Positions 1-49,800 of a DNA stretch of 49,800 nt are shown here, one piece after another. The notes under the pieces were generated by a model. The model did no database searches. It had not been told where the DNA came from and saw nothing but the letters and a program-made list of their open reading frames with translations. The position numbers and the translations under genes were made by a program. The stretch comes from a virus: IMG/VR virus record IMGVR_UViG_3300020172_002285, positions 1-49,800 of that record, one strand, 5' to 3'. Position 1 is the first letter of the stretch. Every line of letters starts with the position of its first letter.

Positions 1-708
1 GCCTTGGTTGCCTTGGTTTCCGACGAATCCCTGATTGCCTTGGAAGCCCTGCGTACCTTGGTTGCCTTGGTTTCCCTGATTGCCTTGGAAACCTTGAGTG
101 CCTTGGTTGCCTTGATTTCCTTGATTGCCTTGGAAGCCTTGAGTGCCTTGGTTGCCTTGATTTCCTTGATTGCCTTGAAAGCCCTGGTTGCCTTGGTTGC
201 CCTGGAATCCTTGGTTGCCTTGGAAACCAATAGCTCCCTGAAAGCCTTGAAAACCAGGAGGGCCTTGATGACCTTGATTGCCTTGATTTCCTTGTGAACC
301 TTGTGAACCCTGGTTTCCTTGGTTGCCTTGATTTCCCTGATTACCTTGGTTGCCTTGATTTCCTTGATGTCCCTGACGACCTGCAATATACCACTTGGAT
401 GCTGTGCTGTTATAAATCAAATAAACAGAAACAAATTCTGTCATTACAATAGGAGACAGTGTAGCAATATTGCCCGCTGCGGTTATTGTGATTGAGGAGC
501 TTGTTCCGTTGGCTCGAAGAACCAATAACTGGCCGTCTTGCAACGATGTATAGTTGATCGTCGTCAACGTATCTGACGTACCAACGCCGCCGCTGGGCGT
601 GACAGTATAGTGCGATCCCACCAACGAGCTAATCGTATTGGAAGAAATCGTCGTAATGCCAAACGAAGGGTTGACAAACGTAGCAGAAGTTATTTTACCT
701 GTTCTCAT
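1..708 (-). CDS. Collagen-like phage fibre protein, 3' part off the window
   Basis: The start codon at 708 is preceded by an AAGGAG ribosome binding site that overlaps the stop codon of the gene upstream. The first ~125 residues form a non-repetitive domain rich in T, S and V, like the head domains of phage structural proteins. From there to the window edge the protein is an uninterrupted Gly-X-Gln repeat (GNQGNQG, GFQGNQG) with no stop. Proteins of this kind are usually tail or capsid fibrils that form collagen-like triple helices. It is the last visible gene of a minus-strand fibre group. The C-terminus is outside the window, so length and end domain are unknown. The product class is well supported; its place on the virion is inferred. 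Confidence 0.85.
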   Translation of the reverse strand, partial: MRTGKITSATFVNPSFGITTISSNTISSLVGSHYTVTPSGGVGTSDTLTTINYTSLQDGQLLVLRANGTSSSITITAAGNIATLSPIVMTEFVSVYLIYNSTASKWYIAGRQGHQGNQGNQGNQGNQGNQGNQGSQGSQGNQGNQGHQGPPGFQGFQGAIGFQGNQGFQGNQGNQGFQGNQGNQGNQGTQGFQGNQGNQGNQGTQGFQGNQGNQGNQGTQGFQGNQGFVGNQGNQG

Positions 709-723
709 TGTTTATCTCACTCC

Positions 724-2190
724 TTAGTACACGATGATCCAAGACCAAGTACCTGTCACCGTAATACCAGTGAAGTCAACTGTCGATGAGTTACTATTGA
801 CGTATGTGGTTTCAGTCGGGATAACCAAGTTGGTGCTGTTATCATAAATCTGAATCAACAGTGGGAACGCAATGCCCAAACTGTGCGTAATAGTCAATAC
901 GTTTGCAGTCAAGCTCGCACTCGTAAAGGTTCCGGTAGCACGAGTCAAGAACGCTCCATTAAAGCCCTGATTGCCCTGTGCGCCTTGGTTGCCTTGGTTG
1001 CCCTGGTTTCCTTGAGGCGATGTGCCTTGGAAACCTCTATTGCCTTGATTGCCTTGGTTTCCTTGGTTTCCTTGGAAACCTTGCGTACCTTGATTGCCCT
1101 GATTTCCTTGATTTCCTTGGAAGCCTTGAGTACCTTGGTTGCCCTGGTTTCCTTGATTTCCTTGGAAGCCTTGCGTGCCTTGATTGCCCTGGTTTCCTTG
1201 TGAGCCTTGGAAGCCTTGAGTGCCTTGATTGCCCTGGTTTCCTTGTGAGCCTTGGAAGCCTTGAGTGCCTTGGTTGCCTTGGTTTCCGATGAACCCCTGA
1301 TTACCCTGGTTGCCCTGATTTCCTTGTGCGCCTTGTGTTCCTTGCACTCCCTGTGCGCCTTGCACTCCTTGATTTCCGACGAAACCTTGGTTGCCTTGGT
1401 TGCCCTGATTTCCTTGTGCGCCTTGGTTTCCTTGGTTGCCCTGGAATCCTTGGTTGCCTTGATTACCTTGACGACCTTGGTTGCCCTGGAATCCTTGGTT
1501 TCCTTGATTACCTTGGTTGCCTTGGTTGCCCTGGAAGCCTTGGTTGCCTTGATTACCTTGGTTTCCTTGGTTTCCTTGTGCGCCTTGAACACCCTGATTG
1601 CCTTGTGCGCCCTGCAACCCCTGCGGACCTTGGAAGCCTTGGAAGCCCTGGAAGCCTGAGCCGCCAGAACCGGGCATTGGTCCTTGATGACCTTGATTGC
1701 CTTGGTTGCCCTGATGACCTTGATTGCCTTGGTTGCCCTGATGACCTTGATTGCCTTGTGAGCCTTGGTTTCCTTGATTTCCCTGTAAGCCTTGTGCGCC
1801 AGACTTTCGATAAACCTCTGTCCAGGATGTGCCGTTAAAAAGTAAACATAATGGACCGTTGCTGAGATCATAAGTAGTGGCAGTATTTTTCAGGTGAATG
1901 GACCCGCCAGCCTCGTCAACTGTGATCGTTCTGGTCGAAGACGTACCTCGTTTTAAGATCAAATATTGACCGGCTTCTGCACCAGTGATACTGGTAATAT
2001 TGCAAGTGCCGCCAGAGCCGCCGACGTAAATAAATACGCCATCTTTGAGTGTATTGCCGCCGATTGTATAACTTGCAATGCTGAGAGCAACAGATGCGCC
2101 GGTGCCTACGTCATAGGTCGTTGATTCCGAACCATGAGTAATGTACTCGATGTACTTTGTGTCTATTAGACCGTGAACCATATTTGACAT
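724..2190 (-). CDS. Collagen-like phage fibre protein
   Basis: 488 residues. Residues ~1-130 are a globular head domain, ~135-410 are Gly-X-Gln collagen-like repeats dominated by GNQ, GFQ and GAQ, and the last ~75 residues form a beta-rich end domain containing LTITHSLG and ending in a GTWSWIIVY-like strand. That end domain resembles the end of the next gene upstream (2308-2802), so it is probably a shared trimerisation or tip module. An AAAGGGGT ribosome binding site precedes the ATG. Expected to be a trimeric virion fibre. The repeats are near-identical at the DNA level, so copy number could change by recombination and could also be mis-assembled. Confidence 0.88.
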   Translation of the reverse strand: MSNMVHGLIDTKYIEYITHGSESTTYDVGTGASVALSIASYTIGGNTLKDGVFIYVGGSGGTCNITSITGAEAGQYLILKRGTSSTRTITVDEAGGSIHLKNTATTYDLSNGPLCLLFNGTSWTEVYRKSGAQGLQGNQGNQGSQGNQGHQGNQGNQGHQGNQGNQGHQGPMPGSGGSGFQGFQGFQGPQGLQGAQGNQGVQGAQGNQGNQGNQGNQGFQGNQGNQGNQGNQGFQGNQGRQGNQGNQGFQGNQGNQGAQGNQGNQGNQGFVGNQGVQGAQGVQGTQGAQGNQGNQGNQGFIGNQGNQGTQGFQGSQGNQGNQGTQGFQGSQGNQGNQGTQGFQGNQGNQGNQGTQGFQGNQGNQGNQGTQGFQGNQGNQGNQGNRGFQGTSPQGNQGNQGNQGAQGNQGFNGAFLTRATGTFTSASLTANVLTITHSLGIAFPLLIQIYDNSTNLVIPTETTYVNSNSSTVDFTGITVTGTWSWIIVY

Positions 2191-2307
2191 TCTGTTACCC
2201 CTTTAACATTTGTCGGAATGCCGACCCTTCTCACATCTCTACATGGGTTGTGTAGTCGTATATACTGTGCGTAGGCTAAAAAGACCAAAATTCACTGGTG
2301 TTATATG
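2191..2307. other. Gap with a TATATA element
   Basis: 117 bases between fibre genes. TATATA at 2259-2264 lies ~70 bases before the start of the 724-2190 gene on the minus strand. No gene is seen. Confidence 0.35.
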
Positions 2308-2802
2308 TTAGCCAATTACAACAAGGTTCCATGTCCCCGAAATGGTCCCAAATCCAGTGAAATCAATCTGAAGTTGTGTTGTGTTTTGGAGAGAAATCTC
2401 GCTCGGTATGATTTGTTTATCATTTTCGTCGTAAATGGTGACACTGACATATTTTTGACCTAAACTATGCGTAACAGACAAAATACCAGCAGATAGGTCT
2501 GCGTCGGTAAAAGATCGCCTGTAGGCAATTGTTGTACTAGCGGATAGTGTCAGTGCCGTCCAATCACTATCGTTTCCTGCCCAGGGTCCAACTTTCAACG
2601 TCCAATACATTTGGTCGTTTTGAGTGAACACCAACATACCAAACCGGCGTCTAGCATCAGGAATGGCGTTTCGAGCAGCATAGTCCGCAACAGAACGTAG
2701 GCCGTCAATGCCGTAACCTGGATCGGTTACAGCATATGTATCGGTCGTATCTGTTGGGGCTAAAATGCCCGTTACGCTTACTGAGCCTGGAATCGCTGGC
2801 AT
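2308..2802 (-). CDS. Short phage structural protein with fibre-tip domain
   Basis: 164 residues and no collagen repeat. The first half (tyrosine- and aspartate-rich, with MLVFTQNDQMYW) looks like a phage baseplate or fibre-attachment head. The last ~75 residues contain LSVTHSLG, VTIYDEND and a closing GTWNLVVIG strand, matching the end domain of the collagen-like protein at 724-2190. It could be a free tip or chaperone-like subunit made from the same module. It starts 12 bases after the stop of the 2815-4155 gene and is probably co-transcribed with it. No enzymatic motif is visible. Function is inferred from context and the shared domain only. Confidence 0.72.
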   Translation of the reverse strand: MPAIPGSVSVTGILAPTDTTDTYAVTDPGYGIDGLRSVADYAARNAIPDARRRFGMLVFTQNDQMYWTLKVGPWAGNDSDWTALTLSASTTIAYRRSFTDADLSAGILSVTHSLGQKYVSVTIYDENDKQIIPSEISLQNTTQLQIDFTGFGTISGTWNLVVIG

Positions 2803-2814
2803 TACATTTGGTCC

Positions 2815-4155
2815 TTACGCCACTATTATCGAGATGGCCCCGCCAAGGATGTTCTTAGATCGGTAAACACGATAATTAGTTGTTTGACTAAAAGCATTCG
2901 TGACTGACACCAGACCATAAGACAAACTATTGGCTGTATTAGAAAAAAAGGCATCATCCACACTGCTTGCCATTGCCACGTTTAAGTTAGTAGCTGCGTC
3001 CTTAAAGGACACTGGAGAGCCAAATGATGTGGGAAAACAAAAGAACTTATAACCGCCTCCAGCGTATGCAAAAGTTCCACTAAAACCACTTGCCAACCCA
3101 CTATTCGTCAAGGCTTCAATCTGAGACTCAGTGAGAGTAGTGTTGGTGCTGGGTCCATAGTACCTTTGCCAGAACCATGAAACGGTAAATGTCGCCGAGA
3201 AATTCACCGCATTAGTATTGGTGCCTCGAATACTCCACTGATGAGTCGCCTGACTCGTCTTTTGAATGGCAGTAGGCAGAGCAATGGATTCCGTTCCGTC
3301 ATTCGCAGAACTTGTTGCCAAATCTACGTTATTTGTAACATCTCTAATCAATATCGTATTGGGACTTACGTTGCCAGAATTAGTTGTTCCCCATGTAAAG
3401 GTTTTAGTCCCTGAAATAGTGACACCAACTTCTACACTGGTAGATTGACCAGACATGACAAAAGAACTAAACGCAGGCGATTGATATGGGTACAAAAGTC
3501 TATCCCACATTTGCTGCATAGTTTGCAAACTAAATGTCGATCCAGATGTGATGCCACCAATTGTAGATGGTGTAGCCGACGCATTTGTATAAGAAACAGA
3601 TGCGTCACTACCCTGGAAGCCTTGATTGCCTTGGTATCCTTGAAGTCCATCTGCTCCTTGATAGCCTTGAAGTCCCGTTCCTGCTGCACCTTGATTGCCC
3701 TGGTATCCTTGAAGTCCATCTGCTCCTTGATAGCCTTGAAGTCCCGTTCCTGCTGCACCTTGATAGCCCTGGGTTCCATCAATACCAGCGAAGCCCTGGT
3801 AGCCTTGGCTTCCTTGATTGCCATCGACACCGGCAAAGCCTTGATAACCCTGTGGGCCTTGCCCGCCAACATCTCCCTGAAACCCTGCTCCTTGAACGCC
3901 TTGATAGCCTTGAAGTCCCGTTGGACCTTGTACTGTCGATCCTTCGCCTTGTGCGCCTTGCGGTCCAATTCGACCTTGTGCGCCTTGGCTACCAGGACTT
4001 CCATTTGATCCTTGGTGGCCTCGTGGTCCTGGATATGTTTGACCAATACGAGAAGAAACCACGAAGTCACGCATATCTTGTGCGTTGATTAGACCCTGAT
4101 TATTGTCAATAAACAGGGCTAACAATTCGGCTTCAGTTCTTATCGTATTTGGCAT
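2815..4155 (-). CDS. Collagen-like phage fibre protein with large C-terminal domain
   Basis: 446 residues. The N-terminus (TEAELLALFIDNNQGLINAQ) resembles the short leader of many phage fibre proteins. Residues ~40-185 are Gly-X-Gln/Gly-X-Y repeats, including a near-perfect in-frame duplication of a ~23-residue block containing GLQGYQGADG. Residues ~190-446 form a Ser/Thr-rich domain with beta-sandwich-like strands (GTKTFTWGTTN, QWSIRGTNTN), likely receptor-binding or decorative. It is first in order of transcription of the 1-4155 fibre group. The family is clear from the repeats; the receptor and the virion position are not visible. Confidence 0.85.
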   Translation of the reverse strand: MPNTIRTEAELLALFIDNNQGLINAQDMRDFVVSSRIGQTYPGPRGHQGSNGSPGSQGAQGRIGPQGAQGEGSTVQGPTGLQGYQGVQGAGFQGDVGGQGPQGYQGFAGVDGNQGSQGYQGFAGIDGTQGYQGAAGTGLQGYQGADGLQGYQGNQGAAGTGLQGYQGADGLQGYQGNQGFQGSDASVSYTNASATPSTIGGITSGSTFSLQTMQQMWDRLLYPYQSPAFSSFVMSGQSTSVEVGVTISGTKTFTWGTTNSGNVSPNTILIRDVTNNVDLATSSANDGTESIALPTAIQKTSQATHQWSIRGTNTNAVNFSATFTVSWFWQRYYGPSTNTTLTESQIEALTNSGLASGFSGTFAYAGGGYKFFCFPTSFGSPVSFKDAATNLNVAMASSVDDAFFSNTANSLSYGLVSVTNAFSQTTNYRVYRSKNILGGAISIIVA

Positions 4156-4165
4156 TTCTTTTCCA

Positions 4166-5041
4166 TTAGTTGTATGCTTCTCCGTGGTCTTGGCTAAATT
4201 CTCTGCCAGAACCTTGTTCTTTCACATACTTGCATTCAAAATAATCAACACGGTACAGGACTATGAACGGAACCCATGCACCATCTGACTCGTTGTCCAC
4301 ACAGATCGGAAGCTCCTTCCAGGGCGCACATTTGAAAACCCAATGTGCATCCAGTCCGCAATCTGCTAAGTATTCTTGTCCAATTTCCCATTCTGGCTTA
4401 CTGCCTCTCAATATCTCTACAGACCTTGCAATCTTGCGTGCCACTTTGGTAGGCAAGATCAAGTTATATTTCTGCACCTTATCAGAATAAACCACAGGTT
4501 TTTCTTCAAAGATCAAAGGGTGTATATCTGCCGGGTTCTTGATAACCACTGGCACAGTTCCTATTTTGAGCCGATCATGTTCTTGCTGTTGGACGGTAGA
4601 GGATGCTACATAAGCACCTTCTAGCCATACCATGTCAACTGATGGTTCTTCTTGAACTGGTTTAGGCGGGAGGTTTTTGACCGGCGTAATAACCGAATCA
4701 AATTCCGGTTCCACCGTAATCAATGACTTTAGCTCTCTTAGATCAACTTCATTCTTGGCACGGTCGAATTCCTGCCGCTGTATTACAAACGACGGCAAAT
4801 AAGCTCCCGTGTCAAAAATCATCTCCGCAGGCTTTTCTTCCTGATTTGGCATCGAAGACAATTTTTTAGCAACTGATTTATTAACGGCTTCTACCTCTAT
4901 TTTTGTTTCCAAAAATACAGGTCTATTCTTGAAGTCTTTGGCTAACTTCGCTCGTTGGTGTTCTTGTTGCTTCAAAATGGCGGGTGGGACATACGCTCCC
5001 GCAACATTTCCACGCTCAAAATTTTGCTTATAGGGCATCAT
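4166..5041 (-). CDS. Unknown protein with three GAY(V/L) repeats
   Basis: 291 residues from the ATG at 5041, chosen because AAGGAGG lies six bases upstream; an extension to 5125 would run through a terminator. Three copies of a ~20-residue motif are spaced through the protein: AGAYVPPAILKQQEHQRAK, TGAYLPSFVIQRQEFDRAK and EGAYVASSTVQQQEHDRLK. Each is followed by a variable, charged linker. The C-terminal ~100 residues contain a Cys- and Trp-bearing globular part (LDAHWVFKCAPWKELPICVD). No family recognised. It lies between the fibre genes and the tmRNA, so a structural role is possible but unproven. Confidence 0.75.
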   Translation of the reverse strand: MMPYKQNFERGNVAGAYVPPAILKQQEHQRAKLAKDFKNRPVFLETKIEVEAVNKSVAKKLSSMPNQEEKPAEMIFDTGAYLPSFVIQRQEFDRAKNEVDLRELKSLITVEPEFDSVITPVKNLPPKPVQEEPSVDMVWLEGAYVASSTVQQQEHDRLKIGTVPVVIKNPADIHPLIFEEKPVVYSDKVQKYNLILPTKVARKIARSVEILRGSKPEWEIGQEYLADCGLDAHWVFKCAPWKELPICVDNESDGAWVPFIVLYRVDYFECKYVKEQGSGREFSQDHGEAYN

Positions 5042-5095
5042 CGTAAACCTCCTTGATGTAGAGGTATGTATGAAAACCCAGCCCATGAAATGAAA

Positions 5096-5118
5096 AAAGC
5101 CTGCTGAAAGCAGGCTTT
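5096..5118 (-). terminator. Intrinsic terminator downstream of tmRNA (second)
   Basis: A perfect 10-bp stem (AAAGCCTGCT / AGCAGGCTTT, three-base loop) is followed on the minus strand by a run of T. It is the second of two terminators in tandem between the tmRNA and the 4166-5041 gene. Confidence 0.85.
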
Positions 5119-5132
5119 GGGGCAAAAAGAAA

Positions 5133-5161
5133 GGGCCACACCCCGGTTAAAGGTGTGGCCC
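5133..5161 (-). terminator. Intrinsic terminator of tmRNA
   Basis: A perfect 10-bp stem GGGCCACACC / GGTGTGGCCC is followed on the minus strand by TTTCTTTTT. It begins five bases after the tmRNA acceptor end, so mature 3' end formation needs trimming. Confidence 0.9.
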
Positions 5162-5165
5162 TGAG

Positions 5166-5541
5166 TGGAGCCGAGGGGAATTGAACCCCTGTCCGTCGAT
5201 AACAAAATTAAAGCCTCTACACGCTTGTCTCGTTGTTCGATTGTCAGGCTTTCAGGACCACTCCGAGCAAAGGTCCATAAGCCTTATCGACCTATTTTCT
5301 CGTCTTCAGGTAAGTCGCCCACCTTCAGACCAGCAAGATTTTACGGCTGACTTTTGAACGCTACTTGCGGCGCTTTCTCAGTCAGTGCCTAATTGCTTAG
5401 GCAGCGAGCGCTACCGGGGCAGCGCTCGGGAACTTAACAGTTTCGCCAGTTAAGGCTTGATCGACTTTTTAAGGAGCCTTTCGATCAACTCCTGCGTGCC
5501 ACTCTAACTTCATCCACCGCCGTCGAAACCGGGACGGCCCC
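5166..5541 (-). ncRNA. ssrA: Transfer-messenger RNA (tmRNA)
   Basis: The minus strand starts with GGGGCCG followed by a GGTTTCGACGG tmRNA signature, and ends with a T-arm (AGGGG-TTCAATT-CCCCT) and CGGCTCC plus A, which pairs with the 5' GGGGCCG. The internal tag reading frame ends GETVKFPSAAPVALAA then TAA (TAA at about 5397-5399), and the stop lies in the hairpin GCCTAA-GCAA-TTAGGC, as expected for tmRNA. The resume codon is probably the GGC or a codon next to it. CCA is not encoded (ACTC follows the acceptor stem), so the 3' end must be made by a CCA-adding enzyme. Its role is ribosome rescue and degradation tagging; SmpB is not seen in this window. Confidence 0.93.
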
Positions 5542-5718
5542 TTGTGCCAACTTTCACTTTCAATTCTGGCAAGAGACGGGTCTAGGTGTTGGCAAACCAG
5601 GACTTCGTTCATCTTGCCGCTCAAAAGCGGGCCTGTACGCTAAGGATAAGGGTCTTTCGGACCAAGCATCCTTCGGTCAGGTGCAATCATTCTACCACGG
5701 CGTTTTGCCGTTGTAAAG
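5542..5718. other. Intergenic leader of tmRNA, no gene seen
   Basis: About 180 bases with no convincing reading frame. Small inverted repeats such as GTCTTTCGGAC are present. No consensus sigma-70 promoter is clear upstream of the tmRNA, which may be transcribed from the 5719-5973 gene's promoter. Confidence 0.4.
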
Positions 5719-5973
5719 TCATCGGACGTAATTTTCCTGGCCCGGAATCCGCAATTTCGACCATTTCTTCTGGTCCGGGTCCATGACGAACGCCCCCACA
5801 CTCTTGTATCCCGCTGCCCTGACGATGTTCTCGCCCTGCTTTGGATCAGAAAAGCGTGCATTGAACTGAGCAAGTTTCTTGTCGTAGTCCAAGGCAGTAC
5901 GGTTCAGCGAGTCATTGTGTGACTCACTTACCTCTCGCTCTTTCAAAAAATCATTGAACTTTCGGAAACGCAT
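5719..5973 (-). CDS. Small protein with capsid-targeting-like N-terminus
   Basis: 84 residues from the ATG at 5973, placed by the AGGA nine bases upstream; a GTG two codons earlier is too close to it. The N-terminus MRFRKFNDFLKE matches the pattern M-x-x-F-x-x-F/Y-L-x-E found on several otherwise unrelated small proteins in this window (6124, 19190, 19460, 24247). The remainder is polar, ending KKWSKLRIPGQENYVR. T4 internal head proteins carry a comparable N-terminal capsid targeting sequence. An internal head protein is therefore a reasonable guess; no domain is recognised. Confidence 0.7.
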   Translation of the reverse strand: MRFRKFNDFLKEREVSESHNDSLNRTALDYDKKLAQFNARFSDPKQGENIVRAAGYKSVGAFVMDPDQKKWSKLRIPGQENYVR

Positions 5974-6004
5974 ATTCACCGTCCTGTTTTACTCTTGCTC
6001 TTAA

Positions 6005-6010
6005 TATATA
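6005..6010. promoter_or_regulatory. TATATA element between divergent genes
   Basis: AATATATACCTTCG lies about 30 bases from the minus-strand start at 5973 and about 115 bases from the plus-strand start at 6124. The same 14-base string occurs on the minus strand upstream of the 32218-32517 gene, so it may be a phage promoter motif. Confidence 0.35.
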
Positions 6011-6123
6011 CCTTCGAGTTGAGTTTTTATGATGGTCTGAAAGCAAAATACCTGCAACCCATGAAAGAAGTTTGGTGTTAAATACACCAACAGCACACTA
6101 GATAAGGAAACGGAGACAATCTT

Positions 6124-7230
6124 ATGGCACACATGAAATTTCAAGAATATTTGGATCGAAACAACAAGCTAAAGACTTCTGGCACTGTTAAACAGATTGC
6201 CGACTTCGATGGAAGTGTCGATACCAAACCCGCTAAAGAAAAGAAGCACAAAGATGCTGGCGGCAAAGGTCAAGATGGCGAAGTCAAACCTTACAAGAGC
6301 GGGACTGACGCTAAAGACCCCAATAAAGGCAAGCTCGGCGACGGATTCGCTCAAAAGGGCGATTCAAAGCTGAAGTACGAACCGGGTGACGGTTGGTACG
6401 GCGGCAAGAACGGCGTCAGTAAAAGCGAACAAGGCGTTCCTGGTGGAAAGAAATCCGCTACTTGGCCAAAGACCAAGACTCAGGAGTGGGTTGATCGCAC
6501 TAAGGGCATGTCTCTAGCCGAATTCACAAAGACAGTTCGTGCAGAAGCTATGAAGGGTCTTGACGAATGTGCCTGTCAAGAATCTCCTCATAACTCAATC
6601 AAAGAAACTATCGCTGTCTGCAAATGCAACCAGAAGTATGTCTCCGCTCTGGTTCGTGAAATGAAGCGAAATGGTTTGTTTGGCAAATTGGTTAAGGAAA
6701 TGGTCGATCATCCTGAAACCTTCAAGGCTCTTGCCATTCTAATGGAGCGTGATGAAATGTACGCTCGCAAACTCGCCAAAGCCATGAATGAAATGGTTGC
6801 TCCTCCAATGGGAGATGAAGCTGGCGGTGGTGATATTGGTGGCCCGCCAATGCACAAAATGAAGAAAAAGAAGTCACTGCCGCACCCTGATGATATGATG
6901 GGCATGGACGATGACGACATGGGCGACGAAATGCCTCATCCAGACGATATGCACGATGACGACATGGGCGACGATGACATGGGTGATGACGATGATCTCG
7001 GCGACGACGATCTCGGCCTCGGCGATGACGACGACATGGGCGACGACGACATGGGCGACGATGATATGGGTGACGACATGGGCGACGATGATGACATGGG
7101 AATGGGCGGGCCTCCTGCTCCTCCGCATGACAAGATTGGGAAGATTGCTCCTCCTAAAAAGAAGGGCGCACACCACAATCTGATGGCCGCAATGAAAGAT
7201 CATCCTGCACTAATGGGCGGCGGGATGTAA
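6124..7230 (+). CDS. Probable head or core protein with acidic DDDMG repeats
   Basis: 368 residues; GGAG eight bases before the ATG. The N-terminus MKFQEYLDRNNK fits the capsid-targeting-like pattern shared with several small genes here. Residues ~20-130 are Lys/Gly-rich and probably disordered. Residues ~150-225 form a Cys-containing helical segment (CACQESPHNS, CKCNQKYVSALVREM). Residues ~255-330 are a long run of D-D-D-M-G repeats, and the end is Pro/Lys-rich. Highly acidic repeats of this kind occur in scaffold, core and metal-binding proteins. A strong terminator follows. Function is inferred; no family is recognised. Confidence 0.8.
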   Translation: MAHMKFQEYLDRNNKLKTSGTVKQIADFDGSVDTKPAKEKKHKDAGGKGQDGEVKPYKSGTDAKDPNKGKLGDGFAQKGDSKLKYEPGDGWYGGKNGVSKSEQGVPGGKKSATWPKTKTQEWVDRTKGMSLAEFTKTVRAEAMKGLDECACQESPHNSIKETIAVCKCNQKYVSALVREMKRNGLFGKLVKEMVDHPETFKALAILMERDEMYARKLAKAMNEMVAPPMGDEAGGGDIGGPPMHKMKKKKSLPHPDDMMGMDDDDMGDEMPHPDDMHDDDMGDDDMGDDDDLGDDDLGLGDDDDMGDDDMGDDDMGDDMGDDDDMGMGGPPAPPHDKIGKIAPPKKKGAHHNLMAAMKDHPALMGGGM

Positions 7231-7250
7231 TCAGCAAATAACTATATTGA

Positions 7251-7278
7251 AAGGCAGGTGGGATTTCTCACCTGCCTT
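7251..7278 (+). terminator. Intrinsic terminator
   Basis: A perfect 10-bp stem AAGGCAGGTG / CACCTGCCTT with an 8-base loop, then TTTTTA on the plus strand. It ends the 6124-7230 transcript. Confidence 0.93.
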
Positions 7279-7295
7279 TTTTTATTGGACAATAG

Positions 7296-8072
7296 ATGAT
7301 TTACTATCATGACCATCCTGAATATCGCATTGGCGACGAAATTCAAACTACTGCTTTAATCAAGTATTTGAATCTCAAAGGTCATGCTGTCTACTACAAA
7401 GACTCAAATCCCTACGTCTCAGCTATTGAACTGTTCCCAGATGATCTTGTAGTTTTTGCCTCAGCGAATCATTTCGACTATCCAATATTTGAACCGTACA
7501 ATATGTGGTACTGGAATCCCATGTTGAGAAACATGGGCATATGGACTGATCTCAAAGACCATTATCAAGAAGACAAGGCAGACTTGGACGTAGTGTTCAT
7601 TCCGGTCTTAAACTCAGGATACAACACAGAACGAGATATAACCCCTAAATCTGCTGCTGACACCTTTCAATTGCTACTCAGACGCTACCCAAAAGTCTGC
7701 ATGGTCATCGACAAAAGAAAGCGGCACATTCTCGACATCGACCACCCCAGCGTCATCTACAGCAGCGACATCTACGAAACATTCAACTACGTTCGCAGAA
7801 GCAAAATATTCGTCGGTATGGACACTGGAACGAGTCATTTCGCCGGGGGCATCAAACACCCCCGAATGATTCTGGCGATGCCTGACGAGAAACCACTGGC
7901 AATACACAATTGGCAAAGAGAACTGATTGCAGAGCGATGCGGCGAGCCAGAGATATTGAAAATGGAATACAACTCACTGCCCTGCTGCGATCCTAAGCAG
8001 TATCAATCCTTCTACATAAAGAACAATCAAATGCCCATCAGGAAAATGATGCGGGCGATAGATGGCCTATAA
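7296..8072 (+). CDS. GT9-like (heptosyltransferase-fold) glycosyltransferase
   Basis: 258 residues. The N-terminal YRIGDEIQTTALIKYLNLKG resembles the start of GT-B glycosyltransferases of the GT9 heptosyltransferase type. The C-terminal FVGMDTGTSHFAGGIKHP matches their nucleotide-sugar site, where a D/S-G-x-x-H motif is followed by a small-residue turn. It is shorter than usual GT9 enzymes (~320-350 residues). Its 3' end overlaps the opposing nuclease gene by 35 bases. It probably transfers a sugar onto a phage or host glycan, like the related gene at 46223 and in line with HldE at 20249. The substrate cannot be read from sequence. Confidence 0.72.
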   Translation: MIYYHDHPEYRIGDEIQTTALIKYLNLKGHAVYYKDSNPYVSAIELFPDDLVVFASANHFDYPIFEPYNMWYWNPMLRNMGIWTDLKDHYQEDKADLDVVFIPVLNSGYNTERDITPKSAADTFQLLLRRYPKVCMVIDKRKRHILDIDHPSVIYSSDIYETFNYVRRSKIFVGMDTGTSHFAGGIKHPRMILAMPDEKPLAIHNWQRELIAERCGEPEILKMEYNSLPCCDPKQYQSFYIKNNQMPIRKMMRAIDGL

Positions 8073-8997
8073 ACTCGGTCGGGGCAAAAAAGGCTTCCGG
8101 TAATGAACAAAAATCTTCAAACATCAATTTTTTTCGATTCGCAACGAATTCTCTAAATTGCCAATAATTACCAGACGTATTCTGTTCTCCAAAAATGGTT
8201 TTCTCCGTCCAAAATTGGAAGTCTATAGAAGAAGAATCTGTGACTGCTTTTGCTTTGGCAAGCACTATTTCATTCGTAATTTGGCTTTCTGGTTTGATTT
8301 CAATTAGTTGAGGCATTCCCTTGGAAGACAATTTGTAAACATCTAGTATGTAAGTGTGGAATGTTTTTGTGTCGGGTCTTTGATAAGTGAATTTTTCACT
8401 TTCGCAATAGTAAGCCCAGACATCATTATCCATATCCATTTTAACATATGCAGCCAATTCCAACAACGATCTCCATCTCACCCATCCATGTTTACATTCT
8501 TTTGTTCTTCCTTTTTTTGGCAAATAAACACCTGATTTAGCAGATGTGCGAATGGGAATTTCCGCAAAATCAATTTCTTCCAGATTACCAAAGACTGATG
8601 ACAATCTAGTGTTGCAAGTCCTATACCAAGTACAACAATCAATATTTGAAGGCTTTGTTGTTTTTGTGCTTCCATCTGAAATTCCAGCCATCATCCAATT
8701 TTTTAATCTTGGATTCAGCATCCCATCCATTGCAACATACCATATCCATTGACTTGATTTCCTAAAAATTAGGACCGGCTCGATCATTTTTTCAATCTCA
8801 GGCACTTCCAATTTTAGTGTATTGACACTATTACGAGCAGTGGCTTGAGTGATACGAAACAACCAGCCTTTATTGCAAAAACTACGAACAACCAGATTAC
8901 CAAAAAATTCAGAACATTTTTTAGGTATCTGAATCTGAGTTCGTCGTGAGGACAAAGATGCCCTTCTTGCTCTAAGGATCAAAATTTCATCATCCAT
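8038..8997 (-). CDS. TnsA-like PD-(D/E)XK endonuclease
   Basis: 319 residues. The C-terminal half has a TnsA N-domain-like nuclease core: a glutamate in RWRSLLELAAYV, aspartate in YILDVYKL, and E-x-K in LIEIKPES, in the right order and spacing for a PD-(D/E)XK site. The first ~150 residues are of unknown fold. By eye the gene is more AT-rich than its neighbours, which suggests separate acquisition. A 15-bp inverted repeat overlaps the start codon and no ribosome binding site is visible. T4-like head-completion nucleases and homing-type nucleases have similar cores, so either role is possible. It lies directly after the truncated DnaE gene. Confidence 0.7.
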   Translation of the reverse strand: MDDEILILRARRASLSSRRTQIQIPKKCSEFFGNLVVRSFCNKGWLFRITQATARNSVNTLKLEVPEIEKMIEPVLIFRKSSQWIWYVAMDGMLNPRLKNWMMAGISDGSTKTTKPSNIDCCTWYRTCNTRLSSVFGNLEEIDFAEIPIRTSAKSGVYLPKKGRTKECKHGWVRWRSLLELAAYVKMDMDNDVWAYYCESEKFTYQRPDTKTFHTYILDVYKLSSKGMPQLIEIKPESQITNEIVLAKAKAVTDSSSIDFQFWTEKTIFGEQNTSGNYWQFREFVANRKKLMFEDFCSLPEAFFAPTEFIGHLSPASFS

Positions 8998-9026
8998 ATT
9001 GCATTATATGGATGGATGATGAAATT
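8983..9026 (-). repeat. 15-bp perfect inverted repeat over a start codon
   Basis: AATTTCATCATCCAT (8983-8997) and its exact complement (9012-9026) flank a 14-base spacer that contains TATAAT on the minus strand. In the mRNA the ATG of the nuclease gene would lie at the start of the 3' arm. There is no T-run, so it is not a standard terminator. Confidence 0.75.
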
Positions 9027-9028
9027 AG

Positions 9029-10429
9029 TTATGCAGCAAAACTATCTTCAGGCGGCAATGGGTCCATGTTTCTAAACTCAAGGACAATACTGCGACCACC
9101 ACGAGCCTCGCTCATGAATCGACTGAACAGCAAGCCTTCATAGATCGGGTCTACGTTCGTGATGCCCAGGCAATAACACGTCAACGCACCCACTGCCGAT
9201 CCACGACCTGGGCCAACAGCTTGCGATCCATCTCCCCAACCCAGCAACTCTTTACATACTCGGCGGGCTTCGTCTGTCATCTTCTTTTGAATCAAGAAGT
9301 AACTGGCAAATCCCTTGCGGGTAATGAGGCTGTATTCTTCCTTGATGCGATCTGTATATTCTCTAGTCTGCGGTAGGCCACGTTTCTTAAAGCCACGCAG
9401 AACTTCTTCCTTGAGAACTTCATCGGCATCAGGAAGAACCGGAAGTTTAAGCGAGCGGTCAAGCTGAACGCCTTTGGCTTTGTTGCAGATTTCTACGGTC
9501 GTTCGCTTGGCCTCAACGAAGAACTCATAAGGAACAATATCCTTGTAGTCCTTCTCCCATTTGGCATTCAGGTCTTCTTCTGACTTCATCCACAGATTTG
9601 CGTCCTGCAATTCAAAGAAGTCCTGCATCTGGTCCTGTGCGATGGCCGACTTGATTTCCTCAAGAGTACGACCCGTTTGAACCATCAACATAAGCCGCTG
9701 GAAGTGGCTGTCCTCTGCTTGGCAGTAGTGACAGTCGTTGGTGAGAATCAACTTCAAGCCATACTTTTCTTTGGCCTTAATGATGAAGGCGTCGTATGGT
9801 TTTTGCTTCGCAAAATCGAGAAGCATAATTTCCAGCAAGTAATGCTCCTTGCCGAACATCTCGATATATCGCTCAATCATAGCGAAGGCAGCTTCTTCGC
9901 CGTGCTGATCGAATGCACGCCCCACTTCACTGTTATAACAGCAAGACGTAAAGAATAAGCCTTCTTTGTATTTCTGAAGCTGTTCGTAGTTGACACGAGG
10001 GCGGCGATAGAAGCCCTTGGTCCACGCCCAGGATGAAAGACGAACTAAATTCTTGTAGCCTATTTCGTTATAGGCAATAGCCAATAAATGCGAGCCTGCT
10101 CGACATTCTTTTTGTTCGTCTTCATTGAGATCAGCCATGAACTTCTGCATCTTGTCCAGACTGTCAGCTTCAGGCTGAAGTCTGTTGACATAGAGTTCAC
10201 AGGCGAAGATAGGAGAAAGGGTGTCCTTCCCCTTTTTGTCGTTGATCTTGTCGCAGGCTTTGATCTGGCGAGGAATTGCTCCCAACATACCGTGATCTGA
10301 AATGGTTAGAAATTTCTGATTGATGAGAGGCGCACGGGTAGCATACTCCTCGACCATTCCATAACCGTCAAGAGTGCTGAAGTCCGTGTGAAGGTGAAGG
10401 TGTTCAAAACCTACGAGTTCTAGGCTCAT
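9029..10429 (-). CDS. dnaE: DNA polymerase III alpha, N-terminal part only (PHP domain)
   Basis: 466 residues. The PHP exonuclease-like domain (HLHLHTDFSTLDG near residue 10, then TISDHG) is intact. The protein continues through the start of the polymerase palm (GPGRGSAVGALTCYCLGIT, then DPIYEGLLFSRFMSE) and stops ~30 residues later. Bacterial DnaE is ~1,100 residues, and the catalytic D-x-D lies just past this point, so those residues, the fingers and the OB-fold are absent. GGAG lies before the ATG. The gene is probably the 5' piece of a split polymerase, with the rest elsewhere in the genome; a stand-alone PHP nuclease or a decayed gene is also possible. Confidence 0.85.
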   Translation of the reverse strand: MSLELVGFEHLHLHTDFSTLDGYGMVEEYATRAPLINQKFLTISDHGMLGAIPRQIKACDKINDKKGKDTLSPIFACELYVNRLQPEADSLDKMQKFMADLNEDEQKECRAGSHLLAIAYNEIGYKNLVRLSSWAWTKGFYRRPRVNYEQLQKYKEGLFFTSCCYNSEVGRAFDQHGEEAAFAMIERYIEMFGKEHYLLEIMLLDFAKQKPYDAFIIKAKEKYGLKLILTNDCHYCQAEDSHFQRLMLMVQTGRTLEEIKSAIAQDQMQDFFELQDANLWMKSEEDLNAKWEKDYKDIVPYEFFVEAKRTTVEICNKAKGVQLDRSLKLPVLPDADEVLKEEVLRGFKKRGLPQTREYTDRIKEEYSLITRKGFASYFLIQKKMTDEARRVCKELLGWGDGSQAVGPGRGSAVGALTCYCLGITNVDPIYEGLLFSRFMSEARGGRSIVLEFRNMDPLPPEDSFAA

Positions 10430-10497
10430 ATTTGCTCCGGTCTAAATTCATTTGGGATGACACACTATACCCAAATCAGAGCAATCAAGCCAGCCAT

Positions 10498-10719
10498 TTA
10501 CTCGTCAGATTTCGTCGTTCCTTCTTGGCCTTTTTTCCACTTTTGGAATTCATCTTCAGCGTCCAAGGCTTCTTCGTCCAAGGCTTTAATGTCTACCTGA
10601 ACCTTGTCGTAAAAGGCTTTGAGTTCGGCCTTCTTGGACTTCTTCCTCTCGTGAATACTTTTGATCTTTGCCGAGAACGCAACGAATTCATCGGTCAACA
10701 GCCAATTCATCTCTTCCAT
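10498..10719 (-). CDS. Small charged helical protein
   Basis: 73 residues, mostly helical and highly charged (KIKSIHERKKSKKAELKAFYDKV), so it may form a coiled coil. It sits between the 203-residue protein and the DnaE fragment in a continuous minus-strand operon, with four bases between it and its upstream neighbour. No family recognised. Confidence 0.7.
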   Translation of the reverse strand: MEEMNWLLTDEFVAFSAKIKSIHERKKSKKAELKAFYDKVQVDIKALDEEALDAEDEFQKWKKGQEGTTKSDE

Positions 10720-10723
10720 ATTG

Positions 10724-11335
10724 TTATTCCTGAATGAAATTATGGTACTTGATCTCTTTGCCGACCTTCAAAATATCAGGAGGGATAAATCCCAAAACCT
10801 TGGGCTGTCCCTTCCATCGGTCGTAATGCAGCCACAATTCACAACCAGGATATATTTCCGAGGTCATGAGCTTGGCTGGCCTTGCTTTATTATATGGGTG
10901 TTTAGTCATATCGACATCGCCCACTTTTTCCAAAAACTCTTCCCACAAGACGTTGCACATCTGGTGGATGACCTTGCCGTTGGCGACTCGGATAATCGTT
11001 CCGTCTTTGGATAAGGTGATATATTGGAAATACTCCACCAACACATCTCGGCCAACAACTGTCTCTGCGTGATTGACGCCATAAAAAGGATCACGAATGG
11101 CGACGAGAATATCGTTCTTCGACACCCTGGCTTTAATGGCACTACGGTATCTTTTGCCGCTCTTGGTCACTTGCCAGCAGTCTGTCTTCTCTTGGCAATC
11201 TTCAAAGAAGCTGCCTGGAACGAGATTATAACCATGACTGGCATAATTCTCATTCAGGCACTTAATGACCAGTTCTTCTTTTTCTTTACCGTAGCTAACA
11301 CGAGCGCCGGGTGCCTGGGAGTCGATAGTTGTCAT
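10724..11335 (-). CDS. Unknown protein, possible nuclease-like fold
   Basis: 203 residues from the ATG at 11335, which overlaps the stop of the ClpP-like gene by ATGA and has AGGA seven bases upstream. The N-terminal part has a glutamate helix (KEKEELVIKCL) followed by strands with KTDCW and SAIKARVSKNDILV, loosely like a PD-(D/E)XK core. This is weak evidence. The C-terminal part (ELWLHYDRWKGQPKVLGFIPPDILKVG) looks globular. It is tightly coupled to the protease gene, so a shared process is likely. Function unknown. Confidence 0.72.
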   Translation of the reverse strand: MTTIDSQAPGARVSYGKEKEELVIKCLNENYASHGYNLVPGSFFEDCQEKTDCWQVTKSGKRYRSAIKARVSKNDILVAIRDPFYGVNHAETVVGRDVLVEYFQYITLSKDGTIIRVANGKVIHQMCNVLWEEFLEKVGDVDMTKHPYNKARPAKLMTSEIYPGCELWLHYDRWKGQPKVLGFIPPDILKVGKEIKYHNFIQE

Positions 11336-12009
11336 GAACACTTCCTTATTTTGTCGAGCGAGTCATATCCTGGTTGTCCGAATACGCCGTCTGCCAATCC
11401 GTAATAAACAGCCTCTTCGGAACTCAGATTCCAATCGCCGAGTTTGCGTATTTTTTGGTCAATGAATTTAATCACCTGATTTTCGGTCATATCACGTTCA
11501 CGAAAAAAAGGACCGACCACGGCTCTGCTCGCATATAACTGAAGCATTGTCATGTCGGTCTTTTTGTTCCACGCCGCATTCGACTGAACTGTGGTAGCAA
11601 CGCCCTCTAAGCTGAGAAACCCACGATGAATCATGAACTCACAGGAAGGCATCATGACTCGCTTGCACGCTGCTTGAAACAAAATGCTGCTCATCGAAGA
11701 CACTTCCCCATAAGCCAAGATGTTCACCGAAGACCGAGCAACTTGAATGGCATCAAATATAGCCATGCCGTGAATCCAATCACCGCCTGGGCTATGCAAA
11801 TGGATCAGGATATTATCGTCATCGACCTGATCCAGTAAGTGCAAGTTCTTGATAAACTGAGTGGCCATCCGATATTCGATGCCACTCTCTTCATCATGCC
11901 CAGAATAATGGCTATGCAAATAGATTTCCCGGTTGAATGGATTCAGGTCATAGTTGTGGACCTGATTCACCAACTCTAAGAAATCAATTGAACTCTTTTT
12001 CTTTGCCAT
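11332..12009 (-). CDS. clpP: ClpP-like serine protease
   Basis: 225 residues. It contains the ClpP/crotonase-fold signatures: HLHSPGGDWIHGMAI (oxyanion-hole glycines), the nucleophile region GEVSSMSS with Ser105 as the likely catalytic serine, and the catalytic histidine region FMIHRG near residue 128. The N-terminus is longer than in host ClpP. Host ClpP forms a two-ring barrel fed by AAA+ unfoldases. Here it follows spoVR and a 61-residue gene in the same operon as the AAA protein PrkA. No Clp ATPase is in the window. It could also act in prohead maturation, but no portal or scaffold gene adjoins it. Confidence 0.85.
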   Translation of the reverse strand: MAKKKSSIDFLELVNQVHNYDLNPFNREIYLHSHYSGHDEESGIEYRMATQFIKNLHLLDQVDDDNILIHLHSPGGDWIHGMAIFDAIQVARSSVNILAYGEVSSMSSILFQAACKRVMMPSCEFMIHRGFLSLEGVATTVQSNAAWNKKTDMTMLQLYASRAVVGPFFRERDMTENQVIKFIDQKIRKLGDWNLSSEEAVYYGLADGVFGQPGYDSLDKIRKCS

Positions 12010-12169
12010 CTATTCTCTCAGCGTGAGACAATGCGTATATCGCACAATCTGGATGTTCTTCGACTACTTTGACCTTTATTCCAAGCTCGATCAAGACGAA
12101 TTGGAGCCTAGACATAAATTCATAAGGACTTTCTTCTTCATATACGGTCAATATTCTTGACTCATCCAC
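11984..12169 (-). CDS. Small protein between spoVR and clpP-like genes
   Basis: 61 residues from a GTG start at 12169, with AAGGAG about 11 bases upstream. It overlaps spoVR's stop by 8 bases and its own 3' end overlaps the ClpP-like start by 26 bases, so all three are probably translationally coupled. The sequence has an alpha/beta pattern (SRLQFVLIELGIKVKVVEEH). No family recognised. Confidence 0.6.
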   Translation of the reverse strand: MDESRILTVYEEESPYEFMSRLQFVLIELGIKVKVVEEHPDCAIYALSHAERIDGKEKEFN

Positions 12170-13754
12170 GCTTCAAATGCTCCTTACGGCTCACAAGCTC
12201 CACGTCTTTTTCACTGTCGGTGCCGTAACAGCAATAGACCTTTTCTTCGCCATCTTCATCTTCAGAGGCCAGATAGACATCTTCGCCCCATACCGCTCGT
12301 AGTGCAGTCAGTACGTCAAAGACATATGGCTCATAGATGTTGCGGCCATCAAAGTGGTGTTGCAGGAACATTGCGCCCTTGCCACGATAGTTTGGCTCAG
12401 TAAGGCGAATATCTGGAAGCCCACCGTTCAAGTGTCTTCTGAGTAGAAGACGCTTGATCTCATTGAAGCCACGACTGTCAATCTTGAATTCACCATTCGG
12501 GAAGTGCTTCCAGTGGAAGTATTCCTGCTCCCGGCAGAAGTCTTCAGTGAAGAATTCATGGAGCAACGTGAAGTCGTCGTAGTATTTGCGAACCTCAAAA
12601 ATCTTTTCTTTACCAAGGCCAGCCTTAGTGTCCCACTTCTCTTTGATCCGAATGTCAGTGCATTCATCCCACTCAGGACCAAACTGCCCCTTGTCCCAAC
12701 GATTGCGAATGTCCCTGAGCAAGTAGTAACCCAACTTGTATGGGTTCATTGAATACTTGCCACCCAATACGCCCATCTTGTGATCTGCGTATTCAATGAT
12801 GCCGCAATCATGACTCTTCTGGCCAAGTGCTACGAAGCCCTGCTCGGCCATAATCACCGAGTCAGTCATCGAGGCCCATCCTTCGTTGATGGTCTTGGTC
12901 TGACGCTGTGGGAAGAAGTAAATGGCTTCTTCGTATAGCATCGACACAATGTCGGCCTGCCAAGGTTTCAAAGGAGCATTGTCTCTCAAATAAGCAAGAA
13001 TGTTCTTGGTCGGCTCCTTGAAGACACCAATCTCATCTGCAACATCTTGCTTGGAGATTCGCTCATTCTCTCGATCACGGAAATCCTTTGTGTTTAAGAA
13101 AGGCTCCATGTACATACGGTCTTTGTTCACCGTCAATCGTCTTGGATGACGATAGGTTCTTTGGTCACGAATATTCTTTTCGGAAACAACTCGATCAGTC
13201 CAGGCTTCTGCCCCGTCGATCAACGTCTCCAATCGCATAACCCAATCCAAGAACTCAGTGACACGTTCTTTGCCCCACCGAGCCATGTACTTGCGAATAC
13301 GAGTGCCGTGATTGGCCATCTTATTCAGCATGTTCGTATCGGTAGCGCTGAAGTGAATATTGTTCTTGAAAAAGTCATTGTGGCCCGTGGCGTGAGCAAC
13401 GACTGTCAAGTGGTCAAGCAAAGTATTGGAACTGAGGTTGTAGATGTAACACGGGTTGGTATTGATTACCATCTCGTAAATCTTGTGCATCCCAAACTCA
13501 TATCCCCGCTGAAGTTCTTCGTATTCCATACCGAAAGACCAGTGCGGGAATCGCACAGGGAAACCACCATATGCAGCGATTTCACTGATCTCGTCGTATG
13601 TCAACAACTGAACCACAGTCGGATAGAAGTCCAAACCCCAATCTCGGCAAGCCTGGAGAATCTTGGGGATGTACATCTTCAATTCCGGCGACAACTGAAC
13701 GCCGGGAACCGTATTGTTGCCAAGTAGAATTGGCGCACCGTGCATGAATCCCAT
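12162..13754 (-). CDS. spoVR: SpoVR family protein
   Basis: 530 residues, near the usual SpoVR/YcgB length. The family's conserved regions are clear: PHWSFGMEYEELQRGYEFG near residue 75, then NPCYIYNLSSNTLLDHLTVV and HATGHNDFFKNN. In bacteria SpoVR is encoded with a DUF444/VWA protein and PrkA, and the trio responds to starvation or sporulation; its biochemical activity is unresolved. Here the order is the same, prkA, DUF444, spoVR, with a TAATG stop/start overlap to the DUF444 gene. A complete trio in a phage-like context is unusual. Confidence 0.94.
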   Translation of the reverse strand: MGFMHGAPILLGNNTVPGVQLSPELKMYIPKILQACRDWGLDFYPTVVQLLTYDEISEIAAYGGFPVRFPHWSFGMEYEELQRGYEFGMHKIYEMVINTNPCYIYNLSSNTLLDHLTVVAHATGHNDFFKNNIHFSATDTNMLNKMANHGTRIRKYMARWGKERVTEFLDWVMRLETLIDGAEAWTDRVVSEKNIRDQRTYRHPRRLTVNKDRMYMEPFLNTKDFRDRENERISKQDVADEIGVFKEPTKNILAYLRDNAPLKPWQADIVSMLYEEAIYFFPQRQTKTINEGWASMTDSVIMAEQGFVALGQKSHDCGIIEYADHKMGVLGGKYSMNPYKLGYYLLRDIRNRWDKGQFGPEWDECTDIRIKEKWDTKAGLGKEKIFEVRKYYDDFTLLHEFFTEDFCREQEYFHWKHFPNGEFKIDSRGFNEIKRLLLRRHLNGGLPDIRLTEPNYRGKGAMFLQHHFDGRNIYEPYVFDVLTALRAVWGEDVYLASEDEDGEEKVYCCYGTDSEKDVELVSRKEHLKRG

Positions 13755-14977
13755 TATGCTTCCTCCTTAATCGTGGCAGGGTTGCCGAGCAATTTTTTGA
13801 TCGCATCCATGATTTGCTCGTTGCGTTCCTCTTCGCCCAAAGTCGGTGGACTCCAATACCCAGCAGAAGATTTGCCTTCTGTCTTCGGTCCAATAGCGAC
13901 AGTTCTCACATATTCTTTATCGAGCCGACCAGACTTAATCGCCTCATCAACCTGATGCTTCACAGACCCGTCATAAGTATATGACAATATCTGGGTGATG
14001 CCGGTGAAGTTCACCACTTCAGGCGTAAACTCTTCTTGAAGAGTCTTGATGAACGTCTCATTGTCGTCGCCCCAATTCTCACCGTCAGTAAAGTAGAACA
14101 CATAGACGTTCCACTTATTCGGTGGATAACGGCTCTCAAATTGCTTAGTGATGAACTTCAACGCCGAGGAGCATGTGGTGCCGCCACCGAAACGATACTT
14201 GTAGAATTTGTCTTCATCGACTTCCATAGCCATCGAGTCGTGCCACACATACAGGCGATCAACTCGGTCATAGAATCGGCGAATCCAAGTGTCGATCCAC
14301 CAAGACATATCGCTGATGATGTCGCACTTGGCGTCATCCATACTGCCTGAACCGTCACGAGCAAAAATCACCAAAGCATTGCTGGATGGGATTTTGATCT
14401 CATTAAACTGACGGTATCGCTTATCTTCCTTGATCGGCTGCAATACTCTCACAGGATCAGGAAGCCCTGGCACATACTTGAGATTATTGAGCGTGCCTTC
14501 AGCGGCCTGACGCTTTAGGGTCTGCATCAATGTGCGGCGGTTGTGACGAAGAGACTCAGGGCCAATCAACGAAATGTTGTTGTACTTGATCTTGATTTCG
14601 TCATAGATTTCATTGGGCTTCTTCTTCAGGTTTGGAAGCTGAAGTTCTTCCTTCATGAACTTGAGAACTTCTTCAAGGTCCAAGTTGATGGTGATGCCTT
14701 CAGTCTCACCTTGGCCCGCTCCTTGACCTTGACCCGGCTTTGGGTCTTTGCCAATAACGTCGCCTTCTTTTCCAGGTCCACGACCAACACCTTCGTCACT
14801 ATTGCCATAGACAATATGTGGGATGTCGATCTTAGGAATGGTGATAGCTATTTTTCCATTCTTACCACGATTTCGGACGATCTGACCGCTCTTGATGAAT
14901 TTCTTCAAAGCTCGACGGATACGACCAGATACTACATCCCTGAAATCTTTGTGGTCTTCTTCTATTCTGCGTGGCAT
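13754..14977 (-). CDS. yeaH: YeaH/DUF444 protein with VWA domain
   Basis: 407 residues. The start RRIEEDHKDFRDVVSGRIRR and the PHIVYGNSDEGVGRGPG region are characteristic of YeaH. A Gly/Pro/Gln-rich linker (~65-95) leads to a C-terminal von Willebrand A domain with an intact MIDAS motif DGSGS at residues 208-212. VWA proteins often partner MoxR-type AAA+ ATPases; here the partner would be PrkA. Co-directional with spoVR (overlapping) and prkA (three small genes between). It probably acts as an adaptor in the cytoplasm. Not a membrane protein. Confidence 0.93.
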   Translation of the reverse strand: MPRRIEEDHKDFRDVVSGRIRRALKKFIKSGQIVRNRGKNGKIAITIPKIDIPHIVYGNSDEGVGRGPGKEGDVIGKDPKPGQGQGAGQGETEGITINLDLEEVLKFMKEELQLPNLKKKPNEIYDEIKIKYNNISLIGPESLRHNRRTLMQTLKRQAAEGTLNNLKYVPGLPDPVRVLQPIKEDKRYRQFNEIKIPSSNALVIFARDGSGSMDDAKCDIISDMSWWIDTWIRRFYDRVDRLYVWHDSMAMEVDEDKFYKYRFGGGTTCSSALKFITKQFESRYPPNKWNVYVFYFTDGENWGDDNETFIKTLQEEFTPEVVNFTGITQILSYTYDGSVKHQVDEAIKSGRLDKEYVRTVAIGPKTEGKSSAGYWSPPTLGEEERNEQIMDAIKKLLGNPATIKEEA

Positions 14978-15014
14978 TTATCCCTCCAAGATTCGGATCG
15001 ACTTGTTCGGGTAA

Positions 15015-15194
15015 TTATTTGTTACCGTAATTGAAGTCTCTGATCTGAATCAGGACTTCATCTTTTTCTTTTTCGGACAACGTGTCCGGGTCAGCATTGG
15101 AAAACTGGCGAATGATTGTTTCCCGGCTGGCCCGCCGATTGACGAGAAATCGTCGTTCCTCTTCGGCTGTGATTTCTTTAATCTCAAGCTGCAT
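15015..15194 (-). CDS. Small charged protein in prkA-yeaH operon
   Basis: 59 residues in an otherwise unexplained gap. The ATG is at 15194, eight bases after the stop of the 15203-15418 gene; a GGAA lies upstream. The sequence is largely helical (EITAEEERRFLVNRRASRETIIRQF) and ends DEVLIQIRDFNYGNK. It continues the tight minus-strand gene spacing of the operon, which supports it as real. No family recognised. Confidence 0.72.
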   Translation of the reverse strand: MQLEIKEITAEEERRFLVNRRASRETIIRQFSNADPDTLSEKEKDEVLIQIRDFNYGNK

Positions 15195-15202
15195 GATATT
15201 CC

Positions 15203-15418
15203 TTATGGTGCGATCAGTTCTACGCCGAATGACATATCATCTGGATCGGCCATGAAATCTCGAACGAGCATGTTCATTAAGAAGTCTGTTTGTTCATCAT
15301 TTAAGGATGCAAACAAATCGCCCAAGGTGCCGTCTTCACCCCAAACCTCAAGGCCGATTTCGTCTATCTCTTTGAAGAGTCTTTTTCTATCTGCAATTTG
15401 CAACCAATGATTACTCAT
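15203..15418 (-). CDS. Small SNHWL protein
   Basis: 71 residues, acidic. It begins MSNHWLQIADRKR, sharing SNHWL and a following basic helix with its upstream neighbour (15415-15621), whose stop it overlaps by ATGA. The rest (DFLMNMLVRDFMADPDDMSFG) does not match. The shared start suggests a common docking peptide or an old duplication. No family recognised. Confidence 0.72.
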   Translation of the reverse strand: MSNHWLQIADRKRLFKEIDEIGLEVWGEDGTLGDLFASLNDEQTDFLMNMLVRDFMADPDDMSFGVELIAP

Positions 15419-15621
15419 GATTTAACCTTTTGGTATTCTGCAAGGAAAGAAACGAAAGCATCATATACGTCTTCATCTTTTGTGACGAATCGTCCCTCGA
15501 CATAGAAGCCATTGCTTGAAATCTCAATCATGTCCTTATTGCCTATGGAAAGAACAATTTTGTCTTTTGTATTGACAACACGTTCTTTTTTTCGTTCTAG
15601 CCAATGATTGCTGACACTCAT
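15415..15621 (-). CDS. Small SNHWL protein
   Basis: 68 residues. It begins MSVSNHWLERKKER, sharing the SNHWL start with the downstream gene, then has a beta-rich segment (KIVLSIGNKDMIEISSNGFYVEG). A terminator separates it from prkA, but the gene order suggests a common regulon. No family recognised. Confidence 0.7.
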   Translation of the reverse strand: MSVSNHWLERKKERVVNTKDKIVLSIGNKDMIEISSNGFYVEGRFVTKDEDVYDAFVSFLAEYQKVKS

Positions 15622-15646
15622 ATTGACTCCTTTTTGGTCGAGAGAA

Positions 15647-15674
15647 GGGGATGGACCCTTACGAATCCATCCCC
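15647..15674 (-). terminator. Intrinsic terminator after prkA
   Basis: A 9-bp stem GGGGATGGA / TCCATCCCC with a 10-base loop lies 20 bases after the prkA stop, followed on the minus strand by TTCTC. The weak T-run suggests partial read-through into the yeaH-spoVR genes. Confidence 0.6.
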
Positions 15675-15693
15675 CTTAAACCCTCAGACGGGA

Positions 15694-17772
15694 TTAGTCA
15701 TCTTCGGCCAAATCACCACGGGCGAAGATACCGCCCACGAAGTCCAGAACATCCGTTGCCGACCGCTCGTTGTACCCGTATTGCTTGATAAGCCGGGTCT
15801 TGATAGCGTCGATCTTTTCCTGAATGTCCTTATCTACAACTGTCGCTCCACTGACATTCAAGGCACTCAACTTAATGGTGTCCTTAACGTCCTCGAACAG
15901 CTTGGCTTCGAGAGCCTTGCGGAGCTTAGGGTTGCTGTCCCAGCGGAACTGCTTGCCCTTGTGAGCCAAGTCGCCGATGAACGCTGCAATCTGACGCCGG
16001 AAATCTTCACAACCCGTGTCCGGGATTTGAATCTTCTCTTCAATCTGTCGCATCAGTCGCTCATCCGGCTTGCGGTCTTGACCAGTGATCGGGTCTTTCA
16101 TCTTCGACTTATTGATGAAGGCCATCACATTGTCAATGTAATTCGTGCAGAGTCGGATAATTGCGTCTTCGTCGCCCACCAGAGCCTTCTGTACCTCAGC
16201 CTTCAAGATTTCGGTCAGCTTCTTGAGAGCCAAGTCGATGCAGGAGATGTAGCGACCGACCTGTTCCTTGTTGGACAATAGAGAAGAATGTTCCAGGCCA
16301 TCCCGGAGTTCATTCAACACCATGAACATATTCACATAGTCATGGTTATTGGCCAAGCAATTGGAAATCTTATCCTGGAGGTATCGCACGGACACACCGC
16401 CCGACATACCCTCATCAGGATACTTGTCCTTCATTTCCTTGACGGCATCTTCAGTCCAACCAGCCAAGAGCTTGTTGTCATACAGTTCGGCCTTCTCAAC
16501 AAGGCTGATCTTGCCATCCTTGTCATCAGCCAACCGAGTCAACACGCTCCATAGAGCAGCGATCTCCAAAGTGTGAGGAGCAATGTGCTGCTTCACTTTC
16601 CCTGGACCATAATCCTTCTGCAAGATGCGAAGTTCTTCAGACCACTTGAGGGTGTAAGGAACGTCGATCTTGGTGGTACGGTCACGGAACGCTTCCATGT
16701 ACTGATTGCTCTTGAGCTTCTGGAATTCCGGGTCGTTTGTGTGGGCGATGATCGCCTCATCAATACTGACCTGAGAGAACTTCTTCGGCTTGATGCTTTG
16801 CTCTTGCGAAGCACCCAAGAGGTCGTACAAGAACGCAGTATCGAGCTTCAGAGCCTCGATGAACTCGATGATGCCACGGTTTCCGACGCAGAATTCGCCG
16901 TCGAAAGAGAATGCCCGTGGGTCGGAGTCAGAACCGAAGTTGCCGATCTGACGGAAGTTGATGTCACCAGTAAGCTCGGTGCTGTCCTGGTTCTTCTCGT
17001 CCTTCGGCTGGAAGGTTGCGATACCGCAACGATCTGCTTCGCTGTAGACCTTGCGAACAACTCGAATGTGCTTCTCCAGCACTTGCTCCAAGTCGCCGTC
17101 GTACTTCTTGAGGAAGTACGTCATGAACTTCTTGCACAGAGGATTCAACTCATCTGCACAACGAAGTGTGTAGAGGTCTTGCTGCCGTTCTTCTGGAGAG
17201 ATTTCTTCAAGAATACGATTCAACTCATCAACGATGGGCTGACGTACTTCCATAGGAAGTAGCTTGAGAGGTTGCTCGTGCATTGGGCATGGGCATTCTG
17301 CTTCTGTGTAAACACCGTCTACACCTGTTGGCAGATTGACCCACTTGTAACTGTACCAAGCACCGGCATCTGTGCGGGAGAACTTCTCCATGCTTCGCTT
17401 GAGCAAGCGACACAGTGTTGACTTCGAGCTACCGACCGGGCCGTGTAGCAAGAGAATACGGCGTTCTGTGCCGTAGCCACCAGCGGCTCCCTTGATGAAC
17501 TTAACCAGAGCGTCCTTCATTGGTGCCAGACCAATGATTGGATAATCCGGGTCATCGAAGAAGACATAGTTTGTGTATGTCTTCCGGTACTCCTCAATCG
17601 TACCATGACCCTTTTCCATAATCATGTCGTAAAGCGTTTGCCAAGCATTGCGAAGCAGATACGGCTGCTTGTAGCAAAGCTCCAGGTATTCATCGAATGT
17701 CATTTCAGCGTGCAACGCACGGAACTGATTTCGATTAAAATTGCCAATTACTTTCTTCAGGGTTGTTGTCAT
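15694..17772 (-). CDS. prkA: PrkA-type AAA+ serine protein kinase/protease
   Basis: 692 residues from the ATG at 17772, which has GGAGG five bases upstream; the longer reading frame lacks such a site. The PrkA AAA+ domain has Walker A GPVGSSKST at residues 111-119, the conserved ECPCPMHEQPLKLLP segment, and the C-terminal PrkA kinase-like domain. Length is slightly above host PrkA (~640). PrkA/YeaG has been described both as a serine kinase and, in Bacillus, as an ATP-dependent protease. Here it heads an operon of DUF444, spoVR and a ClpP-like gene, which fits a proteolytic or stress-response module. It acts in the cytoplasm. Confidence 0.95.
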   Translation of the reverse strand: MTTTLKKVIGNFNRNQFRALHAEMTFDEYLELCYKQPYLLRNAWQTLYDMIMEKGHGTIEEYRKTYTNYVFFDDPDYPIIGLAPMKDALVKFIKGAAGGYGTERRILLLHGPVGSSKSTLCRLLKRSMEKFSRTDAGAWYSYKWVNLPTGVDGVYTEAECPCPMHEQPLKLLPMEVRQPIVDELNRILEEISPEERQQDLYTLRCADELNPLCKKFMTYFLKKYDGDLEQVLEKHIRVVRKVYSEADRCGIATFQPKDEKNQDSTELTGDINFRQIGNFGSDSDPRAFSFDGEFCVGNRGIIEFIEALKLDTAFLYDLLGASQEQSIKPKKFSQVSIDEAIIAHTNDPEFQKLKSNQYMEAFRDRTTKIDVPYTLKWSEELRILQKDYGPGKVKQHIAPHTLEIAALWSVLTRLADDKDGKISLVEKAELYDNKLLAGWTEDAVKEMKDKYPDEGMSGGVSVRYLQDKISNCLANNHDYVNMFMVLNELRDGLEHSSLLSNKEQVGRYISCIDLALKKLTEILKAEVQKALVGDEDAIIRLCTNYIDNVMAFINKSKMKDPITGQDRKPDERLMRQIEEKIQIPDTGCEDFRRQIAAFIGDLAHKGKQFRWDSNPKLRKALEAKLFEDVKDTIKLSALNVSGATVVDKDIQEKIDAIKTRLIKQYGYNERSATDVLDFVGGIFARGDLAEDD

Positions 17773-17920
17773 TTTTCCTCCAAGGAGCGTATATCCGGTA
17801 CGAGCAAGATGGAATATAGCCGCTGAATATTTGTCGTTCAAGACCCAAAATAAGAATCCCGAAAAATATTCAAGATATTCGGCGGGGGTCTTCTTGGATT
17901 ATAAGAGAGGATATGACAAA

Positions 17921-17954
17921 GAAAAAGTCCAGGAGGTTAATCCTGGACTTTTTC
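17921..17954 (-). terminator. Bidirectional intrinsic terminator
   Basis: A perfect 14-bp stem GAAAAAGTCCAGGA / TCCTGGACTTTTTC with a 6-base loop and T-runs on both strands. It ends the fmdB-like transcript upstream of prkA. Confidence 0.93.
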
Positions 17955-17959
17955 TTTAT

Positions 17960-18295
17960 TTATTTCACTTCGCCCCACGCATCATTATTCTCAAGATCGT
18001 TTATTGGGTTGTATGGTTCGGCACTGCCGCCATGCTCCTCTGCTGCTTGTCTTTCAGCAATAACCTTGGGTAAATTATGGTGAAAACGATAGTCGTGGCC
18101 TGAAGAATCACTATTCCAGCGATCAGTGCCTTCAGGATTGGAAAACATAAAGTTGCAAGCTGAAACCAGCTTTTCTTTGCGTTTACATCCACAATGAGGA
18201 CACTGAACTCCTTTGTACTTGTTCGTTTCGTCATAAGGGGTGAATTCTTCGTACACCTTCTTGCACTTCTTGCATTCAAAATCGTAGCGTGGCAT
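17960..18295 (-). CDS. FmdB-family zinc ribbon protein
   Basis: 111 residues. The N-terminal ~45 residues are a FmdB/CxxC zinc ribbon: MPRYDFECKKCKKVYEEF, then CPHCG, giving two CxxC pairs for one zinc. The C-terminal half is polar (RWNSDSSGHDYRFHHNLPKV). FmdB-type proteins are small regulators or nucleic-acid-binding proteins of uncertain function and are common in phages. Its ATG overlaps the stop of the 99-residue gene (TAATG), so the two are coupled. Confidence 0.88.
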   Translation of the reverse strand: MPRYDFECKKCKKVYEEFTPYDETNKYKGVQCPHCGCKRKEKLVSACNFMFSNPEGTDRWNSDSSGHDYRFHHNLPKVIAERQAAEEHGGSAEPYNPINDLENNDAWGEVK

Positions 18296-18594
18296 TATTC
18301 TTCCTCTAGCTTTCTAAGCTGTTTGTAGGTGTCGTCAATCATTTTTAACTTAGTAGTATGTCGGCAAAACCACCACCAAATTGACTTTTCGCAAGTGCGA
18401 ATAGCTGTTCTGAGAATGCGATGATTCAAGTCACGATGGACAAAACGAATTTGCAATTGCTGAATTGCCCGTTCTTCTTCCATGATGGCCTTGTATTGCT
18501 CGTCGCTGAGGTCGCCTTCGCCTTGTTCTTCACTGAAAAATTTGTCAACGTCCTCACGATATTCGTCGTTGTCGTCGTAATTGAACCTTCTCAT
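18295..18594 (-). CDS. Small acidic/helical protein
   Basis: 99 residues; AGGGG lies ten bases before the ATG. The N-terminal ~40 residues are acidic (DDNDEYREDVDKFFSEEQ), followed by an amphipathic, Arg- and Trp-rich helical part (RTCEKSIWWWFCRHTTKLK). It overlaps the zinc-ribbon gene by TAATG. No family recognised. Confidence 0.72.
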   Translation of the reverse strand: MRRFNYDDNDEYREDVDKFFSEEQGEGDLSDEQYKAIMEEERAIQQLQIRFVHRDLNHRILRTAIRTCEKSIWWWFCRHTTKLKMIDDTYKQLRKLEEE

Positions 18595-18595
18595 G

Positions 18596-19177
18596 TTATC
18601 CCCTTGATACGGTTAAAAATAAAGGAGTTGCTGCGCTCCAAAGTCGCCCAATCCTTGATTCGTTAGCCGTTAAATCGCCTTGGCTGTACTTAACACCAAA
18701 CAAGAAGGGGCAACTCATCTTATTTATCCAGGAGGATGTAACAAACTTGCCCCAGCCACTTGAATATGTAACGAAAGGACATGAGCGAGCCTCTTTGCAA
18801 TCGCAAGATAGCTCCGCATCTAGCCGTCTTACTTCAGAGAGTGATTCTGGTGAAAATCCTGCTTCATCAAAGTCCCTTACACAGATGGAATCTGGAGATA
18901 CCACCAATAAAGGTTTAGAAACACCATAATCGAGAGCGGCTTGAATCTGGCCTGCGTCGTCGGTTTCTTTGTGAAGAATAAAAGGGATTTTGCATTTACG
19001 GGTCCAAACGAACAGATCGTGCTTCATCAACCTGCGATGTGAGGCGACGAAAACCTTAGCATCGGGCAAATTCTTGGTTAGTGAATACCAACACAAAAAA
19101 GACATCCAATTATGATGCGGTAGATAATCGCAAGCGATCAAAATGTTCAGACCGTCTCCGGTCGATGATATTGTCAT
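18596..19177 (-). CDS. Unknown protein, glycosyltransferase-like region
   Basis: 193 residues. It has an alpha/beta start (LNILIACDYLPHHNWMSFLCW) and a middle with PLLVVSPDSICVRDFDEAG, where the aspartates sit as in a GT-A sugar-nucleotide site, but the DxD is not clear. It is one of several sugar-related genes on this strand. The ribosome binding site is weak, so the start could be internal. Low certainty for the function. Confidence 0.55.
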   Translation of the reverse strand: MTISSTGDGLNILIACDYLPHHNWMSFLCWYSLTKNLPDAKVFVASHRRLMKHDLFVWTRKCKIPFILHKETDDAGQIQAALDYGVSKPLLVVSPDSICVRDFDEAGFSPESLSEVRRLDAELSCDCKEARSCPFVTYSSGWGKFVTSSWINKMSCPFLFGVKYSQGDLTANESRIGRLWSAATPLFLTVSRG

Positions 19178-19189
19178 GCCATAAGAGAG

Positions 19190-19405
19190 TTAGTGACTCA
19201 CACGCTTCATCACAATCCCGCTAACTGGTTTACCATTTCTTGGGACGGGATGAACTGTATTGACATTCAAGCCAGTAAAAGTGGGCTTGGCAGGTTTGGC
19301 TGGGTTCACGACGCTAAACATCTTACCGGGCGAATGGCCCGTACCCATGCCGTACAGCTTTACTCGCTTCTCTTGTTCGTCCAGATATTGAAGGAATGTC
19401 ATCAT
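19190..19405 (-). CDS. Small protein with capsid-targeting-like N-terminus
   Basis: 71 residues. The start MMTFLQYLDEQEK fits the F-x-x-Y/F-L-x-E pattern seen at 5719, 6124, 19460 and 24247. The rest is basic and Pro/Gly-rich (NPAKPAKPTFTGLNVN), probably unstructured. The gene lies back to back with another protein carrying the same kind of start. Likely an internal head protein by analogy; no domain recognised. Confidence 0.65.
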   Translation of the reverse strand: MMTFLQYLDEQEKRVKLYGMGTGHSPGKMFSVVNPAKPAKPTFTGLNVNTVHPVPRNGKPVSGIVMKRVSH

Positions 19406-19459
19406 ACTACACTATCTATGATGTTCAGCCAAAATTGACGCTGAGGAGTAAATAGAAAC

Positions 19460-19732
19460 ATGAAGACATTCAAAGAATTCGCAGCAGGGCGAGGCTGGTC
19501 GTTTGACGAATCTGCCCCAGCCATTAGCAACAAAATTGCTGATGTAGGTAATATGGTTGCCAAAAAAAACCCTAAAGTGCTTCCTGGCCTAACCCCTGTG
19601 CCAGTCATCAAACAAGCACTAACGCAAGATGCCAACGTAGAAAAGCTGGTTCAAAAAGACCCAACTGCCGCTGGTGCTGTAGGTGCTTACCTCGGTGGAC
19701 CTGATGCTGCAAAACAACTTGGCGCACGCTAA
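19460..19732 (+). CDS. Small protein with capsid-targeting-like N-terminus
   Basis: 90 residues. The start MKTFKEFAAGRGW is close to the T4 internal-protein leader MKTYQEFIAEA (recalled, not searched). The rest is small-residue-rich and ends in a Gly/Ala segment (AAGAVGAYLGGPDAAKQ). GGAG lies 11 bases before the ATG. Its stop overlaps the opposing HNH gene by 4 bases. Likely packaged in the head, if the motif works as in T4. Confidence 0.68.
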   Translation: MKTFKEFAAGRGWSFDESAPAISNKIADVGNMVAKKNPKVLPGLTPVPVIKQALTQDANVEKLVQKDPTAAGAVGAYLGGPDAAKQLGAR

Positions 19733-20007
19733 GACCATTTTTCCTCATCGCCGATCCAATGATGAAGCAGCCACTTGCCAGTGGTAGAAAAATACTTACG
19801 GTCAATGCGTATCAGTCCGGCATGAATTTTACGATGACACAAACTACATACGGTGATGGTATTGAAGTCTGTGTATTTGCCGCCTTGTGATCCTTCGACG
19901 ATACGGTGAACGTCTAAGAGATCATAAGTATCGCATGGGCAAAAGTAGCACTTGCCGTCGCAACGCTTCTTCGCAATCTTGTTTATCGTCTGTTTTCGCC
20001 GTGCCAT
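19729..20007 (-). CDS. HNH endonuclease
   Basis: 92 residues with GGAGG before the ATG. A single zinc-stabilised HNH domain is complete: CYFCPC, LLDVHRIVEGSQGG, FNTITVCSLCHRKIHAG. It lacks a specificity domain, so it may be a free-standing homing endonuclease or a packaging-associated HNH. It sits alone between two plus-strand genes. Confidence 0.88.
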   Translation of the reverse strand: MARRKQTINKIAKKRCDGKCYFCPCDTYDLLDVHRIVEGSQGGKYTDFNTITVCSLCHRKIHAGLIRIDRKYFSTTGKWLLHHWIGDEEKWS

Positions 20008-20064
20008 ATTTCCTCCACAGAATAATATCTACTGGAGGATAAACATCAACTTAGGAGTATTACC

Positions 20065-20256
20065 ATGAAATGTGAATCTTGTGATTGTGGATGCGATTGT
20101 TGCAAAAATGCCTGCTGTGATGGCAAGTGTTGTGACAAATGCAAATGCGGCGTCAGATGTGCCTGCGGTGCCGAAGGCTGTAATTGCCTTGAGTGCAATT
20201 GTGGTCCAGACAAAAAGTGCTGCGAAGCCTGCACCTGTTCAAAGTGCGTTAAGTAA
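20065..20256 (+). CDS. Metallothionein-like Cys-rich protein
   Basis: 63 residues with 23 cysteines in C-x-C, C-C and C-x-x-C arrangements (CDCGCDCCKN, CCDGKCCDKCKC, CNCLECNCGPDKKCC) and no aromatic residues apart from none in the core. TAGGAG lies seven bases before the ATG, which supports translation. The pattern is that of a metallothionein: it would bind several Zn, Cu or Cd ions in the cytoplasm or the virion. The antisense frame is only a shadow. Its 3' end overlaps the opposing hldE gene by 8 bases, and its terminator lies within hldE. Confidence 0.83.
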   Translation: MKCESCDCGCDCCKNACCDGKCCDKCKCGVRCACGAEGCNCLECNCGPDKKCCEACTCSKCVK

Positions 20257-21706
20257 CTTCTGGATTGCACTTACTCGGCCAATCGTCTTTTGTTAAAGGC
20301 TCAGATTCAATCTGGGCCTTTATTTTTTTGAATATATTCGTCGTGGATAAACCACCGACCATTGGAACTGTCACCACTTCGTTCACTATTCCATAGCCAA
20401 CAATATCTTCTTTTTTATATTCGCCACCCTTTACCAATACATCTGGCTTGATTCGATTGATAATTTCAAGTGGCGTATTTTCACTAAATGGAATGACGAA
20501 ATCTACAAATTCCAATCCGGCCAAAAGAGCCATGCGATCATCCAGAGAAACAAAAGGTCTTCCAGGCTTGAGCTTTGCAACACTTTCATCGGTGTTTACA
20601 GCAACAACCAACTTATCGCCAAGACTCCGTGCATATCGCAACGTCTCTAAATGCCCAGCATGAAGAATATCGAAGCAGCCATTTGTAAAAACCAACTTAT
20701 ATTTTCTGTTTTGGAATATCAACTCTGGATGCGTGTCGATAATCTTGTTGGCAGTTGGATCAAACGTATAAAGAATATCAGTTCTGGAAAGCGGCTTATT
20801 GTGTCTGTTCTTGACGTATAACGACCCAGCACGCCACGCAATTTCCGCAGCCTCACGAATTTTCATTCGATAGCCCAGAGACATTGCCAAAAATGCCGTA
20901 AAGCAATCGCCAGCACCGATAACCGACTCGGCTGGAGGAAGTGGTTGAGTTGGCCGAACCTCATAAATGCCATCTCGGTCAAAAACTGTGACGCCCTGCC
21001 CCGCCTGTGTGATGATGACAGCTTCGCAGCCAAGCCTATTCAACAAGTAGACTCCTGACTCGTTAACAGTGCTGCATCCTGATAGTGACAAAGCCTCTTG
21101 CTTGTTAGGCTTGAAAACAGTGCATCCCCGCCAACGATCCAGATCACCAGATTTAGGGTCAACAATTGAGATAGGACATTCGGGAATCAACAGGTCAGTA
21201 TATTTGGAGAATACACCTTTGTCGTAATCTGAAAAAATCAGTACGTCAAAATGTTCAGCCATCTGCTGTGCTTTTTCATATAGCTCAAAACACTTCTTGT
21301 CCAAATCGGACCCCAACCCATAATGGTGTTCTTCTACATCCCACCTGTAAGTAGGAAAATCATCACTATAGAACCTGCGTTTCCTTGGAATACGGGTGGA
21401 TATATTTACACACATCGCTGTATTGACTCCCTTTAACCGCAGCGAAGTATCTGCTGACGTGTCAGTAAAGGAAATCAAATTGACATTGGCATTAAAGTTT
21501 TTGAATTGATAAACGACGTTAGCAGCACCGCCTGGAAAGTTTTCAGACTCATCGGTGTCGGAGTGCATAACGGGAATGGGAAATTCCGGGGAAATCTTCT
21601 TGACTCGTACATTGAAATACTCGTCAAGCATTGCGTCCCCAATGACGCCAACTTTCACTGCCGGGCTGATTGCCTCTAACTTCAAGAATTTTTCTAATAT
21701 GCTCAT
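20249..21706 (-). CDS. hldE: Bifunctional heptose-7-phosphate kinase / heptose-1-phosphate adenylyltransferase
   Basis: 485 residues, the full HldE/RfaE length. The N-terminal ~320 residues are a PfkB-type kinase (VGVIGDAMLDEY start, GAGDCFTAF catalytic motif). The C-terminal ~150 residues are a nucleotidyltransferase with TNGCFDILHAGHLE (HxGH). It makes ADP-activated heptose precursors for lipopolysaccharide. AGGAG precedes the ATG. Together with the GT9-like genes at 7296 and 46223, this suggests the phage makes or changes heptose-containing glycans, or ADP-heptose signalling sugars. GmhA and GmhB are not in the window. Confidence 0.94.
   Translation of the reverse strand: MSILEKFLKLEAISPAVKVGVIGDAMLDEYFNVRVKKISPEFPIPVMHSDTDESENFPGGAANVVYQFKNFNANVNLISFTDTSADTSLRLKGVNTAMCVNISTRIPRKRRFYSDDFPTYRWDVEEHHYGLGSDLDKKCFELYEKAQQMAEHFDVLIFSDYDKGVFSKYTDLLIPECPISIVDPKSGDLDRWRGCTVFKPNKQEALSLSGCSTVNESGVYLLNRLGCEAVIITQAGQGVTVFDRDGIYEVRPTQPLPPAESVIGAGDCFTAFLAMSLGYRMKIREAAEIAWRAGSLYVKNRHNKPLSRTDILYTFDPTANKIIDTHPELIFQNRKYKLVFTNGCFDILHAGHLETLRYARSLGDKLVVAVNTDESVAKLKPGRPFVSLDDRMALLAGLEFVDFVIPFSENTPLEIINRIKPDVLVKGGEYKKEDIVGYGIVNEVVTVPMVGGLSTTNIFKKIKAQIESEPLTKDDWPSKCNPEVT
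20295..20321 (+). terminator. Intrinsic terminator of metallothionein-like gene
   Basis: An 11-bp stem AAAGGCTCAGA / TCTGGGCCTTT with one T-G pair and a 5-base loop, then ATTTTTTTG on the plus strand. It lies entirely inside the 3' end of hldE on the other strand. Confidence 0.85.
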
Positions 21707-21748
21707 GGTGTTCTCCTATCGGCATAAACGAGTATGCCAAAAGAAAAA

Positions 21749-21775
21749 CGCCCATGACCAACAAGGTCACGGGCG
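21749..21775 (-). terminator. Intrinsic terminator after thyX
   Basis: An 11-bp stem CGCCCATGACC / GGTCACGGGCG with one mismatch, then TTTTTCTTTT on the minus strand. It separates thyX from hldE. Confidence 0.88.
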
Positions 21776-21823
21776 TTTGACAAGGAGAAACACACAAAAC
21801 TCCCTATCCGCTTGTATTATAGA

Positions 21824-22705
21824 TTACTTCGGGAGAACCGTCAGACCGAAGAGTTTTGCCTTCTCAGCCCACTCCGCTTGCTCCCGGCTATTGTCGGATT
21901 CCAATGGCGGGGCATGGCCTTCGACATTCCATCCAACGTATCGCTGAAGGGCTTCAATCTCCAGCCTAGTCAACTTGATGGCTCCACGATGATCGTGGTA
22001 ATCATTCCAGGCTTCTACGGCCACTGGAACAATAGGCTCGATCAACTTGAGCATCGCATCAGCGAAGACCCTGATCTCCATCTGGGCGTGCTTGTCGCAT
22101 CGTAAACCAAGGAAGTGAAATAGATTGTGGAGATCAATTTTCCAATACCACTCGGTATAGTTGTTGACCGGCAATATCATACGAGACTGCTCACGAGCCA
22201 CACCCTTTTCAATGTACTCTTGATAAGTGGCGTATGCCTTGTCACAGGTTTCATTGAGAACGTCCAGAAAGCCCTGGGCATCCATCGTGGACATCTGCTG
22301 ATCGCCGCCCTGTTTGTTCGTCTTGGACTGCTGACGAATATTATCAATGTCAGGGATATAAAACTCATCCTTCATGACCGAATATCGACCGCTGTATTCG
22401 TTCACGTTAGCAGTGCGGTGACGAATCCATTGTCTCGCCACAAAGATTGGCATCTTGCAATGGAACTTGAATTCCACCATCTCAAACGGAGTCGTGTGAG
22501 TGTGCCGAAGCAAGTATCGAATCAATCCACGATCTTCGCTGACGGATTTGGTTCCGTCGCCATAGGAGACTCTGGCCGCTTGAACGATAGCATAGTCGGC
22601 AGTTGTGCCGGGAACCAGCCTTGGCATGGCGTCCACAAGTTTAACAAAGCCTTTGTCCAGGCAATTGATCTGGAGCGTGTCCAGATTAGTCAGTACGTCG
22701 TGCAT
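21824..22705 (-). CDS. thyX: Flavin-dependent thymidylate synthase ThyX
   Basis: 293 residues. The signature RHRTANVNEYSGRYS is complete (RHR-x7-S) and supported by SRMILPVNNYTEWYWKID and FLGLRCDKHAQMEIR. ThyX methylates dUMP to dTMP using FAD, NADPH and methylene-tetrahydrofolate, and phages often carry it to raise dTTP for replication. It fits the dNMP kinase at 26608. The upstream HNH gene ends two bases before its start. Confidence 0.96.
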   Translation of the reverse strand: MHDVLTNLDTLQINCLDKGFVKLVDAMPRLVPGTTADYAIVQAARVSYGDGTKSVSEDRGLIRYLLRHTHTTPFEMVEFKFHCKMPIFVARQWIRHRTANVNEYSGRYSVMKDEFYIPDIDNIRQQSKTNKQGGDQQMSTMDAQGFLDVLNETCDKAYATYQEYIEKGVAREQSRMILPVNNYTEWYWKIDLHNLFHFLGLRCDKHAQMEIRVFADAMLKLIEPIVPVAVEAWNDYHDHRGAIKLTRLEIEALQRYVGWNVEGHAPPLESDNSREQAEWAEKAKLFGLTVLPK

Positions 22706-22706
22706 G

Positions 22707-23237
22707 TTATGCTTTCTCTGTTTTTAGACTGTGTTTAATCGACTCTACAGTGTTGGCTCGACCATTTTTCCATCCAGCCGCATTAGAATACGCTTCGTGA
22801 ACAATTTTGCGAATCTTCTTTGGACCCATTTTTTTGAACCATTTGTCGATCTCATCTTCGGTTTTCAATTTGCGTAATTCATTGTACAAACCCATCGCCC
22901 AATTCGCCAAATTGGTAATCTGACTATCCCTGTTCACAAGCCAACTCTCTTGGACATCCCTGGGCAAACCATCTGGTTGCTCGTCGTGGCAAACATCACA
23001 TAGTAGAAAAAAGTTATCTGGAGTGTCAGTCCCGCCGTGACATCTTGCAATCACATGCGCTCTTACGCAGCATGAATCTCCAACTGAACCACAGGCCCAA
23101 CACGTTTTTGTCAATCGCTCTAACTCTGCTTTAGAATTAGATGAAAATCCATAAAAATCTAAATTAGGAAGCGTTTTCAGCAAATCTAAATTTGCCAAAA
23201 CTATATCCGCATGTTTTGTTTTATTTGTTTTAGCCAT
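22707..23237 (-). CDS. HNH endonuclease with C-terminal extension
   Basis: 176 residues from the ATG at 23237 (the ATG three bases earlier is also possible; GGGGA lies upstream). The HNH core is CWACG, RAHVIARCHGGTDTPDNFFLLC and CDVCHDEQPDG. A ~75-residue helical C-terminus (KIRKIVHEAYSNAAGW) may bind DNA. It is noticeably AT-rich by eye compared with thyX, suggesting a mobile homing-type gene next to it. Confidence 0.85.
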   Translation of the reverse strand: MAKTNKTKHADIVLANLDLLKTLPNLDFYGFSSNSKAELERLTKTCWACGSVGDSCCVRAHVIARCHGGTDTPDNFFLLCDVCHDEQPDGLPRDVQESWLVNRDSQITNLANWAMGLYNELRKLKTEDEIDKWFKKMGPKKIRKIVHEAYSNAAGWKNGRANTVESIKHSLKTEKA

Positions 23238-23246
23238 CATTTTCCC

Positions 23247-23465
23247 CTAGCTGATTATGGCAATGTCTTTTTCAATTTTGATGTCTGTGCAAAACCCTTG
23301 CACGACACCTTTGGGTTGCGTGCGATTAGTTTTAGTATTGGTAGGAACCAAACACCGAATGTCTTTTACAAAATAGCATTTCTTCCTGAAATGAACAGAC
23401 CAAGTGACTTGACCAGTTTTCTTGGTCATTGGTTTGTTGAAATGAAAAAAGAATCGGTATGGCAC
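23247..23465 (-). CDS. Small conserved-looking protein
   Basis: 72 residues from a GTG at 23465 that overlaps the upstream stop (TAATGTG). An internal ATG would give a shorter form. The sequence is beta-rich (GQVTWSVHFRKKCYFVKDI, then GVVQGFCTDIKI) and looks like a real small protein, possibly nucleic-acid-binding. No family recognised. Confidence 0.55.
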   Translation of the reverse strand: MPYRFFFHFNKPMTKKTGQVTWSVHFRKKCYFVKDIRCLVPTNTKTNRTQPKGVVQGFCTDIKIEKDIAIIS

Positions 23466-23466
23466 A

Positions 23467-24048
23467 TTAAGCCCTGGCAAGTATTTTGCGAAATCTCTTG
23501 ATTCGTTCGAGCTTAGAAACCTGCGGCAAATGATGGATGAAAGAAAAGCTGAAATACTCTTCCGAATTGAATTCGACGGCTGGTATTTCTTTGATCTTTT
23601 CTTCTGGATAAACCCTTAGTTCCAACAAGTGGATAAAGGCTCGTTGTTCCCACCAGCCATCGTTGATGAACTGGTCTTGGTGCCACGCACAGTTGAGGAA
23701 ATCTTTGTTCAATTCTGTGTTCCGCATCATGAACACGCCACTATTCAGTGCAGCCCAATTGCAGGCAAAATAGAAGTCCTTGCCATCCTCAACAATGTCT
23801 TCCAGCTTGATTTTATTATTGACAACTATTGCGTCGGTGTCAATCCAAAGTACGAAGTCCACGCCGGTTTCAAATGCCTTCAGGACTTCTTTGATCTTAT
23901 ACCAAGCTGCTGGCCGTTCTTTGTCAACGATTCGGTTGACGTAGCATTCGTAGCCGTGCAGTTCGCAGTATGAAATGATGGTTGGACTGGTGAGTTCCTG
24001 GAGGTCGGCGTAACCTTCGTCACAAGCCGTGACCACTGCAAACTTCAT
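23467..24048 (-). CDS. GT34-like (GMA12/MNN10 fold) glycosyltransferase
   Basis: 193 residues from the ATG at 24048 with GGAG six bases upstream. It begins KFAVVTACDEGYADLQ, and the DxD motif is in FVLWIDTDAIVVNN; CNWAALNSGVFMMRNT is typical of GT-A galactosyl/mannosyl transferases. Shorter than eukaryotic members (~300+). It probably uses a nucleotide sugar with Mn2+. One of several glycan genes here; acceptor unknown. Confidence 0.78.
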   Translation of the reverse strand: MKFAVVTACDEGYADLQELTSPTIISYCELHGYECYVNRIVDKERPAAWYKIKEVLKAFETGVDFVLWIDTDAIVVNNKIKLEDIVEDGKDFYFACNWAALNSGVFMMRNTELNKDFLNCAWHQDQFINDGWWEQRAFIHLLELRVYPEEKIKEIPAVEFNSEEYFSFSFIHHLPQVSKLERIKRFRKILARA

Positions 24049-24066
24049 ATCCATCTCCAAATGAAA

Positions 24067-24087
24067 ACAGCCCCCGTAGGAGGCTGT
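24067..24087 (-). terminator. Probable intrinsic terminator
   Basis: ACAGCC / GGCTGT with extra pairs in the loop region, then TTTTC on the minus strand. It follows the 24247-24429 gene after an unexplained gap. Confidence 0.55.
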
Positions 24088-24246
24088 AAGTGTTTTTCTG
24101 GTAATCTCCTCGAAGCCATCGACTTACTGTGTAGACTTCATTCGGCGTTCCAGGGGCCGCTGGTGGTGTGTCACCAAGTTAGATAACTGAACCGCCGATT
24201 TCTGCTCTGCATATTATCGAATCGAGACAGCATCATACCCGAACCA
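24088..24246. other. Gap without a supported gene
   Basis: About 160 bases. A 21-codon minus-strand frame without a ribosome binding site and a weak TGGTG/CACCA hairpin are the only structures seen. The role is unclear. Confidence 0.4.
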
Positions 24247-24429
24247 CTATTTGTGGTCAAGATCGTCATGTTTCTTGTGTTTCTTGTGCTTTTTCTTGTC
24301 TTCGTCACGGAAGCCAATCATATCGACGGGTTCTCTCTGAACCATGCCGATTGCGGGACGGGAAAATACGGCGACAGCATTGGTGCCAGTTCCGACCTCT
24401 TGTAGTTGTAACCATTCTCTGAACTTCAT
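24247..24429 (-). CDS. Small protein with capsid-targeting-like N-terminus
   Basis: 60 residues with AAGGAG four bases before the ATG. The start MKFREWLQLQEVG fits the F-x-x-(F/Y/W)-L pattern. The C-terminus is Lys/His-rich (KKKHKKHKKHDDLDHK), which could bind nucleic acid or metal. It follows directly after a Gly/Met/Pro-rich protein. Probably an internal head protein by analogy. Confidence 0.7.
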   Translation of the reverse strand: MKFREWLQLQEVGTGTNAVAVFSRPAIGMVQREPVDMIGFRDEDKKKHKKHKKHDDLDHK

Positions 24430-24438
24430 AAGTCTCCT

Positions 24439-24957
24439 TTACATTGGTGGGGCTGCTCCTGGCATTCCTCCACCCATGCCGCCCATTGGGTCGGCTCCTG
24501 GCATTCCACCGCCAGCTTGGGCGGCTGGAGTCCAACCAGTCGTCAAAAACTTTACGAGTTCTTGGCGACCCAGATGGTAACGGTTGGTGTCTTGATATTT
24601 GGATTTGTTCAACTTATTCCCTTGCAGATAACTACGATTTCCCTTTTGAGGTTTCAACCGTATATCCGCACCGCTGGGCGTAAGCGAACCTTTGACAATT
24701 TCCCACGCCGATAACTTGTATAAGACTTCTTTATTGGGAGTTCCCAGGCCGAAGTGAGACGAAACCCACGGTTCGTCCTCGAATATCGTCGTCAAGTCTT
24801 TCCATTCAATTCCCTGTTCATCGCCCAATGCACCGAAATAATCTTCGGTCCCCTTATCTTCGTCTCCTGCACCCATAGCGATGCTGCGAGACTTATCTGG
24901 AGTTGGGTCCATGTCTTCAAATACAAACTTTCGGAAGCCGTGCAAAGTGCGTGTCAT
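24439..24957 (-). CDS. Unknown structural-like protein with Gly/Met-rich tail
   Basis: 172 residues from the ATG at 24957 (a GTG further out is possible). The start TRTLHGFRKFVFEDMDP loosely fits the F-x-x-F leader. The end is a low-complexity segment rich in G, M, A and P (GGGMPGADPMGGMGGGMPG). The middle (DIRLKPQKGNRSYLQGNKL) has no recognised domain. It diverges from the 24986 gene, with a TATATA element between them. Confidence 0.65.
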   Translation of the reverse strand: MTRTLHGFRKFVFEDMDPTPDKSRSIAMGAGDEDKGTEDYFGALGDEQGIEWKDLTTIFEDEPWVSSHFGLGTPNKEVLYKLSAWEIVKGSLTPSGADIRLKPQKGNRSYLQGNKLNKSKYQDTNRYHLGRQELVKFLTTGWTPAAQAGGGMPGADPMGGMGGGMPGAAPPM

Positions 24958-24962
24958 GATCG

Positions 24963-24968
24963 TATATA
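24963..24968. promoter_or_regulatory. TATATA element between divergent genes
   Basis: TATATA lies in the 28-base gap between two divergent start codons. It resembles the elements at 2259, 6005, 32572 and 36450 and could serve as a shared promoter core. Confidence 0.35.
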
Positions 24969-24985
24969 TCACCTGGGAGAACTAA

Positions 24986-25450
24986 ATGAGCAATAACTAT
25001 TTCAATACTCCATCCCCGGCTTTCTCACAATTCCGGGAACTTATGGACAAATGGGATCGACACTGTGTCTTGGAGGAACAAGAAAAGTCCATCCACGACC
25101 TGATGGATCGCCACGGAATGATTCTATTCTTCAAAAAAGGTGACGATTTATTCGGCGCACCTGAAGAAAGTCGCTTGGTTTTCGCCAAGCTCAAAAACGA
25201 CGAACCGGAAGACGATGATCCAATGATGCCTGGATTCCGGGATGAAGCCAAGTTTATCGGCATCAACCTATTAAAATCTATGTTCGGTTCCCCTGAAGAC
25301 TCAGTTGAGAATATGTTCGGCAATGAGGATATTCCCAATATCCATGTGTGCGACCGAGACGAAGTGGTGAACATGATTATGCACCATAAGCCCAAGAAGC
25401 CGAAGAAAAAGGATAAAGATGCCGCTGCCGTTCCCAAAAGACGATCATAA
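24986..25450 (+). CDS. Unknown acidic protein with Lys-rich tail
   Basis: 154 residues; GGGAG lies before the ATG. The N-terminal region contains FSQFRELMDKWDRHCVLEEQ, a helical segment resembling the leader motif of the capsid-targeting-like set but offset by ~12 residues. The middle is acidic (PEDDDPMMPGF), and the end is basic (KPKKPKKKDKD). It overlaps the zinc-finger nuclease gene by 32 bases. No family recognised. Confidence 0.65.
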   Translation: MSNNYFNTPSPAFSQFRELMDKWDRHCVLEEQEKSIHDLMDRHGMILFFKKGDDLFGAPEESRLVFAKLKNDEPEDDDPMMPGFRDEAKFIGINLLKSMFGSPEDSVENMFGNEDIPNIHVCDRDEVVNMIMHHKPKKPKKKDKDAAAVPKRRS

Positions 25451-26108
25451 AAGAAAGTTTCAATGTTTCGTGTGCGGCAAAGGCTACACCGACTTTGAAG
25501 AATACAAGACACACATCATAGAGTCACACGAAGAAGGTCGTGAATTCGTGATCTGTCCGCTTGGACGTTGCGGTGCGCCTGTTCGTGACTTGAGAATGCA
25601 CTTTAAGGCAAAGCACCCATCTGAAACCCAGATACCTAAAGTTGGCCAAATGAAAGCCATGATCTGGAAGGACCAGAGCAACAAAAAAGATGGCAAACTA
25701 AAGCAAAGAAAACCAAAGTTCAGAGAAGGCTATCTGGTATCCACAAAGAATGGTGGAAAAGAGATGCACTATCGCAGCGGTATGGAATGCGACGTGTACG
25801 AATACCTCGAAGCTATGCCTGAAGTGATTTCATACGACGTAGAACCATTCAAGGTTCAATACACCTTTGAGGGTGAAGTTCATGATTACAACCCGGACTT
25901 GAGTATTCTCTTCGATGATGGACATATCGAAATATGGGAAATCAAGCCCGCAAATCAAACTCATTTGCCGAGGAATACTGCAAAATGGACAGCCTGCAAC
26001 CAACACTGCCAGTCGAGGGGATACACGTTTATGGTGTTAACAGAAGTGGGCATGGGCAAACTGAAACAGAAAATAAAGAACCAAAACCAAAAGCCCTTGA
26101 ACGAATAG
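25419..26108 (+). CDS. Zinc-finger TnsA-like PD-(D/E)XK nuclease
   Basis: 229 residues; AGGA lies five bases before the ATG. Two N-terminal zinc fingers are visible: CFVCGKGYTDFEEYKTHIIE then SH, and CPLGRCGAPVRDLRMHFKAKH. The C-terminal domain has a nuclease pattern: E in GMECDVYEYLEA, D in YNPDLSILFDDG, and E-x-K in IEIWEIKPANQ. It resembles TnsA N-domain or head-completion nucleases, like the 8038-8997 protein. An extra reading frame overlaps its last ~120 bases. Confidence 0.78.
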   Translation: MPLPFPKDDHKRKFQCFVCGKGYTDFEEYKTHIIESHEEGREFVICPLGRCGAPVRDLRMHFKAKHPSETQIPKVGQMKAMIWKDQSNKKDGKLKQRKPKFREGYLVSTKNGGKEMHYRSGMECDVYEYLEAMPEVISYDVEPFKVQYTFEGEVHDYNPDLSILFDDGHIEIWEIKPANQTHLPRNTAKWTACNQHCQSRGYTFMVLTEVGMGKLKQKIKNQNQKPLNE

Positions 26109-26389
26109 AAGTTCTTGACGAACTAATACTGCACAAATCAGGATGTTTCGAGCGAGGCAGAAGATGGCTTCGTGGGCAACACCCAAAACTTGGCGTCATT
26201 GCCTGGGGATACACTGGTTGGGAAACCGTACAAGATTTCGACCGAATCCGGCCCATGCAAACATACACAGTGATCGACCCTAATCGCCCCGAACAATGCG
26301 ATACGAGTCCGAGTCCTCATGATGAGTCGAGAACTCATACATCAGAGAATCCTCCTCAGCAATCATCTGATGGCGAAGTTGAGGAGTAA
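25985..26389 (+). CDS. Overlapping frame, possible gene or frameshift tail
   Basis: 134 residues from the ATG at 25985. The first ~40 overlap the TnsA-like gene in another frame. The next ~60 (KALERIEVLDELILHKSG, ERGRRWLRGQHPKLGVIAWG) look like real protein and fill an otherwise empty 170 bases. The last ~35 overlap the opposing cupin gene. It may be the shifted end of the TnsA-like protein or a separate gene. The amino-acid composition of the final part is poor in structure. Confidence 0.35.
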   Translation: MDSLQPTLPVEGIHVYGVNRSGHGQTETENKEPKPKALERIEVLDELILHKSGCFERGRRWLRGQHPKLGVIAWGYTGWETVQDFDRIRPMQTYTVIDPNRPEQCDTSPSPHDESRTHTSENPPQQSSDGEVEE

Positions 26390-26648
26390 CATGGAATGCC
26401 ATTCCTGGTTCCATGACAATCTCCGAGGCGGCATCTAGGTCATCTTGATCGCCATACTTCATAATGATCTTACCACTATGCAAAAACAGGACTTCATCCT
26501 TTATTGCGTGATAGTGGTAAGAACATTTCTTTCCTTTTTCAAAGGATAGGATTTTCCCACAATAGTCAGCGCCATTGTAAATCCAATCCTCAAATCCCCA
26601 TCCCTTTTTAACATGCACCCGGTCGCCCGGCTTGGTTAGTCTGTTCAT
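26280..26648 (-). CDS. Small cupin protein
   Basis: 122 residues from the ATG at 26648. A single cupin fold with HYHAIKDEVLFLHSGKIIM (H-x-H-x6-E metal-site region) and the second motif PGMAFHVTPQLRHQM. Its start resembles mannose-6-phosphate-isomerase-type cupins (GWGFEDWIYNGADYCGK), so a sugar epimerase or isomerase role is possible. It overlaps the dNMP kinase gene by 41 bases. Confidence 0.82.
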   Translation of the reverse strand: MNRLTKPGDRVHVKKGWGFEDWIYNGADYCGKILSFEKGKKCSYHYHAIKDEVLFLHSGKIIMKYGDQDDLDAASEIVMEPGMAFHVTPQLRHQMIAEEDSLMYEFSTHHEDSDSYRIVRGD

Positions 26649-27297
26649 ATTTTCTCTCAATGATCGGAACCAGAAGTCGATCCACTTTGGAATACAAGTC
26701 TTCCAAAGTGCCGTCATTGATAAGATAGTAATCGTAATGCTTCATTCCTTCGGGAACTGCCTTTTCGCCAAAAGCAAGCACTAAAGTTTCATAAGCCGGA
26801 ACAGGCCCTTCCTCCAAATGGTTTGCACAAAACTCAACAATAGGCTTAATCTGTGCTTCAGAAGGGTTGGGATCGTCATTCAAAAAGCCAGGACGATACA
26901 AGACGACCATGATGCCATCTTTTTCCTTTACTGCCTTGGCCTCGTTAATGTAACGGCTGTCAGAAATGACCAGCTTCTTACTCTCGTCTCTTAGGGCGAT
27001 TTCAATCCAGATGCCGTCTCTAATTTTGCGGAATCCATCTCCAATAAATTGAAGACTTTTTCGCACACTTTGTAGCATGTTTGGAGGAGCTTCTGGATTT
27101 CTCTTCCACGTTTCAGTGAAATCCCGATCAACGCCAAAGCTGCTTTCAAAGACATCCTTAACAGCATTGGCAAATGCACTGCGATGCCAGCGATTGGGAT
27201 CGTTCTCAGCATATGACCTATTGAGAACTTTCACCAAGTAGTCGCAGAGTACGTCTTTGCCGTTAGCAAGTTGAGCAGCCACGCCTAATACCTGCAT
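26608..27297 (-). CDS. Deoxynucleoside monophosphate kinase (T4 gp1-like)
   Basis: 229 residues. The P-loop region is GVAAQLANGKDVLCDYLV; downstream come DSRYINEAKAVKEKDG and YDYYLINDGTLEDLYSKVD, the pattern of T4 gp1-type dNMP kinases. It phosphorylates dNMPs (including dTMP from ThyX) to dNDPs for phage DNA synthesis. The P-loop is slightly unusual. The cupin gene overlaps its 3' end. Confidence 0.84.
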   Translation of the reverse strand: MQVLGVAAQLANGKDVLCDYLVKVLNRSYAENDPNRWHRSAFANAVKDVFESSFGVDRDFTETWKRNPEAPPNMLQSVRKSLQFIGDGFRKIRDGIWIEIALRDESKKLVISDSRYINEAKAVKEKDGIMVVLYRPGFLNDDPNPSEAQIKPIVEFCANHLEEGPVPAYETLVLAFGEKAVPEGMKHYDYYLINDGTLEDLYSKVDRLLVPIIERKYEQTNQAGRPGAC

Positions 27298-27379
27298 AGT
27301 CAGCCTCCATTTAGATTGGATGTTACTGTAATAAGGGAAGCTGGATTATATCTGAAGGCTAATCATCAAGGAATATGAA

Positions 27380-27643
27380 ATGGCAAAGAAAAAGAATGTC
27401 GAACCGATATGTGGAAATTGTCTGCTATACAATCACCAAAAAGGTGAATGTAAAGTGGCGGTACTCATAGAAGGCACAGAATATCACATGCCGGTATTCC
27501 CAAAAGATAAATGTCACATGGATGAACTCAACATACCTGTCGAGCAGGTGCGTTGGTGGGTAGAGGATGACGACGGCAAACCAACAAAAGGCAACGGTAC
27601 TGTAAAAATGGAATATCCTACGGGATTCTTTGGTAAAGACTAA
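27380..27643 (+). CDS. Small protein with Cys/His-containing core
   Basis: 87 residues; AAGGA lies seven bases before the ATG. Four Cys and a His (CGNCLLYNHQKGEC, KCHM) could hold a small zinc or iron-sulfur site. It is followed with no gap by the Cys-rich gene and is probably co-transcribed with it. No family recognised. Confidence 0.7.
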   Translation: MAKKKNVEPICGNCLLYNHQKGECKVAVLIEGTEYHMPVFPKDKCHMDELNIPVEQVRWWVEDDDGKPTKGNGTVKMEYPTGFFGKD

Positions 27644-28411
27644 ATGGCATGTAATCCTCCATATTGCATGGGAACCGGAAGCTACTGCGGCTGTAACTGC
27701 AAGTGCTGCCCACCGTGTCCGTGTTATACAAGCTGGACGTATGTGTATTTGTGCGGCACAAGCTCAAGCATATATCCGCCTGGATGTGATTGCACGCCCA
27801 TAGTGAGTCCACCCAACAATGAAGCCTTTCGTGCGCCTAGCCTAGACGTAGAGTTTCCAGACTTTGAATATCCATCATATATGTTCAATGAAGGAGGGTA
27901 TGTATTCGCACAAAATGATGAACTAACTCCAGTCTGTATTGACGAAGAAGGAAATGTGATCCCATGCCCTCCTGGTTCCAGCATACCAGTCACGAGCGTT
28001 CCTTCTTGCTCCATCCCATGTACCACTGTGACAATCACATTGTCAACTTCGGGCTGCTGCCTTTATGGGTCGGGATTTTCATTTACTGCAATTGGAGCAG
28101 GAACAGTATCACTGTCTGGATGTGGGAACGCTTGTAGCGGAAGTTTTAGTTGTTCCATCAATGGTGGAGGAACAAGTGTGTCTGTGGGAGACTGCGGAGG
28201 CGTTGGCGTATCTATCACGCCGCCATCAGCGTATTGCTGCTCATGCTGCTTGGTAAGCAGCACTGGCTCCCTGTTAGGACAATGCAGTGGATCAGCTTCA
28301 TTCGCTGCCTTTAAGCAGCGATCAGTCGTAACAGGGAACCAGAAAACTTACCTCAGCAAACAGAAACTTTTAGAAAAGATCAATAAAAGCAAAAGAAGAA
28401 ATCGCCGTTAA
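27644..28411 (+). CDS. Cys-rich, Gly/Ser-rich structural-like protein
   Basis: 255 residues; the ATG directly follows the preceding TAA. The N-terminus is packed with cysteine and proline (YCGCNCKCCPPCPCY), and the C-terminal half is Ser/Gly/Cys-rich (SGCCLYGSGFSF, CGNACSGSFSCS), ending in a Lys/Arg tail. Such composition suggests a disulfide- or metal-linked surface or fibre protein. A nested hairpin at 28264-28341 lies inside its 3' region. No family recognised. Confidence 0.7.
   Translation: MACNPPYCMGTGSYCGCNCKCCPPCPCYTSWTYVYLCGTSSSIYPPGCDCTPIVSPPNNEAFRAPSLDVEFPDFEYPSYMFNEGGYVFAQNDELTPVCIDEEGNVIPCPPGSSIPVTSVPSCSIPCTTVTITLSTSGCCLYGSGFSFTAIGAGTVSLSGCGNACSGSFSCSINGGGTSVSVGDCGGVGVSITPPSAYCCSCCLVSSTGSLLGQCSGSASFAAFKQRSVVTGNQKTYLSKQKLLEKINKSKRRNRR
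28264..28341. repeat. Nested inverted repeat within Cys-rich gene
   Basis: Outer arms of 13 bases (28264-28276 and 28329-28341) pair with one mismatch around TGGCTCCCTGTTA. An inner 7-bp hairpin TCGCTGC / GCAGCGA lies at 28302-28321. All of it is coding. It could be an RNA structure or the remnant of an inserted element. Confidence 0.55.
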
Positions 28412-30489
28412 AGCAAAGCGAACTTCTTGGCAGAATCCATGACTTCTTTGGCTGCATCTGCCTTCATGTTGACAATCTTCTTGAACTTATCGAAGTCCAT
28501 ATCGGCAACAGATTCAACAGTCTTGAAGCCAGCATCATAGAGCTTAGTAGCACGCACCTTGCCGATATTTGCCAGTCGGCATAGATCGACCAAGTGAACT
28601 GGCACTCCATTCGTGATGCGGCCTTCAAGCGTCCTGAAGAATCCCTCACGTTGCCAATTGCCGCCAAACGAATCAAGAGCTTGAAGTACCTGAGACAGTC
28701 GATTGAAATCGAACTGAAGGTTCCTCTGTGTTGCAGCACAGGCTTGAGTGTTAACGCCATTCAATAGATTGAAGTAACAGAAGCTCGCCTTCAAAGAAGC
28801 ATCGTTGAAATACTTCCCTGGCATCAAGGCTCGCACCTTCGTAGCGAACATGCTCATCTCTTCTTTCTCGATACGAGACACGATGTTCATCCGTTGCCCA
28901 TCAATATTGCCCAAGGCAGTAGCGATGAAATAATCGTTGTCTTCTTTGTTATCCTCGAAGAGATTCTTGAAGTTAAAGTACAAGTCTGAAACATCAAACG
29001 GACTGAAGTAAAACATGCTGGAAACTTTGCCAATGGGTCGGCATGTCCATTTGCCATCTTCGCCCCATACTGCACTGCATTTACGCAGCAAGTCCAACGT
29101 CTGATCTACAACCGTCTCATCCAGGGCCTTGTTTTGGAAATATGCCAACGACCGCTTATACCACGCATGAACATCGTCTGTAGTCGAGACTGTACCGTGG
29201 TGAATTTCACTAACAAGGTGGAAGGCCAGCACTTTGTATTTGTCACCCACCTTCTCTAAAAGCTGCGACTCAATACGATTTGGCTTGCTGAATTTCTGAC
29301 GATATTTTGCCTCGTCACTTTCCGGCACGAGAATATACGCATCTCCCATCGGGTCAATGCCCAGACGACCAGATCGACCAATCATCTGGAGAATGTCGTG
29401 CGACTCCACTTCGCTAATGCCACGATTGACGCCGAGAATAATCACACGTCGAGCAGGAAGGTTTAAGCCCCATGCCAGAGTGGATGTAGCGACAATAACA
29501 CGCAACTTGGGATCGTTTCGGAAGCGATCTTCAACCTTGGCTCGCTCGTCTGATTCCAGATCGGCATTGTGGAACTGTGCTTCTACGCCAATAGATCGCA
29601 GGCTTTGCTTCATCAATTCGCCAGTGCGTTTTGTGTGAGCAAAAACCAGGAACTTGTCGTCAGGATACCACTCGATAATTTCGAGCGCCTTATTGACCTT
29701 CTCTTCTTCAATCTGATCGTATCTGCCAGAGTCGTAATACGATTCGTAGTGAACCGTGAGCGGAACTGGACGATACTTAGACCGTAACATGAAAGTGTCA
29801 CGTTTGGTCAATGAATAGCTGATCCAGTCTGCGATCTCTTCGACGTTTGGCATAGTCGCCGACAACAATACAAGGCGAGCCTTGGGATTGATCTCGGTGA
29901 ACTTCATCAAGCCAACTTCCAAGTGGTCCCCACGACCAGGAACAGTCAGCAAGTGGCTCTCATCAATAATCAATGTGCCAACATCAAGCAGCCAGTTGTT
30001 CTGTTCTGCTTTATGATTGCGGCTGCGATGGTTAAGCATTTCCGAAGTCATGATGATGAGGTTTGCATCATTCAGTTCTTTGGCACGCTCTTTAGTCAAC
30101 CTGTAGTCGCCAGTACAGATGGATATTTTTTGATCGGCGAAGTGATATTGCTTATTGGTCCAGTCGGTGATCTTTTCACGAGCCAACGCACGCAAGGGCG
30201 CAAGGAACATGCCTTTGCCACCACGAGAGCGAATCTCTTGCGCAAGAAACATTTCAGCAACTACGGTCTTGCCTGCTGATGTCATAGCGGCAATCAGACC
30301 ATTTGTGTCCTTGTCATAAAAATCCATAATCCGGCTTTGCACCGGATTGAATTTCTCGAATTTCCACTTGGCGTAGGGATAATCAGCAGTAGCCACAATG
30401 ACCGGCTGATCCTCAGCTTTGATTACTGGCGGCACCTTTTTCTCCTTACGTTTACTCGTTGCTTTTGTATTTGTTTTCTTCTGCGTCAT
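28408..30489 (-). CDS. Ski2-like (Hel308-type) superfamily 2 helicase
   Basis: 693 residues; GGAGG lies before the ATG. Motif I MTSAGKTVVAE, motif II DESH (LIIDESHLL), motif III LSATMPN, motif VI QMIGRSGRLG, and a C-terminal helix-hairpin-helix (IGKVRATKLYDAGFKTVESV) are all present. The order matches the Hel308/Ski2 family, ATP-dependent helicases acting on forked DNA or RNA. The phage probably uses it in replication restart or recombination alongside RecA and SSB. Confidence 0.93.
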   Translation of the reverse strand: MTQKKTNTKATSKRKEKKVPPVIKAEDQPVIVATADYPYAKWKFEKFNPVQSRIMDFYDKDTNGLIAAMTSAGKTVVAEMFLAQEIRSRGGKGMFLAPLRALAREKITDWTNKQYHFADQKISICTGDYRLTKERAKELNDANLIIMTSEMLNHRSRNHKAEQNNWLLDVGTLIIDESHLLTVPGRGDHLEVGLMKFTEINPKARLVLLSATMPNVEEIADWISYSLTKRDTFMLRSKYRPVPLTVHYESYYDSGRYDQIEEEKVNKALEIIEWYPDDKFLVFAHTKRTGELMKQSLRSIGVEAQFHNADLESDERAKVEDRFRNDPKLRVIVATSTLAWGLNLPARRVIILGVNRGISEVESHDILQMIGRSGRLGIDPMGDAYILVPESDEAKYRQKFSKPNRIESQLLEKVGDKYKVLAFHLVSEIHHGTVSTTDDVHAWYKRSLAYFQNKALDETVVDQTLDLLRKCSAVWGEDGKWTCRPIGKVSSMFYFSPFDVSDLYFNFKNLFEDNKEDNDYFIATALGNIDGQRMNIVSRIEKEEMSMFATKVRALMPGKYFNDASLKASFCYFNLLNGVNTQACAATQRNLQFDFNRLSQVLQALDSFGGNWQREGFFRTLEGRITNGVPVHLVDLCRLANIGKVRATKLYDAGFKTVESVADMDFDKFKKIVNMKADAAKEVMDSAKKFALL

Positions 30490-30844
30490 CGGCCTCCAGC
30501 ATAACTATCTCGTCGGGAAAAACAATAGACATTCGGTTCTGCTCAAACCTTTCAAGTAAATGCACTGCCAAGTTGTATGCGAATTTTCGCAAAACATCAT
30601 GAGGCTTGCTTACTCGTGGATAGTCGATCACTGCGATCTCCCATCCTTCTTCGTCGTACTTCTCCCAAACAAAAGTAGTCGGAGTTATACGAACTGGATT
30701 GGATTCAATCCCGTTATTCGCCTGAAAATATCCAATGGATTCTCTAAGCTCGGCTAACGTAAATTGAGGCCCGTCATACTTGACACGAGAGCCAATGTAT
30801 ATACGAGCCTCAAAGTAGGCGTTCTTTTTTGTGTGAAACTTCAT
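30452..30844 (-). CDS. Unknown protein
   Basis: 130 residues; it overlaps the upstream peptidase gene by ATGA and the helicase gene by 38 bases. The alpha/beta pattern (YFEARIYIGSRVKYDG, EGWEIAVIDYPR) suggests a small globular enzyme-like or binding protein. No family recognised. Confidence 0.72.
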   Translation of the reverse strand: MKFHTKKNAYFEARIYIGSRVKYDGPQFTLAELRESIGYFQANNGIESNPVRITPTTFVWEKYDEEGWEIAVIDYPRVSKPHDVLRKFAYNLAVHLLERFEQNRMSIVFPDEIVMLEADDAEENKYKSNE

Positions 30845-31380
30845 TTTTCAACCACTACGGTCATACCACTCCACCAATAATCGAACCACTCTCTCGATCC
30901 TTCCCAAGTGTCGTTCGGCTGGTTGGAGTCATAGAACCGAATAATCTTGTCATCGTAATGGGTCAAGACAATGCCGTGGCCGAGTTCGCCCCTGGCACCT
31001 GCCTTTAACCCCACCAAGCATCCATGCGAATTGGCATACTTTAACAGAGATCGGTCGAAACTGCCAGTCGAATTCATCCAAAACTTCACCTTGAGAGCGG
31101 CGAGCTTGGCACGAATGGCATGGTCATATCCATAATTCCTCGCCTCAACAAGTTGAATCGAACCGCTGTATCCAATGATCGTGTCTTTTTCTTTGGTCCT
31201 GGCTTCCAGCAATCCATCAAGGCTGGATATTTTGTGGACCTTGCCCAAAGTTTCGAGGCTTGCCCAGCAACAATATCCTGGTGGAATATTCGCTACACGG
31301 CAGTCTTTGGGAATATCGACGGCAAATACAGACATTGCTGATGTCAGCAATATGGCAATTGCCAAAAATGTCTTTTTCAT
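30841..31380 (-). CDS. Exported papain/C39-like cysteine peptidase
   Basis: 179 residues. A Sec signal peptide is clear: KKTFLAIAILLTSAMSVFA then VD, with a plausible cleavage site at A-x-A near residue 20. The catalytic cysteine is likely in GYCCWASLETLGK, and the histidine and following acidic residue in LGHGIVLTHYDDKI then DSNQP, as in C39/papain-like peptidases. Export by a phage suggests a periplasmic or surface role, such as lysis or host-protein cleavage. ATGA overlaps couple it to the genes on both sides. Confidence 0.8.
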   Translation of the reverse strand: MKKTFLAIAILLTSAMSVFAVDIPKDCRVANIPPGYCCWASLETLGKVHKISSLDGLLEARTKEKDTIIGYSGSIQLVEARNYGYDHAIRAKLAALKVKFWMNSTGSFDRSLLKYANSHGCLVGLKAGARGELGHGIVLTHYDDKIIRFYDSNQPNDTWEGSREWFDYWWSGMTVVVEK

Positions 31381-31601
31381 GAAACACCTAAAGTGTGCAT
31401 CACGATCCTGACATATTCCGCATACAGCCGAAGGTACGCTTCAGAGTATTCTGACGGAAGACCAAGCAGTAGCCAAGGCATAACCAATGGATACACAGGA
31501 AGTCCGAAAAGGAATCCTAACCAGAATCGGGATTTTTTTGGAGAAGGCTGGCAGCACTTAGCACTAGGCTCAGGCTGCATTGCTGTTGCAACGACGGTCA
31601 T
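31377..31601 (-). CDS. Small membrane protein
   Basis: 74 residues with one membrane span (WLGFLFGLPVYPLVMPWLLL), Cys/Pro-rich before it. It overlaps the exported peptidase's start by ATGA, so it is likely an inner-membrane partner, such as a spanin-, holin- or anchor-like protein. The 5' end overlaps the upstream gene by 32 bases. No family recognised. Confidence 0.68.
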   Translation of the reverse strand: MTVVATAMQPEPSAKCCQPSPKKSRFWLGFLFGLPVYPLVMPWLLLGLPSEYSEAYLRLYAEYVRIVMHTLGVS

Positions 31602-31827
31602 ATTCTTTCACCACTGATGAATGTACAAGGTCGATCATGTTGAAGAGATCGTCGCTGGTATTCGCCGAAGCGAGCCATCGGTCAATCTCACGCACGTTGC
31701 TGAGGAAATCAAGAATTTCTGCCACATCGCCACCTAATCTTTGATTCAACCTTCCAGTCATAAACTTGAGGTTATCGTCCGAAAGACGCTGGCAATACTC
31801 TTTTAAGTAAACATCTGGCTTTTTCAC
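31570..31827 (-). CDS. Small helical protein
   Basis: 85 residues from the GTG at 31827, with GGAG six bases upstream; a TTG further out is less likely. It is mainly helical (DVAEILDFLSNVREIDRWL, DLFNMIDLVHSSVVK). It diverges from the 31842 gene across 14 bases. No family recognised. Confidence 0.65.
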   Translation of the reverse strand: MKKPDVYLKEYCQRLSDDNLKFMTGRLNQRLGGDVAEILDFLSNVREIDRWLASANTSDDLFNMIDLVHSSVVKEYDRRCNSNAA

Positions 31828-31841
31828 GGGAAACTCCAAAC

Positions 31842-32195
31842 ATGGAATTGGTAAGTGTGCTGAAGAACACCTTCAGAGAAGACAAACTGGAAGAACTCCT
31901 AGTCGCAAACTGGACACACTTCTTGGATAGTTCAAGGCTGTTGGCCTTCGTATTACAGACCGTAAAGGCAAATATCAACCGCCTTGCCATTATATCATCG
32001 AGCGAAATAAAACCCAAAGGCGTATCTCTTACGCTCTCCCGATGCTATTGGACTCCCAAAGGTTTTACCCTATGGGTTGAGTTCCATATTCCCATTGCTT
32101 CAACCCAAATGGCTGAAGGAACTATGGAGCTTCATTTATCCTGCAACGGCAGTATATCGCATGTCAATACGCTGGGCAACCTTTATTGCGTCTAA
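31842..32195 (+). CDS. Unknown protein
   Basis: 117 residues. Alpha/beta with FTLWVEFHIPIA and a C-terminal TMELHLSCNGSISHVNTLG that looks like a conserved phage protein. No ribosome binding site is evident. It starts 14 bases from a divergent gene, so any promoter must lie inside its neighbour. No family recognised. Confidence 0.6.
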   Translation: MELVSVLKNTFREDKLEELLVANWTHFLDSSRLLAFVLQTVKANINRLAIISSSEIKPKGVSLTLSRCYWTPKGFTLWVEFHIPIASTQMAEGTMELHLSCNGSISHVNTLGNLYCV

Positions 32196-32217
32196 GATGA
32201 AATATTTTTTGATTATC

Positions 32218-32517
32218 TTAAACCACATCTAAGCGGCGAACATGCTCTCCATCTTGGTCCACGAATTTATCTTCAAACACCAAGATATTTTCTTTATCTG
32301 TAAAACGAAGGCCCATATTGTAAGCATCAATGCTTGTGGCTCGGCCACCTTGAGATGCGATAACCCAGCAATAATCGTCGTGAATTGTCAATTTACCCTC
32401 CTGGTCTTCCTGGGTGAGTCCGATTTCGAGTGTTACTCCGTCCGGGAGTACGAGTTCGATCTGTCCGTGCTTGAGAAGATGCTCGACAATAAGCGACTGA
32501 ATTTTGTTCTTTGTCAT
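32218..32517 (-). CDS. Unknown protein
   Basis: 99 residues; GAGG lies before the ATG. The start (KIQSLIVEHLLKHGQIELVL) and beta-rich middle (DYCWVIASQGGRATSIDAY) suggest a small binding domain. The upstream TATATA motif at 32572 shares 14 bases with that at 6005. No family recognised. Confidence 0.68.
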   Translation of the reverse strand: MTKNKIQSLIVEHLLKHGQIELVLPDGVTLEIGLTQEDQEGKLTIHDDYCWVIASQGGRATSIDAYNMGLRFTDKENILVFEDKFVDQDGEHVRRLDVV

Positions 32518-32571
32518 GTGTGGACCCTCGTTTGAAAGGTTATTGCGTCGAATAGACCGACGCTACGAAGG

Positions 32572-32577
32572 TATATA
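32572..32577 (-). promoter_or_regulatory. TATATA promoter-like element
   Basis: AATATATACCTTCG on the minus strand lies ~55 bases before the start of the 32218-32517 gene. It is identical over 14 bases to the plus-strand element at 6003-6016. Confidence 0.4.
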
Positions 32578-32605
32578 TTCCCATGACGAAAGGAATATCG
32601 AACGC

Positions 32606-32634
32606 TTTACAACAACGCCAAAATATGGTATAAT
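32606..32634 (+). promoter_or_regulatory. Sigma-70 promoter (TTTACA-17-TATAAT)
   Basis: TTTACA at 32606-32611 and TATAAT at 32629-32634 are separated by exactly 17 bases. The start codon of the CCA-adding enzyme is 13 bases after the -10, so the leader would be about 6 nt. It is the best host-type promoter seen in the window. Confidence 0.8.
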
Positions 32635-32646
32635 CTGGGGAAAATC

Positions 32647-33939
32647 ATGGTCGCACAGCTTAAATTTCGGGGGTTTTTAGAAACCGTGGAAGAAAAATTT
32701 CACAGCATCCAGGCAGATATTCCGCTCCCCGCAGCGGTGTATACCCTCAGCGAGCTTTTTGCTCGTCAGGGAGCCTCGTTGTTTGCTGTGGGTGGAGTAA
32801 TCCGTGACTTTCTCTACTCCCACCATCATGGAGGAAAATTCTCTCCGAAGGACGTAGACCTTGCCACTGAAGCAGCGCCAGAAAAAGTGATGGCGATCTT
32901 GGGAAGTCCGGCTGCTCTTGCACACGGCATCAAAACCTTTCCGAAAGGAGAGGCTTTCGGCGTGATTTCTGCCGTTGTTGACGGAGAAGAATATGAGATC
33001 GCCACCTTCCGAGAAGACGGTCAATACACTGATGGGCGGCGTCCCGACTCCGTGAGTTTCAGCACTCCAGCCAAGGACGCTCAACGTCGTGACCTGACCT
33101 ACAACGCTTTGTTCTACGATATTCACAAGAAGGAAATCAGAGACTACAACCTGAACCACGAAGGAGAAGGACAAGGGCTACACGACATCAAGAATCTTGT
33201 TGCTCGACCTGTAGGAAACGCTCGTGATCGCTTCCAAGAAGACAAGCTGAGAATCCCCCGACTCGTTCGGTTCTTCTCACGCTTCAATCCTGGATACATC
33301 ATGCAACATCTGGATAAAGACACCCTAGCGGCCATTGAGGAATTCAAAGACCTAGCTGGGGTATCGCCAGAACGTATTGCCGCCGAGTTCACTGGTGGTC
33401 TTCAGAAAGCGGCCAGCCCGGTCAACTACCTGAAGAACTACGAAGCCACCGGATTACTGCCAGCAGTATTCCCTGGTCTTCGAGTCGATATGCACGATGT
33501 AGATCGCATTGGAAACGTCAAGAACATCAAAGCTGTCCTTGCATGGCTGTTGAAGCAAGACGACCCTAAAGCCGTCCGCATCCAACTCAATCGCCTCAAG
33601 TACGCCAATGATGTTTCTGATGCAACTGCTTTCTTGGTTAGGCTATACCGATTCGACGTGGCACAGGTGGCTCAACTGTTGAAGCACCGAGACTTATACA
33701 AGCAACTGGAGAATCCAGAACTTCAGGCGGCAGGACAAAAAGTCCTAACGACGGATGTATTGGACTTCGCTAGAATCTCTGGCAAGGAAGCGGAACTTCG
33801 ACACTTCCTGAATTACCAACCTACCGTGAAGTCACAAGACTTCATGCACCTAAAAGGTAAGGCCATCAGTGACGCAATGAGCGGGGCTGAATCGGCTGCT
33901 TATCAGAGGTCTAGTGATGAAACTCTGGCTGGACGATGA
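32647..33939 (+). CDS. cca: CCA-adding enzyme / poly(A) polymerase family tRNA nucleotidyltransferase
   Basis: 430 residues. The class II nucleotidyltransferase head has FAVGGVIRDFLYSHHHGG and DVDL (metal-binding DxD), then RRDLTYNALFYD and RDRFQEDKLRIPRLVRFFSR. It repairs or adds CCA ends on tRNA. The tmRNA and the minihelices here lack encoded CCA and are obvious candidates for its action. Expressed from a consensus sigma-70 promoter with a very short leader. The start KFRGFLETVEEK also fits the capsid-targeting-like pattern, which is unusual for an enzyme. Choosing between CCA-adding and poly(A) polymerase needs the specificity motif. Confidence 0.9.
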   Translation: MVAQLKFRGFLETVEEKFHSIQADIPLPAAVYTLSELFARQGASLFAVGGVIRDFLYSHHHGGKFSPKDVDLATEAAPEKVMAILGSPAALAHGIKTFPKGEAFGVISAVVDGEEYEIATFREDGQYTDGRRPDSVSFSTPAKDAQRRDLTYNALFYDIHKKEIRDYNLNHEGEGQGLHDIKNLVARPVGNARDRFQEDKLRIPRLVRFFSRFNPGYIMQHLDKDTLAAIEEFKDLAGVSPERIAAEFTGGLQKAASPVNYLKNYEATGLLPAVFPGLRVDMHDVDRIGNVKNIKAVLAWLLKQDDPKAVRIQLNRLKYANDVSDATAFLVRLYRFDVAQVAQLLKHRDLYKQLENPELQAAGQKVLTTDVLDFARISGKEAELRHFLNYQPTVKSQDFMHLKGKAISDAMSGAESAAYQRSSDETLAGR

Positions 33940-34255
33940 ACGTGATCCTCGTGACCCCAAAATTCAAAGTATTTTTGGGGCCGAGGGTGACGAAGTTTGG
34001 GCAAAAACTGCTGACGTAGCGATTGCCTACCTGAACCAAGGCCAAGTTACGTTTGTCTCTCTCGATCACGACCTTGGACCGCCGAGCGCCGGTACTGGCA
34101 TGGACGTTGCCAATTGGATTGAAGAACAAGCATATCACGGCAATCTGCCACGGCTAACTTGGGCAGTGCATTCCAAGAACGCCGTTGGTGCAAAAAATAT
34201 GACGAGGGCATTGGTGAAGGCCGATGAGTTTTGGGATGCTGCTGCACAAGAGTAA
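33917..34255 (+). CDS. Cyclic-phosphate processing receiver-domain protein
   Basis: 112 residues from the ATG at 33917, overlapping the cca gene by 23 bases. It starts MKLWLDDERDPRDP and has FVSLDHDLGPP and HSKNAVGAKNM, the pattern of the receiver-like family linked to RNA or cyclic-phosphate processing. Phospho-acceptor aspartates are retained. Followed by a 2H phosphoesterase-like gene, it forms an apparent RNA-repair set with cca. Confidence 0.8.
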   Translation: MKLWLDDERDPRDPKIQSIFGAEGDEVWAKTADVAIAYLNQGQVTFVSLDHDLGPPSAGTGMDVANWIEEQAYHGNLPRLTWAVHSKNAVGAKNMTRALVKADEFWDAAAQE

Positions 34256-34643
34256 GGGAACACTTCGATACAGTCACACAGGCGATGCTGGGTTCAAACT
34301 CGTCCTAGAGGTTGATCCTGGCATCGCCTCTTTTTGTCGTTCCATGATGCCCAAATACATCACACTCAACCCGCAACGGTACGCCCCACACATCTCTGTT
34401 GTGCGACACGAACATTCCGTGAATATGGAGTATTGGGGAAAGTACGAAGGTCAGCAAGTTGAATTTGAATACACCAATTACGTCCACAATGGTCGAGTGT
34501 ATTGGTGGATCAATGCCTTCAGCACTCGTCTGGAAGAGATTAGAGCAGAACTTGGTCTGACTGTTCACGACAAGTACACGCAGCCTCCTGATGGCTATAC
34601 GAAGTGCTTTCACATCACATTAGGAAATACCAAGCCTATATAA
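34224..34643 (+). CDS. 2H phosphoesterase-like protein
   Basis: 139 residues. Two H-x-(S/T) motifs, APHISVVRHE and CFHITLGNT, spaced ~80 residues apart, mark the 2H/LigT-like family, which opens 2',3'-cyclic phosphates. The ATG at 34224 overlaps the receiver-domain gene by 32 bases; an internal ATG at 34236 is also possible. Downstream of cca and the receiver-domain gene. Confidence 0.68.
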   Translation: MSFGMLLHKSKGTLRYSHTGDAGFKLVLEVDPGIASFCRSMMPKYITLNPQRYAPHISVVRHEHSVNMEYWGKYEGQQVEFEYTNYVHNGRVYWWINAFSTRLEEIRAELGLTVHDKYTQPPDGYTKCFHITLGNTKPI

Positions 34644-34647
34644 AGGC

Positions 34648-34938
34648 ATGGATAGCTTTCACAAATTCTGGGACAAAATCAACGGCGAAATGTACAAAGA
34701 TGTCCCGCCACCAGTCAAATATGACTTCGCCAAATATATGGACTCAATCACTGCTGGTCCCGTTAATGGCACCGAAGATGGCACGCATGAATTGCGACCT
34801 GTCACTTGGGACGATACCGCTAGTTACGCCGCCGAAGATGTGCTGGACTGGTACAAAAAGAACGGCAAGAACTCAACCAAGCTCGGCCCTCAAATGACTG
34901 ACAGCGAGCTAAAGAAACACTACGGACACACTTGGTAA
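34648..34938 (+). CDS. Unknown protein
   Basis: 96 residues, acidic, with two helical parts (DSFHKFWDKINGEMYKD, SYAAEDVLDWYKKNGKN). It starts four bases after the 2H gene's stop, so it is probably in the same transcript. No family recognised. Confidence 0.7.
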   Translation: MDSFHKFWDKINGEMYKDVPPPVKYDFAKYMDSITAGPVNGTEDGTHELRPVTWDDTASYAAEDVLDWYKKNGKNSTKLGPQMTDSELKKHYGHTW

Positions 34939-35048
34939 TCAAAGTCGAATGTATAAAGGGAAAAATGGAACAATGCAAATCCACAACTTGGTGCGATCTG
35001 GATTGATATAAACTCCAAAAAACGCTGCCCGCCAAGAGAATTCAATTT

Positions 35049-35948
35049 TCAAGGAAGCACAACCTTTTTTCTAGTCCAAGATTTGAAGTCTCTATCCATA
35101 ATCGAGACAACCTCATCTAAATCAGTTGCCATATCAATAGCGGGCCGATCACGCCTTGCCACAAACGAATTGTCCAATGCCACATTAAGTTGCTGCTCGT
35201 TAAGCACCAAAACCATATTGAAATCTTTGATAAGACATTCTGGAACAAATGTCTTGTGTAGCGTTCCTGGAACAACTGGAACGATGACCTTAGAACCTCG
35301 CACCGCCATATCAACTGCCGTGTGATTGTAGCTTCCTGCATGTGTGCAAATAAAAGTCTCAATATGAGCAGTTGCCTTTAGATAATCTCGATGAGATTGA
35401 ATCGGTATTTTCTTGATGAAATCTGGATGAGATACAGGACCACGTTCCAATTGATAAATTGGTCTATATTGCTTGTTCTTGTCAAAAAACGACCACAATT
35501 TTTCTGTCCAATCGTTGCCTGAAACGCCGTGGTCTGGGAATAGTTGACAATCATGATCCAACAAAATAGACCCAGGCTCTTTAGGCACTACTTCATATTG
35601 ATCTTTGACCAAAGGAACATGAATGTAGGTGCCTTTTTTTGCGTATAGATATTTTTGATTGTAAAAATAACAGTGGTCGAAGCCTAATTCATATTTAGGC
35701 TCCTCCATAAACAGCACGACCTTTTTGACCTTTTTCTTGATCTCAGAAACTTGCTGAACTGCTACGGTAGAATCGTAGGCGTGGATCAAAGCAATGTCTG
35801 CCTCTGGAAATACCGGGTCGTTAAAGTGATGCTTGATAAGCGACACCGGCATTTTAGAAAATCGTTTTGCGAATTCATCGCTGAAGAATTCGCAACTTGT
35901 GTTGTTTCTCCAAGTAGTAAAACTACCTATCAGCAACAGTTTGTACAT
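35049..35948 (-). CDS. GT-B-like glycosyltransferase
   Basis: 299 residues. Alpha/beta throughout; KLLLIGSFTTWRNNT at the start and a C-terminal GSYNHTAVDMAVRGSKVIVP with VLVLNEQQLNVAL fit the two-domain GT-B shape, with the nucleotide-sugar domain at the end. It follows directly on the upstream gene (TAA-ATG). Substrate unknown. Confidence 0.55.
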   Translation of the reverse strand: MYKLLLIGSFTTWRNNTSCEFFSDEFAKRFSKMPVSLIKHHFNDPVFPEADIALIHAYDSTVAVQQVSEIKKKVKKVVLFMEEPKYELGFDHCYFYNQKYLYAKKGTYIHVPLVKDQYEVVPKEPGSILLDHDCQLFPDHGVSGNDWTEKLWSFFDKNKQYRPIYQLERGPVSHPDFIKKIPIQSHRDYLKATAHIETFICTHAGSYNHTAVDMAVRGSKVIVPVVPGTLHKTFVPECLIKDFNMVLVLNEQQLNVALDNSFVARRDRPAIDMATDLDEVVSIMDRDFKSWTRKKVVLP

Positions 35949-36416
35949 TTAGTAAAAATTCACCTGACTAGGCTGCATGTACAGATAGTCCAAGCCTTCA
36001 AATTCACATTCCTCGGTTTCCATATCGAATGGAGCAGGAATGGGTCGGCCTCGGCGATCAACACAAACAGACCAAATGTAGATTTTTCTATTGTCTTTGA
36101 AAATCTCGACCAACGACAAATGATGCGATCCTAAAAACCTCTTCGCCAGCTTGCAGATCAAATTGAATGGCAAAAACGGGCTACTCTTACCGTAAATCTG
36201 AAGAGTTTCCATTAGATGTTTATCGTAATCAGCCTTTTGATAATGCAGCATGATAGGATACCCGTCGATAATGGCTTCTCGTTGTTTGAAAATAGCCAAA
36301 TCATCCTCCATTGTGGTCGGCGGCGGTGCCTTTGGGAAGTTATAGGGAATTAACATATCACCCAAGGCCCTCATGCCTTCGATAATCTCTTCGAGTTTTG
36401 ATTCCTTGTAGAACAT
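35949..36416 (-). CDS. Unknown protein
   Basis: 155 residues; AAGG lies six bases before the ATG. A basic middle (FNLICKLAKRFLGSHH) and a beta-rich end (KIYIWSVCVDRRGRPIPAP) are seen. A TATATA element lies at 36450. No family recognised. Confidence 0.7.
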   Translation of the reverse strand: MFYKESKLEEIIEGMRALGDMLIPYNFPKAPPPTTMEDDLAIFKQREAIIDGYPIMLHYQKADYDKHLMETLQIYGKSSPFLPFNLICKLAKRFLGSHHLSLVEIFKDNRKIYIWSVCVDRRGRPIPAPFDMETEECEFEGLDYLYMQPSQVNFY

Positions 36417-36449
36417 AGCAAACCTTCATTCAGGGAATTCACCCTGCCT

Positions 36450-36455
36450 TATATA
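36450..36455 (-). promoter_or_regulatory. TATATA promoter-like element
   Basis: GAATATATAAGG on the minus strand, ~35 bases before the start of the 35949-36416 gene. It is one of a set of similar intergenic elements. Confidence 0.35.
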
Positions 36456-36460
36456 TTCGC

Positions 36461-37492
36461 TTAAATACGAAAGTTCTCACTGTATATCTCTTCTTCGGAG
36501 AGAGCCGCTTCCTGTGGGGCCAAATTAGCGTACAACTCATCAATTTGCGAGTGCGATATTCTGCGACCTTTATCACTCATGACTCCACGCAATCCAGTAT
36601 TTTTTGACTGAGAATGTAATCTGGAAATAAACCAAGATCGCACTTGCTGCAACCCTGGAGAAATTTCATATTGACCGGGCGTGAACCCCAAGAAGTCAAA
36701 CACATCAAACGGATCAAGCCAACAATACCCAGACCACTTATTGCCCATCTCAAATGGTGCTGGTAGACCTCGTGACGCCGCCCGCTCAACGAAATGCAAA
36801 ACCATCCTAATCCAGTTTTTGGCCATCCACGGGTCCAAACAGCACGCATTATCCATGATGCGAAACTCAATGGTCTTTCTCTTTTTGTTTTGATAGTGGA
36901 AAGTGTTGATGGTGTAGTATTTGCAATGACCCACCTTCTTGAGCAAAAGTTCGGCTGGCATCAGACCGTCTTCAATATCATCAAATATATCCATTTCACC
37001 AAGGAACTGGCAATATTGATTCTTCTTACGACGGGCTGGAACTGAGTCCAGAAATACTGGCTCACATTTAATCCACCAGGATATAACGCTGGCAAGCTGG
37101 GGTTCGGTTAGGTCCGAGACATCGACATGGACGTGAAACGAACAGCGAGTATCCGCTTCGATCTTTAAGTCTTTGCTAAAGCCGTCGATGACCCTACAAG
37201 TTCGCACGACGCCGTTCCACCCCTTCATTACGGGCGTACAAACCTCCATGCCGCAACTTCCATCTGGCTTAACGATCCACACGTCGTTATGGTGGTCGTT
37301 GCCCCACTTGTGGATCAAAACCTTCTCTTCTGAGAGCTTTTGAACCAGATTGCCTATGTAATGGATACCTTCTGGCAGAACGCCGTCTTCGTATCCAATA
37401 GGGCGGTTTCGCCCATCGAAAGAGTTGATCTCTATTTCGACGCCAAACCTGCGAACGTAGTTCAAATTCAAGTTTTCTTTAGGTGAGTCCAT
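36461..37492 (-). CDS. Amidoligase-family protein
   Basis: 343 residues from the ATG at 37492. The amidoligase pattern is seen in RRFGVEIEINSFDG, DTRCSFHVHVDVSDLTEPQL, and KTIEFRIMDNA, which form the ATP-binding and acid-base core of the glutamine-synthetase-like ligase fold. Such enzymes form amide bonds, possibly isopeptide crosslinks or peptide tags, and occur in phages. The substrate is unknown. Confidence 0.85.
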   Translation of the reverse strand: MDSPKENLNLNYVRRFGVEIEINSFDGRNRPIGYEDGVLPEGIHYIGNLVQKLSEEKVLIHKWGNDHHNDVWIVKPDGSCGMEVCTPVMKGWNGVVRTCRVIDGFSKDLKIEADTRCSFHVHVDVSDLTEPQLASVISWWIKCEPVFLDSVPARRKKNQYCQFLGEMDIFDDIEDGLMPAELLLKKVGHCKYYTINTFHYQNKKRKTIEFRIMDNACCLDPWMAKNWIRMVLHFVERAASRGLPAPFEMGNKWSGYCWLDPFDVFDFLGFTPGQYEISPGLQQVRSWFISRLHSQSKNTGLRGVMSDKGRRISHSQIDELYANLAPQEAALSEEEIYSENFRI

Positions 37493-37582
37493 GCGCTTTA
37501 TCCCCAATTCTACGATAATTATATGACCTAAACACCAGGATCGCTGAGTCGGCGATATAATTTCATTACAAGGAGTAAATTT

Positions 37583-38044
37583 ATGAATTGCCTACTCATC
37601 GAAACGAAGGACAAACGCAAGTTCTTCACTCACGAAAAGAATTTCATTCAACTCATCGAGTTCTCGAAAGCCTTCAATGCCGAAATCTCAATAGTCAAAT
37701 TGGAAGAAGGAACGGTATTGGAGCTTGAGGAACTAGCACCTGCATTGTGCGATCCGGCCTACAAAAAGCCAAAAGTTCAATATGAGGTCATCGAAACTAA
37801 GATGTCCACAGAAGGACGTTCTCGAACCGAAATATTGCGTATTGCCGACAAGGTAAAGAAGTACGTCAACGAACAATTCCAAAATCGCAATACCGTATCG
37901 CTAAAAGAGTTGAAGAAACGATTCAAGCGATACAAATTGACCGACGCTGCACTCTGTAATCATGTGCGTCGTGTGAAATCTGAACTCGAAAAAGAAGGGT
38001 TCAAATTCTTAAAATTGGGCGCAGGACAATACAAGGTAAACTAA
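37583..38044 (+). CDS. Unknown protein with C-terminal winged-helix-like region
   Basis: 153 residues; AAGGAG lies before the ATG. The N-terminal half has an alpha/beta pattern and a DP/KP-rich linker. The C-terminal ~70 residues (VSLKELKKRFKRYKLTDAAL then KLGAGQYKVN) resemble a DNA-binding winged helix. It overlaps the next gene by TAATG. Confidence 0.65.
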   Translation: MNCLLIETKDKRKFFTHEKNFIQLIEFSKAFNAEISIVKLEEGTVLELEELAPALCDPAYKKPKVQYEVIETKMSTEGRSRTEILRIADKVKKYVNEQFQNRNTVSLKELKKRFKRYKLTDAALCNHVRRVKSELEKEGFKFLKLGAGQYKVN

Positions 38045-39102
38045 TGTACGACTTAGAAATACTCGTCCCGGCTGAAGGCCAGATGGTCCAAAGATTCGTG
38101 GACTTCAAAAGATGGGGCCTCAGAAACATAGGCGATTACAAAGTAAAACTCATTCTGGCTGCTGCCTGCGACAATGATGTGTCGGTATTTGAAAGTGGTT
38201 GGCCAGACGGTGTTGATGTTGAAATTGCTGTCACTCCGTACAAACACGTCGCCCAAAGAATTTATCACTACTACGATGCAATCGCCAAGCCAGATACGGC
38301 CAAGTGGTACTATCGCATTGACGAAGACACCATGAATGACATCGGTGGGCTAATGAATAACCTGGAGACGCACTTCGATCACGAAAGAGAATATCACATC
38401 ACGGGAGAACTCAATTGGGATGTTCAACCAGTTGAAAGATTCGTATTAGAAAAATTGGGCTTCAATCATTGGTATAAACATCCAGATGATACTCCACCGC
38501 ACGAATACGAAATGTCAATAACCAGCAATGCCGCTATGAAGAGAATCCTGAATGACGCCAATGCTCAAAAATATTTCAAACTAAGAAAAGAAATACCTGA
38601 AGGATATGGAGATCACGGATTGTGCTTCTGCGCACGCATGGTGAAAGTACACCCAACAACGGTGAAGTTTTTGACTGTTCGACCGGAGATTTGCAAATTC
38701 TCAGAATTCCACGGACACTTCAATCACATTCATTGGGTGGGCAGAGACAAAAATGCCTGCGTAATGAATTGGCTGGAATCTATGTCGCCTGAACATGAAG
38801 CTCCTTACAAGAATCTATCTTTTATTTCTTCATCCATAACAGACAACCACAAGAAATGGGTCATTATGAATCCCAACAATGTCGTTGAAGAAATATTCAT
38901 CCACAATAACCACAGAAACAGAATTGGCCTCTGGTCTGCAACCAATGAAGGCAAATTAACCGTTTACTTAGATGGCGACATGGCGCAAAATTATCCGCTG
39001 ATAGTGTTTGACGCTACCAGCGGACCAAATGATGTGATTACTTACAGTTGCCGACACCACCGGCTCAAGACCGGCCCGTTGTCGGAACTTATGGGCCTTT
39101 AG
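38044..39102 (+). CDS. Glycosyltransferase-like protein
   Basis: 352 residues. The GT-A-like motif WYYRIDEDTMNDIGG carries a D-x-D; GELNWDVQPVERFVL and YGDHGLCFCARMV follow, and the C-terminal third is beta-rich (GLWSATNEGKLTVYLDGD). It could be a fringe-type or other GT-A enzyme with a carbohydrate-binding tail. It overlaps the opposing recA end by 4 bases. Confidence 0.62.
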   Translation: MYDLEILVPAEGQMVQRFVDFKRWGLRNIGDYKVKLILAAACDNDVSVFESGWPDGVDVEIAVTPYKHVAQRIYHYYDAIAKPDTAKWYYRIDEDTMNDIGGLMNNLETHFDHEREYHITGELNWDVQPVERFVLEKLGFNHWYKHPDDTPPHEYEMSITSNAAMKRILNDANAQKYFKLRKEIPEGYGDHGLCFCARMVKVHPTTVKFLTVRPEICKFSEFHGHFNHIHWVGRDKNACVMNWLESMSPEHEAPYKNLSFISSSITDNHKKWVIMNPNNVVEEIFIHNNHRNRIGLWSATNEGKLTVYLDGDMAQNYPLIVFDATSGPNDVITYSCRHHRLKTGPLSELMGL

Positions 39103-40337
39103 CCTTCCAACTCTTCATCAATATCGTCATCATCGTCATCGCCGACACCGCTTAATTCAATGTCGGTATTGTCTTCAGGTCGGAAATTGATGGACTCTTG
39201 GAATGGCTCCAGGTAATCCTTGATCTGCTCCGCAGAAATTGCGTCGATCAAAGCCGGACACTGCATCAAGATTTCAGCAGGAAGGTCATTGCGTTCCATG
39301 CTGGCCTTGAACTTGACTTCAGACCCACCGGCCCAAGGCTCTTTCACCACAAAGTTTCCAGAGCCTTTGATCTCAATGCGTTCTGCGTCCAGCAAACAAC
39401 TTAGCAGACCGCTGAGTGGGTTGATGCCTTTATCGAACAACAACTGAATGTTCTCCGACTCGACAAAGGGCCGGTGAGTCTTGTTCTTTACATTCTTCAG
39501 CTTCACATTGATGCCGAGAATCTTTTTCTTCTTCGCTGTGATCTTCCTTTCGATCTTCATTTGCGTCCTGGTTTCAAGACGACAAGAAGCATAGAAGGGA
39601 AGTGCGTTACCGCCACCAGCCGTAGTCAACGCCTGCTGCCCCATAGGGGCGTAACCGCCGATCTTAGCACGAGTCTGGTTTAAGATGACAACGGTAGCGT
39701 TGTTCTTCTCCATCACGGTGTTCAGCTTGCGGAATTCACGGGAACAAATCTTGGCCCGTTCGCCCGGCTGTTCGTGACCACCAACAATACGCTTGAAGTC
39801 AGCAGCAGTATAACCTTCCGGCAATGCCACTTCCTTCAACTCACGCTCGGACGGAGAAACGCCGATTGAGTCGTAAACAATAACGATGGGAACTTCCATC
39901 GGAATCTTTTCACGAGCCTTCTCAATCACCTTGTACATCTTGGTGAATACTTGCTCAAGCGACTGTGGTGTATGACGCACAATACGCTTCAAGTTACAGT
40001 GAGAGGCTTGTTGAATGAACTCTTTGTTTGCAGAGTTCTCGCAGTCCATCAGAACCGCAATGCCCTTCGCTCGTTGTGTGCCGAACAATATGTTCGCACC
40101 CAACAACGACTTCGAGGACGAGTTGGGTCCATAGATTTCTGTCAGCTTACCACCAGGAATACCTCCCGTGATGAACTGCCCAGAACAAATGTAGTTGATA
40201 GCGAGTGAGCCAGTATCGACGAAATACCGAACAGAATCTATGGTATCCAAAACATCGCCGCCCGTTGATTCGGCTAGTGTCTCAAAAAAATCATCATCAA
40301 CTCCACCGCCCGCAACAGTAGCTTTCTTCTTTGCCAT
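39099..40337 (-). CDS. recA: RecA recombinase
   Basis: 412 residues from the ATG at 40337 with AGAGG upstream. Walker A GPNSSSKS near residue 70, then VLMDCENSANKEFIQQA, IVIVYDSIG, and VVILNQTRAKIGGYAPMGQQ with ALPFYASCRLETR, which is close to bacterial RecA, not T4 UvsX. The C-terminus is strongly acidic (DDDDDDIDEELEG), as in RecA. Works with the gp32-like SSB and Ski2-like helicase in recombination. A repeated element lies directly before the gene. Confidence 0.94.
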   Translation of the reverse strand: MAKKKATVAGGGVDDDFFETLAESTGGDVLDTIDSVRYFVDTGSLAINYICSGQFITGGIPGGKLTEIYGPNSSSKSLLGANILFGTQRAKGIAVLMDCENSANKEFIQQASHCNLKRIVRHTPQSLEQVFTKMYKVIEKAREKIPMEVPIVIVYDSIGVSPSERELKEVALPEGYTAADFKRIVGGHEQPGERAKICSREFRKLNTVMEKNNATVVILNQTRAKIGGYAPMGQQALTTAGGGNALPFYASCRLETRTQMKIERKITAKKKKILGINVKLKNVKNKTHRPFVESENIQLLFDKGINPLSGLLSCLLDAERIEIKGSGNFVVKEPWAGGSEVKFKASMERNDLPAEILMQCPALIDAISAEQIKDYLEPFQESINFRPEDNTDIELSGVGDDDDDDIDEELEG

Positions 40338-40358
40338 TTTTAACCTCTTATAAAAGGA

Positions 40359-40379
40359 ACGACAGGTCAATCCTATCGT
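40359..40379 (-). terminator. Repeated hairpin before recA (H1)
   Basis: On the minus strand: ACGATAGG-ATTGA-CCTGTCGT, 8 bp with one U-G pair, then TCCTTTTATAAG. The stem covaries with the hairpins at 40860, 40981 and 41104. Being between a short array and recA, it may act as a terminator, attenuator or processing site. Confidence 0.6.
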
Positions 40380-40421
40380 ACACCACAGTACATCACAACA
40401 CAAAAGATAACATTACAACAC
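40377..40421 (-). repeat. Pentamer array A1, (GTNNN)9
   Basis: Nine contiguous 5-base units; on the minus strand each begins GT, except one CT. It starts right after the stop of the upstream gene and runs into the hairpin before recA. Confidence 0.75.
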
Positions 40422-40422
40422 G

Positions 40423-40842
40423 CTATTCTTTTTTTGTGCCAAATAAATATCTGCCGAACATTTCACGTTTCTTTTTGTTGGACAAAGCACCAGGAACATT
40501 GTTGGCGAATCGAAAACACCTGACCCTGTTTATTTCGCATAGCTTCCATTTGCACTTGTCTCTTCTTATTTGCTTTGGATCGTTAAAGTGGTGTGCGCCA
40601 CCGGGTTCAAATATAGCAACTATTTTATGGTCAAGATAGACCACAATATCTGCTGATCCGAATTTCCATATACTCTGAAGCCCACCTTTGCCCGGATCAG
40701 GAAAAATATCCTTCAGTGGCACTTCAAGGTGAACATCAAATTTAGGCCATGTTTTCTTGATGTATGCTTTCACCGCCTTGGCGGTTTCTGTAATGAGCTT
40801 GTTCTCTTCAGCCAGATCGTATATTTGGTCAAGATCATCCAT
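40423..40842 (-). CDS. PD-(D/E)XK nuclease-like protein
   Basis: 139 residues. The Vsr/DUF2726-like core is visible: FGSADIVVYLDHKIVAIFEPGG, AHHFNDPKQIRRDKCKWKL, RVRCFRF. Acidic residues and the final R-D pair fit a small restriction-type nuclease fold. AT-rich by eye. It lies between pentamer arrays A1 and A2, with hairpin H2 directly before its start. Confidence 0.65.
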   Translation of the reverse strand: MDDLDQIYDLAEENKLITETAKAVKAYIKKTWPKFDVHLEVPLKDIFPDPGKGGLQSIWKFGSADIVVYLDHKIVAIFEPGGAHHFNDPKQIRRDKCKWKLCEINRVRCFRFANNVPGALSNKKKREMFGRYLFGTKKE

Positions 40843-40859
40843 TTGCGAATCCTAAAAAC

Positions 40860-40879
40860 AACAGGTAAAGCCTGTTATG
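40860..40879 (-). terminator. Repeated hairpin before nuclease gene (H2)
   Basis: Minus strand: ATAACAGG-CTTTA-CCTGTTGT, 8 bp with one U-G pair, then TTTTTA. It is the same stem type and loop length as H1, H3 and H4. Confidence 0.6.
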
Positions 40880-40880
40880 C

Positions 40881-40930
40881 AAAACAATACATCACAGCAC
40901 ATGACATCACATGACAGTACGCCACGGCAC
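40881..40930 (-). repeat. Pentamer array A2, (GTNNN)10
   Basis: Ten contiguous 5-base units, all beginning GT on the minus strand and NNNAC on the plus strand. It starts five bases after minihelix 1. Confidence 0.8.
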
Positions 40931-40935
40931 AATAA

Positions 40936-40976
40936 ATGACCGGCAGGAGTCGAACCCACCTACGACCATCAGTCAT
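40936..40976 (-). ncRNA. tRNA-like minihelix 1 (acceptor + T-arm)
   Basis: Read 5'-3' on the minus strand: ATGACTG, a 10-base connector, GTGGG-TTCGACT-CCTGC, CGGTCAT. The two outer segments pair over 7 bp and the T-stem over 5 bp with wobble. The total is 41 nt, with no room for D or anticodon arms. No CCA is encoded. Confidence 0.65.
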
Positions 40977-40980
40977 AAAA

Positions 40981-41001
40981 ACAACAGATCAAGTCTGTTG
41001 T
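40981..41001 (-). terminator. Repeated hairpin before minihelix 1 (H3)
   Basis: Minus strand: ACAACAGA-CTTGA-TCTGTTGT, 8 bp, then TTTTTA. The last pair is A-U, where the other copies have G-C: compensatory change that supports an RNA stem. Confidence 0.65.
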
Positions 41002-41003
41002 GC

Positions 41004-41053
41004 AATACAACACATGACAAGCCACGACAACACACAACATCACACAACATCAC
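41004..41053 (-). repeat. Pentamer array A3, (GTNNN)10
   Basis: Ten units; nine begin GT and one GG on the minus strand. It is set between minihelix 2 and hairpin H3. Confidence 0.78.
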
Positions 41054-41058
41054 ATCAA

Positions 41059-41098
41059 AAGCCGATCAGGGATCGAACCTGATTACGCCAACCGGCTT
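41059..41098 (-). ncRNA. tRNA-like minihelix 2
   Basis: Minus strand: AAGCCGG, 9-base connector, TCAGG-TTCGATC-CCTGA, TCGGCTT. Acceptor and T-stem pair fully (one G-U), 40 nt in total. Array A3 follows six bases after it. Confidence 0.68.
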
Positions 41099-41103
41099 AT
41101 AAA

Positions 41104-41124
41104 ACAACAGGTCAAACCTGTTGT
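41104..41124 (-). terminator. Repeated hairpin before minihelix 2 (H4)
   Basis: Minus strand: ACAACAGG-TTTGA-CCTGTTGT, 8 bp, then TTTTATAAG. TATAAG also follows H1. Confidence 0.65.
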
Positions 41125-41126
41125 GC

Positions 41127-41171
41127 AAGACAGGACATAACACCACGCCACATGACATCACGTCACAGAAC
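41127..41171 (-). repeat. Pentamer array A4, (GTNNN)9
   Basis: Nine units, all beginning GT on the minus strand. Located between minihelix 3 and hairpin H4. Confidence 0.8.
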
Positions 41172-41177
41172 ATGAAA

Positions 41178-41217
41178 ACGGCCTGCGGGACTTGAACCCG
41201 CAGGTCTTCCAGTAGCC
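41178..41217 (-). ncRNA. tRNA-like minihelix 3
   Basis: Minus strand: ACGGCT stem pairing with GGCCGT across GCGGG-TTCAAGT-CCCGC, with a 7-bp extended T-stem (CTGCGGG/CCCGCAG). It begins inside the stop codon of the upstream gene (TAACGG). It fits the class but less perfectly than 1 and 2. Confidence 0.6.
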
Positions 41218-41218
41218 G

Positions 41219-41764
41219 TTATTGAACTTCAAACTCAACCAATTTGAATCGCCCGAACTTCGGCTTATAACTGCCGATGCCCTTGGCAATACCAGCTTCT
41301 TCGATAAGTGCTTTGAGTGTATTTTCATCAATACGAGACTCATCAAAGTTGATCGTAAAAGTCAACTTCCACTTGTCGAATCTGATTCGACTGGTCAACA
41401 CACTGTTTTTGGTGCTTGGGTGAGTAGTCCAGCGTTGATCTAGTTTGTCATAATCCTTACGACCTTTACGACCAAGCGGAACCATTTCTTCTCCACAGAA
41501 CACTGCTGCCAATACAGTGTTCTTCAAATTGCCTCGACCGGCCTTGAGATTCTTGCCTGCTTCTCTAAGAACGCCCTCGATCATGTCTGATGGAACATAG
41601 TATCCGATCTTTTCATCGAAATACGATTTCTTTTCAGCGTCGGCAGTATGGTCCATCGGTTGGCCCTTCTTTTTGACTTTTGGAGCCGCCCCTTCTTCTT
41701 CCATAGGACGACGATTCATAAGCAGAGACGCAACGCCTTGAATAGTTACACTTGCAGTTTTCAT
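41219..41764 (-). CDS. Unknown protein
   Basis: 181 residues from the ATG at 41764 with AAAGGA upstream. It begins MKTASVTIQGVASLLMNRRPM and ends GSYKPKFGRFKLVEFEV, a pattern I associate, without certainty, with a phage family of RAMP/Cas7-like fold. The middle is Lys-rich. It is preceded by array A5 and a hairpin and followed by minihelix 3. Function unknown. Confidence 0.7.
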   Translation of the reverse strand: MKTASVTIQGVASLLMNRRPMEEEGAAPKVKKKGQPMDHTADAEKKSYFDEKIGYYVPSDMIEGVLREAGKNLKAGRGNLKNTVLAAVFCGEEMVPLGRKGRKDYDKLDQRWTTHPSTKNSVLTSRIRFDKWKLTFTINFDESRIDENTLKALIEEAGIAKGIGSYKPKFGRFKLVEFEVQ

Positions 41765-41780
41765 GAATTTTCCTTTCAAA

Positions 41781-41799
41781 TAACTACGGATTATCTCCG
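41781..41799 (-). terminator. Repeated hairpin before 41219-41764 gene (H5)
   Basis: Minus strand: CTGCGGA-GATAA-TCCGTAG, 7 bp with a G-U pair. Loop length and position match H1-H4, but the stem sequence differs. Confidence 0.5.
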
Positions 41800-41800
41800 C

Positions 41801-41845
41801 AGTACAATACGCCACAAAACATCAGATGAGATGACATCACATAAC
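41801..41845 (-). repeat. Pentamer array A5, (GTNNN)9
   Basis: Nine units; seven begin GT and two CT on the minus strand. It lies between the SSB terminator and hairpin H5. Confidence 0.72.
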
Positions 41846-41859
41846 GTCATTGAGAAAAA

Positions 41860-41888
41860 ACGAGCATGGAGAATTTCTCCATGCTCGT
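41860..41888 (-). terminator. Intrinsic terminator of ssb
   Basis: A 12-bp stem ACGAGCATGGAG / CTCCATGCTCGT with loop AATTT, then TTTTTTC on the minus strand. It ends the SSB transcript. Confidence 0.93.
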
Positions 41889-41898
41889 TCGTGGAAGG

Positions 41899-42894
41899 TT
41901 ACATACCTTCGAGTTCTTTCATGAAATCGTCGTCAGCGAGAATCTCTTCTCCGCTCTTGCCTTCAGAAGCGGCAGGAGTGCTGCTGACAGTCAATTCCTC
42001 ACGAACCGACTCCGATGCAGTCGAAGGCGATGAAGCCGTGTGACCAGCATTGCGGAATTCGTTCAGGTCGTCGTCTTGAGCTTCGCCCTCTTTGACCATG
42101 CCCAAGTGGACACGGAGAGCGTGCTTCAATTCATCTTCGGTCTTGATGGCCCGAAGCGCCTGAAGATCGTTAAGGTTTTCAATCCAGTTAGACAGTTCGT
42201 CAGGTGAACCAGCAGGCGTTACTTCTTCAAACTTCGAGTTATCGTAGTTTGGATATTCAGCACCGCCACCGCCCTTGACCACTTTCTTGACTACTCGGAA
42301 GTCCCGACCAGTCATTGGGTGAGTGATGTCGCCCAGACCCTTTTCGCCTGCACTCTCGTCACCGACGATTGCTCGGCAAATCTTGGCGTGAACCGTCTTG
42401 CCGCAAGAGTAAATCTTGGGTCCGACGTTCTTCTTGACTTCACCCGTCTTGAAGTCTTTCTCAGAGCGAACGATTACGTTGTAGTAATATCGTTCAACCG
42501 GCTTGATGGCCCGTGCCTGATTCTGCAAGTCTTCTTGGGCCTTGCCACTCAGGGATTCAGACTTCTGCCACAGATCGCCGTAATACTTGCAGATGATGCA
42601 GTCGCCCTGCCAACGAGGGCCTTTCTCAGTCTGCACAAGAACCTTCGGGCAGTGATAGGTTCTCTTCTTCTTGGTAGTGGGGTTGGAAAGCGTGTGAACA
42701 CGGGTTGCACAATAATGCTTGCCGCCCTTTTTGCGGGGCAGGATACGCATGATTGTATATCCGTCACGTTCCGGGAGTCGCACGAATTTTTCGAGGAAAT
42801 CGTCGCCGCCGAAAGAACCCGGCTCGGCATTGACTCGCTCATATTCGTGTTGCATCTCCGATAGATCAAGTCCTTCATATTCAGTGTTAGCCAC
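41899..42894 (-). CDS. T4 gp32-like single-stranded DNA binding protein
   Basis: 331 residues from the GTG at 42894, which has AAGGAG six bases upstream; the ATG at 42912 has none. The zinc-binding region RTYHCPKVLVQTEKG then GDCIICKYY matches the gp32 core. An acidic C-terminal tail (EEILADDDFMKELEGM) is typical of SSBs. It coats ssDNA during phage replication and recombination. The upstream +1 frame ends at TAA overlapping its ribosome binding site. Confidence 0.85.
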   Translation of the reverse strand: MANTEYEGLDLSEMQHEYERVNAEPGSFGGDDFLEKFVRLPERDGYTIMRILPRKKGGKHYCATRVHTLSNPTTKKKRTYHCPKVLVQTEKGPRWQGDCIICKYYGDLWQKSESLSGKAQEDLQNQARAIKPVERYYYNVIVRSEKDFKTGEVKKNVGPKIYSCGKTVHAKICRAIVGDESAGEKGLGDITHPMTGRDFRVVKKVVKGGGGAEYPNYDNSKFEEVTPAGSPDELSNWIENLNDLQALRAIKTEDELKHALRVHLGMVKEGEAQDDDLNEFRNAGHTASSPSTASESVREELTVSSTPAASEGKSGEEILADDDFMKELEGM

Positions 42895-42904
42895 AGTTAG
42901 CTCC

Positions 42905-43022
42905 TTAGTCATTTTGATAGTGCTGAACGTCTTGGATAGTCACAGTAACAGTCGTCGGCGTTCGTTGAGTGATGTTGTAAGCTATATCGGCGGGAGACTC
43001 AATAGCTTTAGTTGTTTTTTTA
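42905..43022 (-). other. +1-frame coding-like extension of coiled-coil gene
   Basis: After the TAA at 43020-43022 the +1 frame continues for 38 codons (KKTTKAIESPADIAYNITQ, then TVTVTIQDVQHYQND) to a TAA at 42905-42907 that overlaps the SSB ribosome binding site. No start codon exists in this frame. It suggests a frameshifted tail, a sequence error or an unusual start. Confidence 0.55.
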
Positions 43023-43547
43023 TGTTTCTTGGGAAGAAGTAGAAATAGTCGGCTCTACAACAATTTCTTCTTCAATATTTTGGTGTCCAACAGATTCCAT
43101 TCCACTATGCTGTGCAGCATATTCTTCCTCGGCTTGAGCCAATGCTTCTGCCTTGCCTGTCATCGCCAGGGCTTTTTGATGCAAGGCGTCCATCTTCTCA
43201 CGCATTGTTTTATGCCCTTCAGATTCGAGCTTATTGTTCATTTCCGCACGGGCGGCTTGCTCGTTTTCATATTCACGTTCAAGAGCTTCCAATATCTCCA
43301 GGTTTTGTTTCAGTTTATCTGATACGGCTCTAGCACGAGCCGCTTCACGCTGGGCAACAACTGCTGGATTATTGATGATCGGCAATTGCTTGCCGTGCAT
43401 AATCTGTTGAGCTTCCTCGAACTTTCGCTGTTCTTCCTTTTCAGCCTTTCGCTCCTTACGCAGAGCTTCACGACGTACCAAGACCCGTGCCTTGGCAATT
43501 CGTTCACGTTCCTTCTTCTTCTTTTCTTTTTGTCTTTGAGTAGCCAT
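43020..43547 (-). CDS. Coiled-coil protein
   Basis: 175 residues from the ATG at 43547 with GGAGGG upstream. Long charged helices rich in K, E, R and A (RKERKAEKEEQRKFEEAQQ) form a probable coiled coil over ~15-130, with a second helical part rich in A/E (EALAQAEEEYAAQ). It ends SSQET. The +1 frame beyond its stop also looks coding (see 42905-43022). Possibly a scaffold or tail-measure-like helper. Confidence 0.78.
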   Translation of the reverse strand: MATQRQKEKKKKERERIAKARVLVRREALRKERKAEKEEQRKFEEAQQIMHGKQLPIINNPAVVAQREAARARAVSDKLKQNLEILEALEREYENEQAARAEMNNKLESEGHKTMREKMDALHQKALAMTGKAEALAQAEEEYAAQHSGMESVGHQNIEEEIVVEPTISTSSQET

Positions 43548-43601
43548 ATTTCCCTCCGAGATATTTGAAGTATACGAGGATAATGGAGTTCGATAAATAG
43601 A

Positions 43602-43627
43602 AAAAGCCCGGATTGCTCCGGGCTTTT
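43602..43627 (-). terminator. Intrinsic terminator
   Basis: A perfect 11-bp stem AAAAGCCCGGA / TCCGGGCTTTT with a 4-base loop, T-rich on both sides. It ends the minus-strand 43636-45566 transcript. Confidence 0.93.
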
Positions 43628-43635
43628 GTTTTTGT

Positions 43636-44406
43636 TTATCGGCGTCTGATGTCTGGCATATCAGGCTCTTGGTTTGCACCACCCCAATATAGCTTCCCAC
43701 CATCACGCTGCTGTTGATTCTGAGAAAAACCAAGCTCTCTATCGGCCATCAACTGGACGTTTCCGGGGACAAAATATTTGTCGGAAACCAGTTGTTCCCG
43801 TCCGGTATCGTCGATCATGACAAATATTTCCCCACCGACGCCTTCTCGCTTCTCGAATACTGGATATTTCTTTTCGGGAGTGAATCGGAGGTTCTTCTGC
43901 TTCACTTCTGCCATCTGTGGAAGTTCCGGCGAAAATACCATCCAGTCTATCGGGCGACGAGGTTGCCCCTGTTCGTGAGGATGCACTCCCCTGGAGGGGT
44001 TTGGCGGTGCCGCCTGCCCTTGAATATTCACATGCTGCCCATTGCTGGGTTGTGCATATTGCTGAGGCAATTGAACCGGCTGTGGCGGCGGTGCCTGGAC
44101 CATATCTTGAACAATAACGGTAGATGCGTCTTCGCCACCACCGTCGAAATTAAACTTCTTGTTCTTTAAGATAATCCCGCCTTTGGACTCTTTGAAGCTG
44201 ACGGGCTTCTTAGATAACTCAAAGACCTCCACATCGACAATCCAAACGTCACGACGAGCAAGCTGGGCCATAACAGCACCCGCCAGCTTTTCCAATGATA
44301 CGTCCTCAAACGGGTCGCCGACTTTCTTCTTGAAGGACTTGGTTTCCTCCTTGTTGTAGTCGCCCTCAACTCGTTCGTGGTACTTGTAGGTTACTTCAAA
44401 TCCCAT
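43636..44406 (-). CDS. Unknown protein with Pro/Gln-rich linker
   Basis: 256 residues. The N-terminal ~75 residues form a small alpha/beta domain (MGFEVTYKYHERVEGDYN), a Pro/Gln-rich linker follows (QAPPPQPVQLPQQYAQP), and then a basic globular part (QKNLRFTPEKKYPVFEKRE). Stop/start overlap (TAATG) with the capsid gene upstream. No family recognised. Confidence 0.68.
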   Translation of the reverse strand: MGFEVTYKYHERVEGDYNKEETKSFKKKVGDPFEDVSLEKLAGAVMAQLARRDVWIVDVEVFELSKKPVSFKESKGGIILKNKKFNFDGGGEDASTVIVQDMVQAPPPQPVQLPQQYAQPSNGQHVNIQGQAAPPNPSRGVHPHEQGQPRRPIDWMVFSPELPQMAEVKQKNLRFTPEKKYPVFEKREGVGGEIFVMIDDTGREQLVSDKYFVPGNVQLMADRELGFSQNQQQRDGGKLYWGGANQEPDMPDIRRR

Positions 44407-45566
44407 TATTCCTCGCTTTCGGCCTCTTCCGGTTCTGGTTTCTCTAAGGGAGTGGCTTCTGGCAAGTTCTCAATCTTGATCGTGCCGTAAAAGCCAGGAT
44501 TGGTGAGCCGCTTCCCGTAGCGGGCCAATATTTGTCCAGTTTGTTCTTGCTCATCGGTCCTCCAAGATGGAGTAGGATTAACTGGCAAGAACGGGGCAAA
44601 TACATATCCTGAAAAATAATGATTTCGATGATCTTTAAGCCCCAACAGTATATTTCCCGCTGGTGCCGTAGAATCCTCGAACAGTTGCCATTTTTTATTC
44701 AACACCCCAACTTTGTTGACGCCATTTCTTTGGGCATTGATATTTACGATGTTGTTCCACTGATCTGTAGCTGGTTCGATATATTCTCCTAACAGCTTCA
44801 CAATCGCAGGACTCGTTACAACCCAGGTGGCCTCCCGGTTATAACACTTAGCAGCAATATAAGCACTCATTCCCTCAACAAGCGACAGAAGATGATTCTC
44901 GTCCTTGTATTCGTAAACGGCTAACTTGCCAGCATTTAAGGCCAAGTCTCGAATAATCTCTCGGCTAAAATCATGACATACAGCCTCAGAGAATACCGCA
45001 GTCGCTTCCGCTTCTGCATCCAGACCCATCACATATGTCTCACCACGAAACTCGGCCCATTTAGCATTGCCGTCTTCCGAATATTTCCAAATGGGAGGTT
45101 CCCAAGAAACCGACAAACGACGAGTATTCGCCTCAGTCATTCCCGACATAGTGCGACCATCGAAGCCGATCAAGTAAGTATTCTCTTGACCGCTTTTCAT
45201 GGCCTGAACAGACACAATATGATGGCCAATGAAATTCTCACCGAATACACGTCGCATCACAGGAATGCTGACACGCTTCCACTGGCTGGCCCATTGGTCC
45301 ATTGGAATGTCGGTTTCCGCTCCTTCAGGGATCAAGGATATGCCTTTCCCCGGCCACTGTTCGTTGAACAGCCTTTGGTTTTCTAAAAGGGTTGCCACAT
45401 TGCGGCCAATATGCGGATCGTTAATCCCGCCCAATAAGCCTGTGCCTGCCCATTTGCTTGTATTTTCAGATACCGACTTGATGTACGGCTCACTGAAATT
45501 CAGGGAACGAAGACTTTCGATGTCTTTGTTCAAATATTCTCTCAACTCATCCTTATTCATTTTCAT
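44406..45566 (-). CDS. T4 gp23/gp24-like capsid protein (probable)
   Basis: 386 residues from the ATG at 45566 with AGGTGG upstream. Several regions resemble T4-type HK97-fold capsid proteins: IGRNVATLLENQRLFNEQ, SIPVMRRVFGENFIGHHIVS with VQAM, EATWVVTSPAIVKLL, and a Tyr-rich end with YVFAPFLPVNPTP and RYGKRL. It is shorter than gp23 (~520). It could be the major capsid protein or a vertex paralogue. Identification is by pattern and needs a profile search. Confidence 0.62.
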   Translation of the reverse strand: MKMNKDELREYLNKDIESLRSLNFSEPYIKSVSENTSKWAGTGLLGGINDPHIGRNVATLLENQRLFNEQWPGKGISLIPEGAETDIPMDQWASQWKRVSIPVMRRVFGENFIGHHIVSVQAMKSGQENTYLIGFDGRTMSGMTEANTRRLSVSWEPPIWKYSEDGNAKWAEFRGETYVMGLDAEAEATAVFSEAVCHDFSREIIRDLALNAGKLAVYEYKDENHLLSLVEGMSAYIAAKCYNREATWVVTSPAIVKLLGEYIEPATDQWNNIVNINAQRNGVNKVGVLNKKWQLFEDSTAPAGNILLGLKDHRNHYFSGYVFAPFLPVNPTPSWRTDEQEQTGQILARYGKRLTNPGFYGTIKIENLPEATPLEKPEPEEAESEE

Positions 45567-45578
45567 TAAAACCACCTT

Positions 45579-46208
45579 TCATTTTTGAAGTAAGCCGGTC
45601 CCGTATCTTGTCTCAAACACCACTGGCTTTCGGTTCTTACTCTCACAGAAAGCAAAAAAAGCGTCCCTGGCAGGAATGTGTCGGTCAATATATTCGGCAA
45701 CTATAAGACCGTGTTCGCTGACTTGGGGCCATACGGCATCCAGATATTCCAGATGTTTGTCGTAGACCGTCTCATCATTAAGTATGACTAAATCCCACGG
45801 ATTTGGTGAAAATATGTCGATAAATTCCTGATCGTAAACACTTCCGATGTAAAACTTTGACTCGCCTTTGAATCTGAGGTTGATATTTGCCTTGCCAATA
45901 CGGGTAGGGGTGAAATCAGGACTGTTTTCTTTGTAGCCAAAAAATCTCTTAGCTGACTTACATGATGTTAAGAAGCTGGCACTTAGCAAGCCAAGACTAA
46001 ATCCTACTTCCATTACGGATAGAGGCTCCACATGCTTGCCAAGATGATAGTAAAAGGGCGCATATCGGTGATCGAGATACGGAGCCGTCTTGCGAGAGTC
46101 TTCGTCAATCAATCGCAAACGATCCAATATCACTCGACCGCTGATGGTGCCAGCGTCCAGTTCGGAATTCATAATGGCAGTTAGCCACTGAAGATCAGTC
46201 TTTTTCAT
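45579..46208 (-). CDS. Class I SAM-dependent methyltransferase-like protein
   Basis: 209 residues. SVMEVGFSLGLLSASFL matches motif I (E/D-x-G-x-x-x-G); PWDLVILNDETVYDKHLEYL fits motif IV with an acidic residue, and HGLIVAEYIDR follows. Resembles small O-methyltransferases acting on sugars or small molecules. It diverges from the 46223 gene across 14 bases, at the start of the glycan island. Confidence 0.72.
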   Translation of the reverse strand: MKKTDLQWLTAIMNSELDAGTISGRVILDRLRLIDEDSRKTAPYLDHRYAPFYYHLGKHVEPLSVMEVGFSLGLLSASFLTSCKSAKRFFGYKENSPDFTPTRIGKANINLRFKGESKFYIGSVYDQEFIDIFSPNPWDLVILNDETVYDKHLEYLDAVWPQVSEHGLIVAEYIDRHIPARDAFFAFCESKNRKPVVFETRYGTGLLQK

Positions 46209-46222
46209 ACTGTAATAGAGTT

Positions 46223-47032
46223 ATGTCAGACCTGCATATTTACGCTGAATCTGGAGCGATTGGCGACACAGCCTTAAACCTGTGTCGCCAGCATATTGCT
46301 TTAGCCACCAGTAATCACGAAAAGGCGATCATTCACACGACGCCATTCTTGATTGCTAATGGCATCAATATCCCCAGCAACCCAATCGTTCATGAAATCT
46401 GGCGACGAACCAATTTCATCAAGGAAGTGGTTATGGATGTCGAACACGGCAACGAAGAGACATTCAAGTTTAGCAAAAAATACAATGCAAATATCGAACA
46501 TCCAATGATGGGTCGAGACTACAACGACATCCGTGAATGGGTGGACTTCAGAGATTTAACGCCTGATGTTCCTGGGGACAAGATCGCTGTATTCCAGCCT
46601 ATCAGCTTGAGAATGAAGCCCCAAGAACACCTGGATGACTACATTCCTGTATGGGATCGGTGCCTGCGAACCCTGATTAACAAAGGGTATCAAATTGTGA
46701 TGGTTGGTGCAGCAGATGATCCAATTCATCTCTGTGTCAAAGATGAATACATACCTCATATCGACAACCGTTGTGGCAAATGGTCAATATTAGAAGCAAT
46801 TGCTTTTACAATGTATCGAGCGAATGTAGTTGTTTCCTGTGATAGTTGGGCAGGATTATGGGGAGCAGCGGCCAGAAAGAATACTGCAATAGCGTGGGGC
46901 TATCGCATGGAAAATGACATCGACTTTTGGGTTACAAACTTTTTGGGCAACCGAGATTGCTACAAATACGGCTGGTCATCCCAAAAAGACTACTGTGACG
47001 CACTCCTAGCTGCTTATTTAGGATCATTATGA
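46223..47032 (+). CDS. GT9-like glycosyltransferase
   Basis: 269 residues. ESGAIGDTALNLCRQHIALA is the GT9-type N-terminal glycine-rich start. KIAVFQPISLRMKP, GYQIVMVGAADDP and NVVVSCDSWAGLWGAAARKNT give the nucleotide-sugar binding domain. Overlaps the UGM gene by ATGA. Probably a heptosyl- or related transferase. Confidence 0.72.
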   Translation: MSDLHIYAESGAIGDTALNLCRQHIALATSNHEKAIIHTTPFLIANGINIPSNPIVHEIWRRTNFIKEVVMDVEHGNEETFKFSKKYNANIEHPMMGRDYNDIREWVDFRDLTPDVPGDKIAVFQPISLRMKPQEHLDDYIPVWDRCLRTLINKGYQIVMVGAADDPIHLCVKDEYIPHIDNRCGKWSILEAIAFTMYRANVVVSCDSWAGLWGAAARKNTAIAWGYRMENDIDFWVTNFLGNRDCYKYGWSSQKDYCDALLAAYLGSL

Positions 47033-48153
47033 AATACGACTTCTTAATCGTTGGTGCAGGGTTCTTTGGAGCGACGTTTGCTCGCAGAGCCACTGATCTA
47101 GGAAAGAAATGCCTAGTTATCGACCGCTTGCCGCATATGGCTGGTGCCGCATTCGATAAGCGATGGGATAATGGAATTATCGTCTCGGAATACGGTGCGC
47201 ACATTCTGCACACGCAAAGCGATGCAATTTGGAACTTCCTGAGCCAGTTCTCAGAGATCGAACCATTCATCAATAAGCCCAAGGTGTTGTCCGGCGATAG
47301 AGTTTATTCATTCCCGATCAACATGATGACGATGCACCAACTGTGGGGCGTCATCACCCCAGAACAAGCAAGAAGAAAACTGAACTCTGTTCGGGTTGTA
47401 TGCGACAACCCTCGCAACTTTGAAGAATGGGCATTGGACAAAATTGGAAGTGAACTCTACGAACTATTCATCTATGGATACACCAAGAAGCAATGGATGA
47501 AGGAGCCACGAGAACTCCCAAGCTCAATCATCCAAAGATTGCCTATTCGTTTCACATATGAAGAAAACTACTTCGTTACAAAATACCAAGGCATACCCAA
47601 AGATGGGTACGGCAAAATGGTCGAAAACATGCTGGACGGCATAGAGGTTCAGCTAGGAGTGGATTTCTTCGATATGAAAAACAACTGGCAGGACTTTGCA
47701 AACCATTTAGTTTACACGGGACCAATTGACAAGTTCTTCAATTACGAATATGGGGAGCTTGAATACAATACGCTCCGATTTGAACACAGACTCCACCAGG
47801 GCGATTTTCAGGGGAACGCCGTATTCAACTATGTTGACCAATCTGTGCCATACATTCGGAGCATCGAACACAAACACTTTCATAAGCGTGGCCCCAAGCA
47901 CGAGCCGTTGATTGACACAACTGAACCGACCGTAGTTTCCTACGACATCCCAATCTCCTTCAAAGACCACCCAGAGCCATACTACCCAATAAGAGACGAG
48001 ATCAATTCGGCACTATACTCTAAATACTTCGATCTCAAAAAAGACATAAAGAACATAACATTCGGAGGCCGTTTGGGAGAATACAAATATCTTGACATCG
48101 ACCAAACTGTAGCTTCCGCAATGAGCAAAGCGGAGAAAATCATCAATGGCTAG
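47029..48153 (+). CDS. glf: UDP-galactopyranose mutase
   Basis: 374 residues. The FAD-binding start DFLIVGAGFFGATFARRATD, the family motif SEYGAHILHTQSD, and VYSFPINMMTMHQLWG, EEYNYFEY-like segments and the C-terminal GRLGEYKYLDIDQT are diagnostic of UGM. It makes UDP-galactofuranose from UDP-galactopyranose with reduced FAD. ATGA and short overlaps link it to its neighbours. Confidence 0.96.
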   Translation: MKYDFLIVGAGFFGATFARRATDLGKKCLVIDRLPHMAGAAFDKRWDNGIIVSEYGAHILHTQSDAIWNFLSQFSEIEPFINKPKVLSGDRVYSFPINMMTMHQLWGVITPEQARRKLNSVRVVCDNPRNFEEWALDKIGSELYELFIYGYTKKQWMKEPRELPSSIIQRLPIRFTYEENYFVTKYQGIPKDGYGKMVENMLDGIEVQLGVDFFDMKNNWQDFANHLVYTGPIDKFFNYEYGELEYNTLRFEHRLHQGDFQGNAVFNYVDQSVPYIRSIEHKHFHKRGPKHEPLIDTTEPTVVSYDIPISFKDHPEPYYPIRDEINSALYSKYFDLKKDIKNITFGGRLGEYKYLDIDQTVASAMSKAEKIING

Positions 48154-48862
48154 AATCTTAATCGTGGGAGACAACCTGTCAGGCGAAGGAATGTGGCAAT
48201 TCTTCAAGGACCACCACGAGGTTAGCACCCTCAATATCTGGACGGTAGAAAAAGAAGAACCAACTTGGTTCAATTATGTGATGATTTGCGAAACCGCCCT
48301 GACAAAAAACTGTGGACTAACCAAGAAGCCTAAAATTGAGGACTTCCGTTGCGACACCGTGCTAATCGAGGATGCCATTCAAGGTTGCCATGCTGGTCTA
48401 TTCATTATCGCCTCTCCAGTAGAACCTGGAACAACGGATAGGCTAAAAGCTCTAACTGGACAGCGAATCGTTCACGTTGCCTGCGAACCAGGAGGTTTTC
48501 TTTTTGGAGGGAGTCCAGAAGACACCAAGGAAGCAGTCGAGCTTTTCGCCTTAATCACCAAGGACAAATATCGCTACCTTCAGACAGATGCAAGAACGTG
48601 CGAGATGTTCAAATATTCCAAGACAGTATTTGAATCGGTTCAACATGAACTAATGCAGAAAATCAAAGACGTATCGACTCTGGGTGGCATCGACTTCAAT
48701 CAACTACGAGAAGCATGGATTGTCATCGGGCAAACAGACCCCATGAAGTTAATATCTGGCCCCATTCAACGAGACATCATGAACAATTTCATTGCTTACG
48801 CAAAAGCTGTTGGGTGCAACGTGGAATTGCTCAACATAATGAAAAGGAATACAAATGCTTAA
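48146..48862 (+). CDS. UDP-sugar dehydrogenase-like protein (short)
   Basis: 238 residues. LFIIASPVEPGTTDRL and HVACEPGGFLFGGSPEDTKEA match the central and later parts of nucleotide-sugar dehydrogenases. Full enzymes are ~430 residues, so the NAD domain is reduced and the UDP-binding end is missing. May be an inactive paralogue or a reduced enzyme. Overlaps both neighbours by 8 bases. Confidence 0.65.
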   Translation: MARILIVGDNLSGEGMWQFFKDHHEVSTLNIWTVEKEEPTWFNYVMICETALTKNCGLTKKPKIEDFRCDTVLIEDAIQGCHAGLFIIASPVEPGTTDRLKALTGQRIVHVACEPGGFLFGGSPEDTKEAVELFALITKDKYRYLQTDARTCEMFKYSKTVFESVQHELMQKIKDVSTLGGIDFNQLREAWIVIGQTDPMKLISGPIQRDIMNNFIAYAKAVGCNVELLNIMKRNTNA

Positions 48863-49589
48863 AGTCAAGCCAAGATTGACACTTGATTATTTGGTCACAG
48901 GAACAGGTCGATGCGGCAGCGTATACATGGCACGCTTATTGACCAGTCTAGGAATCAACTGCACGCACGAAGCAATATTCAATTACCAAGGATTGGTGGC
49001 CGCAAAAGAAACACTGCAAATGCAAAGAGAATTAGAAAATAGTTATTGCTCGATCTACGATGTTCTTAATGAAAAACCCCTTGATTCCTGGATAGACCTT
49101 AAAGGCAAGATACAAGCAGAGTCAAGCTATATGGCTGCACCGTTTTTGGATGACGATTTATTCAAATCAACCAAAATGATTCATGTTGTGAGACACCCTT
49201 TGAAAGTCATTAGCTCACACGTTAAAGACATTGACTTTTTTGAACCACATCCAAAACACGACCTCTGGTTGTCGTTTGTTTTGGAACAAATGCCGGAATT
49301 AAATCAAATAGAAAACAGCATTGAGAAGGCTTGCTATTACTACACAAACTGGAATGCCATGATAGAATCAAAAATTTCTTCATATAAAAACATGAGGCAC
49401 AAAGTCGAAGACAAGTGCAGCCAACCATTACTCAACTTTCTTGGGATCAAAAATGCCTCAAACGCATTCGCAGATACAACAGTCAACAGTTGGAAAAAGA
49501 GAACCGAAGATTTCACCTTAGATGAAATCCCAGACGGATCAATAAAGAAGGAATTCATTGCCATTGGCGAGCAATACGGATACCTTTAA
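48855..49589 (+). CDS. Sulfotransferase-like protein
   Basis: 244 residues. The PAPS-binding region TGTGRCGSVYMARLLTSLG near residue 15 (P-loop-like 5'-phosphosulfate motif) and KMIHVVRHPLKVISSHV (3'-phosphate region) are clear. It would put sulfate on a glycan or another acceptor. It follows the galactofuranose and dehydrogenase genes, so a sulfated glycan is the natural inference. Confidence 0.8.
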   Translation: MLKVKPRLTLDYLVTGTGRCGSVYMARLLTSLGINCTHEAIFNYQGLVAAKETLQMQRELENSYCSIYDVLNEKPLDSWIDLKGKIQAESSYMAAPFLDDDLFKSTKMIHVVRHPLKVISSHVKDIDFFEPHPKHDLWLSFVLEQMPELNQIENSIEKACYYYTNWNAMIESKISSYKNMRHKVEDKCSQPLLNFLGIKNASNAFADTTVNSWKKRTEDFTLDEIPDGSIKKEFIAIGEQYGYL

Positions 49590-49639
49590 TCACTCTCGAT
49601 TATTCGAGTCGGCAAGGATTTATAGAAAAAGGAGATCAT

Positions 49640-49800
49640 ATGAAAATCAACAACCAAAAAGAACTGATTGCAGCAGTTCATTCAATTTTAGAATTTCTCA
49701 ATACAGAACCGGCTACTACAGAACCGGCTACTACAGAACCGGCTACTACAGAACCGGCTACTACAGAACCGGCTACTACAGAACCGGCTACTACAGAACC
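49640..49800 (+). CDS. Protein with TEPAT tandem repeats, 3' part off window
   Basis: AAGGAG lies before the ATG. The first 21 residues (MKINNQKELIAAVHSILEFL) are helical; after them T-E-P-A-T repeats run off the window (at least six 15-base copies from 49703). Threonine/proline repeats are common in O-glycosylated or extended linker regions. No family recognised. Confidence 0.75.
   Translation, partial: MKINNQKELIAAVHSILEFLNTEPATTEPATTEPATTEPATTEPATTEPATTE
49703..49800 (+). repeat. 15-base tandem repeat (ACAGAACCGGCTACT)
   Basis: Six complete, identical copies and part of a seventh, in frame, run to the window edge. They code TEPAT. Identical copies suggest recent expansion. Confidence 0.95.

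Follow-up and report, generated by a model that had tools for sequence, protein, structure and literature searches.

A probable phage-borne VIPR cassette between ssb and uvsX, with a guide array that matches uvsX of related phages

Some phages encode an interference system called VIPR (Viral Interference Programmable Repeat). As set out in the main text of a 2026 preprint (PMC13142463), a phage RAMP protein works with guide RNAs made of GGY/NN pentamers, which are read against the target with one base skipped. Each guide RNA (vrRNA) contains about 9-16 pentamers, in which a fixed triplet alternates with a hypervariable NN pair, and ends in a structured 3' tail, a pseudoknot in the case of SUSP1. 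Substitution of the NN bases retargets the SUSP1 complex. According to the same text, the system acts by repression, and its targets are satellites and prophages at unlinked loci.

Phages also interfere with one another through endonucleases. The free-standing enzymes of T4 cut the gene beside which they are encoded (SegA cuts uvsX, SegF gene 56 and SegG gene 32), leading to marker exclusion of a relative's alleles (PMC2988022). In phage PhiPA3, interference with a co-infecting phage comes from an intron endonuclease (PMC11620839).

The DNA analysed here, which we call the window, is a stretch of 49,800 nucleotides from a virus (IMG/VR record IMGVR_UViG_3300020172_002285). It encodes a tmRNA (5163-5541; Rfam E=2e-49) with the tag GETVKFPSAAPVALAA. 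Long 9-nt-based repeats of the collagen-like Gly-X-Y type lie within large ORFs at 1-1779 and 3620-3914. At the contig's very end (49702-49800) stands a perfect 15-bp tandem repeat (TACAGAACCGGCTAC, 6.6 copies), possibly an assembly edge.

A sequence-only reading of the window had drawn attention to five intergenic tracts of pentamers, written as GTNNN, in which the 5-nt phase itself seemed to be selected. It compared them to the binding site of TRAP in the trp leader, where about 11 RNA triplets stand at 5-nt spacing, and offered DNA iterons as the alternative. We conclude that the tracts are very probably the vrRNAs of a phage-borne VIPR system and neither TRAP targets nor iterons. On the same strong but sequence-based footing, which applies to this explanation as a whole, we take positions 40349-41893 to be a complete VIPR cassette, lodged in a tailed phage with gene 32 (ssb) on one side and uvsX on the other.

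The five tracts are where the sequence-only reading placed them, on the minus strand (Table 1). Of their 47 units, 44 begin with G and 3 with C, and 46 have T in second place; positions 3-4 vary. The GT phase therefore stands, but the fifth base is not the free N that had been supposed: it is a pyrimidine in 46 of 47 units (T 41, C 5). The true unit is thus YGT/NN, three fixed bases followed by two variable ones, and each of the five arrays contains 8-10 of them. The last units of arrays 1 and 5 (GTACG and GTACT) are part of the tail, so the guides of these two arrays are 8 units long. In 200 dinucleotide-preserving shuffles of the whole window, a tract with at least 7/9 in-phase GT arose once in total, against five in the real sequence; selection of the phase is upheld in outline. 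It had also been suggested that loss of the phase in close relatives, with the flanks kept, would count against selection. This comparison is inapplicable because relatives with 92-95% identity lack the block 40349-41893 altogether, arrays included.

Table 1. Features of the cassette and its flanks in the window
Feature	Positions	Strand	Basis or remark
uvsX (P0001), flanking core gene	39099..40337	-	Pfam RecA E=2e-31; PHROG UvsX-like E=9.8e-51
Own uvsX site equivalent to array-1 target, VRYFVDTG	40207..40232	-	14/16 match
Tail hairpin, vrRNA 1	40358..40381	-	covariation
vrRNA array 1	40377..40421	-	guide = first 8 units; match to uvsX of related phages
Candidate vap (P0002), 139 aa, predicted restriction-endonuclease-fold nuclease	40423..40842	-	AF2 + Foldseek
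Tail hairpin, vrRNA 2	40857..40880	-	covariation
vrRNA array 2, 10 units	40881..40930	-	unit phasing
tRNA-like element 1 (TLS1), acceptor + T-arm, no anticodon arm, just 5' of array 2	40937..40975	-	
Tail hairpin, vrRNA 3	40980..41003	-	covariation
vrRNA array 3, 10 units, one imperfect	41004..41053	-	unit phasing
tRNA-like element 2 (TLS2), just 5' of array 3	41059..41098	-	
Tail hairpin, vrRNA 4	41103..41126	-	covariation
vrRNA array 4, 9 units	41127..41171	-	unit phasing
tRNA-like element 3 (TLS3), between vipr stop codon and array 4	41177..41220	-	sub-threshold Rfam mascRNA-menRNA match
vipr (P0003), 181 aa, RAMP/Cas7-like	41219..41764	-	SUSP1 Vipr homology; RAMP-fold model
Tail hairpin, vrRNA 5	41782..41805	-	covariation
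vrRNA array 5, 8 guide units + tail unit	41801..41845	-	7 consecutive NN units in common with L090 array
gp32-like single-strand binding protein ssb (P0004), other flank	41899..42912	-	Pfam gp32 E=3.4e-10

What reads these arrays? The proposal of an oligomerising RNA-binding protein encoded by the phage seems right in outline, and the evidence points to a RAMP/Cas7-like Vipr, the product of P0003, whose gene lies between arrays 5 and 4. The sequence-only reading had overlooked this gene and the tRNA-like elements. P0003 is 25% identical to the Vipr of SUSP1, which has been studied by experiment (E=1e-15; E=1.6e-21 by HHalign profile comparison), and matches phrog_4652 (E=6.8e-23). The best Foldseek matches of its AF2 model (pLDDT 89.1) in the PDB are Csm3/Cas7-type subunits (E=4.2e-6, prob 1.00). 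Vipr proteins are small RAMP homologs with a single RRM and a G-loop; P0003 resembles them in its size, its RAMP fold and its conserved G-loop-like motif GIGSYKPKFGRF. Neither P0003 nor P0002 belongs to a Pfam family; there is no PADLOC match for P0002, P0003 or P0005 and no CRISPR-Cas repeat-spacer array in the block.

A single-protein search of IMG/VR with P0003 returned no match. With two sequences as the query, IMG/VR yielded 4 loci and GTDB contigs yielded none. Scanned without bias for (GTNNN)8, IMG/VR gave 120 loci. Many of them contain clusters of arrays, and the fixed letters vary (GTCNN, GTTNN, GTNNG and others); iterated profile searches starting from P0003 placed a P0003 homolog in 37 of these 120. 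Further homologs adjoin similar tracts in Felixounavirus, Vibrio, Mycobacterium, Gordonia and Pseudomonas phage records. The fixed triplet varies by lineage: at 44 Vipr loci we read GGT, TGT, GAC, CAC, AAC, GTT, GTC, CGT, GCA, GGC and ACA, in a list of automatically called arrays that includes some A-rich false positives. This variation suggests co-evolution with the RNA-binding surface of Vipr.

Between ssb and uvsX, the block 40349-41893 contains three tRNA-like elements and two protein genes besides the five arrays; all of these, and both flanking genes, lie on the minus strand. In the direction of transcription the order is ssb, array 5 and its hairpin, P0003, TLS3, array 4 and its hairpin, TLS2, array 3 and its hairpin, TLS1, array 2 and its hairpin, P0002, array 1 and its hairpin, and uvsX. 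The whole 1.5 kb is missing from relatives whose flanks are 92-95% identical at the DNA level (L008-L013). In the closest of these, ssb is followed by a terminator and then directly by uvsX; the alignment ends at 40348 and restarts at 41894. Absence of the element from an intact site is what a homing element would leave in its relatives. No arrays were found near uvsX in any of 80 relatives, which had been collected through uvsX itself. A vipr gene occurs in one of 50 full related contigs (G021; L045/L216), truncated and without arrays. The region concerned (L216:3501-4435, in the contig of L045) looks like a decayed VIPR locus: vipr breaks off after about 95 residues and is fused to other sequence, the dCMP deaminase gene is retained, and arrays and vap are lost.

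Decoding of array 1 gives the clearest target. Read with one skipped base, its positions 3-4 spell GTnAAnTAnTTnGTnGAnACnGGn, in the codon phase V-K/N-Y-F-V-D-T-G. This is the N-terminus of uvsX (VKYFVDTG) in related phages, matched at 16/16 in 49 of 80 and at 15/16 in another 22; unit 9 matches incompletely and is assigned to the tail. Because all uvsX relatives are homologous here, the 49 matches represent one conserved site rather than 49 independent ones. The weight of the match comes instead from its skip specificity, its controls and its location. Sixteen of 16 is reached at skip 1 only, skips 0, 2 and 3 giving 13-14. None of 250 guides from other VIPR loci and none of 150 letter-shuffled guides reaches 16, and the best of these 400 scores 15. 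Array 1 alone shows targets of the published kind, in competing elements, with a 1-nt skip phased to the codon wobble position. Since vrRNA 1 and the uvsX mRNA are of the same sense, the two cannot pair, and the target must be DNA. The sequences suggest that vrRNA 1 is aimed at uvsX of related, competing phages and that the cassette behaves as an RNA-guided element of homing or exclusion would.

Judged by sequence matching alone, the guide would recognise the allele of element-free phages and spare the phage's own allele, VRYFVDTG. The three nearest relatives (L008-L010) also have VRYFVDTG and lack the cassette. The resistant allele is therefore not strictly linked to it.

Do the other guides behave in the same way? 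When arrays 2-5 were decoded against 50 full related contigs, there was either no match or a single one with 3 mismatches, and 8-unit scans of IMG/VR gave 4-10 matches each, about the number expected by chance. These searches left arrays 2-4 with no target and array 5 with one weak candidate, a GNAT-like gene of L230 (11897-11919, YDQHEFGIT) that the guide matches completely, a match not significant alone. Array 5 and an array of a diverged VIPR system (L090:9405-9454) have seven consecutive NN units in common (GA CA CA GA TT GG AT), and the candidate gains somewhat from this likeness.

A further pattern links arrays to the genes beside them. In L090 an array lies just upstream of a dCMP deaminase gene, to which its guide is antisense. 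The guide matches the dCMP deaminases of three related phages at 18/20, with mismatches at different places in the three, and its own at 14/20; a reversed-pattern control gave 0 matches. Two arrays of L217 each match, in frame, the ORF that directly follows, at 20/30 and 21/28, and BLAST found no phage homologs of the two small ORFs. Permutation tests in codon frame 0 gave P = 0.0013 for array 1 and uvsX, 0.028 for L090_5 and dCMP deaminase, and 0.0007 and 0.0003 for the L217 pairs; nearly all remaining array-gene pairs were unremarkable. In this subclade, four arrays in three contigs thus match the gene that comes directly after them. Targeting of the adjacent gene is not a general feature of VIPR, because 111 arrays of Vipr loci, compared with their own locus, showed no excess at skip 1.

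The same three contigs have a second gene in common. P0002, encoded between arrays 2 and 1, gives an AF2 model (pLDDT 82.7) that Foldseek matches to BstEII (E=1.6e-4) and TnsA (E=2.8e-3). Its homologs were found only beside vipr, in the window, in L090/L214 and in L217, with E40, D65, E79, H85 and D95 invariant. We regard P0002 as a candidate nuclease vap, the accessory gene of VIPR, which is known in classes vap1-6, because it accompanies this Vipr subclade and its model has a restriction-endonuclease fold; genes of its type adjoin vipr in three contigs. In the subclade with this nuclease-like vap, a guide located next to gene X seems to be directed against the X of other phages, the phage's own X having diverged.

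How might such a cassette act? By extension from SUSP1, Vipr subunits would align along the YGT triplets, and the NN pairs would each read double-stranded DNA with one base skipped. During co-infection the complex would repress uvsX of VIPR-less relatives, or cut it with the nuclease-like P0002. Repair from the VIPR+ genome could then copy the cassette and its resistant flank, as happens with the protein endonucleases SegA, SegF and SegG of T4. We tentatively propose that the cassette of this subclade may be an RNA-guided homing and marker-exclusion element, placed beside a core gene and carrying a guide against that gene in VIPR-less relatives. The predicted vap nuclease would break the allele, repair would spread cassette and flank, and tRNA-like elements would punctuate the arrays for processing. 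We give this proposal clearly less than an even chance.

A VIPR system with no role in mobility is about as probable, likewise below an even chance. On this reading vrRNA 1 only represses the uvsX of rivals, and its place beside uvsX is a coincidence of landing. Such a system would resemble published VIPR, which in the preprint's main text represses its targets, satellites and prophages at unlinked loci (PMC13142463), and the nuclease activity of P0002 is predicted from its fold only. Against coincidence stand the four arrays in three contigs that match the gene immediately downstream, and the presence of a nuclease-like vap in exactly these contigs.

We consider it improbable that the system acts in cis, with vrRNA 1 regulating the phage's own uvsX and not that of rivals. 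Array 1 does stand immediately 5' of uvsX, and 14 of the 16 positions still match at the own site. However, both mismatches fall in a single unit, unit 2 (AA to CG), whereas 49 relatives match perfectly, and the L090 guide, too, is a closer fit to foreign dCMP deaminases than to that of its own phage.

A hairpin follows each array, as had been noticed in the sequence, and the hairpin tails covary. In 13 arrays from three phages (three contigs), 99% of cells are paired and 4 of 8 pairs show double changes; none of 500 shuffles equalled the paired cells and covariation score. A structured 3' tail thus follows the repeat tract, as in VIPR. Hairpins, some of them terminator-like by consensus scan, would also suit a TRAP-like target, where a regulator in the form of a ring would occupy 9-11 RNA triplets spaced 5 nt apart and govern termination in the flanking operon, with the NN bases uninformative. 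The 5-nt period and the layout of three fixed and two variable bases are likewise common to TRAP sites. We nevertheless find the analogy very hard to sustain. The triplet is YGT, not (G/U)AG. The proteins of the block include no recognisable TRAP homolog, and a Cas7-like RAMP gene lies between the arrays. The NN positions carry a message and are not mere spacers, since those of array 1 match uvsX at 16/16 under the 1-nt-skip rule, and arrays of the same kind adjoin Vipr genes in dozens of unrelated contigs. DNA iterons, or some other double-stranded binding array for replication or partition, can be set aside almost entirely: 5 bp is half a helical turn and clusters of direct repeats are typical of iterons, but the compensatory changes in the tails and the decodable NN content indicate an RNA guide, the arrays share a strand with vipr and vap, and iterons predict neither the match of array 1 to uvsX under the 1-nt-skip code nor the adjoining Vipr gene.

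The tRNA-like elements are built from an acceptor stem of 5-7 bp, a short linker, in most cases with TGG in it, and a T-arm whose loop reads TTCRA. They are not called by ARAGORN, and their Rfam matches are sub-threshold only. Elements of this kind also precede arrays, immediately on the 5' side, in L130 (1085-1778; five copies, AAC/NN code) and in L211 (1651-3142; Gordonia phage MakoManhole; three copies, GGC/NN code). At L210 ~2860-2925, a tRNA-like element 5' of an array is seen only by a relaxed reading. Stem pairs covary across three lineages, with 96% paired and 0/500 shuffles equalling this, in an imperfect alignment of seven elements. We infer that these elements are processing signals for host RNase P and RNase Z, whose cuts would release single vrRNAs.

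Two features may go beyond the main text of the VIPR preprint, the YGT/NN code and the tRNA-like elements 5' of arrays, although its supplements may already contain both. What appears to be new is that guides match foreign homologs of the gene adjacent to the array, uvsX here and dCMP deaminase in L090. The locus provides an independent, sequence-only confirmation of the gapped VIPR code, in another lineage and with a different fixed triplet, its target having been found by decoding alone. If guides prove to lie systematically beside a resistant copy of their target gene, VIPR would join RNA-guided interference with homing and marker exclusion.

How does the cassette compare with known systems? 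Of those described, VIPR (SUSP1/P. fulva type II; PMC13142463, main text) is the closest. Both have a Vipr RAMP gene, a small accessory gene, intergenic pentamers of three fixed and two variable bases, a structured 3' tail and 1-nt-skip decoding with the skipped bases at codon wobble positions, and both are phage-borne and directed against competing elements. They differ in the fixed triplet, YGT here and GGY there, although the preprint allows 'a related consensus'. Three arrays here have tRNA-like elements at their 5' side, whereas the preprint's main text describes hammerhead-interspersed and staggered arrays. The vap of our cassette is a predicted restriction-fold protein, and the guide matches foreign homologs of an adjacent gene. 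With SegA, SegF and SegG of T4 (PMC2988022) the cassette shares an intergenic place beside a conserved gene (uvsX for SegA, gene 32 for SegG), the aim at that gene in element-free relatives, and an own allele that differs at the site. Each T4 element, however, is one site-specific GIY-YIG protein, whereas our cassette would recognise its target through an RNA guide and encodes a predicted nuclease.

The Class 1 CRISPR backbone (Csm3/Cas7) has the same RAMP fold and also has guide positions that periodically do not pair. Unlike it, our locus has no CRISPR repeats or other cas genes, its period is 5 nt rather than 6, and two of every five bases specify the target. It differs from the TRAP-trp leader in that no TRAP homolog is present and the spacers carry target information. 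In engineered polycistronic tRNA-gRNA arrays and in mascRNA-type elements, a tRNA-like fold stands immediately 5' of a guide RNA. The elements described here would be the natural counterpart of the engineered arrays, minimal in form, with no anticodon arm, and acting in processing as we infer.
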